Source: Microlunatus sagamiharensis (GTDB lineage Bacteria > Actinomycetota > Actinomycetes > Propionibacteriales > Propionibacteriaceae). From it: 64,000 nt of DNA. Below the pieces are notes generated by a model. That model saw only the letters and a list, made by a program, of their open reading frames with translations, was not told where the DNA came from and searched no databases. A program made the position numbers and the translations under genes. The stretch lies in NCBI RefSeq assembly GCF_900105785.1, contig NZ_LT629799.1, forward strand, positions 2,604,001 through 2,668,000, read 5' to 3'. Of this stretch, positions 1-64,000 are shown piece after piece (positions within the stretch are counted from its first letter, which is position 1; each line of letters begins with the position of its first letter).

Positions 1-665
1 ACGCCCGCGGCGAGCACGAACATCGCGGCGACGACGGTGCGCCGGACGCGGCCCGGCAGGGCGCCGATGCGGGCGGCGGGGCCGACGAGGTCGGGCTCCT
101 CGTCATCGCCGGTGGTGGCGACCCGGACGAGGTAGAAGACGAAGACGCCGAGCAGCACGAGCCCGAGGAGCAGCGGGATCCGCCCGGTCGCCGGCACGAC
201 CAAGGCGAGCAGCGAGGCGAGGGCGAGGAACCCGATCTCGACGCGGTAGGCGGGGTCGAGCACGAGCGCGCGCACCGTGCGCCCCGTACGGCGGCGGGCG
301 ACGGCCAGCGACAGGATCACCACGACCGACCACCCCACGCCGAGGAGCAGGCGGTTGGAGCCGGTCATGTTGGCCGCCGCGAACTGCACGTACTCCGGGC
401 GCGACCCGGCCGTGTAGGCGAAGTACAGGTCGACCGCGTACTCGGGCAGCACCGCGATCACGGCGAGGACCGCGATGGCGAGCCCCCCGGCGATGTCCAC
501 CTCGGCCGCCTCGGCCGCCCAGGCCAGCACGAAGGAGGCCGCGACGACCGCGGCACCGAAGACGAGCAGCGCCAGCCCGGGGGCGAGCTCCACGTGCCCG
601 ACCCGAACGGCGACGGCCGGCAGGGCCACCGCCAGGCAGAGCAGGACGGGTCGGAGCGTGCGCAT
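1..665 (-). CDS. Na+/Ca2+-type (CaCA family) cation exchanger, 3' part missing
   Basis: An integral membrane protein read from an ATG at 665 down to the window edge, so about 221 N-terminal residues are present and the C-terminus is missing. The frame is almost all hydrophobic segments. It contains the alpha-repeat signature of cation/Ca2+ exchangers: an acidic 'PEYAVDL' segment followed by 'AANMTGSNRLLLG', where the N-x-x-GSN core normally lines the ion path. A short acidic loop follows near the edge. An in-frame GTG lies directly upstream (666-668). The gene is divergent from an ArsR-type regulator and shares a palindromic spacer with it, which suggests repression by that protein. The transported ion cannot be told from sequence. 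Confidence 0.75.
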   Translation of the reverse strand, partial: MRTLRPVLLCLAVALPAVAVRVGHVELAPGLALLVFGAAVVAASFVLAWAAEAAEVDIAGGLAIAVLAVIAVLPEYAVDLYFAYTAGSRPEYVQFAAANMTGSNRLLLGVGWSVVVILSLAVARRRTGRTVRALVLDPAYRVEIGFLALASLLALVVPATGRIPLLLGLVLLGVFVFYLVRVATTGDDEEPDLVGPAARIGALPGRVRRTVVAAMFVLAAG

Positions 666-688
666 CACGACGGTCAGCCTGCCAACGT

Positions 689-712
689 TTCGTCGTTCGC
701 GCAAATGACGAA
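689..712. promoter_or_regulatory. 24-bp palindrome, candidate ArsR-type operator
   Basis: TTCGTC (689-694) and GACGAA (707-712) are the ends of a dyad that is symmetrical at 10 of 12 base pairs, including a central GCGC. It sits in the 109-bp spacer between the divergent exchanger and the ArsR regulator, where an autoregulatory operator is expected. The assignment is inference from position and symmetry. Confidence 0.5.
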
Positions 713-774
713 CTGGAAGGTGACACGGACCACCCGGCCGTCCGCGGCCTCGCCGGTGGCCCTGCGCAGGCAGA

Positions 775-1149
775 ATGCGGGGCGTGACGCCGGAGCCGAC
801 GGACCAGCAGCTGGACGTGGCGGCGCGGACCTTCGCGCTGCTCTCCGCGCCGGTGCGACTGCACCTGGTCACCCTGGCCGCCGCGGGCGAGCACGACGTC
901 GGCACGCTGTCGGAGAAGGCCGGCGTGAGCATCGCGACGGCGAGCCAGCACCTGAGCAAGCTCCGGCTGGCCGGGCTGGTGAGCGCACGCCGCGACGGCC
1001 GGCGGCAGATCTACACCGTCGACGACCCGCACGTGCTGACGATGATCCACCAGATCTTCGACCACGTCGCGCCCGACGGAACCCTCGCCCCCGACCCGCC
1101 GTTCCCGTTGGCAGACCCCCGAGACCGGGAGCCGGGCCCACCGGCCTAG
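775..1149 (+). CDS. ArsR-family winged-helix transcriptional regulator
   Basis: A 124-residue protein with the typical ArsR/SmtB layout: a helix pair ending 'LLSAPVRLHLVTLL'-like, a recognition helix 'VSIATASQHLSKLRLAGLV' near residues 50-70, then a beta-wing 'ARRDGRRQIYTVDD'. The H-L-S-K-L core is the family hallmark. No Cys pair of the classical ELCVC metal site is visible, so the inducer may not be a heavy metal, or the site may differ. The start is the ATG at 775; an in-frame GTG at 784 is also possible. It is divergent from the cation exchanger, and a 24-bp palindrome between them suggests that it controls both. Confidence 0.85.
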   Translation: MRGVTPEPTDQQLDVAARTFALLSAPVRLHLVTLAAAGEHDVGTLSEKAGVSIATASQHLSKLRLAGLVSARRDGRRQIYTVDDPHVLTMIHQIFDHVAPDGTLAPDPPFPLADPRDREPGPPA

Positions 1150-1328
1150 GTCGGGACCCGGCCTGGTGCTACGACCTTGGTCCACTGCCGTCGGGCCCTG
1201 CCGCTGACCTAGCGTCGCCGTCGAGGGCGGCGTACGGCGCGGTGCGCCCGGCGACGGTCCTCCGCAGGAAGACTGGAGGGGCGGCGCCGCCGGTCCCCGC
1301 ACCCCTGACAGACAGAAGGAACCGCCTG

Positions 1329-1748
1329 ATGAGCACCACCACCTCGAACGCCCGTCCCACGAGCGGGAGCACCACGTCCGCCGGCCCGCTGCTCCTGGCG
1401 CTGAAGGTCTTCGCCGCGCTCGCGGTGGTCGCCGTGCTGTGGCAGTTCGTCACCGCGGGGCAGCTGCTGCCCCGCGGCTCCGAGGGCGCGGAGACCGGCC
1501 ACGCAGCCGGCGCCATCGTCCTGCACGTCGTCAGCGGGCTGGCCGCCATCGCCGCCGTCGTGCTGTGGCGCCAGCGCGTCGTGAGCCTCGCGCTGGCCGC
1601 GCTGGCCGTCGTCGTGTTCGCCTTCGGCTTCCTGCAGGCAGCGCTGGGCGGCTACAGCTCGCTCTACGTCCACATCCCCGGCGCGATGCTGCTGACCGCC
1701 GGGGTGGTCTGGCTGCTGGTCGCCGCGGTCCGCTCCCGCCGGGCCTGA
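1329..1748 (+). CDS. Small four-helix membrane protein (DUF6220-like)
   Basis: A 139-residue protein starting at an ATG preceded by AGAAGGA (1314-1320). After a Ser/Thr-rich cytoplasmic head of about 20 residues come four hydrophobic segments, roughly residues 20-42, 60-80, 84-105 and 112-134, and a basic tail 'RSRRA'. Size and layout resemble the uncharacterised DUF6220 family, but this is recognition by outline only. The gene stands alone between ArsR and pdtaR, and no function can be given. Confidence 0.7.
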   Translation: MSTTTSNARPTSGSTTSAGPLLLALKVFAALAVVAVLWQFVTAGQLLPRGSEGAETGHAAGAIVLHVVSGLAAIAAVVLWRQRVVSLALAALAVVVFAFGFLQAALGGYSSLYVHIPGAMLLTAGVVWLLVAAVRSRRA

Positions 1749-1767
1749 GCCCGGACCGTCGGGGGCG

Positions 1768-2388
1768 CTACTTCTTCTTCGCGCCCCCGGCGCCGTGCTC
1801 GATGACGCCCTCGGCGACCTCGCGCATCGACTTGCGCAGGTCCATGGCCGTCTTCTGGATCCAGCGGAACGCCTCGGGCTCGCTCAGCCCGAGCCCGGTC
1901 TGGAGCATGCCCTTGGCCCGGTCGACCGCCTTGCGGGACTCGAGCCGCTCCGTCAGGTCGCTGACCTCGGCCTCGACGGCGCTGATCTCGGCGAACCGGG
2001 CCCGCGCGATCTCGATCGCCGGGATCAGGTCGGCCTTGCCGAAGGGCTTCACCACGTACGCCATCGCCCCGGCCGCCCGCGCCCGGTCGACCAGCTCGCG
2101 CTGGCTGAACGCGGTCAGCATCACCACGGGGGCGATGCGCTCCGTCGCGATCTTCTCGGCCGCGCTGATGCCGTCGAGCTTGGGCATCTTGACGTCCATG
2201 ACCACCAGGTCGGGACGCAGCTCGGTGGTCAGCTCGACCGCGGCCTCGCCGTCGCCGGCCTGGCCGACGACGTCGTAGCCCTCCTCCGTCAGCATCTCGA
2301 CGAGGTCGAGACGGATGAGCGCCTCGTCCTCGGCCACGACGACACGGGTGGGTGCGGTCTCCGACGCTGGAGTGTCTGCGCTCGTCAC
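1768..2388 (-). CDS. pdtaR: ANTAR-domain response regulator PdtaR
   Basis: A 206-residue protein, the same length as M. tuberculosis PdtaR (Rv1626) and collinear with it. An N-terminal CheY-like receiver carries 'AEDEALIRLDLVEML', the phospho-acceptor Asp in 'LVVMDVKMP', and the Lys of 'YVVKPF'. A C-terminal ANTAR RNA-binding domain follows, with 'RLESRKAVDRAKGMLQ' and 'FRWIQKTAMDLRKSM'. Proteins of this family are phosphorylated by the kinase PdtaS and act by binding hairpins in mRNA leaders to prevent termination. The frame is open far upstream, but the GTG at 2388 matches the family N-terminus, and the longer version would run across the tRNA gene. PdtaS is not in this window. Confidence 0.92.
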   Translation of the reverse strand: MTSADTPASETAPTRVVVAEDEALIRLDLVEMLTEEGYDVVGQAGDGEAAVELTTELRPDLVVMDVKMPKLDGISAAEKIATERIAPVVMLTAFSQRELVDRARAAGAMAYVVKPFGKADLIPAIEIARARFAEISAVEAEVSDLTERLESRKAVDRAKGMLQTGLGLSEPEAFRWIQKTAMDLRKSMREVAEGVIEHGAGGAKKK

Positions 2389-2517
2389 GCCGAACACTCT
2401 ATCGATCCTGTGTAACGAACGGGGTCCTCGACCACCGCGGTCGGTCGCGCGGACCGGAAGCGCGCGGGAGGGCGTGTGGGACACTGGCGCCGCCCCGCGG
2501 CGCTGACGGTGGGGCGT

Positions 2518-2600
2518 GCCGGGGTGGCGGAAAGGCATACGCGGACGGCTCAAACCCGTCTGTCCGAAAGGACTTGGGGGTTCGAATCCCCTCCCCGGCA
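2518..2600 (+). tRNA. tRNA-Leu (anticodon CAA)
   Basis: The acceptor stem GCCGGGG (2518-2524) pairs with CCCCGGC (2593-2599), followed by discriminator A at 2600. The anticodon arm GACGG-CTCAAAC-CCGTC gives anticodon CAA. The long class II variable arm TGTCCGAAAGGACTT and the T loop TTCGAAT are present. CCA is not encoded. The gene is divergent from pdtaR. No integrase or attachment-site duplication is seen next to it. Confidence 0.95.
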
Positions 2601-2901
2601 CTGGTTCTGCGGTCTGGCCCCGCTACGAGGGCTCGACGGCGCGCGGCGCCTCGTCCCGCCCTCGCCGCTGTGCTCCGCACGCTCCGCACGGCGGCAAACG
2701 CCCGACCCACCCGGACGAGGCGCCGGACGCCGCCGAGCCCTCTCCGCTCCTTCTCCGCCGGCCGACCGGGCGGGCGGCTTAGGCTCCCCCGCCCTCTCGG
2801 ACTCCGACGACGGGTTGCTCCCGGGGTCTCGCGCAGAGCGCGCCTGCGGCCGATCTCCCGCGCTCCTCCCCGGACCACCGCTCGGACCGGTTCTGGCTCC
2901 T

Positions 2902-2965
2902 TGCACCCGGTGTCGCTCCTCGCACCGGGCAGACCCGGTGCGAGGAGCGGTAGAGGGTGCGAGGA
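2902..2965. repeat. Palindromic intergenic repeat, copy 1
   Basis: Perfect 16-bp arms (2914-2929 and 2934-2949, CGCTCCTCGCACCGGG and its complement) enclose a CAGA tetraloop. An outer TGCACCC/GGGTGC pair extends the structure. The same 64-bp block recurs 192 bp downstream. It lies in the 568-bp gene-free stretch between tRNA-Leu and the oxidase gene, where I see no convincing coding sequence. Confidence 0.85.
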
Positions 2966-3093
2966 CTGCGCTGCGCGATGCCCGGTCCCGTGGGGCGGTG
3001 CCCGCCGCCTCCCGCCCGGCAGCAGTCAGCTCGCTCCCCTGACCCGAACGCCGCTCGGAACGCTTCCCGCTCCCCGCACCCCTTCTCGGGCCC

Positions 3094-3157
3094 TGCACCC
3101 CTTGTCGCTCCTCGCACCGGGCAGACCAGGTGCGAGGAGCGGCAGAGGGTGCGAGGA
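3094..3157. repeat. Palindromic intergenic repeat, copy 2
   Basis: Second copy of the hairpin block. The arms are 3106-3121 and 3126-3141, with one mismatch and the same CAGA loop and outer TGCACCC/GGGTGC extension. It ends just after the stop codon of the minus-strand oxidase gene, so it may also act as that gene's transcription terminator. Confidence 0.85.
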
Positions 3158-3168
3158 GCTCGGGTGCC

Positions 3169-4338
3169 TCAGGCGGGGAGGCGGAGGGAGGGTCTCGTGG
3201 GGTCGAAGAGGGCGATGTCGTGGGCCGTACGGCCGTCGATCGTCAGGTCGGCGAGGATCTCGCCCATCACGGGGACGAACTTGAAGCCGTGGCCGGAGCA
3301 GACCGAGGCGACGACGACCTCGGGGTGCTCGGGGAGGGCGCCGACGACGAAGTCGTGGTCGGGCGAGGTCGTGTAGAGGCAGGTCATCGCCTTGACCAGC
3401 GGCCCGGTCAGGTGCGGGAAGAGCCCGCGGGCGCGGGCGCGGGTGGCCTCGGTCTCCGCCTCGGTCGTCTGCCGGTCGACGGCGTCGGGGTCCGTGCGCT
3501 GGAAGGTGTTGAAGAAGGCGAGCTTGAGCCCGCCGGCGGGGCCGTCGACCATCGGGAAGCCGTAGATGTCGCGGTTGTGGTCGGTCTCCTCGATGTAGAC
3601 CGGCAGGTCGCGCCAGGCCTCGTACGGCACGGTCGAGAAGTCCGGCGTGAACCAGCACACGACCTGCCGCTCCACCCGCAGGTCGAGGCCGAGGTCGGCG
3701 AGCATGCCCGGCGCCCAGGCGCCGGTGGCGACCACGAGCCGGTCGGCGCCGTACGTGCCGGCGTCGGTGGTCACCTCGACCCCGCCGCCCGGGGTGGAGC
3801 GCCAGGAGCGGACGGGCTCGTCGTAGCGGAGCTCGGCGCCGTGGCGCACGGCCAGGTCGAGGTTGGCGAGGATCGACTCCTCGGGGCGGACGTAGCCGGC
3901 GTTCTCCTCGAAGAGCCCGAGCGCGTGGTCGGCCGGGTCCATCGCCGGGAAGCGCTCGCGGATGGCGGCGGCGTCCAGCACCTCGTGCGCGAGCCCGTAC
4001 GCCTCGGCCGAGCGCTTGGCGCCGGCGAAGATCTTCGAGTCCGGGTCGCCGACGTAGATCCCGCCGCACAGCGTCAGCAGGTCGCGGCCGCTGTCGGCCT
4101 CCAGCTGGCGCCAGCCCTCGTACGCGCGCCGCAGCAGCGGGACGTACGCCGGCCCCTCGAAGTAGGACTGCCGCACGATGCGCGTCTCGCCGTGCCCCGA
4201 GCCCTGGTCGTGGGCGGGCCAGAAGCGCTCGAGGCCGAGCACCGACAGGCCGCGGGCAGCGAGCTGGTGGGCGGCGGCGGAGCCCATCGAGCCGAGGCCG
4301 GCGACGATCACGTCGACGTGGCGGGCGGCGGCGTTCAC
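3169..4338 (-). CDS. Monomeric sarcosine / N-methyl amino acid oxidase (SolA/MSOX family)
   Basis: A 389-residue FAD enzyme that oxidatively demethylates N-methyl amino acids in this family. The dinucleotide-binding site 'VAGLGSMGS' is at residues 12-20. Cys320 lies in 'TCLYTTSPDHDF', the position of the covalent flavin cysteine in sarcosine and N-methyltryptophan oxidases. 'CSGHGFKF' (347-354) matches the family's SGHGFKF segment. The GTG start overlaps the stop of the upstream racemase-family gene by 4 nt, so the two are translationally coupled. Context (racemase-like enzyme, pyrroline carboxylate reductase-like enzyme, OYE demethylase nearby) makes an N-methylated proline derivative a plausible substrate. 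That is inference; sarcosine or N-methyltryptophan are alternatives. Confidence 0.85.
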   Translation of the reverse strand: MNAAARHVDVIVAGLGSMGSAAAHQLAARGLSVLGLERFWPAHDQGSGHGETRIVRQSYFEGPAYVPLLRRAYEGWRQLEADSGRDLLTLCGGIYVGDPDSKIFAGAKRSAEAYGLAHEVLDAAAIRERFPAMDPADHALGLFEENAGYVRPEESILANLDLAVRHGAELRYDEPVRSWRSTPGGGVEVTTDAGTYGADRLVVATGAWAPGMLADLGLDLRVERQVVCWFTPDFSTVPYEAWRDLPVYIEETDHNRDIYGFPMVDGPAGGLKLAFFNTFQRTDPDAVDRQTTEAETEATRARARGLFPHLTGPLVKAMTCLYTTSPDHDFVVGALPEHPEVVVASVCSGHGFKFVPVMGEILADLTIDGRTAHDIALFDPTRPSLRLPA

Positions 4339-5423
4339 GGGCGGGCTCTTTCGGCGGCGGCGACCAGGCGGGCCGCGAGCGGCGACGGTGGGGCGGCACC
4401 CCACGTGTCGGCGAGGGCGTAGCCCGCGGGGAACGGGTCGGTGGGGTCGACGCCGACCTGGCAGAGCTGGGTGATCCAGGCCTGACCGGCGACGCTCGGC
4501 ACGACGGCGGGGACACCGCCGACGCTGGTGAGCGACTCGATCCGGCTGTCGAAGCGCGAGCCGATGATCGAGGTGTGGACGAAGTCCTCGCCCGCGCCGA
4601 TCTCGCCACGGGCGTGCATGACGGCGAGGCGGGCCGAGGTGCCGGTGCCGCAGGGCGAGCGGTCGAGCCGGCCGGGGCTGACGACGACCGCGTTCGCCGC
4701 GGTCAGGAGGCCGTCCGCGCCGCGCGAGACCGGCCCGGTCCACTCGAAGTTCGTGATGCCGGGGAAGTCGGGGTTCTCGGGGTGCACCGCGTCGAGCTGC
4801 TCGGCCGCGGCGAGCTTGATCACCTCGCCGACCACGCAGAGGTCGCGGCCCTCGTCGGGCGTGATGCCGAAGCCCAGCAAGGCGGCGTCGAGGAGCACGT
4901 ACGCCATCCCGCCCCAGGCGACGTCGACCGTGACGGTGCCGAGGCCGGGGACCTCGACCGGCGCGGCGAGGTGGTAGACGAAGGCGGGCTGGTTCGTGAA
5001 CCGCACCGAGGTGACCTTGCCGTCGGCGCAGGTGCACTCGACGCGGATCAGCCCCGCGGCCGACTCGAGCGTCAGGTGGGTGACGGGCTCGACCATCGGC
5101 AGCATCCCGGTCTCCAGCAGCGCGGTCGTCACGCAGATGGTGTTGCTGCCCGACATCACCGGGTACTCGGTTGACTCGGCGATGACGTAGCCGAGCTGCG
5201 CCTCCGGGTGCCGCGTCGGGAGCACGAAGTCGGCGCTGTTGATCACGTTGCCGCGCGGCTCCTGCAGCAGCCGCAGGCGCAGCTCGTCGCGGTGCTCGGT
5301 GAGGTACGCCCGCTTGTCGAGCATCGTCTCGCCGGGCACGTCGCCGAGACCGCCCGTCACCACCCGCGCGTTCTCACCGCCGCAGTGCACGTCGACCACG
5401 TTCAGCACCTGGCTCCAGCGCAT
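4335..5423 (-). CDS. Proline racemase-superfamily enzyme (4-hydroxyproline epimerase-like)
   Basis: A 362-residue member of the proline racemase superfamily. The first catalytic position is Ser91 in 'VMSGSNTIC' and the second is Cys258 in 'DRSPCGTGT'. Classical proline racemases and 4-hydroxyproline epimerases have Cys/Cys, and trans-3-hydroxyproline dehydratases have Cys/Thr. Ser/Cys enzymes also exist and are mostly tied to epimerisation. Its stop overlaps the start of the SolA-like oxidase (GTGA). A second Ser/Cys homologue lies in the hydroxyproline operon 11 kb away; the two differ widely in sequence, so they probably have different substrates. The gene is divergent from a CynX-type transporter. 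Confidence 0.85.
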   Translation of the reverse strand: MRWSQVLNVVDVHCGGENARVVTGGLGDVPGETMLDKRAYLTEHRDELRLRLLQEPRGNVINSADFVLPTRHPEAQLGYVIAESTEYPVMSGSNTICVTTALLETGMLPMVEPVTHLTLESAAGLIRVECTCADGKVTSVRFTNQPAFVYHLAAPVEVPGLGTVTVDVAWGGMAYVLLDAALLGFGITPDEGRDLCVVGEVIKLAAAEQLDAVHPENPDFPGITNFEWTGPVSRGADGLLTAANAVVVSPGRLDRSPCGTGTSARLAVMHARGEIGAGEDFVHTSIIGSRFDSRIESLTSVGGVPAVVPSVAGQAWITQLCQVGVDPTDPFPAGYALADTWGAAPPSPLAARLVAAAERARP

Positions 5424-5509
5424 GGACCCCTCCTCGTGGGCACGTCCGTCCCGTCACCCGGGCCGGACGCTACCGGCCTCCGCCCCGATCTGGGGTGGAG
5501 GATGCAGCG

Positions 5510-6733
5510 GTGACCACGGCCGCCCCTGCCCCGACCCGCGGCCTGTCGGCCCTCGCGCTGGGCCTGAGCCTGCTCGTCGTGGCCGCGAACCTGCGCCCCA
5601 CGCTCACCGCCCTCGGCCCCGTGCTCGGCCTCGTCGCGACCGACACCGGCCTGAGCCCGTCCACGCTCGGGCTGCTGGGATCGGTGCCGCTGCTGGCCTT
5701 CGCCGGGGTGTCGCCCTTCGTGCAGCTGCTGAGCCGCCGCTGGGGCCCGGACCGGACGGTCTTCACCGCGACGGCGGTGATGCTCGCCGCCACGGTGGTC
5801 CGCTCGCTCCCCGGCCAGAGCGTCACCCTCTGGGCCGGCACCATCGCCCTCGGCGCCGGCATCGCGGTCTGCAACGTCCTCGTCCCGGCCCTGGTCAAGC
5901 GCGACTTCCCGCGCGAGGTGCCCCTGATGACGGGCGCGTACACGGCGACGCTCAGTCTGTCCGCCGCCCTGGCCTCCGGCCTCGCGCTGCCCATCGGCGA
6001 GCGCGGCGGCTGGCGCGTCGGGATCGGGGTCTGGGCCGTCGTCGGCGTGCTGGCCCTGCTCGCCTGGCTCCCCCGCCTGCGGAGCCACGAGCGCGACCTG
6101 CCCGTGCCGGTCGGAGCCGCGCTGCCGGGTGCCGGGCCGGTCCCGGCCGCCCGCGGCAACCGCTCGATGTGGCGCTCGCCCCTGGCCTGGCAGGTGACCG
6201 CCTTCATGGGGACGCAGGCGATCTTCTTCTACCTGCTCGTCACCTGGCTGCCGAGCATCGAGGTGTCGCGCGGGGTCGACCCGGTCCACGCGGGCTGGCA
6301 CCTCTTCCTCTTCCAGGCCACCGGCATCGTCGGCGGGCTCGTGGTGTCGCTGGCCATGCGCGGGCGCCGCGACCACCGCCTCGCCGGCGCCGGCCTCAGC
6401 GCCGGCATGGCGGTCTCGATGCTCGGCCTGCTGCTGCTGCCGTCGCTCGACCTCCTCTGGCTCGTCGTCGCCGGGCTGAGCAGCGGGGCCTCCCTGGTCG
6501 TGGCCCTCTCGCTCGTCGCCGAGCGCAGCCGGACCACGCGCGACGCGGCCAGGCTCTCGGGGATGGTGCAGAGCATCGGCTACCTGCTCGGGATCATCGG
6601 CCCGATCGGCGCCGGGGCGCTGTTCGAGGCCACGGGCTCGTGGGCCCCGGTGCTCTTCGGCGTCGTCGTCGTCAACCTCGTCCAGCTCGTCGTGTCGCTC
6701 CTCGCGGGCCGGGACGCGTACGTGGAAGTCTGA
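5510..6733 (+). CDS. MFS transporter, CynX/NimT (cyanate permease) family
   Basis: A 407-residue, 12-helix major facilitator protein. It has the CynX-like opening 'LVVAANLRPTLTALGPVLG', a short cytoplasmic loop around residues 200-225 between the two six-helix halves, and 'GMVQSIGYLLGIIGPIGAG' near the end. I chose the GTG at 5510 because GGAGG (5497-5501) lies 8 nt upstream; a GTG at 5495 is in frame too. It is followed after 5 nt by an ornithine-cyclodeaminase-family gene and is divergent from the racemase/oxidase pair. This suggests uptake of the amino acid derivative those enzymes use rather than cyanate. Confidence 0.85.
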   Translation: MTTAAPAPTRGLSALALGLSLLVVAANLRPTLTALGPVLGLVATDTGLSPSTLGLLGSVPLLAFAGVSPFVQLLSRRWGPDRTVFTATAVMLAATVVRSLPGQSVTLWAGTIALGAGIAVCNVLVPALVKRDFPREVPLMTGAYTATLSLSAALASGLALPIGERGGWRVGIGVWAVVGVLALLAWLPRLRSHERDLPVPVGAALPGAGPVPAARGNRSMWRSPLAWQVTAFMGTQAIFFYLLVTWLPSIEVSRGVDPVHAGWHLFLFQATGIVGGLVVSLAMRGRRDHRLAGAGLSAGMAVSMLGLLLLPSLDLLWLVVAGLSSGASLVVALSLVAERSRTTRDAARLSGMVQSIGYLLGIIGPIGAGALFEATGSWAPVLFGVVVVNLVQLVVSLLAGRDAYVEV

Positions 6734-6738
6734 CGCCC

Positions 6739-7677
6739 GTGACGCTGCCCCACCTCGACGAAGCCGCCGTCCTCGCGCTCGGGCCGCGGGGTGCGGCCGA
6801 CGCCCTGGAGCGGGCGCTGCGCGACGGTCTCGACCCCTCTGCGGGCGCACCGCGGACGTTCATGGACGTGCCCGCCGGCGAGCTGATCATCATGCCGGCC
6901 GCCGGGCCGCGGCACGTCGGCACCAAGCTCGTCGGCGTCGCCCCGCGCAACGCCGAGCGCGGCCTCCCCCGCATCGGCGCGGTCTACGTCCTCTTCGACG
7001 CGCGGACCATGCAGCCGGTGGCCACCCTCGACGGGACCGCGCTCACGACCCTGCGCACCCCGGCCACGAGCGTCGTCGGGCTGCGGCCGTGGCTGCGCGC
7101 TCGGTCGGCCGACGGGTCGGTGACCCGCGTCGTCGTGTTCGGCGCGGGCCCGCAGGGCGTGGGCCACGTCGACGCGCTCGCCGCCGAGGTGGCGCTGGGC
7201 GACGTCACCGTCGTCGTCCGCCACCCCGACGCGGTCACGCTGCCCCGGACGGGCGCCGCGGCGGGTGCCGGGCTCCTGGCGGCCGACGACCCGCGGGTCC
7301 CGGACGCCCTGCGCACGGCGGACGTGGTCGTCTGCGCCACCACCGCACGGACGCCGGTGTTCGACTCGAGCCTGCTCGGTGCGGGCACGCTCGTCGCCGC
7401 GGTGGGGTCGCACGAGGCGGAGGCGGCCGAGGTGGACGTGGCCTTCGTACGCTCCGCGACGGTCGTGGTCGAGGACGTCGCGACGGCGCTGCGCGAGTGC
7501 GGCGACGTGGTCCAGGCCGTCGACGTCGGCGCCGTCGTCGAGCGCGACCTGGTGCCCCTGAGCCGGGTCGCCCGCGGCGAGGCACCGGTCGGTCCGGGCC
7601 GGGTCCTGTTCAAGGGCAGCGGGATGGCCTGGCAGGACCTGGTCGTCGCCGAGGCCGTCCTGGATGCGGAGCACTGA
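6739..7677 (+). CDS. Ornithine cyclodeaminase / mu-crystallin family protein (probable pyrroline-2-carboxylate reductase)
   Basis: A 312-residue NAD(P)-binding protein. Family marks are 'VGTKLVGVAPRN' (substrate Lys), 'DGTALTTLRTPATS', the Rossmann motif 'VVFGAGPQGVGH' around residue 130, and 'LVAAVGSH' after it. Members act as ornithine cyclodeaminase, alanine dehydrogenase, or delta1-pyrroline-2-carboxylate reductase. Next to a racemase-family enzyme and close to a hydroxyproline operon, the last is the likeliest. The GTG start is 5 nt after the transporter stop, so the two genes are co-transcribed. Confidence 0.82.
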   Translation: MTLPHLDEAAVLALGPRGAADALERALRDGLDPSAGAPRTFMDVPAGELIIMPAAGPRHVGTKLVGVAPRNAERGLPRIGAVYVLFDARTMQPVATLDGTALTTLRTPATSVVGLRPWLRARSADGSVTRVVVFGAGPQGVGHVDALAAEVALGDVTVVVRHPDAVTLPRTGAAAGAGLLAADDPRVPDALRTADVVVCATTARTPVFDSSLLGAGTLVAAVGSHEAEAAEVDVAFVRSATVVVEDVATALRECGDVVQAVDVGAVVERDLVPLSRVARGEAPVGPGRVLFKGSGMAWQDLVVAEAVLDAEH

Positions 7678-7708
7678 GCCGGTAGCGCGAGCATTGCCCT
7701 CCTGCTGA

Positions 7709-7719
7709 TTGTCTGACAA
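7709..7719. promoter_or_regulatory. TTGTCTGACAA palindrome, candidate GntR/FCD operator
   Basis: A perfect 11-bp dyad upstream of the aminotransferase start. The same sequence, extended to 17 bp, sits directly upstream of the GntR/FCD regulator that heads the hydroxyproline operon. The shared core suggests one regulator for both loci. Confidence 0.6.
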
Positions 7720-7774
7720 CCTTGCTCCGAGCCCGGGTGCGACCGCGCCGGCACCGAGGTCGAGGATGGACGAC

Positions 7775-9181
7775 ATGAGCCTGACGAGCACCGCGAACGA
7801 GACCCTGGTCGAGCACGCCGACGCCGCGGTGACCGACCCGCAGCAGCCCGACGAGCCCACGACCGGGACGCCCTCCGACGGCCGCTCCAACGCCGAGGTC
7901 GGCGCCGACGACGCGTCGGTGGTCTTCCACTCCTGGTCCAAGCAGGGCGGGCTCAAGCCGCTCCCCCTCGCGGGCGGACGCGGCACCGAGGTCTGGGACC
8001 ACGACGGCAACCACTACCTCGACTTCTCCACCCAGCTGGTCTTCACCAACATGGGCCACCAGCACCCCAAGATCATCGCGGGCATCACCGAGCAGCTGAA
8101 CACGCTCGCCACCGTCGCCCCGGCCCACGGCAACGCGACGCGCGCCGAGGCGGCCCGGCTGATCCTGAAGCGTGCGCCGGAGGGCTTCGAGAAGGTCTTC
8201 TTCACCGCCGGCGGCGCCGACGCCAACGAGAACGCCATCCGGATGGCCCGCCTCGTCACCGGCCGCGACAAGGTGCTCTCGCGCTACCGCTCGTACCACG
8301 GCAACACGGGTGCGGCGATCGTCGCCACCGGCGACTGGCGCCGCATCCCCAACGAGTACGCGACCGGCCACGTCCACTTCTTCGGCCCGTTCCTCTACCG
8401 CAGCGAGTTCTGGGCGAGCAGTCCCGAGGAGGAGTGCGCCCGCGCGCTGCACCACCTCGAGCGGACCGTCCAGGCCGAGGGCCCGGAGTCGATCGCCGCC
8501 GTCCTGCTGGAGTCGGTGCCCGGCACCGCCGGGATCATGGTGCCGCCGCCCGGGTACCTCTCCGGCGTCCGGGCCATCTGCGACCGCTACGGGATCACGC
8601 TGATCCTCGACGAGGTGATGGCCGGCTTCGGGCGTACGGGTGAGTGGTTCGCCTTCGACGCGCACGACGTCAGGCCCGACCTGATCACCTTCGCCAAGGG
8701 CGTCAACTCCGGCTACGTCCCGGTCGGCGGCGTGATCATCTCCTCCGAGATCGCGCACGCCTTCGACGACCGCGTCTTCCCCGGCGGGCTCACCTACTCC
8801 GGGCACCCGCTCGCCGCGGGCAGCATCGTCGCGACGCAGCGCGCGATGGCCGAGGAGGGCGCGGTCGAGAACGCGAAGCGCATCGGCGCCGACGTCCTCG
8901 GGCCCGGGCTGGCCGAGCTCGGCGCCAAGCACGACGTCATCGGCGAGGTCCGTGGCACCGGCGTCTTCTGGGCGCTCGAGCTCGTGGCCGACCGCGAGAC
9001 CCGCGAGCCGCTGCCCGCGACGACCGTCGCGCGGCTCAAGTCCGACATCATCGGTCGCGGGCTGCTCCCCTTCGCCACCGACAACCGGATCCACGTCGTG
9101 CCGCCGATCAACGTCAGCGACGACGAGGTCGCCCGCGCCCTCGCGATCTACGACGAGGCGTTCACGGCCTTCCGCCCCTGA
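7775..9181 (+). CDS. Class III PLP-dependent aminotransferase
   Basis: A 468-residue fold type I aminotransferase of the omega-amino acid:pyruvate group. Visible marks are 'YRSYHGNT' (cofactor phosphate/ring contacts), 'LILDEVMAGFGRTG' with the cofactor Asp, and 'TFAKGVNSGYVPVGGV' with the Schiff-base Lys. The ATG at 7775 is preceded by GAGGA (7762-7766); in-frame codons further upstream would run through the operator-like palindrome. The acidic, low-complexity first 45 residues are longer than usual for the family. The substrate is unknown. The operator shared with the hydroxyproline regulon suggests a role in the same catabolic network. Confidence 0.85.
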   Translation: MSLTSTANETLVEHADAAVTDPQQPDEPTTGTPSDGRSNAEVGADDASVVFHSWSKQGGLKPLPLAGGRGTEVWDHDGNHYLDFSTQLVFTNMGHQHPKIIAGITEQLNTLATVAPAHGNATRAEAARLILKRAPEGFEKVFFTAGGADANENAIRMARLVTGRDKVLSRYRSYHGNTGAAIVATGDWRRIPNEYATGHVHFFGPFLYRSEFWASSPEEECARALHHLERTVQAEGPESIAAVLLESVPGTAGIMVPPPGYLSGVRAICDRYGITLILDEVMAGFGRTGEWFAFDAHDVRPDLITFAKGVNSGYVPVGGVIISSEIAHAFDDRVFPGGLTYSGHPLAAGSIVATQRAMAEEGAVENAKRIGADVLGPGLAELGAKHDVIGEVRGTGVFWALELVADRETREPLPATTVARLKSDIIGRGLLPFATDNRIHVVPPINVSDDEVARALAIYDEAFTAFRP

Positions 9182-9206
9182 GCCTCGCCCGTCCCGCTCG
9201 CACCCA

Positions 9207-9240
9207 CCGCCCGCCCCAGCCACCCGGCTCGGGCGGGCGG
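9207..9240. terminator. Bidirectional terminator hairpin
   Basis: Perfect 10-bp GC arms (CCGCCCGCCC at 9207-9216 with its complement at 9231-9240) and a 14-nt loop, between the convergent aminotransferase and OYE-type genes. There is only a weak T run after it. Confidence 0.55.
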
Positions 9241-9274
9241 TTCCGTCTCTCGCCTGACCAGGGGTGTCGGGTGA

Positions 9275-11338
9275 CTAGCCGGCGGCGACGGTCGCCGGCG
9301 GCTCGGCGGAGACCTCGGGCTTGGGCCAGCCGGCGCCGGCGCGGGCGCCCTCGGCCGCGGCGTCGAGCAGGTGGCGGGGCGCCAGGGCGTCACCGACCTT
9401 CACGATCTCCAGGCCCGGCCGCTCCCGGCGCAGCAGCTCGCTCAGCCGGTCGGCGGAGCGGCGTACGCCGGCGAGCACGACCAGGTCCACCCGGCCGGCG
9501 GGACGGACGAGGTCGGACTCGAGGTCGAGCAGCGACCAGGACGCGCCGTCGTGGGTCGGCACGACCGTGTCGACCAGCTCGATCCCGTGCTGCTTGAGGC
9601 GGCGGCGGACCCACCAGACCTGCGTGTCGTCGACCTCGGCCGCGACGGACGACAGGCTCGTGGCGATCCGTACGGTCCAGCCCACGTCCTCCAGGGCCTC
9701 GGCGGCCGTCGGGGCGACGAACCCGCCCTCGTCGTCCACGACCAGCGCGACCTGCCCCGGGCCGTCGGGCAGCGGTGTCTTGGCCACCACTGTGTCGGCG
9801 TCCACGACGGGCGTTGGCGCGCCCTCGACCCAGTCGGGCCAGCGCGGCACCGAACCCGTCGCCACCACGACGGCGTCGGGCTCGAGGGCGAGGACGTCGT
9901 CGACGCCCGGGTCCACGCCGAGGCGCACGTCGACCCCGGTGGCGACCAGCCGGCGCTCCAGCCACCGCAGGTAGAGGTCCCAGCGCTCGCGGCCCCTACG
10001 GGTCCCGGCGAGCGCCGCACGACCGCCGATCCGGTCACCGCGCTCGATCAGCGTGACCCGACGGCCCCGCTCGGCGGCCCGGTACGCCGCCTCGGCGCCC
10101 GCGACGCCGCCGCCGAGGACGACCATCCGCGGGGCGGTCGGCGCGTCGTCGGCCACGGCGGCCGACAGCTCGTCGACGTCGGGCTCGCGGATGCCGGGGT
10201 TGACCGAGCACCACATGGGCCGGCCCTGGTAGAGCCGTCCGATGCAGCCCTCGTTGAGGCTGATGCACGGTCGTGGGTCGCCGCCGGTGGCGGCGGTGAC
10301 GGGCATCGTCGGGTCCGCGATGAGTGCACGCGTCATGGCGACCAGGTCGACGCCGTTCTCGGTCAGCACCCGCTCGGCGGCGTCGACGTCGAGGACCCGC
10401 CCCGCGACCACGACGGGCACCCCGGTCTCGCGGCGCATCCGCCCGGCGTGCGCGCCGTTGGCGTTCTCGGGCACCGCATCGCCAGGGACGAAGACGGCGC
10501 TGGAGCGCATCGAGTAGCCGGTGCCGCCGGAGATGCTGAGCAGGTCCACCGCGCCGTCGGCGGTCAGCGCCCGCGCGACCTCCACCAGGTCGTCGTCGGT
10601 CATGCCGGTGCCCTCGCCCAGGCCGTGGTAGGCCGACATCCGGAACCCGACGACGAACTCCTCCGACGTCCACGCCCGCACCGAGGCCAGCACCTCCCGG
10701 CCGAACCGCAGCCGGTTGTCGAGGCTGCCGCCGTAGCGGTCGGTGCGGTCGTTGACGTTCGGGTCGTAGAACTGCTCGATCAGGTGGCCGCCGTGCGACG
10801 TCACCTCGGCGCCGTCCCAGCCCAGCTCCATGAGCCGGCGGGCGGCGTGGCCGAAGCGGTCGACGAGGACGCCGATCTCGGCCTCGGTCAGCACGGCCGG
10901 GACCTCGCGGTGCACCCCCTCGGGGAGGTCGGACGCCCCCTTCAGCGCGACGCCGGAGTAGAACGAGTTGCCCCGGCGGCCCATGTGGGTCATCTGCGAC
11001 ATGATCAGCGCACCGTGCTCGTGGACCCGGTCGGCGAGCTGGCGCAGCAGGTCGTCGTTGCGCGGGTCCCAGAGCGAGATGGAGCCGTACGACGCCGCGC
11101 TCTCGGGGTCGACCGACGCGGAGCCGAAGGTCATCACCAGCCCGACGCCGCCGGCCGCCTTGCGCACGTGGTAGTCCACCTCGGCCTGGGTCAGCAGCCC
11201 GTCGTGGCCCCACCCGGTGGAGTGCGGGGTCGAGGTGATCCGGTTGCGGACGGTCCGGCGCCCGAGCCGGACCGGGGAGAACAGGGTCGGCCAGCGCGTG
11301 GCACCGGGCGAGGTGGCGATGAGGTCGTGGACGGTCAC
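9275..11338 (-). CDS. OYE-type NADH:flavin oxidoreductase/demethylase fused to FAD/NAD(P) domain
   Basis: A 687-residue enzyme of the trimethylamine dehydrogenase / 2,4-dienoyl-CoA reductase group, which also holds N-methylproline and stachydrine demethylases. An N-terminal FMN barrel carries 'SHGGHLIEQFYDPNVNDRTD' (181-200). A cysteine region follows at 358-377. Then come a dinucleotide fold 'MVVLGGGVAGAEAAYRAAE' near 402-420 and a second nucleotide domain. The 4Fe-4S motif normally reads C-x2-C-x3-C-x11-C. Here Cys358, Cys365 and Cys377 are kept but the second position is Leu361, so only three ligands remain. The start is a GTG. It is divergent from a GntR regulator with a perfect 12-bp palindrome between them. 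A betaine- or N-methylproline-type substrate fits the neighbours but is unproven. Confidence 0.85.
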   Translation of the reverse strand: MTVHDLIATSPGATRWPTLFSPVRLGRRTVRNRITSTPHSTGWGHDGLLTQAEVDYHVRKAAGGVGLVMTFGSASVDPESAASYGSISLWDPRNDDLLRQLADRVHEHGALIMSQMTHMGRRGNSFYSGVALKGASDLPEGVHREVPAVLTEAEIGVLVDRFGHAARRLMELGWDGAEVTSHGGHLIEQFYDPNVNDRTDRYGGSLDNRLRFGREVLASVRAWTSEEFVVGFRMSAYHGLGEGTGMTDDDLVEVARALTADGAVDLLSISGGTGYSMRSSAVFVPGDAVPENANGAHAGRMRRETGVPVVVAGRVLDVDAAERVLTENGVDLVAMTRALIADPTMPVTAATGGDPRPCISLNEGCIGRLYQGRPMWCSVNPGIREPDVDELSAAVADDAPTAPRMVVLGGGVAGAEAAYRAAERGRRVTLIERGDRIGGRAALAGTRRGRERWDLYLRWLERRLVATGVDVRLGVDPGVDDVLALEPDAVVVATGSVPRWPDWVEGAPTPVVDADTVVAKTPLPDGPGQVALVVDDEGGFVAPTAAEALEDVGWTVRIATSLSSVAAEVDDTQVWWVRRRLKQHGIELVDTVVPTHDGASWSLLDLESDLVRPAGRVDLVVLAGVRRSADRLSELLRRERPGLEIVKVGDALAPRHLLDAAAEGARAGAGWPKPEVSAEPPATVAAG

Positions 11339-11399
11339 GGGCGGGCCCTTCGGACGCGGCGGGTCAGGACGAGCAGCAGGAGCAGCACCCCAACTCTAG

Positions 11400-11411
11400 A
11401 TGTGATCACAT
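11400..11411. promoter_or_regulatory. ATGTGATCACAT palindrome, candidate GntR operator
   Basis: A perfect 12-bp dyad midway between the divergent OYE-type gene and the GntR gene. Its T-G-T-G-A-T-C-A-C-A core fits the TNGTNNNACNA-like operators known for FCD-type GntR proteins. It probably controls both genes. Confidence 0.6.
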
Positions 11412-11445
11412 ATCAGAAGCAAGAGCGTCGGGGTACGCTGCGCAC

Positions 11446-12153
11446 ATGACCGCCCTGGCGCCACTCGGCGAGCCCACGCTCGTGACCGACCGTGTCTACG
11501 GGGCGATCCGCGAGGCGATCCGGTCCGGTGAGATCGGGGCCGGCGAGCGCTTGCGGCTGCGTGACCTCGCCGCGCGGCTGGGCACCAGCCCGATGCCGGT
11601 GCGCGAGGCGATCGGCCGCCTCGAGCAGAACGGACTCGTGGTGCGGGTCCCCCACCGCGGCGCGGTGGTCGCCGACCTCACGCCGACCGAGCTCGCCCAC
11701 GTCTACGCCACGCGGCTGCTGCTCGAGGTCGAGGCGACCCGGCTCGGCTGCGCGGCCGTGACGCCCGAGGACGTGGGCCGGATGCGCGCCGCGTACGACC
11801 GGATGCGTGAGGCGGTCGAGGACGGCCGTACCGGCGAGGCGCTGGACGCGGACGAGGAGCTGCTGTCGGTCCTCTACGCCGCGGGGGGCAACCCGGTGCT
11901 GCTCGGTCTCGTGGCGGACCTGTGGCAGCGCTGCCGCGCCTTCAAGCTGCTGGGCGCCGACGGCGCGGCCTCGGGCGGTCCGGACGACGGCGCGTGGGCG
12001 ACCCAGCGCCGCCTGCTCGAGGCGGTCGAGGCGCACGACGTGGAGGCCGCCGTGGCCGTCACCCGCGAGTCGCTCGAGTCGGCCCGGCGCCGGATCCGCG
12101 CCCTGCTCGCCGGTGCCGACGTCGAGCCGCTCACCCCACCCGCCGAGCGGTAG
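11446..12153 (+). CDS. GntR-family regulator with FCD effector domain
   Basis: A 235-residue protein. The N-terminal winged helix has 'VYGAIREAIRSGEIGAGERL' and the recognition helix 'LGTSPMPVREAIGRLEQNGLV' (about residues 45-65). It is followed by an all-helical FCD domain (about 90-225) that normally binds a small acid through a metal. The ATG is 34 bp from the ATGTGATCACAT palindrome. The gene is divergent from the OYE-type demethylase, which is probably its target. The stop codon lies inside the left arm of a 19-bp inverted repeat. Confidence 0.88.
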   Translation: MTALAPLGEPTLVTDRVYGAIREAIRSGEIGAGERLRLRDLAARLGTSPMPVREAIGRLEQNGLVVRVPHRGAVVADLTPTELAHVYATRLLLEVEATRLGCAAVTPEDVGRMRAAYDRMREAVEDGRTGEALDADEELLSVLYAAGGNPVLLGLVADLWQRCRAFKLLGADGAASGGPDDGAWATQRRLLEAVEAHDVEAAVAVTRESLESARRRIRALLAGADVEPLTPPAER

Positions 12154-12204
12154 GTTGCCGCGACTTCTGGGGCGAGAAACGCGCCGCAACCTACCGCTCG
12201 GCGG
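12140..12204. repeat. 65-bp imperfect palindrome with 19-bp perfect arms
   Basis: The arms 12140-12158 and 12186-12204 are perfect complements. The 27-nt centre continues the symmetry in part (CGCG...CGCG, TTCT...AGAA). It spans the GntR stop codon and ends 25 bp before the convergent SDR stop, so a bidirectional terminator is the simplest reading. The arm length is unusual for a terminator, and a mobile palindromic element is the alternative. Confidence 0.8.
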
Positions 12205-12228
12205 TCTTGGAGTCGGCGCTTCGGGCCG

Positions 12229-12990
12229 TCAGCGCACGTAGTCGGCGCCGGTCACGTCGATCGTCGCGCCGCTGGTGTGCGGCACGCGACCGGAGGCGAG
12301 GAAGGCGATCACCTCGGCGACGTCCTCCGGCGGGGTGATCTCGCCCATGGGCATCGACGCGGCCAGCGCGGCCGCGTCGGTCTCCGCCATCATGTCGGTG
12401 AGCACCCAGCCCGGCGCGACGTCGTAGGCGAGGATCCGGTCGCCCGCGAAGGCCCGCGCGATGCCCTTGGTCAGCGACTGCAGCCCGCCCTTCGCCGCCC
12501 CGTACGCGAGGTGGTCGGCGTCGTCGCCGCGGTGCGCGGCGCGGCTGGTGACGTTGACGACGATCCCGCCGGTGCCGGCCTCCCGCCAGGTGCGCACGGC
12601 GAGGCGGCACAGCTCGGCCGGCGCGAGCAGGTTGACCGTGAGGTTGTCGGCCCACCCGGAGGTCCAGGCGTCGTCGTCGTCCATCGGGGAGGCGAGGTAG
12701 ATCCCGGCGTTGTTGACGAGCACGTCGACGTGGCCGCGCCAGGCGAGCGCCTGCTCCCACAGCCGCGCGGGCTCGCCCGGCTGGGCCAGGTCGGCGGCGA
12801 CCACGTGGACGCGGCCCTCCTCCGACGCGCTGCCCAGCTCCTCGGCCAGCCGGTCGGCGGCCTCGGCCGACGCGCGGTGGTGCAGCACGACGTGCGCGCC
12901 CTCGCGGTGCAGCGCCTGGACGGCGGCGCGGCCGATGCCCCGCGACCCTCCGGTGACCAGGACGACACGCTCGGCGGTGGGGGTGCTCAT
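12229..12990 (-). CDS. Short-chain dehydrogenase/reductase (SDR)
   Basis: A 253-residue classical SDR with the cofactor motif 'VTGGSRGIGRA' (residues 13-23), 'LVNNAGIY' near 91-98, and a catalytic 'YGAAKGG' preceded by 'VNVTSRA'. Start ATG with AGGAG upstream. It is the last gene of the hydroxyproline operon, 28 nt after another SDR. The substrate is not evident. Oxidation or reduction of a hydroxylated side product of the pathway is an inference from position only. Confidence 0.85.
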   Translation of the reverse strand: MSTPTAERVVLVTGGSRGIGRAAVQALHREGAHVVLHHRASAEAADRLAEELGSASEEGRVHVVAADLAQPGEPARLWEQALAWRGHVDVLVNNAGIYLASPMDDDDAWTSGWADNLTVNLLAPAELCRLAVRTWREAGTGGIVVNVTSRAAHRGDDADHLAYGAAKGGLQSLTKGIARAFAGDRILAYDVAPGWVLTDMMAETDAAALAASMPMGEITPPEDVAEVIAFLASGRVPHTSGATIDVTGADYVR

Positions 12991-13018
12991 GGACGCTCCT
13001 CGGGGTGGTGGTGCGGGC

Positions 13019-13801
13019 TCAGGCGACGGCCTGGGCGCCGGTGATCTCGACGGCCGCGCCGCAGAGGTAGGGCACCTCGTCGGAGGCGAGGAAGGCCACG
13101 AGGGCCGCGACCTCCTCGGGGTAGCCGACGCGGCCGTACGGCACGAGGGCGTCGAGGTCGGCCTTGGTGCGACCCGAGCGGGCCAGGTTGTCGGCCAGCA
13201 TCGGGGTCCAGACCTCGCCCGGGCAGACGGCGTTGACCCGGACGCCGGCCGGCGCGTAGTCGCGCGCCAGGCCCTGGGTGAGGGCGACCACCGCGGCCTT
13301 CGAGGTGTTGTAGGCGACGTGACCGGGCGCCGGGTGCAGGCCCCACTGCGACGCGGTGTTGACGATCGACCCGCGTCCGGCGGCGACCATGACCGGCAGC
13401 GCGGCCCGGCAGAGGTGGGCGATCGCGTCGACGTTCACGGCGAAGGTGAGGTCCCACTCCTCCGGGCTGACGTCGAGCAGCGCACCCCGCTTGTTGATCC
13501 CGGCGTTGTTGACGACGACGTCGAGCCGGTCGTGGTCGTTCACGACATCGTCCACCGCGGCCGCGCAGGCGGCCGCGTCGGTGAGGTCGAAGACCCGCGG
13601 CACCGCGCGACCGCCGGCCAGGACCAGGTCCTCGACCACGCGGCCCACGGCACCGGCGTCGAGGTCGGCGACCTGCACGACCGCGCCCTCGGCGGCCAGG
13701 CGGCGGGCGATGGCGGACCCGATCCCGCCGGCAGCACCGGTCACCAGGCAGACGCGGTCGACGAAGCGGCGGGCGGTCGAGGGCTGGGGTTCGAGGATCA
13801 C
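13019..13801 (-). CDS. Short-chain dehydrogenase/reductase (SDR)
   Basis: A 260-residue classical SDR: 'VTGAAGGIGSAI' (20-31), 'VVNNAGINKRG' near 96-106, the Ser of 'VNTASQWG', and catalytic 'YNTSKAA'. The GTG start directly abuts the TGA of the upstream aldehyde dehydrogenase, which indicates translational coupling. It differs clearly from its downstream SDR neighbour, so the two are not a recent duplication. Confidence 0.85.
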   Translation of the reverse strand: MILEPQPSTARRFVDRVCLVTGAAGGIGSAIARRLAAEGAVVQVADLDAGAVGRVVEDLVLAGGRAVPRVFDLTDAAACAAAVDDVVNDHDRLDVVVNNAGINKRGALLDVSPEEWDLTFAVNVDAIAHLCRAALPVMVAAGRGSIVNTASQWGLHPAPGHVAYNTSKAAVVALTQGLARDYAPAGVRVNAVCPGEVWTPMLADNLARSGRTKADLDALVPYGRVGYPEEVAALVAFLASDEVPYLCGAAVEITGAQAVA

Positions 13802-15283
13802 TCAGTGCTCCGGCGGCGTGAAGACGGTCCGGTGCCACGGCTTCGCCGCGACGCCGGTGAGGTCGAACATCACGTGCTTGACCACGGTGTAGTCCTCGAA
13901 GGAGTAGGTCGACATGTCCTTGCCGAAGCCCGACTCCTTCATCCCGCCGTGCGGCATCTCGCTGATGATCGGGATGTGGTCGTTGACCCACACGCAGCCG
14001 GCCCTGATCTCGCGGGTCGCCCGCAGCCCGCGGTAGAGGTCGCGGGTCCAGGCCGAGGCGGCGAGGCCGTACGGGGTGTCGTTGGCGAGCGTGATCGCCT
14101 CGTCGTCGGTGTCGAAGGGCAGCACCACGAGGACGGGACCGAAGATCTCGTCGCGCACGACCTCGCTCTGCGGGTCGGCGCCGGTGACCAGCGTCGGGGC
14201 GTAGTACGAGCCCCGGGCCAGCTCTCCGCCAGGAACCGTGCCGCCGACCACGACCTTCGCGTACGCACGGGAGCGCTCGACGACCGCGGCGATCCGGTCG
14301 CGGTGCGCCGTGCTGATCACCGGACCGAGGTCGGTCGCCGGGTCGGCGGTCGGGCCGAGCCGGACGGCGGCGAACAGGTCGGCGACGCCGGCCACGAAGG
14401 CGTCGTGCAGCGAGCGGTGGACGATCGCCCGGGTCGCGGCCGTGCAGTCCTGCCCGGTGTTGATCAGGCTCGCCGCCACTGCGCCCTGGACCGCCGCGTC
14501 GAGGTCGGCGTCGTCGAACACCACGAACGGAGCCTTGCCCCCGAGCTCGAGGTGCACGCGCTTGGCGCTGGTCGCCGCGGCCTCGAGCACCGTGCGACCG
14601 ACCTTGGTCGAGCCCGTGAACGACACCATGTCGACCTGGGGGTGGCGCAGCAGGGGTGCGCCGCAGTCGGCGCCGGTCCCGGTGACGACGTTGAGCACCC
14701 CGTCGGGCATGCCGGCCTGGGTGGCGAGCTCGGCGAGGCGGAGCGTGGTCAGCGGGGTGAGCTCGGACGGCTTGAGCACGATGGTGTTGCCCGCCGCGAC
14801 GGCGGGCAGGACCTTCCACCCGGCCATCTGCAGCGGGTAGTTCCAGGGCGCGATCGAGCCGACGACGCCGACCGCCTCGCGGCGGATCGAGCTCGTGTGG
14901 TCGGGCGAGTACTCCGCGGTGGCCTGGCCCTCGAGCGTCCGCGCGGCACCGGCGAAGAACGCCGCGTTGTCGACCGTGCCCGGCACGTCGAACTCGCGCG
15001 CCAGCCGGATCGGCTTGCCCGCCTGCCGGCTCTCGGTCTGCGCCAGGTCCTCGGCCTCGGCCTCGAGGAGGCCGGCGAGCCGCTGCAGCACGGCCGAGCG
15101 CTCCCCCGGCGTCGCGCCCGACCAGGCCGGGAACGCCGCCCGCGCCGCAGCCACGGCCGCATCGACGTCCTCGGCCCCGGCGAGGCTGATCTCGGCGACG
15201 ACTTCGCCGTTCGAGGGGTCGCGGACGAGGTCGCGCGCCGTGCCGAGCGCCTCGCGGCGCTTCCCGTCGATGTACTGGCTCAC
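13802..15283 (-). CDS. Aldehyde dehydrogenase (probable 2-oxoglutarate semialdehyde or aminobutyraldehyde dehydrogenase)
   Basis: A 493-residue NAD(P)+-dependent aldehyde dehydrogenase with 'APWNYPLQMAGWK', the glutamate motif 'HLELGGKAPFVVF', and catalytic Cys in 'NTGQDCTAATR'. The C-terminal 'SEMPHGGMKESGFGKDMS' and 'EYSPDHTSSIRR' closely resemble E. coli gamma-aminobutyraldehyde dehydrogenase (PatD). Its operon holds the epimerase, D-hydroxyproline dehydrogenase and DapA-like deaminase of hydroxyproline breakdown, whose last step needs a 2-oxoglutarate semialdehyde dehydrogenase. Context therefore argues for that role, while sequence resemblance points to aminobutyraldehyde. It is separated from the upstream epimerase by a large hairpin. 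Confidence 0.85.
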   Translation of the reverse strand: MSQYIDGKRREALGTARDLVRDPSNGEVVAEISLAGAEDVDAAVAAARAAFPAWSGATPGERSAVLQRLAGLLEAEAEDLAQTESRQAGKPIRLAREFDVPGTVDNAAFFAGAARTLEGQATAEYSPDHTSSIRREAVGVVGSIAPWNYPLQMAGWKVLPAVAAGNTIVLKPSELTPLTTLRLAELATQAGMPDGVLNVVTGTGADCGAPLLRHPQVDMVSFTGSTKVGRTVLEAAATSAKRVHLELGGKAPFVVFDDADLDAAVQGAVAASLINTGQDCTAATRAIVHRSLHDAFVAGVADLFAAVRLGPTADPATDLGPVISTAHRDRIAAVVERSRAYAKVVVGGTVPGGELARGSYYAPTLVTGADPQSEVVRDEIFGPVLVVLPFDTDDEAITLANDTPYGLAASAWTRDLYRGLRATREIRAGCVWVNDHIPIISEMPHGGMKESGFGKDMSTYSFEDYTVVKHVMFDLTGVAAKPWHRTVFTPPEH

Positions 15284-15313
15284 TGCTGCTCGCTCTCTCG
15301 TGATCGATCATCA

Positions 15314-15408
15314 GCGCCAACCCCTTCGGGGCCCTTCGACAAGCTCAGGGAGCGCTTCCTGAGCCAGCGCTCCCTGAGCTTGTCGAAGGGCCCGCAACGG
15401 GTTGGCGC
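15314..15408. repeat. 95-bp palindrome built on the CCTTCGACAAGCTCAGGG repeat
   Basis: Perfect 28-bp arms (15329-15356 and 15366-15393) around a 9-nt loop, with a further outer pair GCGCCAACCC/GGGTTGGCGC (15314-15323, 15399-15408). The core belongs to the same family as the copies near 22.0-22.3, 24.7 and 25.9 kb. It lies inside the hydroxyproline operon, between epimerase and aldehyde dehydrogenase, and could reduce or stabilise the downstream message. Confidence 0.9.
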
Positions 15409-15414
15409 AACGCC

Positions 15415-16476
15415 CTACAACCCCGGCGCCCAGATGTCGCCGACGCTGAAGCCGGCGGGGAACGGGTCGGTGGGGTCGAGGACCCAGGTCGAGCGCCCGG
15501 TGATCCAGCCGCTGCCGGTGATCGTCGGCAGCACGGCGTCGTACGGCCCGAGGGTCGTGGTCCCGCGCAGCTCACCGACGAACTCGGTGCCGATGACGCT
15601 GCGGTGGCTGAACTTCTCCCCGACCCCCAGCTCCCCGCGCGCGTGCAGCGCGGCCATCCGCGCGCAGGTCCCGGTGCCGCACGGCGAGCGGTCGAGCGCC
15701 CCGGTCCACGTGCTCGGGTCGTCGACCCGCAGCGGGCCCTGGGTCAGGACGACCGCGTTGCGGTCCTGCACGCCGGGCTGCCGGTCGCCGGAGTGCAGCA
15801 TGATGTTGCCGACCGCGGCGATGTCGGGGTTGAGCGGGTGGCGCACGTCGAGCTGCTCGAGCGCCGCGAGCTTGAGCAGCGCACCCGCCCGGGTGAGCTC
15901 CCGACCCCGGTCCGGATCGATCTCCAGCCCGAGCGCCGCGGCAGGGGCCTGGACGAAGAAGCCGCCGCCGAACACCACGTCGACCGCGACGGTGCCGTAG
16001 GTCGGGACCTCGAGCGGCACGTCGAGCCCGACCACGAAGGACGGCACGTTCGCCACGGTGACGCTGAGGACCTTGCCGCCCGACACGGCCGCCTCGGCCT
16101 CGACCAGGCCCACGGCCGTGTCGATGCGGACGCGGGTGAGCGGCTCGACCATCGGCACGAGCCCGCTCTCCAGCACCGCCGTGACCGTGCAGATCGTGTT
16201 GCTGCCCGACATGGCGGTGAACCCGCCCTGCTCGAGCACGACGATGCCGAGGTCGGAGCCCGGTTCGACCGGCGGGAGCACGAGCACGGCGCACAGCCCC
16301 GGGAAGCCGCGCGGCTCCCGCAGCAGGAAGCGGCGGAGGTCGTCGAGGTGGTCGCGGCAGTACGCGAACCGCTCGGCCATGGTCTCGCCGTGCACGAGGT
16401 CGGCTGCGTTGACCACCACGCGCCCGGCCTCGCCCTCGGCGTGGGCCTCGATCGTCTGGAGCTCGAGGAGCGGCAT
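15415..16476 (-). CDS. 4-hydroxyproline 2-epimerase (proline racemase superfamily)
   Basis: A 353-residue enzyme that would convert trans-4-hydroxy-L-proline to cis-4-hydroxy-D-proline, the first step of the pathway (LhpA role). Catalytic positions are Ser90 in 'TAMSGSNTIC' and Cys266 in 'DRSPCGTGT', a Ser/Cys pair instead of the usual Cys/Cys. The ATG follows the DapA-like deaminase stop by 1 nt. The function rests mainly on its neighbours, which supply the remaining steps. Confidence 0.85.
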   Translation of the reverse strand: MPLLELQTIEAHAEGEAGRVVVNAADLVHGETMAERFAYCRDHLDDLRRFLLREPRGFPGLCAVLVLPPVEPGSDLGIVVLEQGGFTAMSGSNTICTVTAVLESGLVPMVEPLTRVRIDTAVGLVEAEAAVSGGKVLSVTVANVPSFVVGLDVPLEVPTYGTVAVDVVFGGGFFVQAPAAALGLEIDPDRGRELTRAGALLKLAALEQLDVRHPLNPDIAAVGNIMLHSGDRQPGVQDRNAVVLTQGPLRVDDPSTWTGALDRSPCGTGTCARMAALHARGELGVGEKFSHRSVIGTEFVGELRGTTTLGPYDAVLPTITGSGWITGRSTWVLDPTDPFPAGFSVGDIWAPGL

Positions 16477-16477
16477 C

Positions 16478-17383
16478 TCAGGCCCGCACCGCGACGAAGG
16501 GCTCGAGGACGGCGACCAGGCCGGCGCGCTGCTCCGCCGAGAGCGGCTGCACGGGCGCTCGCGCCGGCCCCACGGGGTGGCCCAGGACCTCGAGCGCCGC
16601 CTTCACACCGGCGACGTAGTTCACCGACTCCAGGTAGGAGCTCAGCGCCCACAGGTCGCGCCACTGCTCGCGCGCCGCGCCGAGGTCGCCCTTCACCGCG
16701 AGCGTCTCCCACAGCGCGACGGCCTGCTCGGGCACGAGCCCGGCGACCCCCCACACCGAGGCCTCGGCGCCGAGCGCCAGGGCCGCGAAGGTGAGGGTGT
16801 CCCAGCCGTTGAAGGCCTTGATCGTCGCGCCGCGGCTGACGAGGAGGTCGGTCAGCGCGACCGCGTCCCCGGAGGTGTCCTTGAGGTAGTCGACGCCGTC
16901 GATCTCGCCGAGCTCGGCGACCTGGGCGGCGTCGAGCCGGATGCCGGTGGCGCCGGGGACGTTGTAGTACACGATCGGCAGGCTCGTCGACGCGGCGACG
17001 GCGCCGAGGAAGACCTTGAGCGTCGCGAGGTCGAGCGGGTCGTAGAACGGCGGCACGAGCATGATCGCATCGGCCCCGACCTGCTCGGCGTGCTGCACGA
17101 GGTCGATCGCGCCCTGCGTCGTCAGCGAACCCACCCCCGCCACGACGGGCACCCGCCCGGCAGCGGCGGACACGTACAGCTCAATGACCCGGCGGTGCTC
17201 GGCCGGGCTGAGGCTGGTGAACTCCCCCGTCGTGCCGCAGGGCACGAGGCCGTGGATCCCGGCGCCGACGAGGCGCTCGACCAGCGCGACGAGGGCGTCC
17301 TCGTCGACGGCGGAGCCGTCGGCGGTGAAGGGCGTGGCGACGGCGGCGAGGATGCCGCTGAGGTGGACCTGCTTGCGAGGCAT
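16478..17383 (-). CDS. DapA-family lyase (probable pyrroline-4-hydroxy-2-carboxylate deaminase)
   Basis: A 301-residue class I aldolase-type TIM barrel. 'PCGTTGEFTSLSPAEH' is the substrate-carboxylate loop, the Tyr of 'VYYNVPGATG' and the Schiff-base Lys of 'VDYLKDTSGD' are in place. In hydroxyproline catabolism a DapA-family enzyme (LhpC role) deaminates and dehydrates delta1-pyrroline-4-hydroxy-2-carboxylate to 2-oxoglutarate semialdehyde. Placement between the epimerase and the D-amino acid dehydrogenase supports that over lysine synthesis. Confidence 0.85.
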   Translation of the reverse strand: MPRKQVHLSGILAAVATPFTADGSAVDEDALVALVERLVGAGIHGLVPCGTTGEFTSLSPAEHRRVIELYVSAAAGRVPVVAGVGSLTTQGAIDLVQHAEQVGADAIMLVPPFYDPLDLATLKVFLGAVAASTSLPIVYYNVPGATGIRLDAAQVAELGEIDGVDYLKDTSGDAVALTDLLVSRGATIKAFNGWDTLTFAALALGAEASVWGVAGLVPEQAVALWETLAVKGDLGAAREQWRDLWALSSYLESVNYVAGVKAALEVLGHPVGPARAPVQPLSAEQRAGLVAVLEPFVAVRA

Positions 17384-17424
17384 GGTGCTCCAGGTTCGGG
17401 TTCGGGTGGCTCAGAGGGGCGCGG

Positions 17425-18714
17425 TCAGGCGGAGACGAGGTCGCGCGTCGGGGTACGGCGGACGAGGGCCCGCGTGAAGCGCTGCGGCGCGAAAGGCAGG
17501 ATCACGTCGGACGTCTCCCCCGTCAGGACGAGCCGGCTCAGGGACAGCGCGCTGCCCGGGCCGAGGGTGATGCCCTGCATGCCGTGCCCGCTGGACACGT
17601 AGGTGTTGGTGAGGTCGCCGAGCCGGCCGATCACGGGGATGCCGTCGGGGGTCATCGGGCGGATGCCGGCCTTCGGCGTCACCGGACCGGTGGGCGGCGC
17701 CCAGTCGCGGAAGTAGGCCGTGGGCGCCCGGAGGATCGCGCCGATGCGCACCTGGTTGAGCTCCTCGTCCAGCCCGGCGAACTCCATCGTCCCGGCGAGG
17801 CGGAGGTTCCGGGACAGCGGGGTGACGGCGACCTTGGCGTCGGAGAGGTTGACCGAGCTGCGCAGCGCGTACGGCTCCACGTCGATGCTGTAGCCCTTGC
17901 CCGGACGGATCGGCAGCGGGACGCCCAGGAGCCGCGAGATGGGACCGGTCCACGCACCGGCGGCGAGCACGTACGCGTCCCCGCCGACCTGCTCGGTCCC
18001 GGCGGTGATGCTCTCCAGCCCGCCCTGCCCGTGCCGGGCGCCGCTGATCGGGGCGCCCTCGACGATGGTCACGCCGAGCTCGAGCAGGCGCGCGTGCAGC
18101 GCCCGCATCAGCGCCGGCGGGTCGAGGTGGTCCTCCCGGGGCAGGTAGATGGCGCCGTGGACCCGGTCGGTGAGCTGGGGCTCCTGCACGCGTGCGTCGT
18201 CGCCGAGCAGGACCTGCGGGTCGCGGTCGTAGCGACGGGCCAGCTCGAGCAGCGGCCGGTGGTGGTCGAGGTTGTGCTCCTCGAGGAAGGCCATCAGCAG
18301 CCCGTCGTGACGCAGCTCGAAGTCGAGGCCGTCGGCGCGGTAGCGGTCGTACGCCTCCCCGCTGCTCTGCGCGAGGCGCAGGTGGGCCTCGAAGCCGGCC
18401 TGCTGGGCGGGCGCGTTGCAGCTGCGCCACATGCCGAGCATGAAGCGCACGAACTGGGGGTCGAGCGACGGGCGGATGTAGAGCGGGCTGTCGCGCCGGA
18501 ACATCCACTTCAGCGAGGTGCTGATCATGCCCGGGCCGGGGACCGGCGCCGACTCGGCCGGGCAGACCCAGCCGGCGTTGACCTCCGCCGCGCCGCGTCC
18601 GGTCCGGCGGGCGTCGACGAGGGTGACGCGCGCTCCGTCGACCGCGAGCTGGTACGCCGCGGTCAGGCCGATGACACCGCCGCCGATCACCACGACGTGC
18701 TTGGGAGCCACCAT
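17425..18714 (-). CDS. FAD-dependent D-amino acid dehydrogenase (probable D-hydroxyproline dehydrogenase)
   Basis: A 429-residue DadA-type flavoprotein with the N-terminal motif 'VVVIGGGVIGLTAAYQLA' and the C-terminal FAD closure 'VSSGHGMQGITLGPGSA'. In this operon it would oxidise cis-4-hydroxy-D-proline to delta1-pyrroline-4-hydroxy-2-carboxylate. It is a single-subunit form; Pseudomonas uses a heterotrimer (LhpBEF). The ATG is 2 nt after the upstream SDR stop. D-proline or another D-amino acid remain possible. Confidence 0.85.
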   Translation of the reverse strand: MVAPKHVVVIGGGVIGLTAAYQLAVDGARVTLVDARRTGRGAAEVNAGWVCPAESAPVPGPGMISTSLKWMFRRDSPLYIRPSLDPQFVRFMLGMWRSCNAPAQQAGFEAHLRLAQSSGEAYDRYRADGLDFELRHDGLLMAFLEEHNLDHHRPLLELARRYDRDPQVLLGDDARVQEPQLTDRVHGAIYLPREDHLDPPALMRALHARLLELGVTIVEGAPISGARHGQGGLESITAGTEQVGGDAYVLAAGAWTGPISRLLGVPLPIRPGKGYSIDVEPYALRSSVNLSDAKVAVTPLSRNLRLAGTMEFAGLDEELNQVRIGAILRAPTAYFRDWAPPTGPVTPKAGIRPMTPDGIPVIGRLGDLTNTYVSSGHGMQGITLGPGSALSLSRLVLTGETSDVILPFAPQRFTRALVRRTPTRDLVSA

Positions 18715-18716
18715 GA

Positions 18717-19328
18717 TCAGCGCCCGTCCAGCGCGATGATCATGCCGGTCCGGACGCCGTGCACGGCCTTGACGAACGCCTGCCCGACCTCCGCCGCGCT
18801 CACCTGGGCAAAGCCCGGGAAGAAGGCGTGGTAGCCGGTGGCCTCGACCAGCACGGTCGGGCTGACCGCGTTGATCCGCAGGCCGCGCGGCAGCTCGGCC
18901 GCGGCGCTGACCACGTACGACTCGACGGCCCCGTTGGCCAGGGCGGCGGCCGCCCCGGTGCGGATCGGCTCACGGGCCAGGACGCCGGTGGTGAGCGTGA
19001 TCGAACCGCCGTCGACCAGGTGCGGGGTGGCCAGGCGGGCCACGTCGACCTGGCTCGCGACCTTGCCCCGGAAGGCGGCGAGGTAGTCCTCGGCAGCCAG
19101 GTCGGCCAGCGGCTTGAACGGCACCGACCCGACCGCGCACACGACGGCGTCGAGCGGGCCGTCGGTGCTCACGCGGTCCAGCAGCGCGGCGATCGAGGCG
19201 GGCTCGGTGACGTCGACCGCGAGCTCGGAGCTCTTCGAGGCCCGTAGGACCTCGTCGCCGTACGCCTCCAGCGCGTCGGCCGCCGCACCTCCGACCAGTC
19301 CGGTCGCGCCGATGACGAGCGTTCTCAT
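18717..19328 (-). CDS. Atypical short SDR-fold protein
   Basis: A 203-residue Rossmann protein starting 'MRTLVIGATGLVGGAAADAL'. It has the SDR-like 'VVCAVGSVPFKPL' and 'INAVSPTVLVEAT' segments. The catalytic Y-x3-K pair of classical SDRs is not visible: the corresponding helix reads 'GAAAALANGAVESYV'. It may therefore act on an unusual substrate or bind cofactor without classical chemistry. The ATG overlaps the GntR stop by 4 nt. The role in the operon is unknown. Confidence 0.8.
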   Translation of the reverse strand: MRTLVIGATGLVGGAAADALEAYGDEVLRASKSSELAVDVTEPASIAALLDRVSTDGPLDAVVCAVGSVPFKPLADLAAEDYLAAFRGKVASQVDVARLATPHLVDGGSITLTTGVLAREPIRTGAAAALANGAVESYVVSAAAELPRGLRINAVSPTVLVEATGYHAFFPGFAQVSAAEVGQAFVKAVHGVRTGMIIALDGR

Positions 19329-20068
19329 GCGGTGGTCCTCTGCTCCTGCCCGGGGGTCGCCCGGTCGCCTCGGCGGGTGGGGTCCGGCTGACGCAGCGCG
19401 ATCAGCTCGTCGACGCTGGTGATGCTGTGGGCGCGGAAGGTCTGCTCGACCCGGGTCGCGTCGCCGCTCTCCAGGGCGTCGACGAGCTCGCGGTGCAGCC
19501 GGTGCGAGCGCTCCGGGTCGTGGCGGACGGCCTGGTCCTGCGCGAGCGCGATGGTCAGGTGCGCCTCGATGACCGGCCACAGCTGGTCGAGGACGACGTT
19601 CTCGGCGGCCGCCCACACGGCGCGGTGGAAGGCGAGGTGGCCCTCGTGGCGCACGACCGGGTCGGCGTCGAAGGCGGTCGTCTCGAAGTCCGCCCACGCC
19701 CGGCGGACGTGGTCGAGCCGCCGACCGGTCGCGTCGGACAGCACGTCGGAGCCGGCCAGCACGTCGAGAGCGGCCCGGGTGCGGGCGAGGTCGCGCAGCG
19801 CGTCCTCGTCGAGGTCGGCGACGCGGAGGCCGCGGTAGGGCTCGGAGACGACGAGGCCCTCGCGAGCCAGCTGGCCGAGGGCCTCGCGCACGGTCGCCCG
19901 GCTGACCTGCAGGTCGGCGGCCAGGGCGAGCTCGGTGAGCTTGTCCCCCGGCCGGAGCACGCCCGCGACGATCCCACGTCGGATCTGGGCGACCACCGCC
20001 GCGCGCCGCGAGACCGACGCCACCGGGGCGAGCGGGCGCCGCTCCCCGGTCGTGCCCGCTGCGCTCAT
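19325..20068 (-). CDS. GntR/FCD regulator of the hydroxyproline operon
   Basis: A 247-residue protein with an N-terminal winged helix, 'LRPGDKLTELALAADLQVSR' then 'ATVREALGQLAREGLVV' (about residues 38-75), and an FCD domain whose metal-site residues are suggested by 'HLAFHRAVW' and 'SHRLHRELVDAL'. It is the first gene of the operon and overlaps the next by ATGA. A 17-bp perfect palindrome lies 19 bp upstream of the start. A shortened copy sits at 7709, so autoregulation plus control of the aminotransferase is likely. Expected inducers are hydroxyproline or a pathway intermediate (inference). Confidence 0.88.
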   Translation of the reverse strand: MSAAGTTGERRPLAPVASVSRRAAVVAQIRRGIVAGVLRPGDKLTELALAADLQVSRATVREALGQLAREGLVVSEPYRGLRVADLDEDALRDLARTRAALDVLAGSDVLSDATGRRLDHVRRAWADFETTAFDADPVVRHEGHLAFHRAVWAAAENVVLDQLWPVIEAHLTIALAQDQAVRHDPERSHRLHRELVDALESGDATRVEQTFRAHSITSVDELIALRQPDPTRRGDRATPGQEQRTTA

Positions 20069-20086
20069 GCCCGGAGGCTAGCAGCC

Positions 20087-20103
20087 TGATTGTCTGACAA
20101 TCA
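20087..20103. promoter_or_regulatory. TGATTGTCTGACAATCA palindrome, candidate autoregulatory operator
   Basis: A perfect 17-bp dyad just upstream of the GntR/FCD regulator gene. Its 11-bp core TTGTCTGACAA is repeated exactly at 7709-7719 in front of the aminotransferase. Chance recurrence of an 11-bp palindrome at two promoters of one catabolic region is unlikely. Confidence 0.65.
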
Positions 20104-20234
20104 ACCGTCTAGGTGGGTCTTCGGACCCGACGAGGAGGGAGGGCCGGATGCTCCCTCGTCATCCTCTCCCGGCCGCGTCGTAGCGTGGGCGGACGGAACG
20201 GGAGGCGTACGGACCCCCGGCCGGAGAGGTGCGG

Positions 20235-21794
20235 ATGGGGGACAGCCACGCGGACCTCGCCGGCACGCCCCGGGCGGCGGCACCGAGCGTCGGTCCGCCC
20301 TCCGCGACCGACCAGCTGGACCCCCGCCGCTGGCGCGCCCTCTTCGTCATGCTCATGGGCCAGTTCTGCGCCCTGCTCGACGTCAGCGTCACCAACGTCG
20401 CCCTGCCGTCGATCGGTCGCTCGACCGGCGCGGGGCCGACGGAGCTGCAGTGGGTGGTGAGCGGCTACATCCTCGCCTTCGGGCTGATGCCCGTGATCGG
20501 CGGCCGGCTCGGCGACGCGACCGGGCGACGGCGGATGTTCGTCATCGGGGTGCTGGGCTTCGTCGTGGCCAGCGCCGCGGCGGGGCTCGCGCCCTCGCCG
20601 GGGGCGCTGATCGCGGTCCGCGTGGTGCAGGGCCTGTTCGGCGGGGTGATCGGGCCGCAGGTGTCCGGCTTCATCCAGAACACGTTCCCGCGGGCCGAAC
20701 GCGGCCGTGCGTTCGGGCGGCTGGGTCTCACGGTCGGCGTCGGCACCGCCCTCGGCCCGGTCGTCGGCGGGCTGCTGATCGCCGCGGGCGGGCCCGAGTA
20801 CGGCTGGCGGCTCGTCTTCTTCATCAACGTGCCGATCGGCCTGGTCGCGGTGCTGCTGGCCCGGGCCTGGGTACCGGTCGTCCGCCCGCGCGCCGTCTCG
20901 AACGCGCGGCTCGACCTCCTCGGGGCGGTGCTCCTGGGGACCGGCCTGCTCTGCGTGCTGTTCCCGGTCGTGGAGATCAACCAGCTGCACGACCTCCGGC
21001 TGTTCCTGCTGCTCGTGCCGGCCGCGGGCCTCCTGCTGCTGTTCGTCCGGCGCGAGGCGCGCCTGACGGCTGCTGACGCGGGGCCGCTGCTCGACCTGCG
21101 GCTGTTCCGGGTCCCGACCTTCGTGATCGGCGTGGTCTTCGCCGTCGTCTTCTTCTGCAGCAACACCGGGATCCCGCTGGTGCTCTCGCTCTATTACCAG
21201 GACGGGCTGGGGTTCACGGCGCTGCACTCCGGGCTCGGGGTCACCGCCCTCGCCCTCGGGTCGGTCCTCGGCGCGCCCCTGGCCGGCCGGCTGGTCCAGC
21301 GGGTCGGGCGTCCGCTCGTCGTCGGGGCGGTCCTCGTCTTCTTCCTGGCCACGATGACGATCGGTCTCGTCCTCCTGCTGGACCCGGTGACCACCCCGCT
21401 GCAGGTCGGCCTGCGGCTCGCCCTGCCGCTCTTCGTGCTCGGCATCGCCGGCGGGTCGATCGTCACGCCCAACCAGACGCTCACGCTCGCCGAGGTCGAC
21501 CCGGCCCGGGGCGGGGCCGCCGGCGGGGTGCTGCAGACCGCGCAGCGGGTGGGTTCGGCGACGGGCCAGACCGTGCTCGGCACGGTCTTCGTCGCCGCGC
21601 TGGGGGCCGGCGTCGCGGCGGGAGGCGCGGGCCGACCCGGCCCGTACACCGGGGCCGTCACCTCGGCGCTCGCCGTGTCCCTGCTGTTCTCCGGCTCCGC
21701 GCTCGTGCTCAGCGTGGTCGAGCTCCGCCGCGCGAGGCGGGCGCGGGCGGCGGCCGGCCACGGGGACGGAGCAGACGGGCGAGACCCCTCGTAG
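20235..21794 (+). CDS. MFS multidrug exporter, DHA2 (EmrB/QacA) family
   Basis: A 519-residue protein with 14 hydrophobic segments. Motif A appears as 'GRLGDATGRRRMFVIG' after the second helix. The first helix carries 'LDVSVTNVALPSI', the family's D-x3-N-x-ALP motif, and motif C-like 'GVGTALGPVVGG' follows. The ATG at 20235 is chosen over a GTG at 20229 because GGAGAGG is spaced properly only for the ATG. It is divergent from the GntR regulator, but the palindrome lies closer to the regulator. Probably proton-driven drug efflux; the substrate is unknown. Confidence 0.88.
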   Translation: MGDSHADLAGTPRAAAPSVGPPSATDQLDPRRWRALFVMLMGQFCALLDVSVTNVALPSIGRSTGAGPTELQWVVSGYILAFGLMPVIGGRLGDATGRRRMFVIGVLGFVVASAAAGLAPSPGALIAVRVVQGLFGGVIGPQVSGFIQNTFPRAERGRAFGRLGLTVGVGTALGPVVGGLLIAAGGPEYGWRLVFFINVPIGLVAVLLARAWVPVVRPRAVSNARLDLLGAVLLGTGLLCVLFPVVEINQLHDLRLFLLLVPAAGLLLLFVRREARLTAADAGPLLDLRLFRVPTFVIGVVFAVVFFCSNTGIPLVLSLYYQDGLGFTALHSGLGVTALALGSVLGAPLAGRLVQRVGRPLVVGAVLVFFLATMTIGLVLLLDPVTTPLQVGLRLALPLFVLGIAGGSIVTPNQTLTLAEVDPARGGAAGGVLQTAQRVGSATGQTVLGTVFVAALGAGVAAGGAGRPGPYTGAVTSALAVSLLFSGSALVLSVVELRRARRARAAAGHGDGADGRDPS

Positions 21795-21870
21795 GTCGCC
21801 GCTCGTGAGCGCGACGAAGGAGGAGTCCGACCCGCTCGCAGGCGGGCGCAGCGCCCGCGTCCAGGCATGA

Positions 21871-21920
21871 CGAGAGGCAGCGAATGCCTGCTCGGGGGTT
21901 CAGGTAGTCGCTGCCTCTCG
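21871..21920. repeat. Hairpin of repeat unit 1
   Basis: Arms of 13 bp (CGAGAGGCAGCGA and complement) around a 24-nt loop that itself can pair CCTG with CAGG. Sequence is nearly identical to units 2 and 3, including the loop. Confidence 0.85.
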
Positions 21921-22131
21921 GCGGTCCTATCGCCCTCCGCGGGCCGAGCGTTACAGGTGGCCCCTCGACAGCCTCAAAGAGCGTCCCCGGACCACGATCC
22001 CTGAGCTTGTCGAAGGGCACCCCGGCGCCACTCGCGCCGAGAGCCGACCACTTCGTGGCCCTTCGACAGGCTCAGGGGGCGTCGACGGACACCAGCACGC
22101 ACCGACGCAGCACCCGGGTCCGGGCATGACA

Positions 22132-22177
22132 AGAGGCAGCGAATGCCTGCTCGGGGGTTCAGGTACTCGCTGCCTCT
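22132..22177. repeat. Hairpin of repeat unit 2
   Basis: Arms AGAGGCAGCGA/TCGCTGCCTCT. The loop differs from units 1 and 3 by one base (GGTACTCG for GGTAGTCG). Conservation of loop as well as stem suggests recent spread or selection on an RNA or DNA structure. Confidence 0.85.
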
Positions 22178-22409
22178 CGACCCTTCTATCGCCCTCCGCA
22201 GGTCGAGCGTTACAGCTGGCCCTTCGACAGGCTCGACGAGCGTCCCCGACCACGATCCCTGAGCTTGTCGACGGGCACCTCCGCGCCACTCACGCTGAAC
22301 GCCGACCACTTCGTGGCCCTTCGACAGGGCTCAGGGGGCGTCGACGGCCGTCGACCTTGTCAACGGGTACCGGCACGCACCGGGGCGACATCCGGGTCCG
22401 GGCATGACA

Positions 22410-22455
22410 AGAGGCAGCGAATGCCTGCTCGGGGGTTCAGGTAGTCGCTGCCTCT
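22410..22455. repeat. Hairpin of repeat unit 3
   Basis: Third copy, identical in stem and loop to unit 1 over the hairpin core. It lies 33 bp from the LysR stop codon and could serve as that gene's terminator. Confidence 0.85.
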
Positions 22456-22487
22456 CGACGGACCTATCGCCCGTCGCACGGCCGGCG

Positions 22488-23402
22488 TTACACCTCAGCC
22501 GAGAAGTTTTCGCGGGCGAAGCCCTCGACCAGTGCCGAGCGGACGCGGACGACGCCAGGACGCTCCAGCGCGGAGGTCCGGGTCAGGGCCACGACGTCGC
22601 GGGTCGAGGGTCCGGGCAGCGGCACGGTCGGTGCGGTGGCGGCGCGCATCGCCAGCATCAGCGGGGTGACCAGGGTGATGCCCAGCCCCGACTCGGCCAG
22701 GGCGATCGACACCGCCGTGTCGGTGACGAGGTGCCGCTCGCGCGGCGCGATCCCGGCCCGGGCGCAGGCGGTGCGCACCGCCCGGCCGAACGTCGAGGTC
22801 GGCGGCGGCAGGATCCAGTCGGTCGCGTCGGCGTACGCGCGGACCTCCTCGTCCGAGGCCGGGTCCGGCGTCGCGCCGGGCGGCAGCACGAGCAGGAAGC
22901 GCTCGCGGTGCAGCCGGGCCACGTCCAGCCCGCGCCGCGGCGGGAGCGGGGCGTCGGAGTAGTCGAGGCCGAGGGCGAGGTCGATCTCGTCGCGCAGGAC
23001 CGCGTCGGGCATCGCCTCGACGTCGACCTCGACGGCCTGCAGCGCGACGGTCGCGTCGTCGAGGAGCAGGGCCCGGGCCGCCGGCAGCCCGACCACGGCG
23101 GCCGAGCCGAACACGCCGAGCCGGACGGCGGCGGCCGGCGACGGCCCGCGCACGACGGCGGCGGCGCGGCTCTCCGCCTCGAGCACGAGCCGCGCCTGCG
23201 CGAGGAGCACCCGCCCGTCGTCGGACAGCACCAGGCGTGAACCGTCGCGCAGGAAGAGCGTCCGCCCCACCGCCCGACCGAGGGCCGCCATCTGCTGGGA
23301 GACCGCACCCGTCGTGTAGCCGAGCATGGCGGCGGCGCCGCTCATCGTGCCCTCGTCGGCGACGGCGACAAGGGTGCGCAGCTGGTCGAGCGTCCACCTC
23401 AT
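22488..23402 (-). CDS. LysR-family transcriptional regulator
   Basis: A 304-residue LysR protein. The N-terminal helix-turn-helix reads 'LDQLRTLVAVADEGTMSGAA' then 'LGYTTGAVSQQMAALGRAVG' (residues 5-45). The effector domain follows from about residue 90, with 'VRLGVFGSAAVVGLPAARAL' at its start. It is divergent from the FAD oxidase-hglS-amaB operon, which it very probably controls. The 89-bp spacer holds a GTGT-N12-ACAC element. The effector is likely pipecolate or another lysine-pathway intermediate, by context only. Confidence 0.88.
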   Translation of the reverse strand: MRWTLDQLRTLVAVADEGTMSGAAAMLGYTTGAVSQQMAALGRAVGRTLFLRDGSRLVLSDDGRVLLAQARLVLEAESRAAAVVRGPSPAAAVRLGVFGSAAVVGLPAARALLLDDATVALQAVEVDVEAMPDAVLRDEIDLALGLDYSDAPLPPRRGLDVARLHRERFLLVLPPGATPDPASDEEVRAYADATDWILPPPTSTFGRAVRTACARAGIAPRERHLVTDTAVSIALAESGLGITLVTPLMLAMRAATAPTVPLPGPSTRDVVALTRTSALERPGVVRVRSALVEGFARENFSAEV

Positions 23403-23444
23403 CCGACCAGTGTCGTGCAGGAGAGCTCAACGGAACGTCGAGCA

Positions 23445-23466
23445 GGTGTCGATTGTCCTGAACACC
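23445..23466. promoter_or_regulatory. GGTGT-N12-ACACC, candidate LysR box
   Basis: An interrupted dyad in the spacer between the LysR gene and the divergent operon. It contains T-N11-A (T23449, A23461) as expected for LysR binding sites. Confidence 0.4.
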
Positions 23467-23491
23467 GACCGCACGCGAGACTGAGGGGGCC

Positions 23492-24691
23492 ATGACCTCG
23501 CCCGCCACCTCCCGCGCCCCGCTGCCCGCCCACGCCGAGGTCGTCGTCGTCGGCGGCGGCGTGATGGGCACGAGCATCGCCTTCCACCTGGCCGAGGCCG
23601 GCGTGCGCGACGTCGTCGTGCTCGAGCAGGGCACGCTCGGCTCCGGCTCGTCGGCCAAGCCGCTCGGCGGCGTGCGCGCCACCTTCTCCGACCCGGGCAA
23701 CGTGCTGCTCGGGAAGCGGAGCCTCGAGACCTACGAGGGCTTCGCCGAGCGCTTCTCCACCGACATCGGCCTGCGCCAGGTGGGCTACCTCTTCCTGTGC
23801 CGCAGCGACGCCGAGGTCGCGGCGGTCGAGGCGAGCACGGACATGCAGCAGAGCCTCGGCGCGAGCGGACGGATGATCGACCTCGAGGAGGTCGCCCGGC
23901 TCAACCCGCTCGTCGACACCAGCGTCCTCACCGGCGCGTCCTTCTCCCCGCGCGACGGCTACGCCGAACCCGCCCGGGTCGTCGCCGCGTACGCGACCGC
24001 CCTCACGAGCCTCGGCGGCCGGGTCCACGAGGGCGTGACGGTCACGGGGATCGACACGTCCGGCGGCGCGGTCGAGGCCGTGGAGACCGACCGGGGAACC
24101 ATCCGGACGGGCGCGGTCGTCGTCGCGGCGGGCGCGTGGTCGGCGCAGCTCGGCGCGATGGCCGGCGTCCCGCTGCCGGTGGTGCCGGTGCGGCGTCAGA
24201 TCGGGTTCACGCCGGACAGCGCCAACCCGGGCGGCCGGCCGTACCCGACGGTGCCCTTCACCCTCGACCTGTCGACGACGCTCTACTTCCACAACTACGC
24301 CGGCGGCATGCTGCTCGGCATCTCCAACGCCGACGAGCCCGAGGGCTTCGGCCGGATGTTCGACGACGCGTGGGTGCCGGCCTTCGACGAGGCCGCGGGG
24401 GTCGTCGCCCCGGCGCTGGCGGGACGCCCGCTGGAGGGCGGCTGGGCCGGCCTCTACGAGAACACCCCTGACCACAACGCAATCATTGGCGCGTCGCGGC
24501 ACCTCGACGGCTTTTTCTACGCCACGGGCTTCTCCGGGCACGGATTCTTGCAGGCACCCGCGGTTGGAGAAGTCGTCCGCGACCTCTACCGTGGTGTCGA
24601 ACCGTTCCTGGACGTCACGCCCTTCGACGTGGCGCGGTTCGACCCCGACCCGGAGGGGCACGCGCTGCTCGCCGAGGTCCACATCATCTGA
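23492..24691 (+). CDS. FAD-dependent amino acid oxidase (probable L-pipecolate oxidase)
   Basis: A 399-residue DAO/SoxB-type flavoprotein: 'VVVVGGGVMGTSIAFHLA' (16-33), then 'GSGSSAKPLGGVRATFSDP', and C-terminal 'ATGFSGHGFLQAPAVGE' closing the FAD site. The next two genes encode a 2-oxoadipate dioxygenase and an aminoadipate semialdehyde dehydrogenase. The missing early step of the D-lysine/pipecolate route is oxidation of L-pipecolate to piperideine-6-carboxylate (AmaA role), so that is the assigned function. Sarcosine-oxidase-like chemistry on another secondary amine is the alternative. ATG with GAGGGGG upstream; 26 nt to hglS. Confidence 0.8.
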   Translation: MTSPATSRAPLPAHAEVVVVGGGVMGTSIAFHLAEAGVRDVVVLEQGTLGSGSSAKPLGGVRATFSDPGNVLLGKRSLETYEGFAERFSTDIGLRQVGYLFLCRSDAEVAAVEASTDMQQSLGASGRMIDLEEVARLNPLVDTSVLTGASFSPRDGYAEPARVVAAYATALTSLGGRVHEGVTVTGIDTSGGAVEAVETDRGTIRTGAVVVAAGAWSAQLGAMAGVPLPVVPVRRQIGFTPDSANPGGRPYPTVPFTLDLSTTLYFHNYAGGMLLGISNADEPEGFGRMFDDAWVPAFDEAAGVVAPALAGRPLEGGWAGLYENTPDHNAIIGASRHLDGFFYATGFSGHGFLQAPAVGEVVRDLYRGVEPFLDVTPFDVARFDPDPEGHALLAEVHII

Positions 24692-24717
24692 GTCGATCGA
24701 CCATCACAGGAGTGACC

Positions 24718-26250
24718 GTGGGTAGCAGCCCTTCGACAGGCTCAGGGGGCGTCGAGACAGGCTCAGGGCGCGTGGAGCCCGGCTCAGGGGGCGTCAAGAC
24801 GGGCTCGGGGCACGTGGAGCAGTGGGAGCTGCGGGCGCGGTTCGCCGTGTCGCTCGCGACCCTGTACGGCGAGGAGGTCCCGGCGTACACGACGCTGGTC
24901 GACGTCTCCCGCGCGGTGAACGAGGACTTCGTCGCCGCCCACGGCGCCGACGCCGAGCGCCTCGGCTCGATCGGCCGGGTCACCGCCGAGCGCCACGGCG
25001 CCATCCGCGTGGGCTCGCCGACGGAGATGGCCCAGGTGGCGCGGCTGTTCGCCGGCTTCGGCATGCACCCGGTCGGCTTCTACGACCTGCGCGACGCCTC
25101 GTCGAGCTCGGTGCCCGTCGTCTCGACGGCCTTCCGCCCGGTGGCCACCGACGAGCTGGCCCGCAACCCGTTCCGCGTCTTCACCTCGATGCTCGTCACC
25201 GACGACCGCCGCTTCTTCGACGCGGCGACGCAGGAGCGGCTGGAGGCGTTCGTCGCCGCCCGCGAGCTCTTCTCCCCCGAGGCGCTGGCCCTGGCCGACC
25301 GGGCCGTCGCCGAGGGCGGGCTGCCCGCCGCGGACGCCGACCGCCTCCTCGAGCTGGCGACCGCGTCCTTCGCGCTCTCCACCGAGCCGATCGAGCGCGC
25401 CTGGTACGACCACCTCGAGGCGATCTCGGCCGTCGCCGCCGACATCGGCGGCGTGCCGGCCACGCACATCAACCACCTGACGCCGCGCGTGCTCGACATC
25501 GACGACCTGTACGCACGCATGACCGCCCGCGGCATCACGATGATCGCCGAGATCCAGGGCCCGCCCGGCTGGGAGGGCCCCGACGTCCTGCTGCGCCAGA
25601 CGTCGTTCAAGGCTCTCGCCGAGCCCCGGACGTTCCGCGAGGCCGACGGCAGCGTCACCACCGGCGAGCTGCGCGTGCGCTTCGGCGAGGTCGAGCAGCG
25701 CGGCATCGCGCTGACCGTCGCCGGGCGCGACCTCTACGACGACCTGACGATCGAGGTCGATCGCCGCCTCGCCGACGCGCCGAGGGGCACCACCCGCGTC
25801 GAGGTCGCCGCCGAGGTCTGGCGCGAGAACCTCCCCGTGACCGAGACCGGCCTGGCCGTCGCCGGGCTGGGGCTCTTCCGGTTCCGGGTGGGCGACCCGG
25901 CCGCCGTGCGCCCTTCGACAGGCTCAGGGAGCGTCCCGCTCGCGGAGCTGCTGGACAGCGGTGCGCTGGTCGCCGAGCCGATCGTCTACGAGGACTTCCT
26001 CCCCCGCTCCGCCGCCGGCATCTTCCAGTCCAACCTCACCGACGAGGGCTCGCGCGACGACGAGCAGCTCGGCACCCCGTACGACCTCGAGCGCCTCAGC
26101 GAGGTCGTGGGCATCGCCATCGCCGACCCGAACGACCTCTACGCCGCCCAGCAGGCCGCCTCGCTCGCCGAGGCGGAGGCCGCGCTGGGCAGCCGCATCG
26201 ACACCACGCCCGTCCCGCTCAGCCAGACCCAGGAGAACGCACCCGCATGA
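24718..26250 (+). CDS. hglS: 2-oxoadipate dioxygenase/decarboxylase HglS (DUF1338, VOC fold)
   Basis: A 510-residue Fe(II) enzyme converting 2-oxoadipate to D-2-hydroxyglutarate. Family features are 'GEEVPAYTTLVDVSRAVN', 'ERHGAIRVG' (first metal His), 'THINHLTPRVLDID' (second) and 'IVYEDFLPRSAAGIFQSNL' near the C-terminus with an acidic residue typical of the site. I chose the GTG at 24718 because AGGAG (24708-24712) is 5 nt upstream. The first 34 residues are then a 7-residue repeat encoded by a DNA repeat; a GTG at 24814 would start at the conserved core and leave the repeat in the leader. A second in-frame insertion gives 'RPSTGSGS' upstream of the YEDF segment. The stop overlaps amaB (ATGA). 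Confidence 0.88.
   Translation: MGSSPSTGSGGVETGSGRVEPGSGGVKTGSGHVEQWELRARFAVSLATLYGEEVPAYTTLVDVSRAVNEDFVAAHGADAERLGSIGRVTAERHGAIRVGSPTEMAQVARLFAGFGMHPVGFYDLRDASSSSVPVVSTAFRPVATDELARNPFRVFTSMLVTDDRRFFDAATQERLEAFVAARELFSPEALALADRAVAEGGLPAADADRLLELATASFALSTEPIERAWYDHLEAISAVAADIGGVPATHINHLTPRVLDIDDLYARMTARGITMIAEIQGPPGWEGPDVLLRQTSFKALAEPRTFREADGSVTTGELRVRFGEVEQRGIALTVAGRDLYDDLTIEVDRRLADAPRGTTRVEVAAEVWRENLPVTETGLAVAGLGLFRFRVGDPAAVRPSTGSGSVPLAELLDSGALVAEPIVYEDFLPRSAAGIFQSNLTDEGSRDDEQLGTPYDLERLSEVVGIAIADPNDLYAAQQAASLAEAEAALGSRIDTTPVPLSQTQENAPA
24729..24818. repeat. CCTTCGACAGGCTCAGGG repeat expanded to a 4 x 21-bp minisatellite
   Basis: The palindromic core is at 24729-24747. Four 21-bp units follow from 24735 (24735, 24756, 24777, 24798), each of the form GACAGGCTCAGGG-GCGT-GA with drift. 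In the hglS frame they encode TGSGGVE, TGSGRVE, PGSGGVK and TGSGHVE. Confidence 0.9.
25911..25933. repeat. CCTTCGACAGGCTCAGGGAGCG repeat inside hglS
   Basis: A full copy of the intergenic repeat within the hglS coding sequence, read in frame as 'PSTGSGS' between the conserved core and the YEDF segment. The reading frame is intact across it. Confidence 0.88.
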
Positions 26251-27803
26251 CCGAGACCCTCGCCCGCAGCAGCGCCCCGATCTCGGGCAGCCTCAGCGCC
26301 GACGTCCGCGCCGCCCTCGAGGCCTGCGGCGTCGACCTGGGCGCCGTCGGCGGCGACCCGGAGACCAGCACGGCCGTGGCCAGCCCGATCACCGGCGAGC
26401 AGCTCGTCGGCACTCGCCTCGACCGCGCCGAGGACATCGACGCCGCCATCGGTCGGGCCGCTGCCGCCTTCCCCGCGTGGCGCGACACCCCGGCGCCCGT
26501 GCGCGGCCAGCTGGTCAAGCGCTGGGGCGAGCTGCTCACCGAGCACAAGACGCACCTCGCGACCCTGGTGACCGCCGAGGTCGGCAAGACGCCGTCCGAG
26601 GCGCTCGGCGAGGTCCAGGAGATGATCGACATCGCCGACCTGGCCGTCGGCCAGTCGCGCCAGCTGTACGGCAAGACGATGCCCTCGGAGCGTCCCGGCC
26701 ACCGCCTCCAGGAGGTCTGGCACCCGCTCGGCGTCGTCGGCGTCATCTCCGCCTTCAACTTCCCGGTCGCGGTCTACGCCTGGAACACCGCCCTCGCCCT
26801 GGTCTGCGGCGACACCGTCGTGTGGAAGCCGGCCGACGTCACCCGCCTCTCGGCGATCGCCGTCGACGCGCTGCTCGCCCGCGCGGTCGCCGAGTCCGGC
26901 GCCCCCGAGGGCATCCACCAGCTGCTGCTCACCGACGCCGAGGGCAGCAAGCGCCTCGTCGCCGACCGCCGCGTCGCCCTCGTGTCGGCCACCGGCTCGG
27001 TGCGGATGGGCCGCGAGGTCGGCCCCGTCGTCGCGGAGCGCTTCGGGCGCACCCTGCTCGAGCTCGGCGGCAACAACGGCGCCATCGTCGCCCCGTCGGC
27101 CGACCTCGACCTCGCGCTGCGCGGCGTCGTCTTCGCCGCGGCCGGCACCGCCGGCCAGCGCTGCACCACGCTGCGCCGCCTGTTCGTGCACTCCTCCGTG
27201 GCCGACCAGCTGACCAAGCGTGTCGTCGCCGCGTACGAGTCGCTGGCCGTGGGCGACCCGCGCGAGGAGGGCGTGCTCGTCGGCCCGCTGGTCAACCAGC
27301 GCTCCTTCGAGGCGCAGCAGGCCGCGCTCGCCGCCGCGCAGGAGCAGGGCGGAACCGTCCTCGTCGGCGGTGACCGTGAGCTCGCCGAGGAGCACCCGGA
27401 CGCCTACTACGTGCGCCCGGCCGTCGTCTCGATGCCGTCGCAGACCGCGATCGTGCACGAGGAGACCTTCGCGCCGATCCTCTACGTGATGACCTACGAC
27501 GACCTCGACGAGGTGGTCGCCGAGCACAACGCTGTGCCGCAGGGACTCTCGTCGGCGATCTTCACCACCGACCAGGGCGAGGCGGAGCGGTTCCTGTCCG
27601 CGGCCGGCTCCGACTGCGGCATCGCCAACGTCAACATCGGCACCTCGGGCGCGGAGATCGGCGGCGCCTTCGGTGGTGAGAAGGAGACCGGCGGCGGGCG
27701 CGAGTCGGGCTCGGACGCGTGGAAGGCGTACATGCGCCCCTCCACCCAGACCGTGAACTACTCCGGCCAGCTCCCGCTGGCGCAGGGCGTCACGTTCATC
27801 TGA
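26247..27803 (+). CDS. amaB: L-2-aminoadipate-6-semialdehyde dehydrogenase (ALDH7 family, AmaB)
   Basis: A 518-residue ALDH7-type enzyme: 'GVISAFNFPVAVYAWN', 'LLELGGNNGAIVAPSADLD', catalytic Cys in 'GTAGQRCTTLRRLF', and the family C-terminus 'GGAFGGEKETGGGRESGSD'. It would oxidise piperideine-6-carboxylate/aminoadipate semialdehyde to 2-aminoadipate. The ATG overlaps the hglS stop. With the upstream oxidase and HglS it covers the pipecolate-to-2-hydroxyglutarate route, apart from the aminoadipate aminotransferase, which is not obvious in the window. Confidence 0.92.
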   Translation: MTETLARSSAPISGSLSADVRAALEACGVDLGAVGGDPETSTAVASPITGEQLVGTRLDRAEDIDAAIGRAAAAFPAWRDTPAPVRGQLVKRWGELLTEHKTHLATLVTAEVGKTPSEALGEVQEMIDIADLAVGQSRQLYGKTMPSERPGHRLQEVWHPLGVVGVISAFNFPVAVYAWNTALALVCGDTVVWKPADVTRLSAIAVDALLARAVAESGAPEGIHQLLLTDAEGSKRLVADRRVALVSATGSVRMGREVGPVVAERFGRTLLELGGNNGAIVAPSADLDLALRGVVFAAAGTAGQRCTTLRRLFVHSSVADQLTKRVVAAYESLAVGDPREEGVLVGPLVNQRSFEAQQAALAAAQEQGGTVLVGGDRELAEEHPDAYYVRPAVVSMPSQTAIVHEETFAPILYVMTYDDLDEVVAEHNAVPQGLSSAIFTTDQGEAERFLSAAGSDCGIANVNIGTSGAEIGGAFGGEKETGGGRESGSDAWKAYMRPSTQTVNYSGQLPLAQGVTFI

Positions 27804-27821
27804 GTATTCGACATGGAGCCA

Positions 27822-27853
27822 GTCCGCTCGGCACTAGGAGATGCCGAGCGGAC
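27822..27853 (+). terminator. Hairpin after amaB
   Basis: Perfect 12-bp arms GTCCGCTCGGCA/TGCCGAGCGGAC with an 8-nt loop, 18 bp after the amaB stop and before the convergent helicase gene. No strong T run. It also marks the left edge of the AT-richer island. Confidence 0.65.
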
Positions 27854-27874
27854 GGGCAGCACACATCAACGACG

Positions 27875-30097
27875 TCAAACTTGAGAGCCTTGCTCCTTCT
27901 TAAGTAGCCCGTTGGCTACGGCTCGGTCAAGAACGCTCACGGCGCCGCCGTCGTCATTGTTCGTGAATACACGTACGTCGCGTTCGGCTCGGCTTAAGGC
28001 GAGATATAGCAATGAGAGAAGCCGACTCTTTTCACTCAGGGCCGTGAAATTGTCGCCCATGTCAGGAATTCCAGCCACAAGCACTGTGTCAAACTGCAGG
28101 CCGGCCAGGTATTCAGCCGGACCAACCACAAGCCCGCGGGCACGACTGGCTAGCGCTTCGACGTCTCCTCGACTCGTGATTGTCGATACATGGTGCTTCT
28201 TCGATTCGCCGAGTCGTGCGGCAAGCGCGCTGTATCTGCGCCACTGCTTACTCTCGACGATGGCGAGCGCGAGTCGACCTCGGGGGTATAACTCCTGCAC
28301 CGCCCGCGCGATATCGCTTTCCTCACCCGCGGCCGTTCCTGCGCAGATCAGACGAGGAACGGCTCCACTCTCCTTTGAGGATTCAACATTCGAGAAATCG
28401 ATCTCCCAATCGTGGCCAAGGTCTAGCGTCGGGAACTCGTGGTGGACATGTTTCACCAACCGAAGAATCTCAGGTGTGAAGCGGTGAACTGTCGTAAGTT
28501 CATACTGAGCAACGTCGTCTAATAGCTCATCGCTTGCGGAGGAAGACCGAGTTTCGTCCGCCGCCACCCCGATGAAGGCTTCAGATGGTGATTGACGAGG
28601 ATCAACAGCCATGAATACACGAGGATAAATTGATGTATCTCTAGAAAGATAGTGGAGGACTTGGCGCTCGAGTGGACTGAAGAGATGGAACTCATCAACA
28701 AACAGTAGATCGTAGCCTTGGCTTCTACGGCTTCGATTCCACGAGTGAGTCTCAAGGTGGCTCAGAAGGTCAACGAGAACTTGGTCAGAGGTTAGAAGCG
28801 CTCGCCGATCGAGGCTCTCAACGTACCGGGAGTATATGGCGTAGACGACTTTAAGATCGCCAGGAGACTCAAGTGGCAACATCCAGGTCGCTCGCGAAAG
28901 TTGCAGATACCGGAGTTCTGCACCCACTCCTGGGAAGATCGCCGAGGCGCCGATGACTGAACCGAACTCAATTGACAGATCCCAGGCGAGCGCGAACCGA
29001 TCGTCGATGTCCTCGGAGTCGATTCGACGCCGCAGCACCTCCGAGGCTTGCGCCCGGAAGGTTACCCAATCCGTCTCCTTGAACTCAGTAAGGACGTCCA
29101 GGATCTCATCGAGTTGGGCCTGCTTTCCACTGAAGCTATCTTCACCGATCAGACTAAAACCAGATTCGTCGTTGACATATTGGGGCGACAGGGTGCGGGC
29201 GATCTCGAGTAGTGGAAAGACGTCGATCTCTGGAATTGGTGCGCCATTGATGGAATCGATCGAGTTCGAGATCTGAGCCGCGAGCGACCAACTGTGGGTC
29301 ACTATTAGCACTCGAGGCGACGATCCGCGAGATCTCGAACTTGTAACTTCCCGGATCGCTTTTAGTGTCAGAGCGAGGGTTTTTCCAGATCCGGCTGGAC
29401 CCCTTAGTCGAATCGACTTGTCGACAGGGGCGTCGACAAACTGACGCTGGTCGCGACTAATAGCTGCGTGCCATTCGTCGTACGTCCAGCCCTTAGTGAG
29501 AGACGACTCAATCGGGGCGAGCGAGATCTCGACGTCGGAATTTGGTTTAACGACCTCAAGTTCACTCCGCGCATTTACCTCCTGAACGGCTCCCTTAAAG
29601 TCTTGATCCCAGCCTTTTGGAAGCTCCCGCGGAACGAGCGCGAATCTGTCCAGGTCAAGTTCGCGCTCGTTATCGGTCGACGTCCAGAAGACCACATCAG
29701 TCGGCTCGCCTGCGAGGGGTTCGGCTATCCAGCGCGTTGACCTAGGGTCCGATCTTGCATCAGCATAGAAGGCGACCAAACTGTTGTACTTATAAGAGGT
29801 CCAGTTCCTCGGTAGCTGAATTCCGCCAGGCGCTTGTGCCCGTTCGACAAAAGACGCCATCCGACTCAATACCGAAGCTCGCGAAGAACCGAGGCCGTCG
29901 GGAACAACCACCTCTACTTCATTCAATGGCCGCATGACGACGACGCGCGGACCAGAAATCGAGTCACCTCTCGCGACGATAAAGTCAACCAGCGCGCCGG
30001 TCCTAAGTAGCAGCGTACTTGACGTACCGATAGCGTCTGGCGATAAGCCCGTCGCTAGTTCTTTCAGCGCGCCGATCGTAGTGATAAGTGGCTTCAC
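27875..30097 (-). CDS. SF1 (UvrD/Rep-like) helicase of a two-gene island
   Basis: A 740-residue protein. Residues 1-205 are a domain I do not recognise. Helicase motifs then follow in order: Q-like 'SRDQRQF' (214), Walker A GPAGSGKT (233-240), Walker B with DEFH (468-471), motif III 'MAVDPRQSP' (497-504), motif IV-like 'TTVHRFTPE' (535-543), motif V region 'LVVGPAEYLAGLQFDTVLV', and motif VI 'ALSRAERDVRVF' (700-711). The set is complete, so ATPase/translocase activity is expected. G+C (about 52%) and codon use differ sharply from the surroundings, which indicates transfer. The GTG start overlaps the upstream gene's stop by GTGA. A defence role is plausible but unproven; DNA repair is the alternative. 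Confidence 0.85.
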   Translation of the reverse strand: MKPLITTIGALKELATGLSPDAIGTSSTLLLRTGALVDFIVARGDSISGPRVVVMRPLNEVEVVVPDGLGSSRASVLSRMASFVERAQAPGGIQLPRNWTSYKYNSLVAFYADARSDPRSTRWIAEPLAGEPTDVVFWTSTDNERELDLDRFALVPRELPKGWDQDFKGAVQEVNARSELEVVKPNSDVEISLAPIESSLTKGWTYDEWHAAISRDQRQFVDAPVDKSIRLRGPAGSGKTLALTLKAIREVTSSRSRGSSPRVLIVTHSWSLAAQISNSIDSINGAPIPEIDVFPLLEIARTLSPQYVNDESGFSLIGEDSFSGKQAQLDEILDVLTEFKETDWVTFRAQASEVLRRRIDSEDIDDRFALAWDLSIEFGSVIGASAIFPGVGAELRYLQLSRATWMLPLESPGDLKVVYAIYSRYVESLDRRALLTSDQVLVDLLSHLETHSWNRSRRSQGYDLLFVDEFHLFSPLERQVLHYLSRDTSIYPRVFMAVDPRQSPSEAFIGVAADETRSSSASDELLDDVAQYELTTVHRFTPEILRLVKHVHHEFPTLDLGHDWEIDFSNVESSKESGAVPRLICAGTAAGEESDIARAVQELYPRGRLALAIVESKQWRRYSALAARLGESKKHHVSTITSRGDVEALASRARGLVVGPAEYLAGLQFDTVLVAGIPDMGDNFTALSEKSRLLSLLYLALSRAERDVRVFTNNDDGGAVSVLDRAVANGLLKKEQGSQV

Positions 30098-30924
30098 TGA
30101 TACCTCTCTAGAAGAACCGACGAGTGCAGATCGCGAAGTTCCTCGTACTCTTCTGGTAGCCCGATCGACATGAACACGAGACCGAAACGTTGAACAAGCG
30201 CGTGAGAGTATTCCGTCTTGAGACGCGAGATACGCCGGTAAGATTTTTGGAGTCGAGTCGGCTGAAGCGCGATCTCTGGCTCGTAGACCTGTTCAAGGTG
30301 CCGGAGGTAGACGAAGTAACCATTCTCGTGCGAAGGTCCCAATGCCGAGACGAAGAGGGCATCTCCGGGTGGTTGCGAGAACGGCGAACGCAGACTCTCC
30401 TTGATCGAAGCAAGCACGTTCTTTCGGGATGGTGCATTAGGAAGTGATAGCTGGGCCGCCACGATGGCATTGACTGCCGCATCAAGATTATCAACATCGT
30501 CCCGAAGGTTGTGCAGCCCGGCGATAAGGGAGAACGCCTTCTTCCGCTCACCTTCGCTCAACTCAAGCGCGGTGGCGATCGACTCGGGCTCGCTTTCGCT
30601 CGTCCACTCCTGTAAGCGATCATTCGAGATGCCCTGAAGTGGAGAACGAGGGACTGCGGATCGCAGACTACCAAGCATCTTTAGTTGCAGGCGCCGACGG
30701 ATTTTTGGCAACTGTAGGTGTAGTAGATACTCATCACTTGAGAGTATGGGTACACATGTGATACGCCCTGCGTTTTTATCGTGCGCGAGATCGCAGTCGG
30801 CTGTGATTACTAACAAGTGGCGCTTCCAGAGAGACGCGCTGGCGTCGACCGCTTCAAGTACGTCACCTTGCCGTACCGCAGTCGACGCATGCACAAGGTC
30901 GTACTCCCGCAAGATCTCAGTCAC
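30094..30924 (-). CDS. Unknown protein coupled to the SF1 helicase
   Basis: A 276-residue soluble protein with no family I can name. Near the N-terminus it has 'VRQGDVLEAVDAS' and 'LLVITADCDLAHDKNAG', a beta-strand ending in a conserved-looking T-A-D-C-D-L with a nearby His. Next comes a helical middle (about 120-190) with 'AGLHNLRDDVDNLDAAV', and then 'NGYFVYLRHLEQVYEP' and a basic stretch 'LQKSYRRISRLKTEYSHAL'. There is no signal peptide or membrane segment. The start is a GTG with GGAGA upstream, and the stop overlaps the helicase start, so the two are made together. G+C is about 50%. It may be the sensor, effector or nucleic-acid-binding partner of the helicase; this is inference. Confidence 0.8.
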   Translation of the reverse strand: MTEILREYDLVHASTAVRQGDVLEAVDASASLWKRHLLVITADCDLAHDKNAGRITCVPILSSDEYLLHLQLPKIRRRLQLKMLGSLRSAVPRSPLQGISNDRLQEWTSESEPESIATALELSEGERKKAFSLIAGLHNLRDDVDNLDAAVNAIVAAQLSLPNAPSRKNVLASIKESLRSPFSQPPGDALFVSALGPSHENGYFVYLRHLEQVYEPEIALQPTRLQKSYRRISRLKTEYSHALVQRFGLVFMSIGLPEEYEELRDLHSSVLLERYQ

Positions 30925-31218
30925 CGATTAGTCTCCCGCTGCGGCTGTATAGGGGTAGGTGGCAGGGTACGTGATCACTTCAGGCAGAAGCCCGCACCCC
31001 ACACTTCTCCGAGAGATGCACCTGGGCGCTGCGCTCCCGCTCGACACATGGTGGTACGGCGCGTCTTGATGCCTTTGCGAGCGCGTTGAGTGGTCGACCG
31101 TTCCGCGAGCGCCGCTGGTGGACGCCGACGGGATCGTGAGACTGGGAATACCTCCGAGACCCTGATGCTGACACTCATGGCAAGTAGAGCTTGATGCATC
31201 CAAGGTTTAGGAGCGCTG
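30925..31218. other. Gene-free right border of the AT-richer island
   Basis: A 294-bp leader in which base composition climbs back to the genome average. A TATACA-like -10 box for the two-gene unit could be the complement of 30946-30951. The small open frames here have no codon bias or recognisable motif. No integrase, direct repeat or inverted repeat marks the border. Confidence 0.4.
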
Positions 31219-32157
31219 ATGAAGGCCGCCGTCGTCCACGACACCGACCAGGTCCCCCGCTACGACGAGTTCGCCGACCCGGTGGTCGGCGAGGGCCGCG
31301 TCGAGGCCGAGGTGCTCGCCTCCGCCGTCCACGTGATCGTGCGGACCATCGCGGCGGGGCGGCACTACAGCTCGACGACGAAGCCGCCCTTCGTGCCCGG
31401 CCTCGACGGCGTCGTCCGCCTCCCCGACGGCCGCCGCGTGTACGCCGCCGGCGCCCAGCCGCCGTACGGCCTGCTCGCCGAGCGCGTCGCGCTGCCGCAG
31501 GGCGCCGGGGTCGACGTGCCGGAGGGCCTGTCGTCGGCCACCGCGGCCGCCCTGGTCAACCCCGCCGGCTCGTCCTGGATCCCGCTCAGCCGGATCGGCG
31601 CCGAGGGCAGGACCGTACTGATCATCGGCGCCACCGGCACCTCCGGCCTGCTGGCCGTGCAGGCCGCCAAGGCGCAGGGCGCCGCCCGCGTCGTCGCCCT
31701 CGGCCGCAACGCCGAGGGCCTCGCCCGGGCCGCCGAGCTGGGCGCCGACGCCACCGTCACCCTGTCCGACGACCTGGCCGCCCCGCTGGCGGAGGCCGCC
31801 GGTCCGGACGGCGCGTACGACATCGTCCTCGACTACCTCTGGGGCGCCCCCGCCCGCGCCGTCCTCGACGCGCTCGTCGCGAACAAGGTCGACCCGCACC
31901 GACCCGTGCGGTTCGTCAACATCGGCAACCTGGCCGGCGCCGAGCTCGCCGTGCCCGCCGCGGTCCTGCGCAGCAGCGCGATCGAGCTCTCCGGCCACGG
32001 CATCGGCAGCTTTCCGTTGGAGCTCACCCGCGAGGCGACGAAGGCGATGTTCGCTGCCGCGCTCGAGGGCAAGCTGACCGTCGACTTCGAGGAGCGCCCG
32101 CTCAGCGAGGTCGAGACCGCCTGGGACCTCCCCGTCCGCCTCGTCCTGGTCCCGTAG
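31219..32157 (+). CDS. Zinc-free MDR (quinone oxidoreductase-like) alcohol dehydrogenase family protein
   Basis: A 312-residue medium-chain reductase: a GroES-like N-terminal domain (1-110) beginning 'MKAAVVHDTDQVPRYDEF', then a Rossmann domain with 'VLIIGATGTSGLLAVQAAKAQG' near 133-154 and 'IVLDYLWG'. The catalytic zinc ligands (C/H-E) and the structural four-Cys zinc lobe are absent, as in quinone oxidoreductases. ATG with TAGGAG upstream. It stands alone at the right edge of the island and has normal high G+C, so it belongs to the core genome. Confidence 0.85.
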   Translation: MKAAVVHDTDQVPRYDEFADPVVGEGRVEAEVLASAVHVIVRTIAAGRHYSSTTKPPFVPGLDGVVRLPDGRRVYAAGAQPPYGLLAERVALPQGAGVDVPEGLSSATAAALVNPAGSSWIPLSRIGAEGRTVLIIGATGTSGLLAVQAAKAQGAARVVALGRNAEGLARAAELGADATVTLSDDLAAPLAEAAGPDGAYDIVLDYLWGAPARAVLDALVANKVDPHRPVRFVNIGNLAGAELAVPAAVLRSSAIELSGHGIGSFPLELTREATKAMFAAALEGKLTVDFEERPLSEVETAWDLPVRLVLVP

Positions 32158-32255
32158 GCGAGGCAGACACCCCACGTTCCGAGCGCTTGCGCGAGGAACC
32201 CACCTCCGAGCGTCGGCCAGGGCGGAGCCGGTTCGCGCCTGGACGACTGAACGAG

Positions 32256-32304
32256 CAAGGCCCCCGACCGCGGTCGCGAGTGCGACCGGGGTCGAGGGGC
32301 CTTG
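32256..32304. terminator. Terminator-like hairpin, copy 1
   Basis: CAAGGCCCC and GGGGCCTTG close a longer GC stem with internal GCGGTCGC/GCGACCG pairing. It lies after the MDR gene on the plus strand. Confidence 0.6.
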
Positions 32305-32433
32305 TGAGTGAGGGAGGAAGGCGCGGACGTCAGGCGCAGCCCGGGCGCGAGGAGGACAACGCAGCCTGGCGCGAGGAACACCCTCCGAGCGTCGGCAAGG
32401 CTGGAGCCCGCTCCGGCCTGGACGACCGAACGA

Positions 32434-32466
32434 ACAAGGCCCCGACCGCGAAGGTCGGGGCCTTGT
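32434..32466. terminator. Terminator hairpin, copy 2 (pyk side)
   Basis: Perfect 14-bp arms ACAAGGCCCCGACC/GGTCGGGGCCTTGT with a 5-nt loop, about 70 bp downstream of pyk. Because it lies between convergent genes it can serve both. Confidence 0.75.
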
Positions 32467-32536
32467 GCGTACCAGGGCCTTGTGAGCGAGGCCGCCAGGC
32501 CGGAGCGTCTGGCGTAAGCCGGGCGCGAGGAGGAGA

Positions 32537-33952
32537 TCAGAGCGGCGCCCCGATCCGGCGCACCCGGATCATGTTCGTGTGGCCGCTGACCCCGGGCGGG
32601 GAGCCGGCGACGATGATCACCAGCTCGCCCTCGCTGATCAGGCCCGACTGGGTGAGGGCCAGGTCGACCTGGCGGATCATCTCGTCGGTGTGGCCGACCA
32701 TGGGCACGAGGAAGGTCTCGACGCCCCAGGTGAGCGTGAGCTCGGCCTGGGTCTGCTCGATCGGGGTGAAGGCGAGGATCGGGATCTCGGAGCGGAGCCG
32801 CGCGAGGCGGCGGGCCGAGTCGCCGGAGTGCGTGAAGGCGACGAGGTACTTCGCGCCGAGGCGGTGTGCGACCTGCTCGGCCGACAGCGTGATCACGCCG
32901 CTGGTCGTGTGCGGGTCCCAGTCGACGTCGCTGATCTGCCCGAGGCCGTGCTTCTCGGTGTTCTCGACGATCCGCGCCATCGTCTGGACCGTGACCACGG
33001 GATAGTCGCCCACGCTGGTCTCGCCGGAGAGCATGACCGCGTCGGCGCCGTCGAGGATCGCGTTGGCGACGTCGGAGGCCTCGGCGCGGGTCGGGCGCGG
33101 CGCGCTGATCATGGACTCGAGCATCTGCGTCGCGACGATCACCGGCTTGGCCCAGCGGCGGGCCGCGGTGACGATCTGCTTCTGGACCAGCGGCACCTCC
33201 TCGAGCGGGAGCTCGACGCCGAGGTCGCCGCGGGCGACCATGATCGCGTCGAAGGCGTCGACGATCTCGTCGAGGTTCTCGACGGCCTGCGGCTTCTCGA
33301 TCTTGGCGATGACGGGGACCCGGCGGCCCTCCTCGTCCATGATCTGGTGGACGAGCTTGACGTCCTGCGCGCTGCGCACGAAGGACAGCGCGATCATGTC
33401 GACGTTGTTGCGCAACGCCCAGCGCAGGTCGTCGGAGTCCTTCTCGCTCATCGCCGGCACGCTCATCGCGACGCCGGGGAGGTTGAGGCCCTTGTTGTTG
33501 CTGACCGGGCCGCCCACGACGACCTCGGTGACCACGTCGGTGTCGGTGACCTCGACGGCCTTGAGCGTCAGCTTGCCGTCGTCGACGAGGATCAGGTCGC
33601 CGGGCGAGACGTCGCCGGGCAGGCCCTTGTACGTCGTCCCGCAGCGCGACACGTCGCCCTGGACGTCGTCGACGGTGATGGTGAATCGCGCCCCGACCTC
33701 GAGGTGCTCCGGACCGTTCGCGAAGCGGCCGAGCCGGATCTTCGGGCCCTGGAGGTCGGCGAGGACGCCGACCGGCCGGCCGACGGCCTTGGCCGCCGCC
33801 CGGGTGTTCTCCAGCCGCATGAGGTGTTCCTCGTAGCCGCCGTGGCTCATGTTGAGCCGGGCCACGTCCATGCCCGCCTCGACGAGCTCGATCAAACGCT
33901 CGGGAGCCTCAGCGGCCGGTCCGAGCGTGCACACGATGTTGGCTCTCCGCAC
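32537..33952 (-). CDS. pyk: Pyruvate kinase
   Basis: A 471-residue glycolytic enzyme making pyruvate and ATP from phosphoenolpyruvate and ADP. N-terminal 'RRANIVCTLGPA' and 'DVARLNMSHGGYEEH', 'PVIAKIEKPQAVENLDEI' (catalytic Lys region), 'IMVARGDLGVELP', and the signature 'TQMLESMI' with 'RAEASDVANAILDGADAVML' are all present. The C-terminal allosteric domain is complete. The GTG start matches the family N-terminus. Monocistronic, with a strong hairpin downstream. Confidence 0.96.
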   Translation of the reverse strand: MRRANIVCTLGPAAEAPERLIELVEAGMDVARLNMSHGGYEEHLMRLENTRAAAKAVGRPVGVLADLQGPKIRLGRFANGPEHLEVGARFTITVDDVQGDVSRCGTTYKGLPGDVSPGDLILVDDGKLTLKAVEVTDTDVVTEVVVGGPVSNNKGLNLPGVAMSVPAMSEKDSDDLRWALRNNVDMIALSFVRSAQDVKLVHQIMDEEGRRVPVIAKIEKPQAVENLDEIVDAFDAIMVARGDLGVELPLEEVPLVQKQIVTAARRWAKPVIVATQMLESMISAPRPTRAEASDVANAILDGADAVMLSGETSVGDYPVVTVQTMARIVENTEKHGLGQISDVDWDPHTTSGVITLSAEQVAHRLGAKYLVAFTHSGDSARRLARLRSEIPILAFTPIEQTQAELTLTWGVETFLVPMVGHTDEMIRQVDLALTQSGLISEGELVIIVAGSPPGVSGHTNMIRVRRIGAPL

Positions 33953-34283
33953 GCGTCGACCCTAGCCGACCCCGGGCGGCCCGCCGGTCGCCGTCCGGGC
34001 GCCCCCGGGAACGGTTGCACAGGGCCTGCTCAGGAGGGCGACGGCGCCGGGAGCAGCCGCCCGGAGGCGGTGGGCGACGTCGTCTGCAGGCGCCCGTCCA
34101 CGACGCCGACACGGAGGTCGGCGGCGGCGACCGTCTCCACGACCACCTGCCGGACCGTCCCGGCGCCGGCTGCCGTCCGCGGGGCTGCGGCGTCACGCCC
34201 CGTGCCTGCCGGAGTCTCACCAGCGGGTCGCCGATGGTGGTTGGATCACCGCGAGGGCGCAGGAGACGGCGGAGGGGGCGCAG
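33953..34283. other. Spacer between pyk and the ABC exporter, with a possible gene remnant
   Basis: A 331-bp divergent spacer. On the minus strand an open stretch of 71 codons (34030-34245) has coding-like third-position G+C but no ATG; the only in-frame GTG codons leave about 35 residues. It could be the end of a lost gene. The plus-strand frames are Arg/Gly-rich noise. The permease ribosome-binding site GGAGGGGG is at 34271-34278. Confidence 0.4.
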
Positions 34284-37200
34284 GTGGGCGAGCTCGCGCT
34301 GGCGTGGGCCGGGGTGCGCCACCGCCCCGGGCCGTGGCTGCTCCTCGCCCTCGGTGCCGCCCTCGCCGCCGTGATGCCGCTGGCTGCGGCTGGCCTGCAG
34401 GAGCGTGCCGCGACCGGTGCCGTCGAGCAGGCGGTGGTCGCCGTCCCCGACGCCTCGCGCGGCGTCCTCGCCGTCACCTCGCGCGACCTGCGCGGGCCGG
34501 ACCTGACCGCCACCTCGACCCAGGTCGAGACCGCGCTCGCCCGCGCGGGCCTGCCGTCGCCCACCCGGGCCCTGGCCTTCCGCGCGCTGTCGCTGCAGGG
34601 CACCGACACCACGGTCGCCGCGCTCGACCCGCTGGCCGACGCCGTGACGCTGGACTCCGGCCGGCTGCCCTCACGCTGCTCCCCCGACGCCTGCGAGGTG
34701 CTGGCCGTCAGCAGCGAGGGCGCCGCCGGCACGGCGGCGCTGCCCGGGCTCAACGGGCCCGCCCGCACGCTCGGGCTCGTCGTCACCGGGACGGCGACCC
34801 TGCGGGAGCCGCGGCTCGTCGGGCTCGGTCTGGTCGCGCCGTCCCAGCCCCTGCTGCTCGGGTCCGACCCCGCGGCCATGGCCGACCTCGAGCCCCTCAC
34901 GCTCTACGGCCGCAACCTGGCCTGGTTCACCCCGCTCGACCCCGCCGTCGTCGCCGCGACCGGGCCGGCCTCGTTCGCCGCGGCCCTGGACCGCGCCGCC
35001 GAGGAGGTGAGCCTCACCTCCGGCCCTCTGAACGTCGTCTGGCCGAGCGCCGCGGTCCTCGACGCGGCGGCGCGCGGCGAGGACTCGGCGGCGCGCTTCT
35101 CGGTGCTGGGGGTCGGGGCCGGGGCGCTCCAGCTCGGCTTCTGCCTGATGCTCGCCGCCGCCCGGCGCGCGCCGGCGCGCCAGCACGGGACCCTGCTCGG
35201 CCGCCGCGGCGCCCGTCCGGCCCAGGTGGTCGCGGTCGCGGCGCTGCAGTCCGGGCTGGCCGTCCTCGCCGGCGTCGTCCTGGCCGTCGTGTCAGCCGTC
35301 GTCGTGTCCAGGGCACTCGTCCCGGGAGCGCTGGCCGCCGCCTGGCCGGCGGTGCTCGCGCTGGCCGTCGCGGCCGTGCTCGGCAGCGTGCTGCTCACGG
35401 TCGGGCCACCCGTCCGCGGCCGGACGCTCCGCCTCGGGCTCGCGGCCCTCGTGCTGCTGGCCGCGGGCCTGGGGGCGCTCGCGCTGGTCCGGCCGACCGA
35501 CGACCCGAGGGCACCGCTCCCGGTCGCCGCCCTGGTCGCGCTCACCCTGGCCGTCGGCGTCGTCGGCGTCCTGACGTGGAGCCCCGTCGTGGCCCTGCTG
35601 CAGCGCCGCGCCCGGGCGGCGCGCCGACCGCTGCGCCGCGTCACGCTCCTCGCCGCGCGCCGGCCGCTGCTGCCCAGCCTGACCGCCGGCTTCCTCGCCG
35701 CGACGCTGGCGACGGCCTTCCTGGCCGTCTCCTGGTCGTCCTCCACCCAGCGGTCCGCGGAGGACCGGGCCGCGTACGCGGTGCCGCTCGACCTGCGGGT
35801 CTCCCCCGGCACCCAGGTGCAGCTGCCCGCCACCGTCGTCGACGCCGCGCGGCTCACCGCGCTCGACCCCGGCGCCGTCGTGTCCGGGGTGACCACCACG
35901 ACCGTGGGTGCCTTCGCCGGCAGCAGCGGCGCGACCACGCTGCCCCTGGCCGGCGTCGACCCCGCCGTGCTGCCGCTGGTGCACCGCTGGTCCACGGTCA
36001 CCGGGAGCAGTGCCAGTGCCGCGGAGGTCGCCGACCGGCTCCGCGCACCGGGCGCCGGGTCCGCGGTCGTGGCGCCCGTGGTCCCCGCCGGCACCCAGGA
36101 GCTCGTCCTCGACGTGCGCGGGCTCGACGCCGACGTGACCCTGCGGCTCTGGCTCGCCGGGCCCGACGGCCAGGAGCGCGGGGTCGCGCTCCGGCAGCGC
36201 GGACCCGACGAGGCGTACGCCGAGCTCGGGGGCGGCGCGGCGCAGACCGTGCGCGCGCTGGAGATCGGGGAGTCGGCCGACCACCTGACGTTCCGCCAGC
36301 ACGGCATCGGCGAGGGCAGCACCGACCGGCCGCTGCCGTCGGGGACGCTGCTGCTCGGTGGCGCGCGCGCCGACGGCCGGTCGTTCCCGTGGTCGTGGTC
36401 CGACTGGGGTGCCGACTCCGTCGAGGTGCGGGGCGACGGCGCGGGTCTGGCGGCGCGCTACCAGATCCGCGACGCGCGGGCCGTGCTGCTGCCCTCCTGG
36501 GTCCCGCCCGCCGAGCGGCCGGTCCTCCCGGTCGCCGTCGACCCCGTCACGGCCGCCCGCGCGGGCAGCCGCGGGACCTTCGGCATCACGGTCAACCAGA
36601 CGACGGTGCCGGTCCGCGTGGTGGCGGTGCTGGACCGGATGCCGACGCTGCCCGCGCGCTTCGTGGTCGCCGACCGCAGCGCCGTCGCGGCCCTCGTCGA
36701 CCGGGAGGCGCCGGGCACCGCCCCGGTCCTGCAGGTCTGGGTCTCGGCACCCGGTCCGGGCGGCCCGGCGGTCCGCGGCGAGCTCGACGCCACCGCCTCC
36801 GCCGCGACGCTCCAGGACCGCGACGCGCTCGCCCGGACCTACGCCGACGACCCGGTGACCCGCGGCTTCGTGACCCTGCTCGGCGCGGCCGGCCTGGTCG
36901 CCCTGCTCCTGGCGCTGGTCGCGGTCGTCGGCGGCGTGCGGGGCGACCGCGAGGCCGCGGCGGCCGACCTGTTCGCCCTGGAGGTCGACGGCGTGGCGCC
37001 CGGTGCGCTGCGGCGGGTGCTGCTGGCCCGCGCCGCCCTCGTCCTGGCCGTCGGGCTGCCGCTCGGGGTCGCGGGCGGCGCGGGTCTCGCCCTGGCGACC
37101 GGCCGGCTCCTCGCCTCCGGGCCGGACGGCCGCCCCCTCGAGCCGCCCCTGCAGGTCGTCCTCGCCTCGGCCGCGACCGCGCTCGTCGTCGCCGCCGCCG

Positions 37201-37289
37201 CGCTGGTCACCGTCGCGGCTGCGACCGCCACGGCGACGCTGGCCCTGCGCGAGGCGCGCCTGGCCGCCCCCGAGCTGGACCTGCGGTGA
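34284..37289 (+). CDS. Large FtsX-like ABC transporter permease
   Basis: A 1001-residue membrane protein. A hydrophobic segment at about 18-40 follows a basic start. A large extracytoplasmic region (about 45-270) comes next, then a block of helices (about 275-470), a second large periplasmic-side domain (about 500-840), and a final helix group with the FtsX-like 'GLVALLLALVAVVGGVRGDRE' and 'ALRRVLLARAALVLAVGLPLG'. Arrangement is like MacB/LolC-type permeases, duplicated. GTG start with GGAGGGGG 5 nt upstream. The stop overlaps the ATPase start. Such systems move lipids, lipoproteins or drugs or sense envelope stress; which one cannot be told. Confidence 0.8.
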   Translation: MGELALAWAGVRHRPGPWLLLALGAALAAVMPLAAAGLQERAATGAVEQAVVAVPDASRGVLAVTSRDLRGPDLTATSTQVETALARAGLPSPTRALAFRALSLQGTDTTVAALDPLADAVTLDSGRLPSRCSPDACEVLAVSSEGAAGTAALPGLNGPARTLGLVVTGTATLREPRLVGLGLVAPSQPLLLGSDPAAMADLEPLTLYGRNLAWFTPLDPAVVAATGPASFAAALDRAAEEVSLTSGPLNVVWPSAAVLDAAARGEDSAARFSVLGVGAGALQLGFCLMLAAARRAPARQHGTLLGRRGARPAQVVAVAALQSGLAVLAGVVLAVVSAVVVSRALVPGALAAAWPAVLALAVAAVLGSVLLTVGPPVRGRTLRLGLAALVLLAAGLGALALVRPTDDPRAPLPVAALVALTLAVGVVGVLTWSPVVALLQRRARAARRPLRRVTLLAARRPLLPSLTAGFLAATLATAFLAVSWSSSTQRSAEDRAAYAVPLDLRVSPGTQVQLPATVVDAARLTALDPGAVVSGVTTTTVGAFAGSSGATTLPLAGVDPAVLPLVHRWSTVTGSSASAAEVADRLRAPGAGSAVVAPVVPAGTQELVLDVRGLDADVTLRLWLAGPDGQERGVALRQRGPDEAYAELGGGAAQTVRALEIGESADHLTFRQHGIGEGSTDRPLPSGTLLLGGARADGRSFPWSWSDWGADSVEVRGDGAGLAARYQIRDARAVLLPSWVPPAERPVLPVAVDPVTAARAGSRGTFGITVNQTTVPVRVVAVLDRMPTLPARFVVADRSAVAALVDREAPGTAPVLQVWVSAPGPGGPAVRGELDATASAATLQDRDALARTYADDPVTRGFVTLLGAAGLVALLLALVAVVGGVRGDREAAAADLFALEVDGVAPGALRRVLLARAALVLAVGLPLGVAGGAGLALATGRLLASGPDGRPLEPPLQVVLASAATALVVAAAALVTVAAATATATLALREARLAAPELDLR

Positions 37290-38890
37290 CGGGCGTCGAG
37301 GGCGCGCCACCGGTCGTCGAGGTGACCGACGTGTTCGTCGCGCACCGCAGCGGTCCGGAACCCGTCATGGCGCTGCGCGGCGCCGACCTCACGCTCGGCG
37401 CGGGCGAGCGCCTGCTGCTCGCCGGCCCCAACGGGTCGGGCAAGTCGACGCTGCTGCGGGTCGTCACCGGCGACCAGCCGGTGCTCGCCGGACGCGTGCA
37501 GGTGGGCGGTACGGCCGTGCACGCGATGGACGAGGCCGCCCGGCGCCGGTGGCGGAGCACGGCGATCGGCTTCGTCGACCAGCACGCGCGGCGCAACCTG
37601 CTGCCCGAGCTCGACGTCCGCGACAACGTCGCCCTCCAGCTCCGCCTCACCGGCACCCGGGCCGCCGCCGCCCGCCGCCGCGCGGACGTCACGCTCGAGC
37701 GGCTGGGGCTCGCATCCCTGGCCGGGGCCGACGTGCGCCGCCTCTCGGGCGGCGAGGCGCAGCGGGTCGCGCTGTGCGCCGCGGTCGCGCACGCACCGGC
37801 CCTGGTCCTCGCCGACGAGCCGACCGGCGAGCTCGACGACGACGCCGCCCGCGAGGTCTACGGCCTGCTGGAGGCGGTGGCGGCGGACGGCACCGGCGTC
37901 GTCCTGGTGAGCCACGACCCGCGCTCGTACGCCTTCGTCGACCGCGCCGTGCGGCTGCGCGACGGACGGCTCGCCGAGGAGTGGGTGCCCGCGGGCGCCG
38001 GCACCGGCGGGCCGGACCTGGTCGCCGACAGCCGGGGGTGGGTGCGCCTGCCGGCCGAGCTGCTGGGCGCGGGCGGACGGCCGACGAGCTGGTCGGCGGC
38101 CCTGGCCCGGGACGGCCTGGTCCTGCGCCCGCGGTCGGCTCCCGCGGCACCCCTGGCCCCGCAGGACCGACCGGCTCCCCCTGCGGTAGTCGACGGCGGT
38201 CCCCTGGTGACGCTGAGCGGTGTCCGTGCGGGCTGGGGTGGGCGCGTGCTCGTCGACGCGCTCGACCTGCGCCTGGACCCGGGGTCGTGGACCGCGCTCA
38301 GCGGGCCCTCCGGCAGCGGCAAGTCGACCCTGCTGACCCTCGTCGCCGGCCTGGTCGACCCGCTGGACGGGCGCGTCGAGGTCGGCGGCACGGCGTGGGC
38401 CCCGATGGACCGGACCGACCGCGCCGCGCACCGGCGGCGCTGGCTCGCGTACGCCCTCCAGCGCGCCAACCTGGTCGAGACCATGACCGTCGCCGAGAAC
38501 GTCGCCCTGGCCGCCGCCCTGCGCGGCCTCGAGGTCGACGCGGACGAGGTGGGCGCGCTCTGCACCGGGCTCGGCCTCGGCGCCCAGCTCGCGACCCCGG
38601 CCGGGGTCCTGTCCGGCGGCGAGCGCCAGCGGGCGTCGCTCGCCCGGGCGCTGGTCGGGCACTCGCCCGTGCTCGTGCTCGACGAGCCGACCTCCCAGCA
38701 GGACGAGGCCTCGGCCGCACGCGTGGTCGAGGCGCTCGCGCGGGCGACGGGTGAAGATTCGGCGGTGCTGGTCGCCTCGCACGACCCGGTCGTGCTGGCA
38801 CGCGCCACCACGACGGTCCGGCTCGGGGCCGGGCCGGACGGTCAGGCCGAGGCGACGATCTCCAGCGCCCGCGCGAGATCGGCCGGGTAG
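37286..38890 (+). CDS. Tandem two-domain ABC transporter ATPase
   Basis: A 534-residue protein with two complete ATP-binding cassettes. The first has Walker A GPNGSGKS, signature 'LSGGEAQR' and Walker B '[13 protein letters not shown]' with 'VVLVSHDP'. The second has GPSGSGKS, 'LSGGERQR', '[12 protein letters not shown]' and 'VLVASHDP'. A linker of about 60 residues separates them. Two cassettes in one chain suit a single large permease with duplicated halves. The GTG start overlaps the permease stop (GTGA). The last 49 bp overlap the 3' end of the convergent rluD gene. Confidence 0.88.
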
Positions 38891-39768
38891 GGCGACTCGA
38901 ACTCGACCGGCTCGCCCGTCCCCGGGTGCACGAAACCGAGCCGGACCGCGTGCAGCCACTGGCGCTCGAGCCCGAGCCGCGCGGCGAGGACCGGGTCGGA
39001 GCCGTAGGTCGGGTCGCCCACGCACGGGTGGTGGATGGCCGCCATGTGCACGCGGATCTGGTGCGTGCGGCCCGTCTCGAGGCCGACCTGCAGCAGCGTG
39101 GTGCCGACGAAGGCGTCGACGGTGTCGTAGTGCGTGACGCTGGGACGGCCGCCGGCGACCACGGCCATGCGCCACTCCGAGCCCGGGTGCCGGGCGATCG
39201 GCGCGTCGATCGTCCCCGTGAACGGGTCCGGGTGGCCCTGGACGAGGGCGTGGTAGGTCTTCGTCACCGAGCGCGACTTGAAGGCGCGCTTGAGCACCGA
39301 GTAGGCGTGCTCGCTCTTGGCCACGACCATCAGCCCCGAGGTGCCGACGTCGAGGCGCTGGACGATGCCGCGCCGCTCGGCCGCGCCGGAGGTCGCGATC
39401 GAGACGCCGGCGGCGGCCAGGGCTCCGAGCACGTCGGGCCCGTCCCAGCCCAGGCTCGGGTGGGCGGCCACGCCGGACGGCTTGTCGACCACGACCAGGT
39501 CGGCGTCCTCGTGGAGGATCGTCAGCCCGGGGACGGCGCGCGCGACGACCGCCGGACCGGCGGGCTCCTCGTCGAGCTCGACCTCGAGCATCGCGCCGCC
39601 GCGGGCGCGCTCGGACTTGGCGACCTCGGCCCCGTCCAGGCGTACGCGGCCGGCGGCGATCAGGTCGGCGCTGCGACCGCGGGACAGGCCCAGCACCCGG
39701 GCGAGGACGGCGTCGACGCGCTCGCCCTCGAGCCCGTCGGGCACGAGCAGGATCTTCGGCTCAGCCAC
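38842..39768 (-). CDS. rluD: 23S rRNA pseudouridine synthase, RluD/RluA family
   Basis: A 308-residue enzyme: an S4 RNA-binding domain (about 12-75, '[19 protein letters not shown]'), then the catalytic domain with Asp in '[17 protein letters not shown]' and the RluA signature '[18 protein letters not shown]'. The GTG start lies inside the end of lspA (8-nt overlap), the usual actinobacterial pairing. The 3' end overlaps the ABC ATPase gene on the other strand, so convergent transcripts would be complementary. Confidence 0.93.
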
Positions 39769-40309
39769 GGTCCGCCCGGCGTCGCCGGCCCGTCCGCGTC
39801 TCCGCCTCGGGCTTGCGGCCGTCGATGCCGACGTTGCGGAAGATCGACAGCACCACGACCATCACCGCGGCGACGGTGATGCACATGTCCGCCACGTTGA
39901 AGATCGGCCAGTGGGGCAGCTGGAGGAAGTCGACCACGTGCCCGCGGAAGGGGCCCGGCGCCCGGAAAAGCCGGTCGACGAGGTTGCCGGTGACGCCGGC
40001 GACCAGCAGCCCCAGCGCGACGGCCCAGCCGACGTGGCCGAGCTTGGGCACCAGCCTGATCAGCACGAAGGCGACCACGAGCAGCGCGGCGACGGCGAAG
40101 ACCCAGGTGAAGCCCTCGCCCTGGCTGAACGCGGCGCCCGGGTTGCGGATCAGCCGCAGGCTGAGCACCGGTCCGAGGACCTGCATCGGGACGTTCGGCT
40201 CGAGGCGGTCGACCGCCTCCACCTTGGTGACGACGTCGAGGCCGAGCCCGAGCAGCGCGACGCTGCCGAACAGCGGCCACAGCCGCGGCCTCGGCTCCTC
40301 CGCGCGCAC
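39761..40309 (-). CDS. lspA: Lipoprotein signal peptidase
   Basis: An aspartic protease of the inner membrane that removes signal peptides from prolipoproteins. Four hydrophobic segments are present, with conserved 'RNPGAAFS', '[11 protein letters not shown]' and 'HVVDFL'/'FNVADMCI'; the two catalytic Asp residues are in the GNLVD and FNVAD segments. About 182 residues from the GTG at 40309. The frame stays open upstream to a CTG that overlaps the dksA/traR stop, so a longer acidic N-terminus of about 30 residues is possible. The C-terminus is basic. Confidence 0.92.
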
Positions 40310-40401
40310 GACGGGTGCCGCGGCCGTCTCCGCCTCGGCCTGATCGTCAGCGGCCCCCGCCTCCTCCGGGCCGGGGCCCGGGGCGACGGGGGTCGAGGGG
40401 T

Positions 40402-40920
40402 TCAGCGCCGCTCTTCGCGCTGCTTGCAGGTCACGCACAGCGTGGCGCGCGGGAAGGCCTGGAGGCGGCCCTTGCCGATCGGCTGCCCGCAGTTGTCGCA
40501 GCGGCCGTAGACGCCGAGCTCGATGTGGCGCAGCGCGAGCTGCGACTGGTCGAGCATCTCGCGGGCGTTGTTGGCGAGGCTCATCTCGGCGTCGCGCTCG
40601 AAGTTTGCCGAGCCGACGTCGGCGGGGTCGCGACCTGCGCCCTCGGTGCCGTCGCGGAGCAGGTTGTGCAGCTCGGCGTTGGACGTGGCGAGCTGCTCGG
40701 CGAAGCGGGTGATGTCCTCGGCGAGGGTGGTGCGGACCTCGTCCAGCTCCTCCTCGGTCCACGGGTCCTCGCCCGCGCGCACCGGCAGCGAGGCCGGGTC
40801 GACCGGGACGGTCTCACGCTCGGCGTGCTCGACGGGCAGCGCGTGGACGTTCGGGGCGACCCGCGTACCACCCGCTGACGGGTCCGCCACGGCGCTGTCC
40901 GTGGTCTTGGTGGTGCTCAT
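40402..40920 (-). CDS. TraR/DksA-family zinc-finger protein
   Basis: A 172-residue protein with an acidic, low-complexity head (about 1-60), a coiled-coil helix pair (about 60-135) and a C-terminal C4 zinc finger 'CDNCGQPIGKGRLQAFP' plus 'CVTCKQ'. Members bind RNA polymerase through the secondary channel. The ATG at 40920 is preferred over an upstream in-frame start. It sits between divIVA and lspA, a common actinobacterial position. Confidence 0.88.
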   Translation of the reverse strand: MSTTKTTDSAVADPSAGGTRVAPNVHALPVEHAERETVPVDPASLPVRAGEDPWTEEELDEVRTTLAEDITRFAEQLATSNAELHNLLRDGTEGAGRDPADVGSANFERDAEMSLANNAREMLDQSQLALRHIELGVYGRCDNCGQPIGKGRLQAFPRATLCVTCKQREERR

Positions 40921-40985
40921 GAAGGGGTCCCCTCGCTCGACGTCGCAGAGACAGTAGGCGGTCACCTGCGTTTCTTCAACGACGA

Positions 40986-41012
40986 AGCACCCCGGGTCGT
41001 CCCCGAGGTGCT
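40986..41012 (-). terminator. Hairpin after divIVA
   Basis: AGCACC/GGTGCT with an inner CGGG/CCCG stem and TCGT loop, about 90 bp after the divIVA stop and before the dksA/traR start. No long T run. Confidence 0.45.
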
Positions 41013-41103
41013 CGACCCGGCTGCCCGGGTCCGTCGTGGTCCCACCCGCGAGGTGGACCGGGACGTCAGTGCTGCGACGTCCGGCCCGCCGGCGGGTGGT
41101 CGA

Positions 41104-42048
41104 TCAGCGCTGGTCGCCCAGCAGGGCGTCGAGCCGCGGCGTGGCGCTGCTCGTCGGTGCGTCGTCCCCGTCGCCGTCCGTCGTGCCCGCCTGCGCAGCG
41201 GTCGTGGACGCGGCGGCCTGCTCGTCGTGCGGCTCCTCGGCGGCGGCCGACGGGGTCGCGGACTGCGGACGCGCAGCGGTCCGCTCCGGGCCGCCCTCGG
41301 GCTCGATGCCCACCGTGCCGAGCGAGTCGAGCTGCCCGCGGAGGTGATCGGCGAGGCTCGAGCGGTAGCGCTGCTCGAAGTCCCGCAGCCGGGCGACGGT
41401 CTCGGTCAGCGACTCACGCTGCCGGTCGAGGTCGCCGAAGAGCTCGGTGCGACGCTCGGCCAGCTCGCGGTCGAGCGACTCGGAGCGGTTCTTGGACTCC
41501 GTCGAGAGGCGCTCGGCGTTGACACGGGCCTCGGACTCCAGGCGGTCGGCACGGGTCCGGGCGTCCTCGGTGACCTGCGCCGCGTCGCGGTTGGCGTCGT
41601 CACGGATGCGCGCGGCCTCCGCGTTGGCCTCGCTGACCAGGTGCTCGGCCTGCTCGGTCGAGAGCTGCACGAGCCGCACGACCGCGCTGCTCGCCTCGGC
41701 GCTCGTCGTCACGACGATGTGCTCGGCGTCACGGGAAGGTGCCGACGGGGCCGACGGGGTGGGCTGGGCCGGCTGCTCGGGCCGCTCCTGCTCGACCGGG
41801 GCGGACGCCCCGGCCTGCGGCGCGGCGGCGGGCTCGGCCTTCTCGCCCGTGGCGGGCTCGGCCTGACGGTCGCCCGAGGAAGACTTCAGCGCGTCGACCT
41901 GCTTCTTGAGGTTCGCGTTCTCCTCGAAGAGCTGGGCGAAGCTCTCCTCCACCTCGTCGACGAACTCGTCCACCTCGAGGACCTCGTAGCCGCCCTTGCG
42001 GGCCATGCGGAACCTCTTGTTGCGAACATCGTCGAGCGACAGCGTCAT
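41104..42048 (-). CDS. divIVA: Polar growth/division protein DivIVA (Wag31)
   Basis: A 314-residue cytoskeletal scaffold that marks curved membrane at cell poles. The N-terminal membrane-binding crossed coil is typical: 'MTLSLDDVRNKRFRMARKGG' then 'YEVLEVDEFVDEVEESFAQL'. An Ala/Pro/Glu-rich linker (about 70-125) and a long coiled coil (about 125-245) follow, then a disordered tail. The ATG at 42048 fits the conserved start; the longer open frame is spurious. Confidence 0.95.
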   Translation of the reverse strand: MTLSLDDVRNKRFRMARKGGYEVLEVDEFVDEVEESFAQLFEENANLKKQVDALKSSSGDRQAEPATGEKAEPAAAPQAGASAPVEQERPEQPAQPTPSAPSAPSRDAEHIVVTTSAEASSAVVRLVQLSTEQAEHLVSEANAEAARIRDDANRDAAQVTEDARTRADRLESEARVNAERLSTESKNRSESLDRELAERRTELFGDLDRQRESLTETVARLRDFEQRYRSSLADHLRGQLDSLGTVGIEPEGGPERTAARPQSATPSAAAEEPHDEQAAASTTAAQAGTTDGDGDDAPTSSATPRLDALLGDQR

Positions 42049-42186
42049 CTGGGAACACCTCAAGCTTCGTGGAGACGGCAGTACCGGGCCCTGCGGCCCG
42101 CCGACCACCGTATCCGACGGCACCGGGTGCTGCGTGCATCCTCGGCGACCGGGCCGGCCGTACGGGCGACCCCGCCCGGGCTCGGC

Positions 42187-42483
42187 TCAGATGGCGTACG
42201 CGACCGCGCGGTTGACCTGCATGAGGATGCTCACGAGCAGGAACAGCGCGATGAAGGCCAGGTCGAGGCTCATGTTGCCCACGCGGACCGGCTTGAGGAC
42301 CTTGCGCAGGGCCCGCAGGGGCGGGTCGGTGATGGAGTAGACGACCTCGGCCAGGACGAGCATCGGGCCGCGCGGCTGCCACTCGCGCACGAGCACCGGG
42401 ACCCAGGACAGGATCATCCGGGCGAAGAGGACCAGCATGAAGATCCACAGGACCATGCCGATGATGTAGCTGACGAGCCCCAC
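42187..42483 (-). CDS. YggT-family membrane protein
   Basis: A 98-residue protein with two hydrophobic segments (about 5-27 and 70-94). The conserved family motifs are 'ARMILSWVP' and 'YSITDPPLRALRKVL'. The GTG at 42483 has GGAG 6 nt upstream; another GTG (42495) lies too close to AGGAGG. Placed between sepF and divIVA as in most Gram-positive bacteria. The family is linked to envelope and division functions without a defined activity. Confidence 0.9.
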   Translation of the reverse strand: MGLVSYIIGMVLWIFMLVLFARMILSWVPVLVREWQPRGPMLVLAEVVYSITDPPLRALRKVLKPVRVGNMSLDLAFIALFLLVSILMQVNRAVAYAI

Positions 42484-42583
42484 GTCGATCTCCACCCCTC
42501 CTGGTGCCCCTGGGCCGTCGCGCCCTGGGTACGCCTCCATGGTAGGTCGGTCGCCCGCCGGCAGCACGCTCCCGGGAGCGGAA

Positions 42584-42610
42584 AGGCCCCGCGACGTCGT
42601 CGCAGGGCCT
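42584..42610 (-). terminator. Terminator after sepF
   Basis: AGGCCC-C-GCGAC / GTCGC-A-GGGCCT with a 3-nt loop. On the minus strand it is followed by a short TTT run. About 46 bp downstream of the sepF stop. Confidence 0.65.
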
Positions 42611-42655
42611 GGCCGGTCGTCCGCGACGACCACGGGGCGCGGGCCCCGGCAGATC

Positions 42656-43240
42656 TCAGCTCTGGTTGAAGAAACCGCTCGCGATGCGTTCCTTGTCCTC
42701 GGTCGCGACCGTGACGTTCTGCGGCGAGAGCAGGAAGACCTTGCTCGTCACGCGCTCGATCGTCCCGTGCAGGCCGAAGATCAGCCCCGCGGCGAAGTCG
42801 ACGAGCCGCTTGGCGTCGACGTCCTCCATCTGCGAGAGGTTCATGATCACGGGCACGCCGTCGCGGAAGTGCTCGCCGATGGTGCGGGCCTCGTTGTAGG
42901 TGCGCGGGTGCACCGTCGTGATGCGGGACAGGTCGGCCGTCCTTGCTCGCGGGGCGGGCGTCGGGGCCGGGGCGGGCGCCGGGGAGGTCTGCGTGGCCAC
43001 GGCGGCGACCGGGGCCGGCGCGATCGTCGTGGTCGTCGGGCGCTTGCTCTGCAGCGTGGTCACGCTGCCGCCGGCACCCGCACCCGCGGACGCCGCAGCG
43101 CGGTCACGCTCCTGGACGCCGATGAGCTCCTCGCGGCTGATGCCCTCGGTGCGCTCGGCGTCGTCGACCTCGTACTCGGCGTAGCGGTCGTCGGTCACCA
43201 GGCCCAGCCACGCGGCAGCCCGCTTCAGTCTCTCCGCCAT
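42656..43240 (-). CDS. sepF: Cell division protein SepF
   Basis: A 194-residue FtsZ-membrane tether. An amphipathic N-terminus '[18 protein letters not shown]' would insert in the membrane. A variable Ala/Pro-rich linker (about 60-100) precedes the core beta-domain '[20 protein letters not shown]' to '[13 protein letters not shown]'. It follows ftsZ directly; the pgeF and yggS genes that usually lie between the two in actinobacteria are absent. Confidence 0.95.
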
Positions 43241-43276
43241 CGTCGCCCCTCGGTCAGCTCAACGCTCGATCGTCAT

Positions 43277-43310
43277 GACGCCGCCTCTCCCTCAAGGAGG
43301 AGGCGGCGTC
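43277..43310 (-). terminator. Terminator after ftsZ
   Basis: Perfect 11-bp arms GACGCCGCCTC/GAGGCGGCGTC with inner TCC/GGA pairing, 57 bp after the ftsZ stop and just before sepF. It suggests that sepF has its own promoter. Confidence 0.65.
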
Positions 43311-43367
43311 GACGACACTACCGGCCGGTCGACGGGGCACCAGCCACGCCGACCACCGACACGCGGC

Positions 43368-44624
43368 CTACTTCAAGAAGTCCGGGACGTCGAGGTCGTC
43401 GTCGGCCGGCGGGCTCGGCGGCCGCAGCGGAGCGGGCCGGGGGGCCGGGGCCTGACCCGGAGCGGCGCCGCTCGGGGTGGTCGCCGGGACCGGACGCCCG
43501 GAGCCGTACGACGGCTGCGGGGACTGGGCCGGGGCCGAGGTCTGGTAGGGACGCTGACCGCCCTGCTGGCCCCCGCCCTGCTGGCCGCCTTGCTGGCCCT
43601 GGGCGGGCTGGCCACCCTGCTGTCCGCGGCCGAGGTCGGCGTTGCGGCTGATGCCCGGCTGGCGGCGCGGAGGCTGCCCGCCCTCGAAGCCGGCGGCGAT
43701 GACGGTCACGCGGACCTCGTCGCCCAGCGCGTCGTCGATCACGGTGCCGAAGATGATGTTGGCGTCCTCGTGGGCCGCCGCCTGGATCAGGTCGGCCGCC
43801 GAGGAGACCTCGAACAGGCCGAGGTCGGAGCCGCCGGCGATCGACAGCAGGACGCCGTGGGCGCCCTCGATGCTGGCCTCGAGCAGCGGCGAGCTGACGG
43901 CCATCTCGGCCGCGGCGCGGGCCCGGTCCTCGCCGCGCGCCGAGCCGATGCCCATCAGGGCGGAGCCCGCGTTCGACATGACCGCCTTGACGTCGGCGAA
44001 GTCGAGGTTGATCAGGCCGGGCGTGGTGATCAGGTCGGTGATGCCGGAGACACCCTGCATCAGCACCTGGTCGGCCTGCTTGAAGGCGTCGAGGATGGCG
44101 ATCTGGTGGTCGACCATCTGGAGCAGCTTGTCGTTCGGGATGACGATCAGGGTGTCGACCTCCTCGCGGAGGCTCCCGATGCCCGACTCGGCCTGGGTCG
44201 CGCGGCGCTTGCCCTCGAAGGAGAACGGCCGGGTCACGACGCCGATGGTCAGCGCGCCCAGCGCACGGGCGATGCGGGCCACGACCGGGGCGCCGCCGGT
44301 GCCGGTGCCACCGCCCTCGCCCGCGGTCACGAACACCATGTCCGCGCCCTTGAGCGCGTCCTCGATGTCCTGGGCGTGGTCCTCGGCGGCCTGGCGGCCC
44401 TTGTCCGGGTCGGCGCCAGCGCCGAGGCCGCGGGTGAGCTCGCGGCCGATGTCGAGCTTGACGTCGGCGTCGCTCATCAGCAGCGCCTGGGCGTCGGTGT
44501 TGACGGCGATGAACTCCACGCCGCGCAGGCCGGCCTCGATCATCCGGTTGACGGCGTTGACACCACCGCCGCCGACGCCGACGACCTTGATGATGGCCAG
44601 GTAGTTCTGTGACGCAGAGACCAC
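43368..44624 (-). CDS. ftsZ: Cell division GTPase FtsZ
   Basis: A 418-residue tubulin homologue that forms the Z ring. It has '[15 protein letters not shown]', the GTP tubulin signature '[15 protein letters not shown]' (about 105-119) and the T7 synergy loop '[13 protein letters not shown]'. After about residue 320 comes a long Gly/Gln- then Pro-rich linker, ending in the conserved C-terminal peptide '[11 protein letters not shown]' that binds SepF. GTG start with AGAAGGA upstream. The linker contains repeats of QQGGQ that could vary in length between strains. Confidence 0.97.
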
Positions 44625-44770
44625 GGGGGTTCCTTCTCCTCGCTTGCGCGCTCGACCGACTCGTCCGACGTTCCTCCGACCCGGACCTCCGGGCCCTCGA
44701 CCAGGGGTCGAGACCGGCGGGCCGACCCGGGGAAGGCAGGTCGACGAGGGGAGACGCGAACGCAGGCGAA

Positions 44771-44799
44771 TCTATAGAGGGCCGGATGCGGAAGTCCAC
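44771..44799 (-). promoter_or_regulatory. Candidate ftsZ promoter
   Basis: On the minus strand GTGGAC (44799-44794), a 17-bp spacer and TATAGA (44776-44771) lie about 150 bp upstream of ftsZ. The -10 box is good and the -35 box weak. A separate ftsZ promoter is normal in actinobacteria. Confidence 0.35.
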
Positions 44800-44840
44800 G
44801 TGGCCAGGGGCCGACACGCGTACGGTCCGCTCCAACCCCC

Positions 44841-44856
44841 GGATCTCTGGAGATCC
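44841..44856. terminator. Short hairpin between ftsQ and ftsZ
   Basis: GGATCTC-TG-GAGATCC, a 16-bp dyad 61 bp after the ftsQ stop. It may end or attenuate the upstream dcw transcript, or be an operator near the ftsZ promoter. Confidence 0.4.
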
Positions 44857-44917
44857 ACTTGAGGGTGAGGCCGGACGGGCGTCCGACGGCCCCGGACGAC
44901 GGGGCCGGGGGCCGGGC

Positions 44918-45667
44918 TCAGCGGGTGGCCGGCGCGTGCGGGGCGGAGACGTCGATCGACGTCTTGACCCCGGAGGCGAGCAGGGCGGTGGCGACCTGCG
45001 CCTTGAGCGCGGACTGCGAGGAGTCGCCCCAGGTGATCGTGATGCCGGAGACGGTCTTGAGCCGGATCGAGTCGGGCGTGACCGCCTCGATGCTCGTGAC
45101 CTGGTCGCGCACGTCCTGCGGCAGCGCGTCGACGACGGAACCCAGCTCGACGAGCAGCGGGCGGTTGGCCGGGTCGGCGGAGACCTGCACGACGCCCGGG
45201 GGCAGCGTCGTCTCGGCCGCGAAGACGACGCCGGCCTTGTCGGCGACGAGGAAGCCTCCGGGCTGGGTGATGCCGAGCAGCGGCTGGCGCTCGGTGACGC
45301 TCACGCGGACCGTTCCCGGCCACTCGCGGGTGACCGTGGCCGCCGACACCTGCGGCAGCGCCGTCGCGCGTCGGGCGATGTCGTCGAGCGCCTGCCGCGC
45401 GAGCGGGCGGCCGAGCGGCACGGCGGCCGCGGCGGTCACCTGCTCGGCGCTCAGGTCCCGGGTGCCGGACACGACCACCGACCGCGTCGCGAGGACGGAG
45501 GAGAAGTAGACGAGCCACACGGCGGTGGCCACCAGGACCACCAGCACCACGGCGACGACGGTGCCGACGACGCGGCGGCGCCCGCCGGTGCGTCGGCCGC
45601 GCTGCGGTGCGACGGAGGGGCGCGACGAGGGGGCCGAGGTGCGCGGCGGGGTGGCGGTGCTGGTCAT
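44918..45667 (-). CDS. ftsQ: Cell division protein FtsQ
   Basis: A 249-residue bitopic divisome protein. A basic, Pro/Arg-rich cytoplasmic head (1-32) is followed by one membrane helix (about 33-57), the POTRA domain 'TRSVVVSGTRDLSAEQVTAA' to 'RVSVTERQPLL', and a beta domain. The ATG overlaps the murC stop by 4 nt (ATGA), which fixes the start although the frame is open further upstream. Confidence 0.94.
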   Translation of the reverse strand: MTSTATPPRTSAPSSRPSVAPQRGRRTGGRRRVVGTVVAVVLVVLVATAVWLVYFSSVLATRSVVVSGTRDLSAEQVTAAAAVPLGRPLARQALDDIARRATALPQVSAATVTREWPGTVRVSVTERQPLLGITQPGGFLVADKAGVVFAAETTLPPGVVQVSADPANRPLLVELGSVVDALPQDVRDQVTSIEAVTPDSIRLKTVSGITITWGDSSQSALKAQVATALLASGVKTSIDVSAPHAPATR

Positions 45668-47175
45668 GCCGCCCCCTCCCCCGGCTCGGGGGCGTCGGCC
45701 TGCGGTGCCGCCGAACCTTCCGTCCGCACCGAGAGGTCGGAGCGACGGGCGAGCGCGTCGACGATCAGCGGGGCGACCTTGGTGACGTCGCCGCAGCCGA
45801 GGGTCACCACGAGGTCGCCGGGCCTGGTGATCCCGGCCACGACGGGCGCCGCGGCGTCCCAATCGGGCTCGTAGGTCACGTGCGCCGTGCCCGCGGGCAC
45901 CGCGTCGGCGACCAGCGCGCCGGTCACCCCGGGGATCGGGTCCTCCCGGTCGCCGCAGACGTCCATGACCACGGCCTCGTCGGCGATCGACGTGGCGTCG
46001 GCCAGCTCGCGCCACAGGTCGCGGGTGCGCGTGTAGAGGTGCGGCTGGAGCACCGCGACCACGCGTCCCCCGCCGGGCTGGCTGTCCACGGCGGTGCGGG
46101 CCGCGCGGAGCGTGTTCTCCACCTCGGTCGGGTGGTGGGCGTAGTCGTCGAAGACCCGGACGCCGTCCACGGTCCCGACCAGCTGGAAACGGCGGTTGGT
46201 GCCGGCGTAGGTCGACAGCTGCTCGCGCGCGGTCTCGTCGTCGACCCCGAGCGAGGTGAGGACCGCGTACGCGGCGGCGGCGTTGGCGACGTTGTAGGTG
46301 CCGGGCACGTCGAGGGTCATCGGTCCCCCGGCGTCGCCGCGCGACAGGCGGAAGCTCGAGCCGGTGCCCGCGTAGGTCGCGCCGCTGATCCGCACGACCG
46401 CGTCGGCGGCGTGGCCGAAGGTGACGACCTCGGGGCCGCGGCCGGTCTCCTCGACGTGGCGCCGCACCGCGGCCGTCAGCTCGACGGCGCCGGGGTCGTC
46501 GGCGCTGACCACGAGCACGGCCACGTCGGGGGCGCTGGCAAATCGGAGGAATCCGTCGGCGTACGCCTGCGCGGTGCCCCAGTTGCTCAGGTGGTCGGGG
46601 TCGACGTTGGTCACCACGACGACCTGGGCCGGGTACTGCAGGAAGGACCCGTCGCTCTCGTCGGCCTCGACGACCATCACGTCGCCGCCGCCGAGGTGGC
46701 CGCCGCTCTTGGCGCCCGTGAACGAGCCGCCGATGACGTAGCTCGGGTCGAGACCGGCGCCGACGAGCGCCCCGGCGACCATCGCGGTCGTGGTGGTCTT
46801 GCCGTGCGTGCCGGCGATGGCGACCCCGCGCCGGCCGAGCATCAGCGAGCCCAGCGCGGCGCTGCGGTGCAGCACCCGCAGGCCCCGGCGGCGGGCCTCG
46901 GCGAGCTCGGGGTTGTCCTCGCGGATCGCCGAGGAGGCGACCACGGTCTGCGCGTCGCCCAGCTGCTCGGCGCGGTGCCCGACGTGGACGTCGGCACCCC
47001 GGGCGGCCAGGCCGCGGAGGTACGCCGAGTCGTTCCGGTCGCTGCCGCTGACCGCGACGCCGAGGTCGAGGAACATCGAGGCGATGCCGTTCATCCCGGA
47101 GCCGCCGACGGCGATGAAGTGGACGCCGCCGAGCTCGGTCGGGGCGACGAGCTCGGTGGGTTCGAGCAGGGCCAT
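45664..47175 (-). CDS. murC: UDP-N-acetylmuramate--L-alanine ligase
   Basis: A 503-residue cytoplasmic ATP-dependent ligase adding L-Ala to UDP-MurNAc. 'VGGSGMNGIASMFLDLG' (UDP-sugar site), the P-loop 'AIAGTHGKTTTTAMV', 'VVEADESDGSFL' and 'VFDDYAHHPTEVENTL' are typical. The ATG shares its A with the murG stop (TGATG). Confidence 0.96.
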   Translation of the reverse strand: MALLEPTELVAPTELGGVHFIAVGGSGMNGIASMFLDLGVAVSGSDRNDSAYLRGLAARGADVHVGHRAEQLGDAQTVVASSAIREDNPELAEARRRGLRVLHRSAALGSLMLGRRGVAIAGTHGKTTTTAMVAGALVGAGLDPSYVIGGSFTGAKSGGHLGGGDVMVVEADESDGSFLQYPAQVVVVTNVDPDHLSNWGTAQAYADGFLRFASAPDVAVLVVSADDPGAVELTAAVRRHVEETGRGPEVVTFGHAADAVVRISGATYAGTGSSFRLSRGDAGGPMTLDVPGTYNVANAAAAYAVLTSLGVDDETAREQLSTYAGTNRRFQLVGTVDGVRVFDDYAHHPTEVENTLRAARTAVDSQPGGGRVVAVLQPHLYTRTRDLWRELADATSIADEAVVMDVCGDREDPIPGVTGALVADAVPAGTAHVTYEPDWDAAAPVVAGITRPGDLVVTLGCGDVTKVAPLIVDALARRSDLSVRTEGSAAPQADAPEPGEGAA

Positions 47176-48308
47176 CAGTGCTCCTTCCGTCCGGCGCCGT
47201 GGGCGACGGCCAGTGTGCGCTCGGCCAGGACCGTGGCGGCGTCGCGTCTCGCGGTGCCCGCCAGGGCGCTCGTCATGCCCGCCAGCCGGTCGGGGTCGGC
47301 GAGCAGGCCCGGGACCTCGGCGGCGACCCAGGCGGGCGTGCAGTCCGCGTCCGCCAGCAGCAGCCCGCCGCCGGCGTCGACGACCGGGCGGGCGTTGCGG
47401 GCCTGCTCGCCGTTGCCGTGGGGGTAGGGGACGAAGACGCACGGCAGGCCGACCGTCGCGGTCTCCATGACCGTGCCGGCGCCGCAGCGCCCGAGCATGA
47501 GGTCCACGGCGGCGTACGCCCGCTCCATCTGCTCGACGTAGGCGAGCGGCACGTACGTGGCGCCGGTCGTGGCGTCCACGCGGCGCACGTCGGCGTCGGT
47601 GATGTTCTTGGGGCCGAGCACGTGCAGCACGTCGACGCCGGCCCGGAGCAGGTCGTCGGCCGCACCGCGGGCGGCCGCGTTGACGCTCGCCGCCCCCTGC
47701 GAGCCGCCGCTGACCAGGAGCGTCGGCCGCCGACCGGCGTCCTCGGGCTCGAGACCCAGGGCCGCGCGCGCCGCGGGCCGGTCGGCCGCACGGTCGAGGT
47801 CGGCGACGCCCCGGCGCAGCGGCAGCCCGATCAGCGTGGCGTGGGCCAGCGGCGTGCCGGGGAAGGACGTGTACACGTGGCGGGTCACCCGGGCGGCCAG
47901 CCGGTTGGCCAGCCCGGGCAGCGCGTTCTGCTCGTGGACGACCACGGGGACGCGACGGGCCCGCGCGGCGAGGTAGACCGGCGTGGAGACGTAGCCGCCG
48001 AACCCCACCACGACGTCGGCCTCGTGGCGGCGCAGGACGTCGTCCGCCGCGCGGACCGCCGCGCCGAGGCGGCCGGGGACGCGGAGCAGGTCGGGCCCGG
48101 GACGGCGCGGCATCGGCACCGGGGGGATGAGCTCGAGGGCGAGGCCGGCGGCCGGCACGACCGTCGTCTCGAGCCCGCGCGCCGTGCCCACCGCGACGAC
48201 CCGCGAGCCGGGCGCGAGGCGCAGCAGCTCCTGGGCGGTCGCGATCAGCGGCGAGGTGTGGCCGGCGGTGCCGCCGCCGGCCAGGACGACCGAGACGGGT
48301 GCGCTCAC
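47175..48308 (-). CDS. murG: Lipid II glycosyltransferase MurG
   Basis: A 377-residue peripheral membrane enzyme adding GlcNAc to lipid I. It has the N-terminal G-loop 'VVLAGGGTAGHTSPLIATA', 'VVGFGGYVSTPVYLAAR', 'VVVHEQNALPGLANRL', and the UDP-GlcNAc site 'LGRCGAGTVMETATVGLP'. GTG start overlapping the ftsW stop (GTGA). Confidence 0.96.
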   Translation of the reverse strand: MSAPVSVVLAGGGTAGHTSPLIATAQELLRLAPGSRVVAVGTARGLETTVVPAAGLALELIPPVPMPRRPGPDLLRVPGRLGAAVRAADDVLRRHEADVVVGFGGYVSTPVYLAARARRVPVVVHEQNALPGLANRLAARVTRHVYTSFPGTPLAHATLIGLPLRRGVADLDRAADRPAARAALGLEPEDAGRRPTLLVSGGSQGAASVNAAARGAADDLLRAGVDVLHVLGPKNITDADVRRVDATTGATYVPLAYVEQMERAYAAVDLMLGRCGAGTVMETATVGLPCVFVPYPHGNGEQARNARPVVDAGGGLLLADADCTPAWVAAEVPGLLADPDRLAGMTSALAGTARRDAATVLAERTLAVAHGAGRKEH

Positions 48309-49618
48309 GCGCGGGCTCGCGGACGCCGCGAGGCGGTGGTCGAGGTGGTCACCGTGACGCGCGGCCGGGTGCCGCCGCGGCGCGAGGCGAGCAGCGCCCG
48401 GGCCCCGGGCTCGCGCCGGGCGCAGCCGAGCAGGACGCCGACGGCGAGCAGGTTGCCGATCAGCGCCGACCCCCCGTACGAGACGAGGGGCAGCGGCACG
48501 CCGGCGATGGGGAGCAGGCGGAGCACGACGGCGAGGTTGAACAGGGCCTGCACCACGAACCAGGTCGTGACGCCGCCCGCGGCGTAGCGGGTGAACGGGT
48601 CGTCGGAGCGCGACGCGATGCGGAAGCCGGCGTAGCCGAGCAGGCCGATCAGGGCGAGCACGACGAGCGAGCCGAAGAGCCCGAACTCCTCGCCGAGCAC
48701 GGCGAAGATGAAGTCGGTGTGTGCCTCGGGGAGGCTGCCCCACTTCTGCCGGCTGGCGCCCAGGCCCATCCCCCACCAGCCGCCGGAGGCGATGGCGAAC
48801 ATGCCGGCCTGGGCCTGGTCGTTGATGCCGTTGACGTTGACGCTCGGGTCGAGGAAGGCGGCGAGGCGCCGCATCCGGACCGGCGAGGTGACGAACAGCC
48901 CGACCACGCCGAGGAACCCGACCCCGGCCAGCCCGGCGAGCACCCGGCCCGGCGCGCCGACGATCCACAGGATCCCCGCGACGATCCCGGCGAGCACGAC
49001 GGCGGTGCCGGCGTCGCCCTGGAAGACGACCAGCGCGATGACCAGGCCGGCGCCGGGGAGGAAGGGGACGAGCAGGTGGAAGGGCCGGTCGAGCAGCTTC
49101 TGCTTGCGGGCGAGCACGTCCGCGCCCCAGACGACCATGGCCAGCTTGGCGAACTCCGCGGGCTGGATGCCGAAGCCGGCGACGCCGGTCGAGAGCCAGT
49201 TGCGGTTGCCGTTGATCGTCATGCCGAGCGGGGTGTAGGTGAGCACGAGCAGCAGGACCGCGAGGCCCATGCCGACCCAGCTCACCCAGCGCAGCGTCGC
49301 GACCGGGAGCCGCATGATCACCACGGCGCCGACGACGCCGATGCCGAGGAAGATCAGCTGGCGCTTGACGTAGTAGTACGAGTCGCCGGTGGTCAGGTAG
49401 GCGTTCACGCTCGAGGCGGACAGCACCATCATCAGCCCGACGACGAGCAGCAGCGCGACCGAGCCGAGCACCAGGTGGTAGCTGGTCATGGGCCGGTCCA
49501 GCACCGCCCGCAGCCAGAGGGCCAGCGCGCGCCCGGGGCTCGGCGCGATGTCCGTCCGCGGGCCCGCCTTGCGGCTGCGCCGGGGGTCCTTGACCTCTGA
49601 GGGGGTCACGGTCGTCAC
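48305..49618 (-). CDS. ftsW: Septal peptidoglycan glycosyltransferase FtsW
   Basis: A 437-residue SEDS protein with about ten membrane helices. The family marks 'TINGNRNWLSTGVAGFGIQP' (with 'AEFAKLA') and 'EAHTDFIFAVLGEEFGLFG' are present; the C-terminal 'VPLPLVSYGGSALIGNL' is typical. The GTG at 49618 is chosen for AGGAG just upstream; the longer open frame reads noise. It partners with FtsI encoded upstream in the cluster. Confidence 0.95.
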   Translation of the reverse strand: MTTVTPSEVKDPRRSRKAGPRTDIAPSPGRALALWLRAVLDRPMTSYHLVLGSVALLLVVGLMMVLSASSVNAYLTTGDSYYYVKRQLIFLGIGVVGAVVIMRLPVATLRWVSWVGMGLAVLLLVLTYTPLGMTINGNRNWLSTGVAGFGIQPAEFAKLAMVVWGADVLARKQKLLDRPFHLLVPFLPGAGLVIALVVFQGDAGTAVVLAGIVAGILWIVGAPGRVLAGLAGVGFLGVVGLFVTSPVRMRRLAAFLDPSVNVNGINDQAQAGMFAIASGGWWGMGLGASRQKWGSLPEAHTDFIFAVLGEEFGLFGSLVVLALIGLLGYAGFRIASRSDDPFTRYAAGGVTTWFVVQALFNLAVVLRLLPIAGVPLPLVSYGGSALIGNLLAVGVLLGCARREPGARALLASRRGGTRPRVTVTTSTTASRRPRARA

Positions 49619-49667
49619 GGCGGCTCCTCTCGTGCTGCGTACGGGCCCGTCCCGACCGGGGTGCCGG

Positions 49668-51200
49668 TCAGGGAGCGAGCGCGCGCACCGCCTCGGTGAA
49701 GGCGTCGCCGCGGGCGGCGTAGTCAGCGAACATGTCCAGGCTGGCGCAGCCCGGCGCGAGGAGGACCACGTCTCCCGGGCGGGCCAGGGACGCGGCCGTC
49801 GCGACGGCCCGTGCCATGACGTCGGCGGCCCCCTCGCGGGTGGCAGCCGGCGCCACGCGTCCATCTTCGGCGGTCCCCACGACCTCGACCGGCACATCGG
49901 GTGCGTGTCGAGCGAGCGCTTCGGCGACCACCGGCGCGTCGACGCCCAGCAGCACGGCGGCCCGCAGCCGGGGCGCGTGCTTGGCCACGAGCTCCTCGAA
50001 CCGCGTGCCCTTGGCCTGCCCGCCGGCGACCCACACGACGCGCGGGCCGGACGGGTCGGAGGGGTCGCCGAAGGCCTGCAGGGCCGCGTCGGCGGCGTGC
50101 GGGTTCGTCGCCTTGGAGTCGTCGACGAAGCGCACCCCGCGCCGCTCCCCCACGGTCTGGATCTTGTGAGCGCCGACCCGGACGCCGCGCAGGCCGTCGC
50201 GCACGGCGGTCGCGGGGACGCCGTAGGAGCGGGCGAGCGCCGCGGCGGCCAGCGCGTTGGCGACGACGTGCGGCGGGGGCGGGTCGCCCTCGGGGACCCC
50301 CGCGGCGACGGCCACGTCGGCCAGCGTGGCGAGCTCGAGCGCGGAGTCGCGGCGCTGCTCGATGAACGCGCGGTCGACGAGCAGGTCGTCGACGACCCCG
50401 AGCATCGAGGGCCCCGGCGTGCCCAGGGTGAAGCCGATGGCGCGCGCGCCCTCGACGACGTCGGCCTCCTCGACCATCGACTCGGTGGCGCGGTCGGCGA
50501 CGTTGTAGACGCAGGCGTGGGTGACGCCCTCGTAGATCTTGGCCTTCGCCGCCCCGTACGCCTCGTAGCCGCCGTGCCAGGACAGGTGGTCGGGCTGCAG
50601 GTTCAGCACCGCCGCCGAGTGCAGCGACAGCGAGCTCGACCAGTGCAGCTGGTGGCTCGACAGCTCCACGGCGAGGACGTCGTACGGCTCGGGGTCGAGG
50701 ACGATCTCCATCACCGGGCGGCCGATGTTGCCGACGGCCGCGGTCCGCAGGCCGGCCGCGGCGAGCATCGCCTCGAGCATCTGCGTGGTCGTGGTCTTGC
50801 CGTTGGTGCCGGTGATCCCGAGCCACGGGATGACCTTGGCCGGCCGGCTCAGCCGCCAGGCGAGCTCGACCTCGCTCCAGACCGGCACGGACTGCGCGAG
50901 CGCCTGGACCAGGATCGGCGCGGTCGGCGGGAAGCCGGTGGTGACGACGAGGTCGGCGTGCTCGGGCAGGTCCGCGGTCGACCCGGGCCCCAGGCGCACG
51001 GTCGCCCCGAGCACCTCGAGCAGCGCGCCCTTGTCGGTGTTCGCCTCGCTCGCCGCGTCGTCGAGCACGGTCACCCGCGCCCCCAGCTGCAGCAGCCCGT
51101 CCGCCGCCGCGAAGCCGGACACCCCGACCCCGGCGATCACGACGTGCGCGTCCGGCCAGGGCGACGCCCCGTCGGCGGTCCTCATCCAGGAGATGCTCAC
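49668..51200 (-). CDS. murD: UDP-N-acetylmuramoylalanine--D-glutamate ligase
   Basis: A 510-residue cytoplasmic ligase that adds D-Glu. '[17 protein letters not shown]' near 20-36, P-loop '[15 protein letters not shown]', '[11 protein letters not shown]' and '[18 protein letters not shown]' are as expected. The start is a GTG; an ATG five codons downstream is possible. The end '[20 protein letters not shown]' is typical. Confidence 0.95.
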
Positions 51201-51256
51201 ACCCCCACCCCATCACGTCCGCGCCTCAGGGCCCAGCCTCCGGCCGACCCCACGGC

Positions 51257-51321
51257 GACCAGTGGTCAGGTGTGGTCGACGACACGCCGCCGAGACGACC
51301 ACAAGTGACCAGTGGTCAGGT
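51257..51321. repeat. Duplicated GACCAGTGGTCAGGT palindrome pair between mraY and murD
   Basis: The 15-mer is present at 51257-51271 and 51307-51321. Each holds the near-palindrome GACCAGTGGTC, and between them TGTGGTCG (51271-51278) can pair with CGACCACA (51296-51303). It is in a 166-bp gap, the longest inside the mur block. A transcript structure or protein site is possible. Confidence 0.6.
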
Positions 51322-51366
51322 CAGAGGTGCGGCAGGGACCCGTCGGAGCGAAGCGGGAGAGGGCAA

Positions 51367-52443
51367 TCACGCGTTGCCCGCGACCCACTCCGCGTAGAAG
51401 ATGCCCAGGCCCGCGGCGACGAAGAGGCCGCAGATGATCCAGAAGCGCATGACGATCGTGACCTGCGCCCAGTTCAGCAGCTCGAAGTGGTGGTGGATCG
51501 GCGACATCTTGAAGATGCGCTTGCCCTTGGTCGCCTTGAAGTAGCTGACCTGCAGCACGACCGACATCACCTCGATGACGAGCAGCCCGCCGAGGATGAT
51601 GAGCAGCAGCTCGGTGCGGGTGAAGATCGCCATCCCGGCCAGCGCGCCGCCCAGCGACAGCGAACCGGTGTCGCCCATGAAGATCTTCGCGGGCTCGGCG
51701 TTCCACCACAGGAAGCCGAAGCAGGCCCCGGCCAGGGCGACGGCGACGACGGCGAGGTCGTACGGGTCGCGCACCTCGTAGCACTTGGGCCCGGCCGAGG
51801 AGACGTAGGCGCAGGACTGGTTGTACTGCCAGATGTTGATGAGCGTGTACGCGCCGAAGATCATCACGCAGGCGCCGGAGGCGAGCCCGTCGAGGCCGTC
51901 GGTGAGGTTGACCCCGTTGCTCGCCGCGGCGATCAGCAGGATCACCCAGAGCACGACCAGCACGATCGGCAGCGTCGGGAACCAGCTGATGTCGCGCAGG
52001 AAGGAGATCGCGTTCGAGGCCGGGGTGATGCCGCGCTCGTCGGGGAACTGCAGCGCGAGCAGGCCGAAGACGACGGCGACGATCGTCTGCCCGGCGATCT
52101 TGGCCTTGCTCCGCAGGCCCAGCGAGCGCTGCTTGCTGATCTTGATGAAGTCGTCGAGGAAGCCCACGACACCGAGCCCGGCGAAGAGGAACAGCACGAG
52201 CAGGCCCGAGGCCGAGGGCAGCGTCCAGGTGATGAGGTGGCTGACCGCGTACGCGAGCAGGACCGAGGCGATGATGACCAGCCCGCCCATGGTGGGGGTG
52301 CCCCGCTTGACGTGGTGCGACGTCGGCCCGTCGTCGCGGATCAGCTGGCCGTAGCCCTTCTTGACCAGGATCCGGATGGCCAGCCGGGTGCCGAGCAGCG
52401 TGCCCAGCAGGGCCAGGAAGCCGGCGAGGAAGACGACCTTCAC
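51367..52443 (-). CDS. mraY: Phospho-N-acetylmuramoyl-pentapeptide transferase
   Basis: A 358-residue polytopic enzyme (ten helices) making lipid I. '[16 protein letters not shown]' near 43-58, the Asp pair '[11 protein letters not shown]', '[14 protein letters not shown]', '[16 protein letters not shown]' and 'PIHHHFEL' are all conserved. The GTG overlaps the murF stop (GTGA). Confidence 0.97.
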
Positions 52444-53909
52444 GAGCCGCTCCCGGGCTGTTGGTCCGGCTCGGGCAGGTCCCCGGGGGGGCTCAGGATC
52501 TCGTCGGCCACGAGGTTCAAGGCTAGGCCACGCGACGCCTTCACCAGGACGACGTCACCGCCGGCGACCTCCGCGCGGACCCAACGGGCCGCCTCGGCAC
52601 CGTCCGCGGCGACCCGCGCGCGCCCCGGTTGGCCCTCGACCAGCACCGGCGCGAACTCCCCCAGCGCGATGACCTCGTCGACCCCCGCGGCGGCGACCTG
52701 GGCCGACAGCGCGGCGTGCAGCGCGGGTGCCTCGGAGCCCAGCTCGAGCATGTCGCCGAGCACCGCCCACGTCCGCCCGCGGCCCCGGCCGAGCTCGGCC
52801 AGGGTCTCCACGGCGGCGGCCATCGAGGCCGGGTTGGCGTTGTAGCTGTCGTTGACGACGGTGACCCCGTCGGCGCGCTCGTGGACCTCCATGCGCCAGC
52901 GCGAGGCGGGCTCGGCCGCGCTCAACGCCTCGGCGACGGCCGTCAGGTCGAGCCCGAGCGCGAGCGCCGCGGCGGCCGCCGCGGTGGCGTTGGCCACGTG
53001 GTGGCGCCCGGTCCCGCGGAGCGCGACGGCCGCCTCCCCCTCGCTGCCCGCGAGCCGGGCGTGCAGCGTGAAGCGGTAGCGTCCGCGGTCGTCGGCGGCG
53101 AGCGCGTCGGCCCAGACCAGGTCGGGCTCGGCCGGCGCCGTCGCCCCGTCCTCGACGACCGCGAAGGGCAGGACCCGTCCGCGCGTCCGGCTCCGCATCG
53201 CCCACACGCGGAGGTCGTCGCGGTTGAGCACGGCGGTGCCGGAGTCGTCGAGCGCCTCGACGAGCTCCCCCTTGGCCCGGGCGATGGCCTCCTGCCCGCC
53301 GAACTCGCCCACGTGCGCGTGCCCCACGTTGAGCACGACGGCGACGTCGGGCGGCGCGATCCGGCAGAGGTACGCGATGTGGCCGATCCCCCGCGCGCCC
53401 ATCTCGGCCACGAGGAACGACGTCTCGGAGCCCACCCGGCCCACGGTCAGGGGCACCCCGAGCTCGTTGTTCAGGTTGCCGGCCGGGGCGACGGTCGGGC
53501 CGGCGGTGGCGAGCACCGCGCCCAGCAGGTCCTTGGTCGAGGTCTTGCCCTGGGAGCCGGTGAGACCGACCACCCGGAGCCCGTGGGGCCTGCGCCGGTC
53601 GACCACGCGCCGGGCGACCTGCCCGAGCGCGACGAGCGGGTCGTCGACCACGAGCTGCGGCCCGGGCGCGTCGGGGACGACGTGCGCGACCAGCACCGCC
53701 GCCGCGCCTTGAGCGAGGGCGCCGGCCACGTACGCGTGCCCGTCCACGCGCTCGCCGACGAGGGCGACGAAGAGGGAGCCGACCTCGACGTCCCGGGAGT
53801 CCGCGGTGACGTGGGTGACCCACCGGTCGAGGTCGACCGGCACCGTGGTCCCCGGCCGCACCTCCGCACCCGTCACCGACGCCACCTCGCCCACGCGCAG
53901 CGGGATCAC
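52440..53909 (-). CDS. murF: UDP-MurNAc-tripeptide--D-alanyl-D-alanine ligase
   Basis: A 489-residue ligase completing the UDP-MurNAc pentapeptide. P-loop '[17 protein letters not shown]', '[12 protein letters not shown]', '[16 protein letters not shown]', '[13 protein letters not shown]' and '[10 protein letters not shown]' are diagnostic. GTG start overlapping the murE stop. Confidence 0.96.
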
Positions 53910-55510
53910 CGGTCCACCTCGTCCCTCTCCTCGCTCCGGCCGCCGAGCTCCGACCAGGCCCGGCGCACCACGTCGGCGTCCACGAAGGGGTACACGACGC
54001 CGGCCACCTCCTGACCGCGCTCGTGGCCCTTGCCGAGCACGAGCACCGTGTCGTCCGGGCCGGCCAGCCCCAGCGCGGTCGCGATGGCGCTGCGCCGGTC
54101 GCCGCCGTCGACGACCTGCACGCCCTCACGCCGCACCCCGCGAGCACCGGCGAGCACCTCCGCGCGGATCGCCGCCGGCTCCTCGCCCCGGGGGTTGTCG
54201 TCGGTGACGACGACGACGTCGGCGAGCTCGGCCGCGGCCGCCCCCATCGGGCGGCGCTTGCCCGGGTCGCGGTCGCCGCCGGCGCCGAGGACGACCACCA
54301 CGCGCTGCAGGCCGGCGAGCGCCGCGACCGCGGCCGTCACGGCCTGCGGGGTGTGCGCGAAGTCGACGAAGACCGCCGGGGCGCCCTCCCCCAGGTCGAC
54401 GCGCTGCATGCGGCCGGGCACCGAGGCGTCCTCGAGCCCGCGGGCCGCCGCCTCCAGGTCGCCGCCCGCCGCGGCGACCATGGCCAGGGCGGTGAGGGCG
54501 TTGCGGACGTTGTGCTCCCCGGGCAGCGGCAGCCGGGTCCCGACCTGCCGGTCGCCGACCTGGACGCGCAGGTGCGTACGCCCGTGCTCGGCCGGGCCGA
54601 CCCGCACCGGGTGGACGTCGGCGTCGGGGCCCAGCCCGGTGGTGGTCACGGGCAGGCCGGCGGCCCGGGCACGGCCCACCAGGACCGGGCCGCGGGCGTC
54701 GTCGAGGTTGACCACGGCGTGCCGGGCCCGCTCGGGGGTGAACAGCGACGCCTTGGCCTCGAAGTAGGACTCGACGTCTCCGTGGAAGTCGAGGTGGTCC
54801 TCGCCGAAGCCGGTGAAGGCGGCGACGTCGAAGACGACCGCGTCGACGCGACCGAGGACCAGCGCGTGCGACGACACCTCCATGACCAGCGCCTGCGCCC
54901 CGCGCTCGACCAGCAGGCCGAGCAGTCCCTGCAGCTCCGGCGACTCCGGGGTGGTCACGGTGGTCCGCGCCCCGCCGAGGTCGCGCCCGTCGAGGCTGAA
55001 GCCGATCGTGCCGACCACGCCGGTCGACGTCCCGGCCGCCCGCAGCGCCGCGTCGAGCAGGTACGCCGTCGTCGTCTTGCCCTGCGTCCCGGTGATCCCG
55101 TACGCGGTCAGCGCGCGCGCCGGCCAGCCGTAGACCGTGGCGGCGGCGTGGGCCATCGCCCGCCGGGGGTCCTCGACCACCGCGACCGGCAGGACGTCCG
55201 CCACGAGCCGCGCGCCGTCGGCGTCGGTGAGCACCGCCACCGCCCCGGCCTGGGCGGCCCGGGCGGCGAAGGAGGCGCCGTGGTGGTGGCGCCCGGGGAG
55301 CCCGACGAAGAGGTCGCCCGGCTCGACGAGGCGGGTGTCGAGGGTGACGCCCGAGACCTCCACCGAGGACCCCGCGCCCGGGACGAGCACGTCGAGCGCG
55401 ACCGGGGTCGTCCGGGCGGGCCGGAGCCTGGTCAGCCCGTCGCCCGCCACCTCGACGACGTCAGGGTCACCGCGGGACCCGACGGTCCGCGGCGTGCGTG
55501 CACGCCTCAC
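53906..55510 (-). CDS. murE: UDP-MurNAc-L-Ala-D-Glu--diaminopimelate ligase
   Basis: A 534-residue ligase adding the third stem residue. P-loop 'GITGTQGKTTTAYLL', 'MEVSSHALVLGRVD', and the specificity motif DNPR in 'VVTDDNPRGEEPA', which indicates diaminopimelate rather than lysine. Whether LL- or meso-isomer is used cannot be read from this. The GTG start overlaps the ftsI stop by GTGA; the N-terminus is about 30 residues longer than usual. Confidence 0.95.
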   Translation of the reverse strand: MRRARTPRTVGSRGDPDVVEVAGDGLTRLRPARTTPVALDVLVPGAGSSVEVSGVTLDTRLVEPGDLFVGLPGRHHHGASFAARAAQAGAVAVLTDADGARLVADVLPVAVVEDPRRAMAHAAATVYGWPARALTAYGITGTQGKTTTAYLLDAALRAAGTSTGVVGTIGFSLDGRDLGGARTTVTTPESPELQGLLGLLVERGAQALVMEVSSHALVLGRVDAVVFDVAAFTGFGEDHLDFHGDVESYFEAKASLFTPERARHAVVNLDDARGPVLVGRARAAGLPVTTTGLGPDADVHPVRVGPAEHGRTHLRVQVGDRQVGTRLPLPGEHNVRNALTALAMVAAAGGDLEAAARGLEDASVPGRMQRVDLGEGAPAVFVDFAHTPQAVTAAVAALAGLQRVVVVLGAGGDRDPGKRRPMGAAAAELADVVVVTDDNPRGEEPAAIRAEVLAGARGVRREGVQVVDGGDRRSAIATALGLAGPDDTVLVLGKGHERGQEVAGVVYPFVDADVVRRAWSELGGRSEERDEVDR

Positions 55511-57513
55511 CAGGTCGTCGGCTCGGGGTCGACCTTGCCCGCGTCCGGCGTCACTGAGTAGCGCGGGAGCGCGTACTTCATGACGTCGCGCCAGACCGGG
55601 TTGGCCGTGCTCGTGCCCGTGTCGAACTTGCCGCGCGGGTTGTTCATGACCACGTAGGTGAGGATGTCGGGGTCGTTCAACGGGGCGAAGCCGACGAACG
55701 AGGTCACGTAGCCCTTGTAGCGGTGCAGCTCGGGGTCGGCCCGCTGCGCGGTGCCGGTCTTGCCACCGCTGGTGTAGTCGTCGAGCCGCAGGTTCTTCTG
55801 CCCGTTGTCGCCGTCCATGACGGCCTGCATGAGGTCGCGGACCTGGGCCGAGGACTTCTCCGAGATGACCCGGCGCGGCTTGCGGTCGTCCACGTCGACG
55901 GTCTTGCCGTCGGCGTCGGTGGCCTGGGCGATGACCGTCGGCGGGTGGTACACGCCGCCGTTCACGATGCCGGCGATGGCCGCGGCCTCCTGGACGGCGG
56001 TCACCGAGATCGCCTGGCCGAAGGCCGCCTGGTCGCGCTGGATGTCGCTCATGTCGGCCGGCGGGATGATGCCCGCCGACTCGCCCGGCAGCTGGATGCC
56101 GGTCGGCGAGCCGAGGCCGAAGCGCTCGTAGTAGTCGTGCAGCGTCGAGCGGTCCATCTGGCGGGCCAGCAGCGCGGTGCCGATGTTCGACGACTGGGCG
56201 ATGATGCCGCGCATCCGCAGCTTGAGCGGGTCGCTGTCGTGGCTGAACGCGTCCTTGATCGACAGCGGGCCGGACTTGAGCCGGTACGGGATCGAGACCC
56301 GCGTGTCCGGCGTCGCGGTGCCCGAGTCGATCAGCGCGGCGGAGGTGATGATCTTCTGCACGCTGCCCGGCTCGTACGGCGAGGTGATCGCGTTGTTGCC
56401 GCGCGCGTCGGTCGCCGAGGCCCCGGGGTTCGAGGAGTCGTACGTCGGCGCGTTGGCCAGGGCCAGCACCTCGCCGGTCTTGACGTTCATGACGACGGCC
56501 ATGCCGTAGTCGGACCTGGTCCGGATGACCTGGGTGGCGAGCCGCTCCTGCACCATCCACTGCAGGTCGGAGTCGATGCTCAGCCGCAGGTTGAGCCCGT
56601 TGGTGGCCGGGGTGATCGAGCTGTCGCCCAGCGGGATCTTGCTGCCGTTCGGGGCGCTCTCGTAGGTCTCCTTGCCCGCCTCGCCCGACAGCTCCTTGTT
56701 CATGGAGAGCTCGAGCCCGCCCAGGCCCTTGCCGTCGGCCCCGACGAAGCCGACGACCGAGGAGCCGGTCGCGCCGTTCGGGTAGGTGCGGATCGGGTCG
56801 GCCTCGCGGAACACCCCGTAGATGCCGGCCTTGGACAGGTCGGCCGCGAGCCGGGTGTAGGTCAGCGCCGGGACCTGCTTCTTGAGGTAGACGAAGTGCG
56901 TGTCCGGCGTGGTGAGCAGCGGGACGAGCTGCTCCGGCGTCATCTGCAGGTAGGGCGAGAGGATCGCGGCGACCTGGGCGGCCTTGGGGCCGACCAGGGT
57001 CGGGTCGGCGGTGACGGCGACGGCGGGCTGCGTCGCGGCCAGGACCGTGCCGTTGCGGTCGGTGATCTCGCCGCGCGAGGGCAGCAGCGGGAGCGTGCGG
57101 GTGAGGGCGTCGATCGAGTCCGCGGTGTAGCGCGCGGAGTCGAAGCCCTGCAGCTGCAGCAGCCGGCCCGCGCACAGCGAGAGCCCCATGGCCATGATCA
57201 CGAGCACGACGTGCAGGCGACGGTTCGAGGAGCCGAGCGGGACGCGGATCGCCGAGAGCGGGGTGCGCGGCGCCGGGCGCCGCACGGGGGCCGTCCGCGC
57301 CGACGCCGTCCGGGTCGCGGCGGGACGGCTCGCGCCCGCCGTCCGGGCACGCTCACGGGTGCCGTCACGCAGGATGCGCTCGCCGCGGCGGTGCGCCTCG
57401 CCGCCGGCGGCCGGGCGGCGACGCGTGGGCTCGGTCCCCCGCGTCGAGGCGGCGGAGGACCCGGTGCGGGCGCCTCGTCCCCCGGCGGCGGGGTGCGGAC
57501 GGCGTTGCGGCAT
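55507..57513 (-). CDS. ftsI: Septal penicillin-binding protein FtsI (PBP3)
   Basis: A 668-residue class B PBP. A disordered, Arg-rich cytoplasmic head (1-98) is followed by a membrane helix (about 99-120), the pedestal domain 'LPLLPSRGEITDRNGTVLA', and the transpeptidase. The transpeptidase has the catalytic Ser in 'YEPGSVQKI' (SxxK), SSN in 'IAQSSNIGTAL', and KTG in 'SGGKTGTAQ'. The S-V-Q-K form is a variant of the commoner STFK/SVMK. The cytoplasmic head is unusually long and basic. Confidence 0.95.
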   Translation of the reverse strand: MPQRRPHPAAGGRGARTGSSAASTRGTEPTRRRPAAGGEAHRRGERILRDGTRERARTAGASRPAATRTASARTAPVRRPAPRTPLSAIRVPLGSSNRRLHVVLVIMAMGLSLCAGRLLQLQGFDSARYTADSIDALTRTLPLLPSRGEITDRNGTVLAATQPAVAVTADPTLVGPKAAQVAAILSPYLQMTPEQLVPLLTTPDTHFVYLKKQVPALTYTRLAADLSKAGIYGVFREADPIRTYPNGATGSSVVGFVGADGKGLGGLELSMNKELSGEAGKETYESAPNGSKIPLGDSSITPATNGLNLRLSIDSDLQWMVQERLATQVIRTRSDYGMAVVMNVKTGEVLALANAPTYDSSNPGASATDARGNNAITSPYEPGSVQKIITSAALIDSGTATPDTRVSIPYRLKSGPLSIKDAFSHDSDPLKLRMRGIIAQSSNIGTALLARQMDRSTLHDYYERFGLGSPTGIQLPGESAGIIPPADMSDIQRDQAAFGQAISVTAVQEAAAIAGIVNGGVYHPPTVIAQATDADGKTVDVDDRKPRRVISEKSSAQVRDLMQAVMDGDNGQKNLRLDDYTSGGKTGTAQRADPELHRYKGYVTSFVGFAPLNDPDILTYVVMNNPRGKFDTGTSTANPVWRDVMKYALPRYSVTPDAGKVDPEPTTW

Positions 57514-57524
57514 GCGGCGGCCTC

Positions 57525-58106
57525 TCAGCGGGCGGTGGCGGTCGACGGCGGGACGGTGCTCGCGGCGGACGCGACGACGAGGGCCGCCCCGTCGGAGGCC
57601 TGCCGCGCGGTCTGCGCGCCCTCGGTCTTGGCCACCTTGGCGGCCGCCTCGGCCGCCGCGCGGTCGGCGCCGAGCTGCTCCTCGACCCCCGGCTGCAGGT
57701 AGCGCATCTCGGTCCCCTTGGTGGTCTCCGCCTTGCCCTTGACGGTGCCGTCGGGCATCACCAGGAAGGCGGGGTGGACGTTCGGCCGCATGCCCTGCGC
57801 GTACGCCTTCTGCGCCAGCGAGGCGGGCGAGGAGACGTTCTGCAGCTGCGACTCCAGGTCATCCTGCACATACGTCAGCTGGCTGGCCTGGCTGCTGAGT
57901 CGGCGCGCCTCGAACTCCTGGTTCTGCAGCGTCGTGTTGAGCATCAGCAGGCCGGCCATGCCCAGCCCGAAGGCGACGATCAGCACCACGAGGAAGGGCA
58001 GCCGGGCCAGCCGCCGCGACGGCGTCGCCAGCGGCCGCAGCGCCGGGCGGGCGTCGGGCTGCGGGCGGGCGTGCTTCTTGGCGGGTGCGGCCGTGAGTGC
58101 GCTCAC
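57525..58106 (-). CDS. ftsL: FtsL-like bitopic septum protein
   Basis: A 193-residue protein with a basic head, one membrane helix (about 37-58, 'LPFLVVLIVAFGLGMAGLLM') and a coiled coil 'FEARRLSSQASQLTYVQDDL'. An Ala-rich tail longer than in most FtsL follows. Identified by position between rsmH and ftsI and by layout, as FtsL sequence is poorly conserved. The GTG at 58106 has AGGAGG 7 nt upstream; that Shine-Dalgarno overlaps the rsmH stop. Confidence 0.85.
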   Translation of the reverse strand: MSALTAAPAKKHARPQPDARPALRPLATPSRRLARLPFLVVLIVAFGLGMAGLLMLNTTLQNQEFEARRLSSQASQLTYVQDDLESQLQNVSSPASLAQKAYAQGMRPNVHPAFLVMPDGTVKGKAETTKGTEMRYLQPGVEEQLGADRAAAEAAAKVAKTEGAQTARQASDGAALVVASAASTVPPSTATAR

Positions 58107-58110
58107 GCGC

Positions 58111-59202
58111 TCACCTCCTGTGCTCGGGGGAAGGGGCAGGACGGGTTCCGGGGCCACCGGTCCGGGCGACCGGGTCACGGGGGTCGAAGACGCGCTCGGC
58201 TGCGCGGAGGCGGGCGGAGGCGGCGCGCGGGTTGACGGCGACCTCGGCCTCGGTGGGGCGCTGAGCCCCCTTGGTGAGGAGCCGCAGCTCGGCCTTGAGC
58301 TCGTCGGGCACGACGGGCAGGCCGCGGGGGGCGCGGTCGGCGGAACCGGCGGCCAGGACCTGCTTGACCGGCCGGTCCTCCAGCGAGTGGTAGGCGAGGA
58401 CGGCGATGCGCCCGCCGACCGCGAGCGACGACACCGCAGCGGGCAGCACGCCCTCGAGCGCCTCGAGCTCGCCGTTCACCTCGATGCGCAGCGCCTGGAA
58501 GGTCCGCTTGGCCGGGTGGCCGCCGGACTTCTGCGCGGCCATGGGGATCGCGGAGCGCAGCAGCTCGACGAGCCGGCCGGAGCGCTCGAACGGCTCGGCC
58601 TCGCGGGCCTCGACGAGGCGGCGGGCGATCCGGTCGGCGAACCGCTCCTCGCCGTAGCGGCGCAGGACGCGCGCCAGCGCCCCCGCGTCGTAGGTGTTGA
58701 GGACCTCGGCCGCGGTCGGGCCCGAGCGCCCCATCCGCATGTCGAGGGGCGCGTCGGTCGCGTACGCGAAGCCGCGGTCGGCCGAGTCGATCTGCAGCGA
58801 GGACAGCCCGAGGTCGAGCAGCACGGCCTGCACCCGGGGGCGGCCGAGCCGCTCGAGCACGTCGGGCAGCTCGTCGTAGACGGCCTCGACGAGGGTGACC
58901 CGGTCGCCGAACGGAGCGAGCCGCTCCCCCGCCAGGGCCAGGGCCTGCGGGTCGCGGTCGAGGCCGACGAGGTGGGCGTCCGGGCAGGCCTCGAGCAGCG
59001 CCGAGGAGTGGCCGCCGAGGCCGAGGGTGCCGTCGACGAGCACCGGGTGGGGGTTCGTGGAGGTGGCGGTGAGCGCCGGGGTGAGCAGCGCGAGGATCTC
59101 GTCGAGCATCACCGGGACGTGCCGGGGGGCGGAGGAGGCCGGCGGGGTCGCGTCGGGAGGCGTGCTGCCGGAGGCGGCTCCCCCGTGCGCGTGCTCCGTC
59201 AT
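58111..59202 (-). CDS. rsmH: 16S rRNA (cytosine-1402 N4) methyltransferase RsmH (MraW)
   Basis: A 363-residue SAM enzyme: '[14 protein letters not shown]' near 27-40, '[16 protein letters not shown]' (SAM site), '[11 protein letters not shown]', '[14 protein letters not shown]', '[15 protein letters not shown]', '[15 protein letters not shown]' and '[13 protein letters not shown]'. The first 25 residues are an extra disordered Ser/Pro stretch. ATG; the 4-nt gap to ftsL indicates coupling. Confidence 0.95.
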
Positions 59203-59449
59203 GTCCGACCCTGACCTCGACCCTGCCCTGCCTGCGCCCTGGTGCAGGACGTGCCGGGTGGTTCCAACCCGAGGCCGGGCGGCGACCTGGCACCGGGGAA
59301 GGGGTGCCAGGGCGCCGGCCGCGGGGTGGAGCCGCTCGGCACGTACTGCTCTGCTGCGTCTGCTGCTGTCCTGCGTGTCCTGCTGTCGTGCTCGGTGGTG
59401 CGTGGTGCTCGTGCTGCCGGGGTCGACCTGCGGCTGAGGGGGGAAGTCC

Positions 59450-59875
59450 TCAGACGCCGGGGAAGACCTCGTCGTCCAGGTCGGCGAACGCCGACTCCTT
59501 GCTCGCCTCGTACGCCGTCCAGGCCGCCGCGTCCCAGATCTCGACCCGGTTGATGGCCCCCACGACGACGCAGTCCCGCTCCAGGCCCGCGTACGTCCGC
59601 AGGTGCTGCGGGATCGTGACTCGGCCCTGCTTGTCCGGCGTCTCGTCCGAGGCCCCCGACGCGAGCATGCGTTGGTAGTCACGGACCTGCTGGCTCGAGG
59701 ACGCGCCACGCACGCCCTGCACCAGCTCGGCGAAGGTCGCCACGGGCCAGATGGCCAGGCAGCGTTCCTGGAAGCGCGTGATCACCAGTCCCTCCGCCAG
59801 CTCGTCGCGGTACTTCGCCGGGAGGATCAGCCGGCCCTTCTCGTCGAGCTTCGGAGTGTGGGTCCCGAGGAACAC
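59450..59875 (-). CDS. mraZ: Transcriptional regulator MraZ
   Basis: A 141-residue protein with two SpoVT-AbrB DNA-binding repeats, each with the D-x-K-G-R core: '[18 protein letters not shown]' (about 9-26) and '[20 protein letters not shown]' (about 78-97). It forms ring-shaped oligomers and represses its own operon. GTG start with AAGGAGG 7 nt upstream. A 247-bp spacer of unclear content separates it from rsmH. Four GTGGAG boxes lie upstream. Confidence 0.96.
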
Positions 59876-59921
59876 GGGCCCGCCTCCTTACTCCCTGAGC
59901 AGGGCCGGAGGCTCTGCTGTC

Positions 59922-59957
59922 CTCCACTGCGCTCCACGTTACTCCACTTTGCTCCAC
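59922..59957 (-). promoter_or_regulatory. MraZ operator: four GTGGAG boxes at 10-bp spacing
   Basis: On the minus strand GTGGAG occurs at 59957, 59947, 59937 and 59927 (first base), each separated by exactly 4 nt. This is the known MraZ box arrangement of phased TGGG/GTGGAG-type repeats, here with four boxes. They lie 47-82 bp upstream of the start codon, where repression of the dcw promoter is expected. Confidence 0.9.
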
Positions 59958-60147
59958 AGCGCCCCTCCCGACGGTCTCGGCGCGGGCAAATGTGTTCCGA
60001 CCAGGCTTTTCACGGAACCCACCGGGCTTTTCGGACGCGCATACGCTGATCGGGCATGTCCCGGGGCCGAGACCGCGCGCCGGGTGCCGCGCTGGTCGTC
60101 GCGCCGAGGAGCTCGTGACGCGACCCGACGGGACGAAGGGATGGCTT

Positions 60148-61152
60148 GTGAGCCTCGGCGTCGAGAACGACACCCGCCACGAGACCGCGACGCACCACAC
60201 CGTGGCCGACGTGGTGGACGTGATGGGTCGGGTGCGTGCGGGCATCGAGTCCGTCATCGAGGGCAAGCGGGAGGCCGTCGACCTCGCGCTCGTGGTGCTG
60301 CTCGCCGAGGGCCACCTGCTGGTGGAGGACGTGCCCGGCGTGGGCAAGACGATGCTGGCCAAGGCCATCGGCCGTTCGATCGACTGCTCCGTGCGGCGCG
60401 TCCAGTTCACGCCCGACCTGCTGCCGAGCGACATCACCGGCGTCTCGATCTGGAACTCCGAGACCCGCGACTTCGAGTTCAAGCCGGGCGGGATCTTCGC
60501 CAACGTCGTGGTCGGCGACGAAATCAACCGCGCCTCGCCGAAGACGCAGTCCGCGCTGCTGGAGTCCATGGAGGAGCGCCAGGTCAGCGTCGACGGGACG
60601 ACCTACCTGCTGGACGCGCCCTTCATGGTGGTCGCCACCCAGAACCCCATCGAGATGGAGGGCACCTACCCCCTCCCCGAGGCGCAGCGCGACCGCTTCC
60701 TCGCCCGGCTGCGGATGGGCTACCCGACCCAGCGCGCCGAGCTCGACATGCTCGACTCCCACGGCTCGTCCGACCCGCTCGCCCGGATGTCCCCGGTGAC
60801 CGACGCGGAGACGGTCCGCGGCCTCATCCACGCGGTCACCCAGGTCTTCGTGGCCCCGGCGGTGAAGGCCTACCTGGTCTCGGTCGTGACGGCCACGCGC
60901 ACCTCGCGCGACCTCCGGCTCGGTGCCTCGCCGCGCGCCAGCCTCCAGCTGCTCCGGGCCGTCCGGGCGTACGCCGCCCTGCAGGGCCGCGACTACGTCA
61001 CCCCCGACGACGTGCAGGCGCTGGCGGTCCCCGTCCTCGCGCACCGGGTGCTGCTCTCCACGGAGGCGCAGCTCGCCCGTCGCAGCGCCGAGGACGTGAT
61101 CGCCCGGGCCGTCGCCGAGGTGCGCGTGCCGGACCGCACGCCCGGCCGCTGA
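60148..61152 (+). CDS. MoxR-family AAA+ ATPase
   Basis: A 334-residue chaperone-like ATPase: Walker A in 'LVEDVPGVGKTMLAKAI', Walker B 'VVVGDEINRASPKTQSALL', sensor 1 'PFMVVATQNPIEMEGTYPLP' and sensor 2 'LRLGASPRASLQLLRAVRAY'. The GTG at 60148 has GAAGGG 7 nt upstream; a GTG at 60115 after GAGGAG is possible. First gene of a moxR-DUF58-transglutaminase operon, a standard set thought to assemble or mature envelope or secreted proteins. Divergent from mraZ. Confidence 0.92.
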   Translation: MSLGVENDTRHETATHHTVADVVDVMGRVRAGIESVIEGKREAVDLALVVLLAEGHLLVEDVPGVGKTMLAKAIGRSIDCSVRRVQFTPDLLPSDITGVSIWNSETRDFEFKPGGIFANVVVGDEINRASPKTQSALLESMEERQVSVDGTTYLLDAPFMVVATQNPIEMEGTYPLPEAQRDRFLARLRMGYPTQRAELDMLDSHGSSDPLARMSPVTDAETVRGLIHAVTQVFVAPAVKAYLVSVVTATRTSRDLRLGASPRASLQLLRAVRAYAALQGRDYVTPDDVQALAVPVLAHRVLLSTEAQLARRSAEDVIARAVAEVRVPDRTPGR

Positions 61153-61167
61153 GCCCGTGGAGCCTCG

Positions 61168-62430
61168 GTGCGACGCATCTGGACGGTGCTGACCGGCCGC
61201 GGCCGGTGGCTGGTCGCCGGCGGGCTCGTCGTGCTCCTCACCTCCATGGTCACCGGGCAGCGCGACTTCATGCGCGTCGGCCTGCTGCTCCTCGCACTGC
61301 CGGTGGTGGCGCTCGTGCTCGTGCTGCGGGCGCGGCTCAAGATGTCCGCCGAGCGCTCCGTCGAGCCGGCGCAGGTCGCGCTCGGCACCCCGCTGCGCGG
61401 CCGCATCACGCTCGGGCACGACTCGCTGCTCCCCGCCGCGCTGCTCGAGCTCGAGGACCGCGTGCCGGTCGAGCTCGGCCAGCCACCGCGCTTCCTCGTC
61501 GACGAGGCCACCTCGCACTGGGAGCGCACGGTGGAGTACCCGCTCGTCGGCCGCGCTCGCGGGCACTACCGCACCGGTCCGCTGATGGTGCGCACGACCG
61601 ACCCCTTCGGCCTCGTCCGCCTCGACCGCACCTTCACCGCCACGAGCGAGGTCGTCGTGACCCCGCAGGTGCACGACCTCGGCGGCGCCGCGGGTGGTGG
61701 TGCCGGCGGGAGCGCGGGTGAGGCCTCGCCCCGGCGGATCGGCGTCAGCGGCGCCGACGACGTCCTGGTCCGGGAGTACCGCCAGGGCGACGACGTCCGG
61801 CGCATCCACTGGCGCTCGACCGCGCGGTCCGGCGAGCTGATGGTCCGCCGCGAGGAGCAGGCCGTCGACCCGTCGACCACCGTGCTGCTCGACACCCGTG
61901 ACGGCGCCCACGCGGGCCGCGGGGTGCACCACTCCCTGGAGTGGGCCGTCTCGGCCGTCGCCTCGGTCGGCCTGCGGCTCGTCGAGGAGGGCTACGCGGT
62001 CGACGTCACCACCACCGACGCGCGGCTGCAGCCGGCCGCCGGCGCCGCGGGCCCGGTCGCGGCCGACGTGCTGCTGCAGCAGCTCACCGACCTCCGGGCC
62101 AGCCGGGACCGCGGGCTCGGCCACCTGCTGGGGTCGGTGGAGGGCGAGCGCGGCGAGCAGCTCGTCGTCGCCGTCCTGGGCCGCCTGACGCCCGAGGAGG
62201 CGTACGCCGTCGCGGCGCTGCGCCGCCAGCGGGCGACGGGCCTGGCGATGCTGCTCGACGTGGACACCTGGGCCGAGGGCGGCCGGTTCCAGCCCGACGA
62301 CGGACCCGGGCCGGCGGCCCGCGCGGCGGAGATCCTGGCCGAGCACCAGTGGCGGGTCGTCGTGGTCGACGCGTCCACCACGGTCCCCCAGGCCTGGTCT
62401 GCCCTCGAGCGGACCTCGGTGGCCGCGTGA
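61168..62430 (+). CDS. DUF58 domain protein
   Basis: A 420-residue protein with two N-terminal membrane segments (about 13-30 and 36-53). The DUF58 core 'YRQGDDVRRIHWRSTARSG' is at about 207-225, in a vWA-like fold with 'STTVLLDTRDGAHAG' before the C-terminal part. GTG start with GGAG upstream, 15 nt after moxR. MoxR and DUF58 proteins act as pairs; the client is unknown. Confidence 0.9.
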   Translation: MRRIWTVLTGRGRWLVAGGLVVLLTSMVTGQRDFMRVGLLLLALPVVALVLVLRARLKMSAERSVEPAQVALGTPLRGRITLGHDSLLPAALLELEDRVPVELGQPPRFLVDEATSHWERTVEYPLVGRARGHYRTGPLMVRTTDPFGLVRLDRTFTATSEVVVTPQVHDLGGAAGGGAGGSAGEASPRRIGVSGADDVLVREYRQGDDVRRIHWRSTARSGELMVRREEQAVDPSTTVLLDTRDGAHAGRGVHHSLEWAVSAVASVGLRLVEEGYAVDVTTTDARLQPAAGAAGPVAADVLLQQLTDLRASRDRGLGHLLGSVEGERGEQLVVAVLGRLTPEEAYAVAALRRQRATGLAMLLDVDTWAEGGRFQPDDGPGPAARAAEILAEHQWRVVVVDASTTVPQAWSALERTSVAA

Positions 62431-64000
62431 GCGCGCGCGCCGACGTGCGGCTCGCCCTCGCGACCGTCGTCGCGGTGGCGCTGGCCACCCTCACGGTCCT
62501 GCCGCTGACCGTCGACCGGAGCTTCGTGCCGCTCGCCTGGCTCGGCACCGCCCTGGTCTGCGCGCTCGGCCTCGTGCTGCGCCGCCGCGGGGCGGGCGCC
62601 GCCCTGACCTTCTCCAGCCAGCTGGTCGGGGTCGTCCTCGGCTCGCTGGTGCTGGCTCTCGCGATCGGCGGCTCGGCCGGCCCGGGCGGGCTCCTCGCCG
62701 TCTACCCACGCCTGTGGGCCCAGGGCGTCCTGCACATGCAGACCCAGAGCTCGCCGATGGCACCCGACGCGGGCGTGCTGCTGATCTTCGCCACCGCGAT
62801 CCCGCTGGTCGGTGCGCTCGCGGACCTCGTCGTGTCGGGGCTCCGTCGACCGGCCTGGTCGATCGCCCCGCTGGCCGCGCTGTTCGCCGTGCCCGCGGTC
62901 GGGCTCGGCTTCGACACCGGCATCCTCAGCTTCGCCTGCCTCGCGCTCGGCTACCTCGCGGTGCTCGTCGCCGACGGCCTCAACTCGGCCGCCGCCTGGA
63001 ACCGCGGCCTCAGCCTCGACCAGGCCGCGGGCGGGCCGGCCCGCACCGGCTCCGGCCGGGCCCGGTCGGCGGGCGGGGCGCCGGTCTGGCGGGCCGCCGG
63101 CCTGCTGGCCACCCCGGCCGTGGTGCTCGCCCTCGTCCTCGGGGTCCTGCTGCCCACGATCAGCCTGCCCGGCCTGGGGCTGGGCGGCGGGTTCGGCGGC
63201 AACGGCCCGCTGCAGCTGACCGACCCCAGCCTCGACCTCAAGCGCAACCTCAACCAGCCGACGAACCGCGTGGTGTTCCGCTACACGACCGACAAGCCCG
63301 GCGGGGTCTACCTCCGGATGGCGGCGCTCCCCCAGTTCTCGGCCTCGGGCTTCGGCAACACCCAGATCCGGCTCAACAAGGGCACGAACCTCTCGGAGCC
63401 GGAGGGCTACACCGGGCCGGCTCCCGAGGTCCGCACGACGCGGATCACCTCGGTCGACTTCTCCTCGCAGTACCTCCCGGCGCCGTACGCGGCCCGCACC
63501 TTCGACGCCGCCGGCGACTGGAGCTTCAACGCCGAGTCGCTCACGATCGTCAACAGCGAGAACTCCGCCGACGACCTGACCAACCTCACCTACGACGTCC
63601 GCAGCTGGGACATCGCCCCCGACGCGGCCGACCTCTCCCGGGCGGCCGCGGGAGCGCCGTCGGACGGCGCCGTGACCTCGGAGGTCCCCGCCGACCTGCC
63701 GCAGGAGCTGATCGACCTGAGCCGCCGGGTCACCCGCGGGGCCGACACCCCGTACGCCCGCGCGGCGGCGATCCAGGCCTACCTGCGCGACTCGTCGAAC
63801 TTCACCTACGACACCGAGCAGCGACCCGGCAACGGCTACCAGGCGCTGGTCAACTTCCTGACCCGGGACCGGCGGGGCTACTGCGAGCAGTTCGCCAGCG
63901 CGATGGCGATGATGGCCCGCGTCAACGGCATCCCGGCCCGGGTGGCCGTGGGCTTCCTGCCCGGCACGCAGAACGGCAACGGCTACGACGTCTACGTGCG
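62427..64000 (+). CDS. Transglutaminase-like membrane protein (TgpA/DUF3488 type), 3' part missing
   Basis: At least 524 residues, cut by the window end. The N-terminal part has about six hydrophobic segments (residues 1-250). A periplasmic-side domain follows, and then the transglutaminase core with the catalytic Cys at residue 486 in 'RRGYCEQFASAMAMMARVNG' and 'IPARVAVGFLPG'. His and Asp of the triad would lie beyond the edge. The GTG overlaps the DUF58 stop (GTGA). Completes the moxR-DUF58-transglutaminase operon. Confidence 0.92.
   Translation, partial: MSARADVRLALATVVAVALATLTVLPLTVDRSFVPLAWLGTALVCALGLVLRRRGAGAALTFSSQLVGVVLGSLVLALAIGGSAGPGGLLAVYPRLWAQGVLHMQTQSSPMAPDAGVLLIFATAIPLVGALADLVVSGLRRPAWSIAPLAALFAVPAVGLGFDTGILSFACLALGYLAVLVADGLNSAAAWNRGLSLDQAAGGPARTGSGRARSAGGAPVWRAAGLLATPAVVLALVLGVLLPTISLPGLGLGGGFGGNGPLQLTDPSLDLKRNLNQPTNRVVFRYTTDKPGGVYLRMAALPQFSASGFGNTQIRLNKGTNLSEPEGYTGPAPEVRTTRITSVDFSSQYLPAPYAARTFDAAGDWSFNAESLTIVNSENSADDLTNLTYDVRSWDIAPDAADLSRAAAGAPSDGAVTSEVPADLPQELIDLSRRVTRGADTPYARAAAIQAYLRDSSNFTYDTEQRPGNGYQALVNFLTRDRRGYCEQFASAMAMMARVNGIPARVAVGFLPGTQNGNGYDVYV

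Follow-up and report, generated by a model that had tools for sequence, protein, structure and literature searches.

The described system with the architecture nearest to that of the locus studied here is Helicase+DUF2290, a two-gene module for which Rousset et al. (2022; PMC9122126) describe inhibition of phage T7 and occurrence in hotspots of satellites and prophages; portions of PMC11637435 and PMC10952713 also treat it. Gabija has a UvrD-type helicase as one of two components, the other being the OLD/TOPRIM protein GajA, and the section of PMC12407980 used here proposes that it acts on DNA ends. In Hachiman, according to the excerpted account in PMC12278908, a sensor helicase restrains a nuclease; HamA is a DUF1837 protein, and HamB is compared with the Hel308/Ski2 helicases. 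Here we describe a gene pair, UP and HEL, in a window of 64,000 nucleotides from the genome of Microlunatus sagamiharensis (the window being the whole stretch of DNA that was analysed). Judged from its sequence, the pair looks like a compact and as yet unnamed system of immunity to viruses or plasmids. It resembles Helicase+DUF2290 in joining a helicase to a small protein in a two-gene module and Gabija in its type of helicase, and its likeness to Hachiman lies in the proposed logic of a sensor helicase that restrains a small effector.

UP precedes HEL, both genes begin with a GTG codon, and the pair is flanked by an aldehyde-dehydrogenase-like and a quinone-oxidoreductase-like gene (flanking genes named by eye) (Table 1). 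The sequence-only reading had proposed two minus-strand genes joined by a GTGA overlap on an AT-richer island; both ORFs are real, the four-base overlap was seen, and the island was confirmed (G+C content of 0.554 for the pair versus 0.744 for its flanks in the window), with the earlier figure of 50 to 53% being slightly low. The ORFs and the motif noted in UP are more than chance, as UP and HEL are kept together in organisms of three phyla. The genome, a single contig of 4.405 Mb, contains UP once. HEL and its neighbor converge, and an inverted repeat lying between their ends is, we infer, probably a terminator that serves both. A repeat search of the window locus found no repeats at both island ends, a promoter scan of the locus found it no richer than shuffles, and an Rfam search of the locus returned nothing useful.

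Table 1. Positions of the UP-HEL pair and its features in the window
Feature	Position	Strand	Description	Basis
UP-HEL two-gene module	27875..30924	-	Low-G+C island	ORF list, G+C
UP	30094..30924	-	276 aa; predicted MazF/CcdB fold with helical insert	ORF, AlphaFold2, Foldseek, VIA-align
HEL	27875..30097	-	740 aa; UvrD-type SF1 helicase plus N-terminal domain	ORF, PF00580, structure
GTGA stop/start overlap of UP and HEL	30094..30097	-	4 bases	
Inverted repeat	27818..27857		16-nt arms, 94%, 8-nt loop; lies where HEL and its neighbor converge	
UP residues 15-62	30739..30882	-	First half of predicted MazF-like barrel	AlphaFold2, VIA-align
UP T41-A-D-C44-D45	30790..30804	-	C44 and D45 in 31/31 sequences	
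UP residues 63-183	30376..30738	-	Predicted helical insert	AlphaFold2
UP residues 184-254	30163..30375	-	Predicted second barrel half with D188, R208, R231	AlphaFold2, VIA-align, alignment
HEL residues 1-205	29483..30097	-	N-terminal alpha/beta domain; no database match found	Structure model
HEL Walker A RGPAGSGKT	29378..29404	-	7/9 positions invariant	19 sequences
HEL motif II FVDEFHLF	28679..28702	-	Invariant	19 aligned sequences

The boundary at which the pair sits had been read as otherwise intact, and two genomes of the same genus (L042 and L043) bear this out. The left neighbor is 94% and 91% identical in these genomes and the right neighbor 91% and 82%, and DNA of the window aligns with each of them up to where the left gene stops and again from where the right gene starts. 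In L042, the slot is occupied instead by a 516-codon ORF of native G+C content with FG-GAP-like repeats, recognized by eye (L042:3176-4726), and the same slot in L043 holds DNA similar to this ORF. Thus, in these two genomes the pair is absent while its neighbors are kept, and, because the slot holds another gene there, the pair either replaced another gene or was replaced by one. The slot is a variable position at the core boundary. HEL was found at an E value of at most 0.001 in 4 of 20 genomes of the genus: its own, one carrying a 38% identical relative that sits elsewhere in that genome and is also accompanied by UP, and two (L031 and L032) with matches of about 65 residues only, neither of which matched the UP or HEL profiles. 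With only one other real relative among the 20 genomes, a housekeeping locus of the genus was rejected. The distribution is equally sporadic in the class, where UP was found in 4 of 394 genomes, its own included.

UP and HEL travel as a pair, are inherited jointly, and are mobile. The co-occurrence in unrelated genomes that had been proposed as a check was observed, with UP beside HEL in every locus checked: all 19 HEL relatives from the scan of species genomes had UP directly upstream, and each of those 19 genomes gave a single UP match. In the plasmid collection, UP was found in three records, all with HEL (L021, L022, and L023), and HEL in 79 records (71 from Escherichia and 2 from Shigella). 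Six of these 79 were examined in detail, and UP was present by profile in all six; the upstream 262-amino-acid protein of an E. coli plasmid is UP by profile, with an E value of 1.5e-9. The E. coli and Shigella plasmids examined carry IncF-type replicons, and two of the six were typed as conjugative. DNA of the E. coli pair matched in 120 of 5,426 complete E. coli genomes, 109 of them with at least 80% of the pair, and all 121 match places were on plasmids, with none on a chromosome. The pair ranges over three phyla, from Actinomycetota to Bacteroidota and Pseudomonadota; among the 247 genomes searched from the phylum of the Hymenobacter locus (L020), the only one with UP was the seed itself. 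The UP and HEL trees agree closely (r = 0.968 for 29 pairs; 0 of 2,000 permutations as high), and the agreement persists in 14 of the closest pairs (r = 0.81; again 0 of 2,000), in a comparison that omits re-fetched sites, the incomplete L013 and L040, and L033, which is nearly identical to L034. The G+C content of the pair was more than 2 points below that of its flanks in 24 of 25 relatives, a tally that leaves out short contigs (L004, L007, and L010) and others.

Three copies or sites stood out individually. In an Undibacterium plasmid, HEL is divided into two ORFs in different frames (L023:8795-11037), and this copy looks broken, while the UP ORF of a Shigella plasmid (L033:6562-7104) is shorter than that of L034, ends well before HEL, and may be broken as well. 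In two Streptomyces genomes (L011 and L012), the pair lies downstream of the same two conserved genes, which suggests a shared chromosomal site.

HEL is a UvrD-type SF1 helicase both by Pfam (PF00580; E value of 2.6e-10) and by structure. Its SF1 motifs, assigned by eye in an alignment of 19 sequences, are in place, in agreement with the complete helicase read earlier, and the motor is apparently intact, as judged from conserved residues. It differs from UvrD, PcrA, and Rep in its motif II, which is DEFHLF here and DETHLF in the E. coli and Paraburkholderia relatives, in its constant small partner, and in its extra N-terminal domain. This 205-residue domain had been called unrecognized, and Pfam listed no stretch within residues 1 to 205; PDB sequence searches, including those for this domain, returned nothing useful. 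HEL matched GajB models in two short stretches, the better one covering residues 212 to 278 (E value of 4.1e-5; PADLOC), and its relatives matched GajB better, with E values of 2.6e-14 for the E. coli relative and 4.8e-13. The pair nevertheless differs from Gabija in the partner, since the adjacent gene was UP and not GajA in every locus (as assessed at the locus itself), and in the additional N-terminal domain of about 205 residues. Searches of Pfam, PADLOC, and NCBIfam likewise matched UP to neither HamA nor DUF1837, and the HamB model was absent among the 18 PADLOC families listed for HEL at E values up to 10; the pair thus departs from Hachiman, as far as that system is covered by the account cited above, in both its partner and its UvrD-type helicase.

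The comparison with Helicase+DUF2290 gave a similar outcome. A 707-amino-acid PADLOC model named "Helicase," which we guess belongs to this system, matched HEL weakly and in register (E value of 0.015), while PF10053 (DUF2290) had no match to UP (E values up to 10), to five of its relatives (E values up to 1), or in its own genome. DUF2290 was found in 1 of 149 actinobacterial genomes (L036), where the helicase comes first and has DEAQD as motif II (by eye), in contrast to the UP-first order and DEFHLF of the present pair. Neither the UP profile nor the HEL profile matched the DUF2290 locus L036, and a megablast search with a piece of this locus returned nothing useful. Membership in Gabija, Hachiman, or Helicase+DUF2290 was rejected, as UP is not GajA, HamA, or DUF2290. 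The earlier statement that GajA and HamA features are lacking therefore holds, and no named system confidently fits both genes.

No family matched UP in Pfam (E values up to 10), PADLOC, NCBIfam, or PHROGs, and searches with relatives of UP gave the same picture. The T-A-D-C-D-L motif pointed out in the sequence-only reading is real, and in 31 aligned sequences, the window included, R208 was as invariant as C44 and D45 (31/31), followed by K50 (30/31) and D188 (29/31). On its model, UP is predicted, with good support, to have the MazF/CcdB fold, which is the feature it would share with MazF/PemK proteins. The best Foldseek E value obtained with this model was 0.24, with none at or below 0.001; the hhalign profile comparison of UP with PemK/MazF was not significant, MazF was not among the matches listed in the UP profile search against sequences of solved structures, and a search of a viral fold library returned nothing useful. 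PF02452 (PemK/MazF) matched neither UP nor five relatives, and the three genes that it matched in the same genome did not include UP. UP differs from MazF/PemK/Kid and CcdB in the helical insert of about 120 residues, in showing no significant sequence similarity, in its other invariant residues, and in having a helicase beside it where those toxins have an antitoxin.

With a probability of roughly 0.48, we read UP-HEL as a horizontally moving anti-phage or anti-plasmid system with HEL as the sensor and UP as a growth-stopping effector. In this scheme, which is drawn by analogy with Hachiman and Gabija as far as the cited parts of those reports describe them, HEL would survey DNA with its UvrD-type motor and would be triggered by invader DNA that has abnormal ends, is single-stranded, or is a replication intermediate. 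UP may bind HEL through its helical insert, the HEL N-terminal domain, or both, would be kept inactive in the complex, and would be freed or activated once HEL fires; UP would then cleave RNA or poison another central target, so that the infected cell stops growing. The complex and its trigger, the enzymatic activity and its target, and the role in defence are all inferred. A more specific version, in which a toxin-fold UP with a rebuilt active site (C44-D45, K50, D188, R208, and R231) is gated by the DNA-sensing HEL through a docking domain, is offered tentatively, as less likely than not.

The nature of UP also bears on an alternative in which the pair is still a defence system but HEL acts as the effector, moving processively to disrupt the DNA of an invader or the replication of that DNA, and UP is a nonenzymatic adaptor that recognizes a nucleic acid or a protein and loads or restrains HEL; no toxic enzyme would be involved. 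MazF catalysis uses an arginine and a threonine, and when UP is aligned by eye with PemK proteins from the genus, their equivalents in UP are R35, which is variable, and L61, so an RNase activity of UP is only putative; CcdB, moreover, shares the fold but is a gyrase-binding poison and not a nuclease, and the motor residues of HEL are conserved. Against these points, the polar residues of UP are invariant or nearly so across phyla and resemble an active site more than a simple binding surface, and we regard HEL as effector as somewhat unlikely.

Four distinct IMG/VR contigs carry UP-HEL, with an integrase and terminase (L027), baseplate and tail proteins (L025), a RusA, an O-like replication protein, and an endolysin (L028), or only an integrase and a metalloprotease (L026) near the pair; these phage genes are not independent support, because the viral nature of the contigs is given by the collection. 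The lambda-like contig L028 also carries kinase-like and PP2C-phosphatase-like genes, named by eye (L028:13321-14789). A UP search of phage records gave no match. An integrase lies within 3 kb upstream of the pair in L009, and by eye most chromosomal copies lie among ordinary genes. It is improbable that the pair has no immune function and serves mobile elements in DNA processing or as an accessory to replication and repair, or else acts as an anti-defence module: HEL is related to repair helicases, and the pair occurs on plasmids (two of the six examined being conjugative) and viral contigs, but it is sporadic and often chromosomal among ordinary genes, and no other gene accompanies it throughout the neighborhoods of 22 loci. 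Least probable is a toxin-antitoxin-like stability module for plasmid and prophage maintenance with UP toxic alone and HEL as its antitoxin or regulator, which the predicted fold and the carriage on plasmids and viral contigs would suit, but an antitoxin in the form of a conserved ATPase of about 740 residues would be unusual, and many copies are single chromosomal loci.

A third obligatory gene was rejected, as only UP and HEL occurred in all 24 clustered records (22 loci, a re-fetch of the pair's own site, and the window), and the next commonest cluster, dehydrogenase-like, was present in 7 of the 24. Individual defence-related neighbors were found: in Hymenobacter (L020), a type I restriction enzyme adjoins the pair, and the PADLOC candidate PDC-M19B lies directly downstream of HEL (L020:12026-12853; E value of 1.9e-44); in Amycolatopsis sp. 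WAC 01376, a UG22 reverse transcriptase (DRT) with a HEPN partner lies just downstream (L003:12811-14999); and L015 has a weak Mrr match nearby. At E values of at most 1e-25, there were 12 PADLOC families in 97 neighboring ORFs of 15 chromosomal loci with long flanks versus 1 (mad3) in 106 ORFs of 15 control regions, which were placed by hand, not randomly, on the same contigs. Excluded from the count were mad3, as it also occurs in the control, and the DolB and PDC-M37B matches of L008, which are one Clp-ATPase-like gene. Certain defence neighbors remained at 2 of 15 loci versus 0 of 15 controls, which is suggestive but, with so few cases, not significant.

The three plasmid records obtained with UP all carry Multi_ubiq, E1 (DUF6791/ThiF), and DUF6527 genes near the pair, on differing sides and strands (L021:5442-7769, identified by Pfam; L022:11133-13460 and L023:2600-5224, identified by record annotation). 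This trio was not accepted as a functional part, as clusters of E1 and DUF6527 occurred in no other clustered record. Two of the three plasmids come from one species and have similar trios but different pair lineages, and the literature on DUF6527 and multiubiquitin gave no lead. Beside the trio, L021 encodes a 1,133-amino-acid protein with IrrE-like metallopeptidase, UvrD helicase, and PD-(D/E)XK nuclease parts (L021:1959-5360), and L022 has a related gene.

Searches of open-licence literature for a MazF/PemK-plus-helicase pair, a UvrD defence-island pair, and language-model finds did not show the pair in the titles and abstract openings listed, and the DefensePredictor paper, in its main text, mentions none of helicase, MazF, PemK, and SH3. 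To the sequence-only reading, the present analysis adds the predicted fold and invariant residues of UP, the E. coli plasmid homologues, and the tests against Gabija, Hachiman, and Helicase+DUF2290. Of its proposal of a new two-component defence or DNA-processing system, the mobile, unannotated, and sporadic pair stands, and none of the three findings named there as refuting was obtained, while the defence role is a prediction for which the evidence from context is thin. Overall, UP-HEL is a real, mobile, unannotated two-gene family in which UP has a toxin-like predicted fold, and it is probably a further form of helicase-plus-effector immunity. If this is true, the class of helicase-sensor immunity would gain an unannotated two-gene system that extends from Actinomycetota to Bacteroidota and Pseudomonadota, with a toxin fold reused as its effector, and the gated toxin-fold version would link classic toxin-antitoxin folds to such immunity. 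The distant homologue on E. coli plasmids makes the idea quickly testable in E. coli, where the pair, if the reading is true, may affect the range of phages or competing plasmids that its hosts let in.
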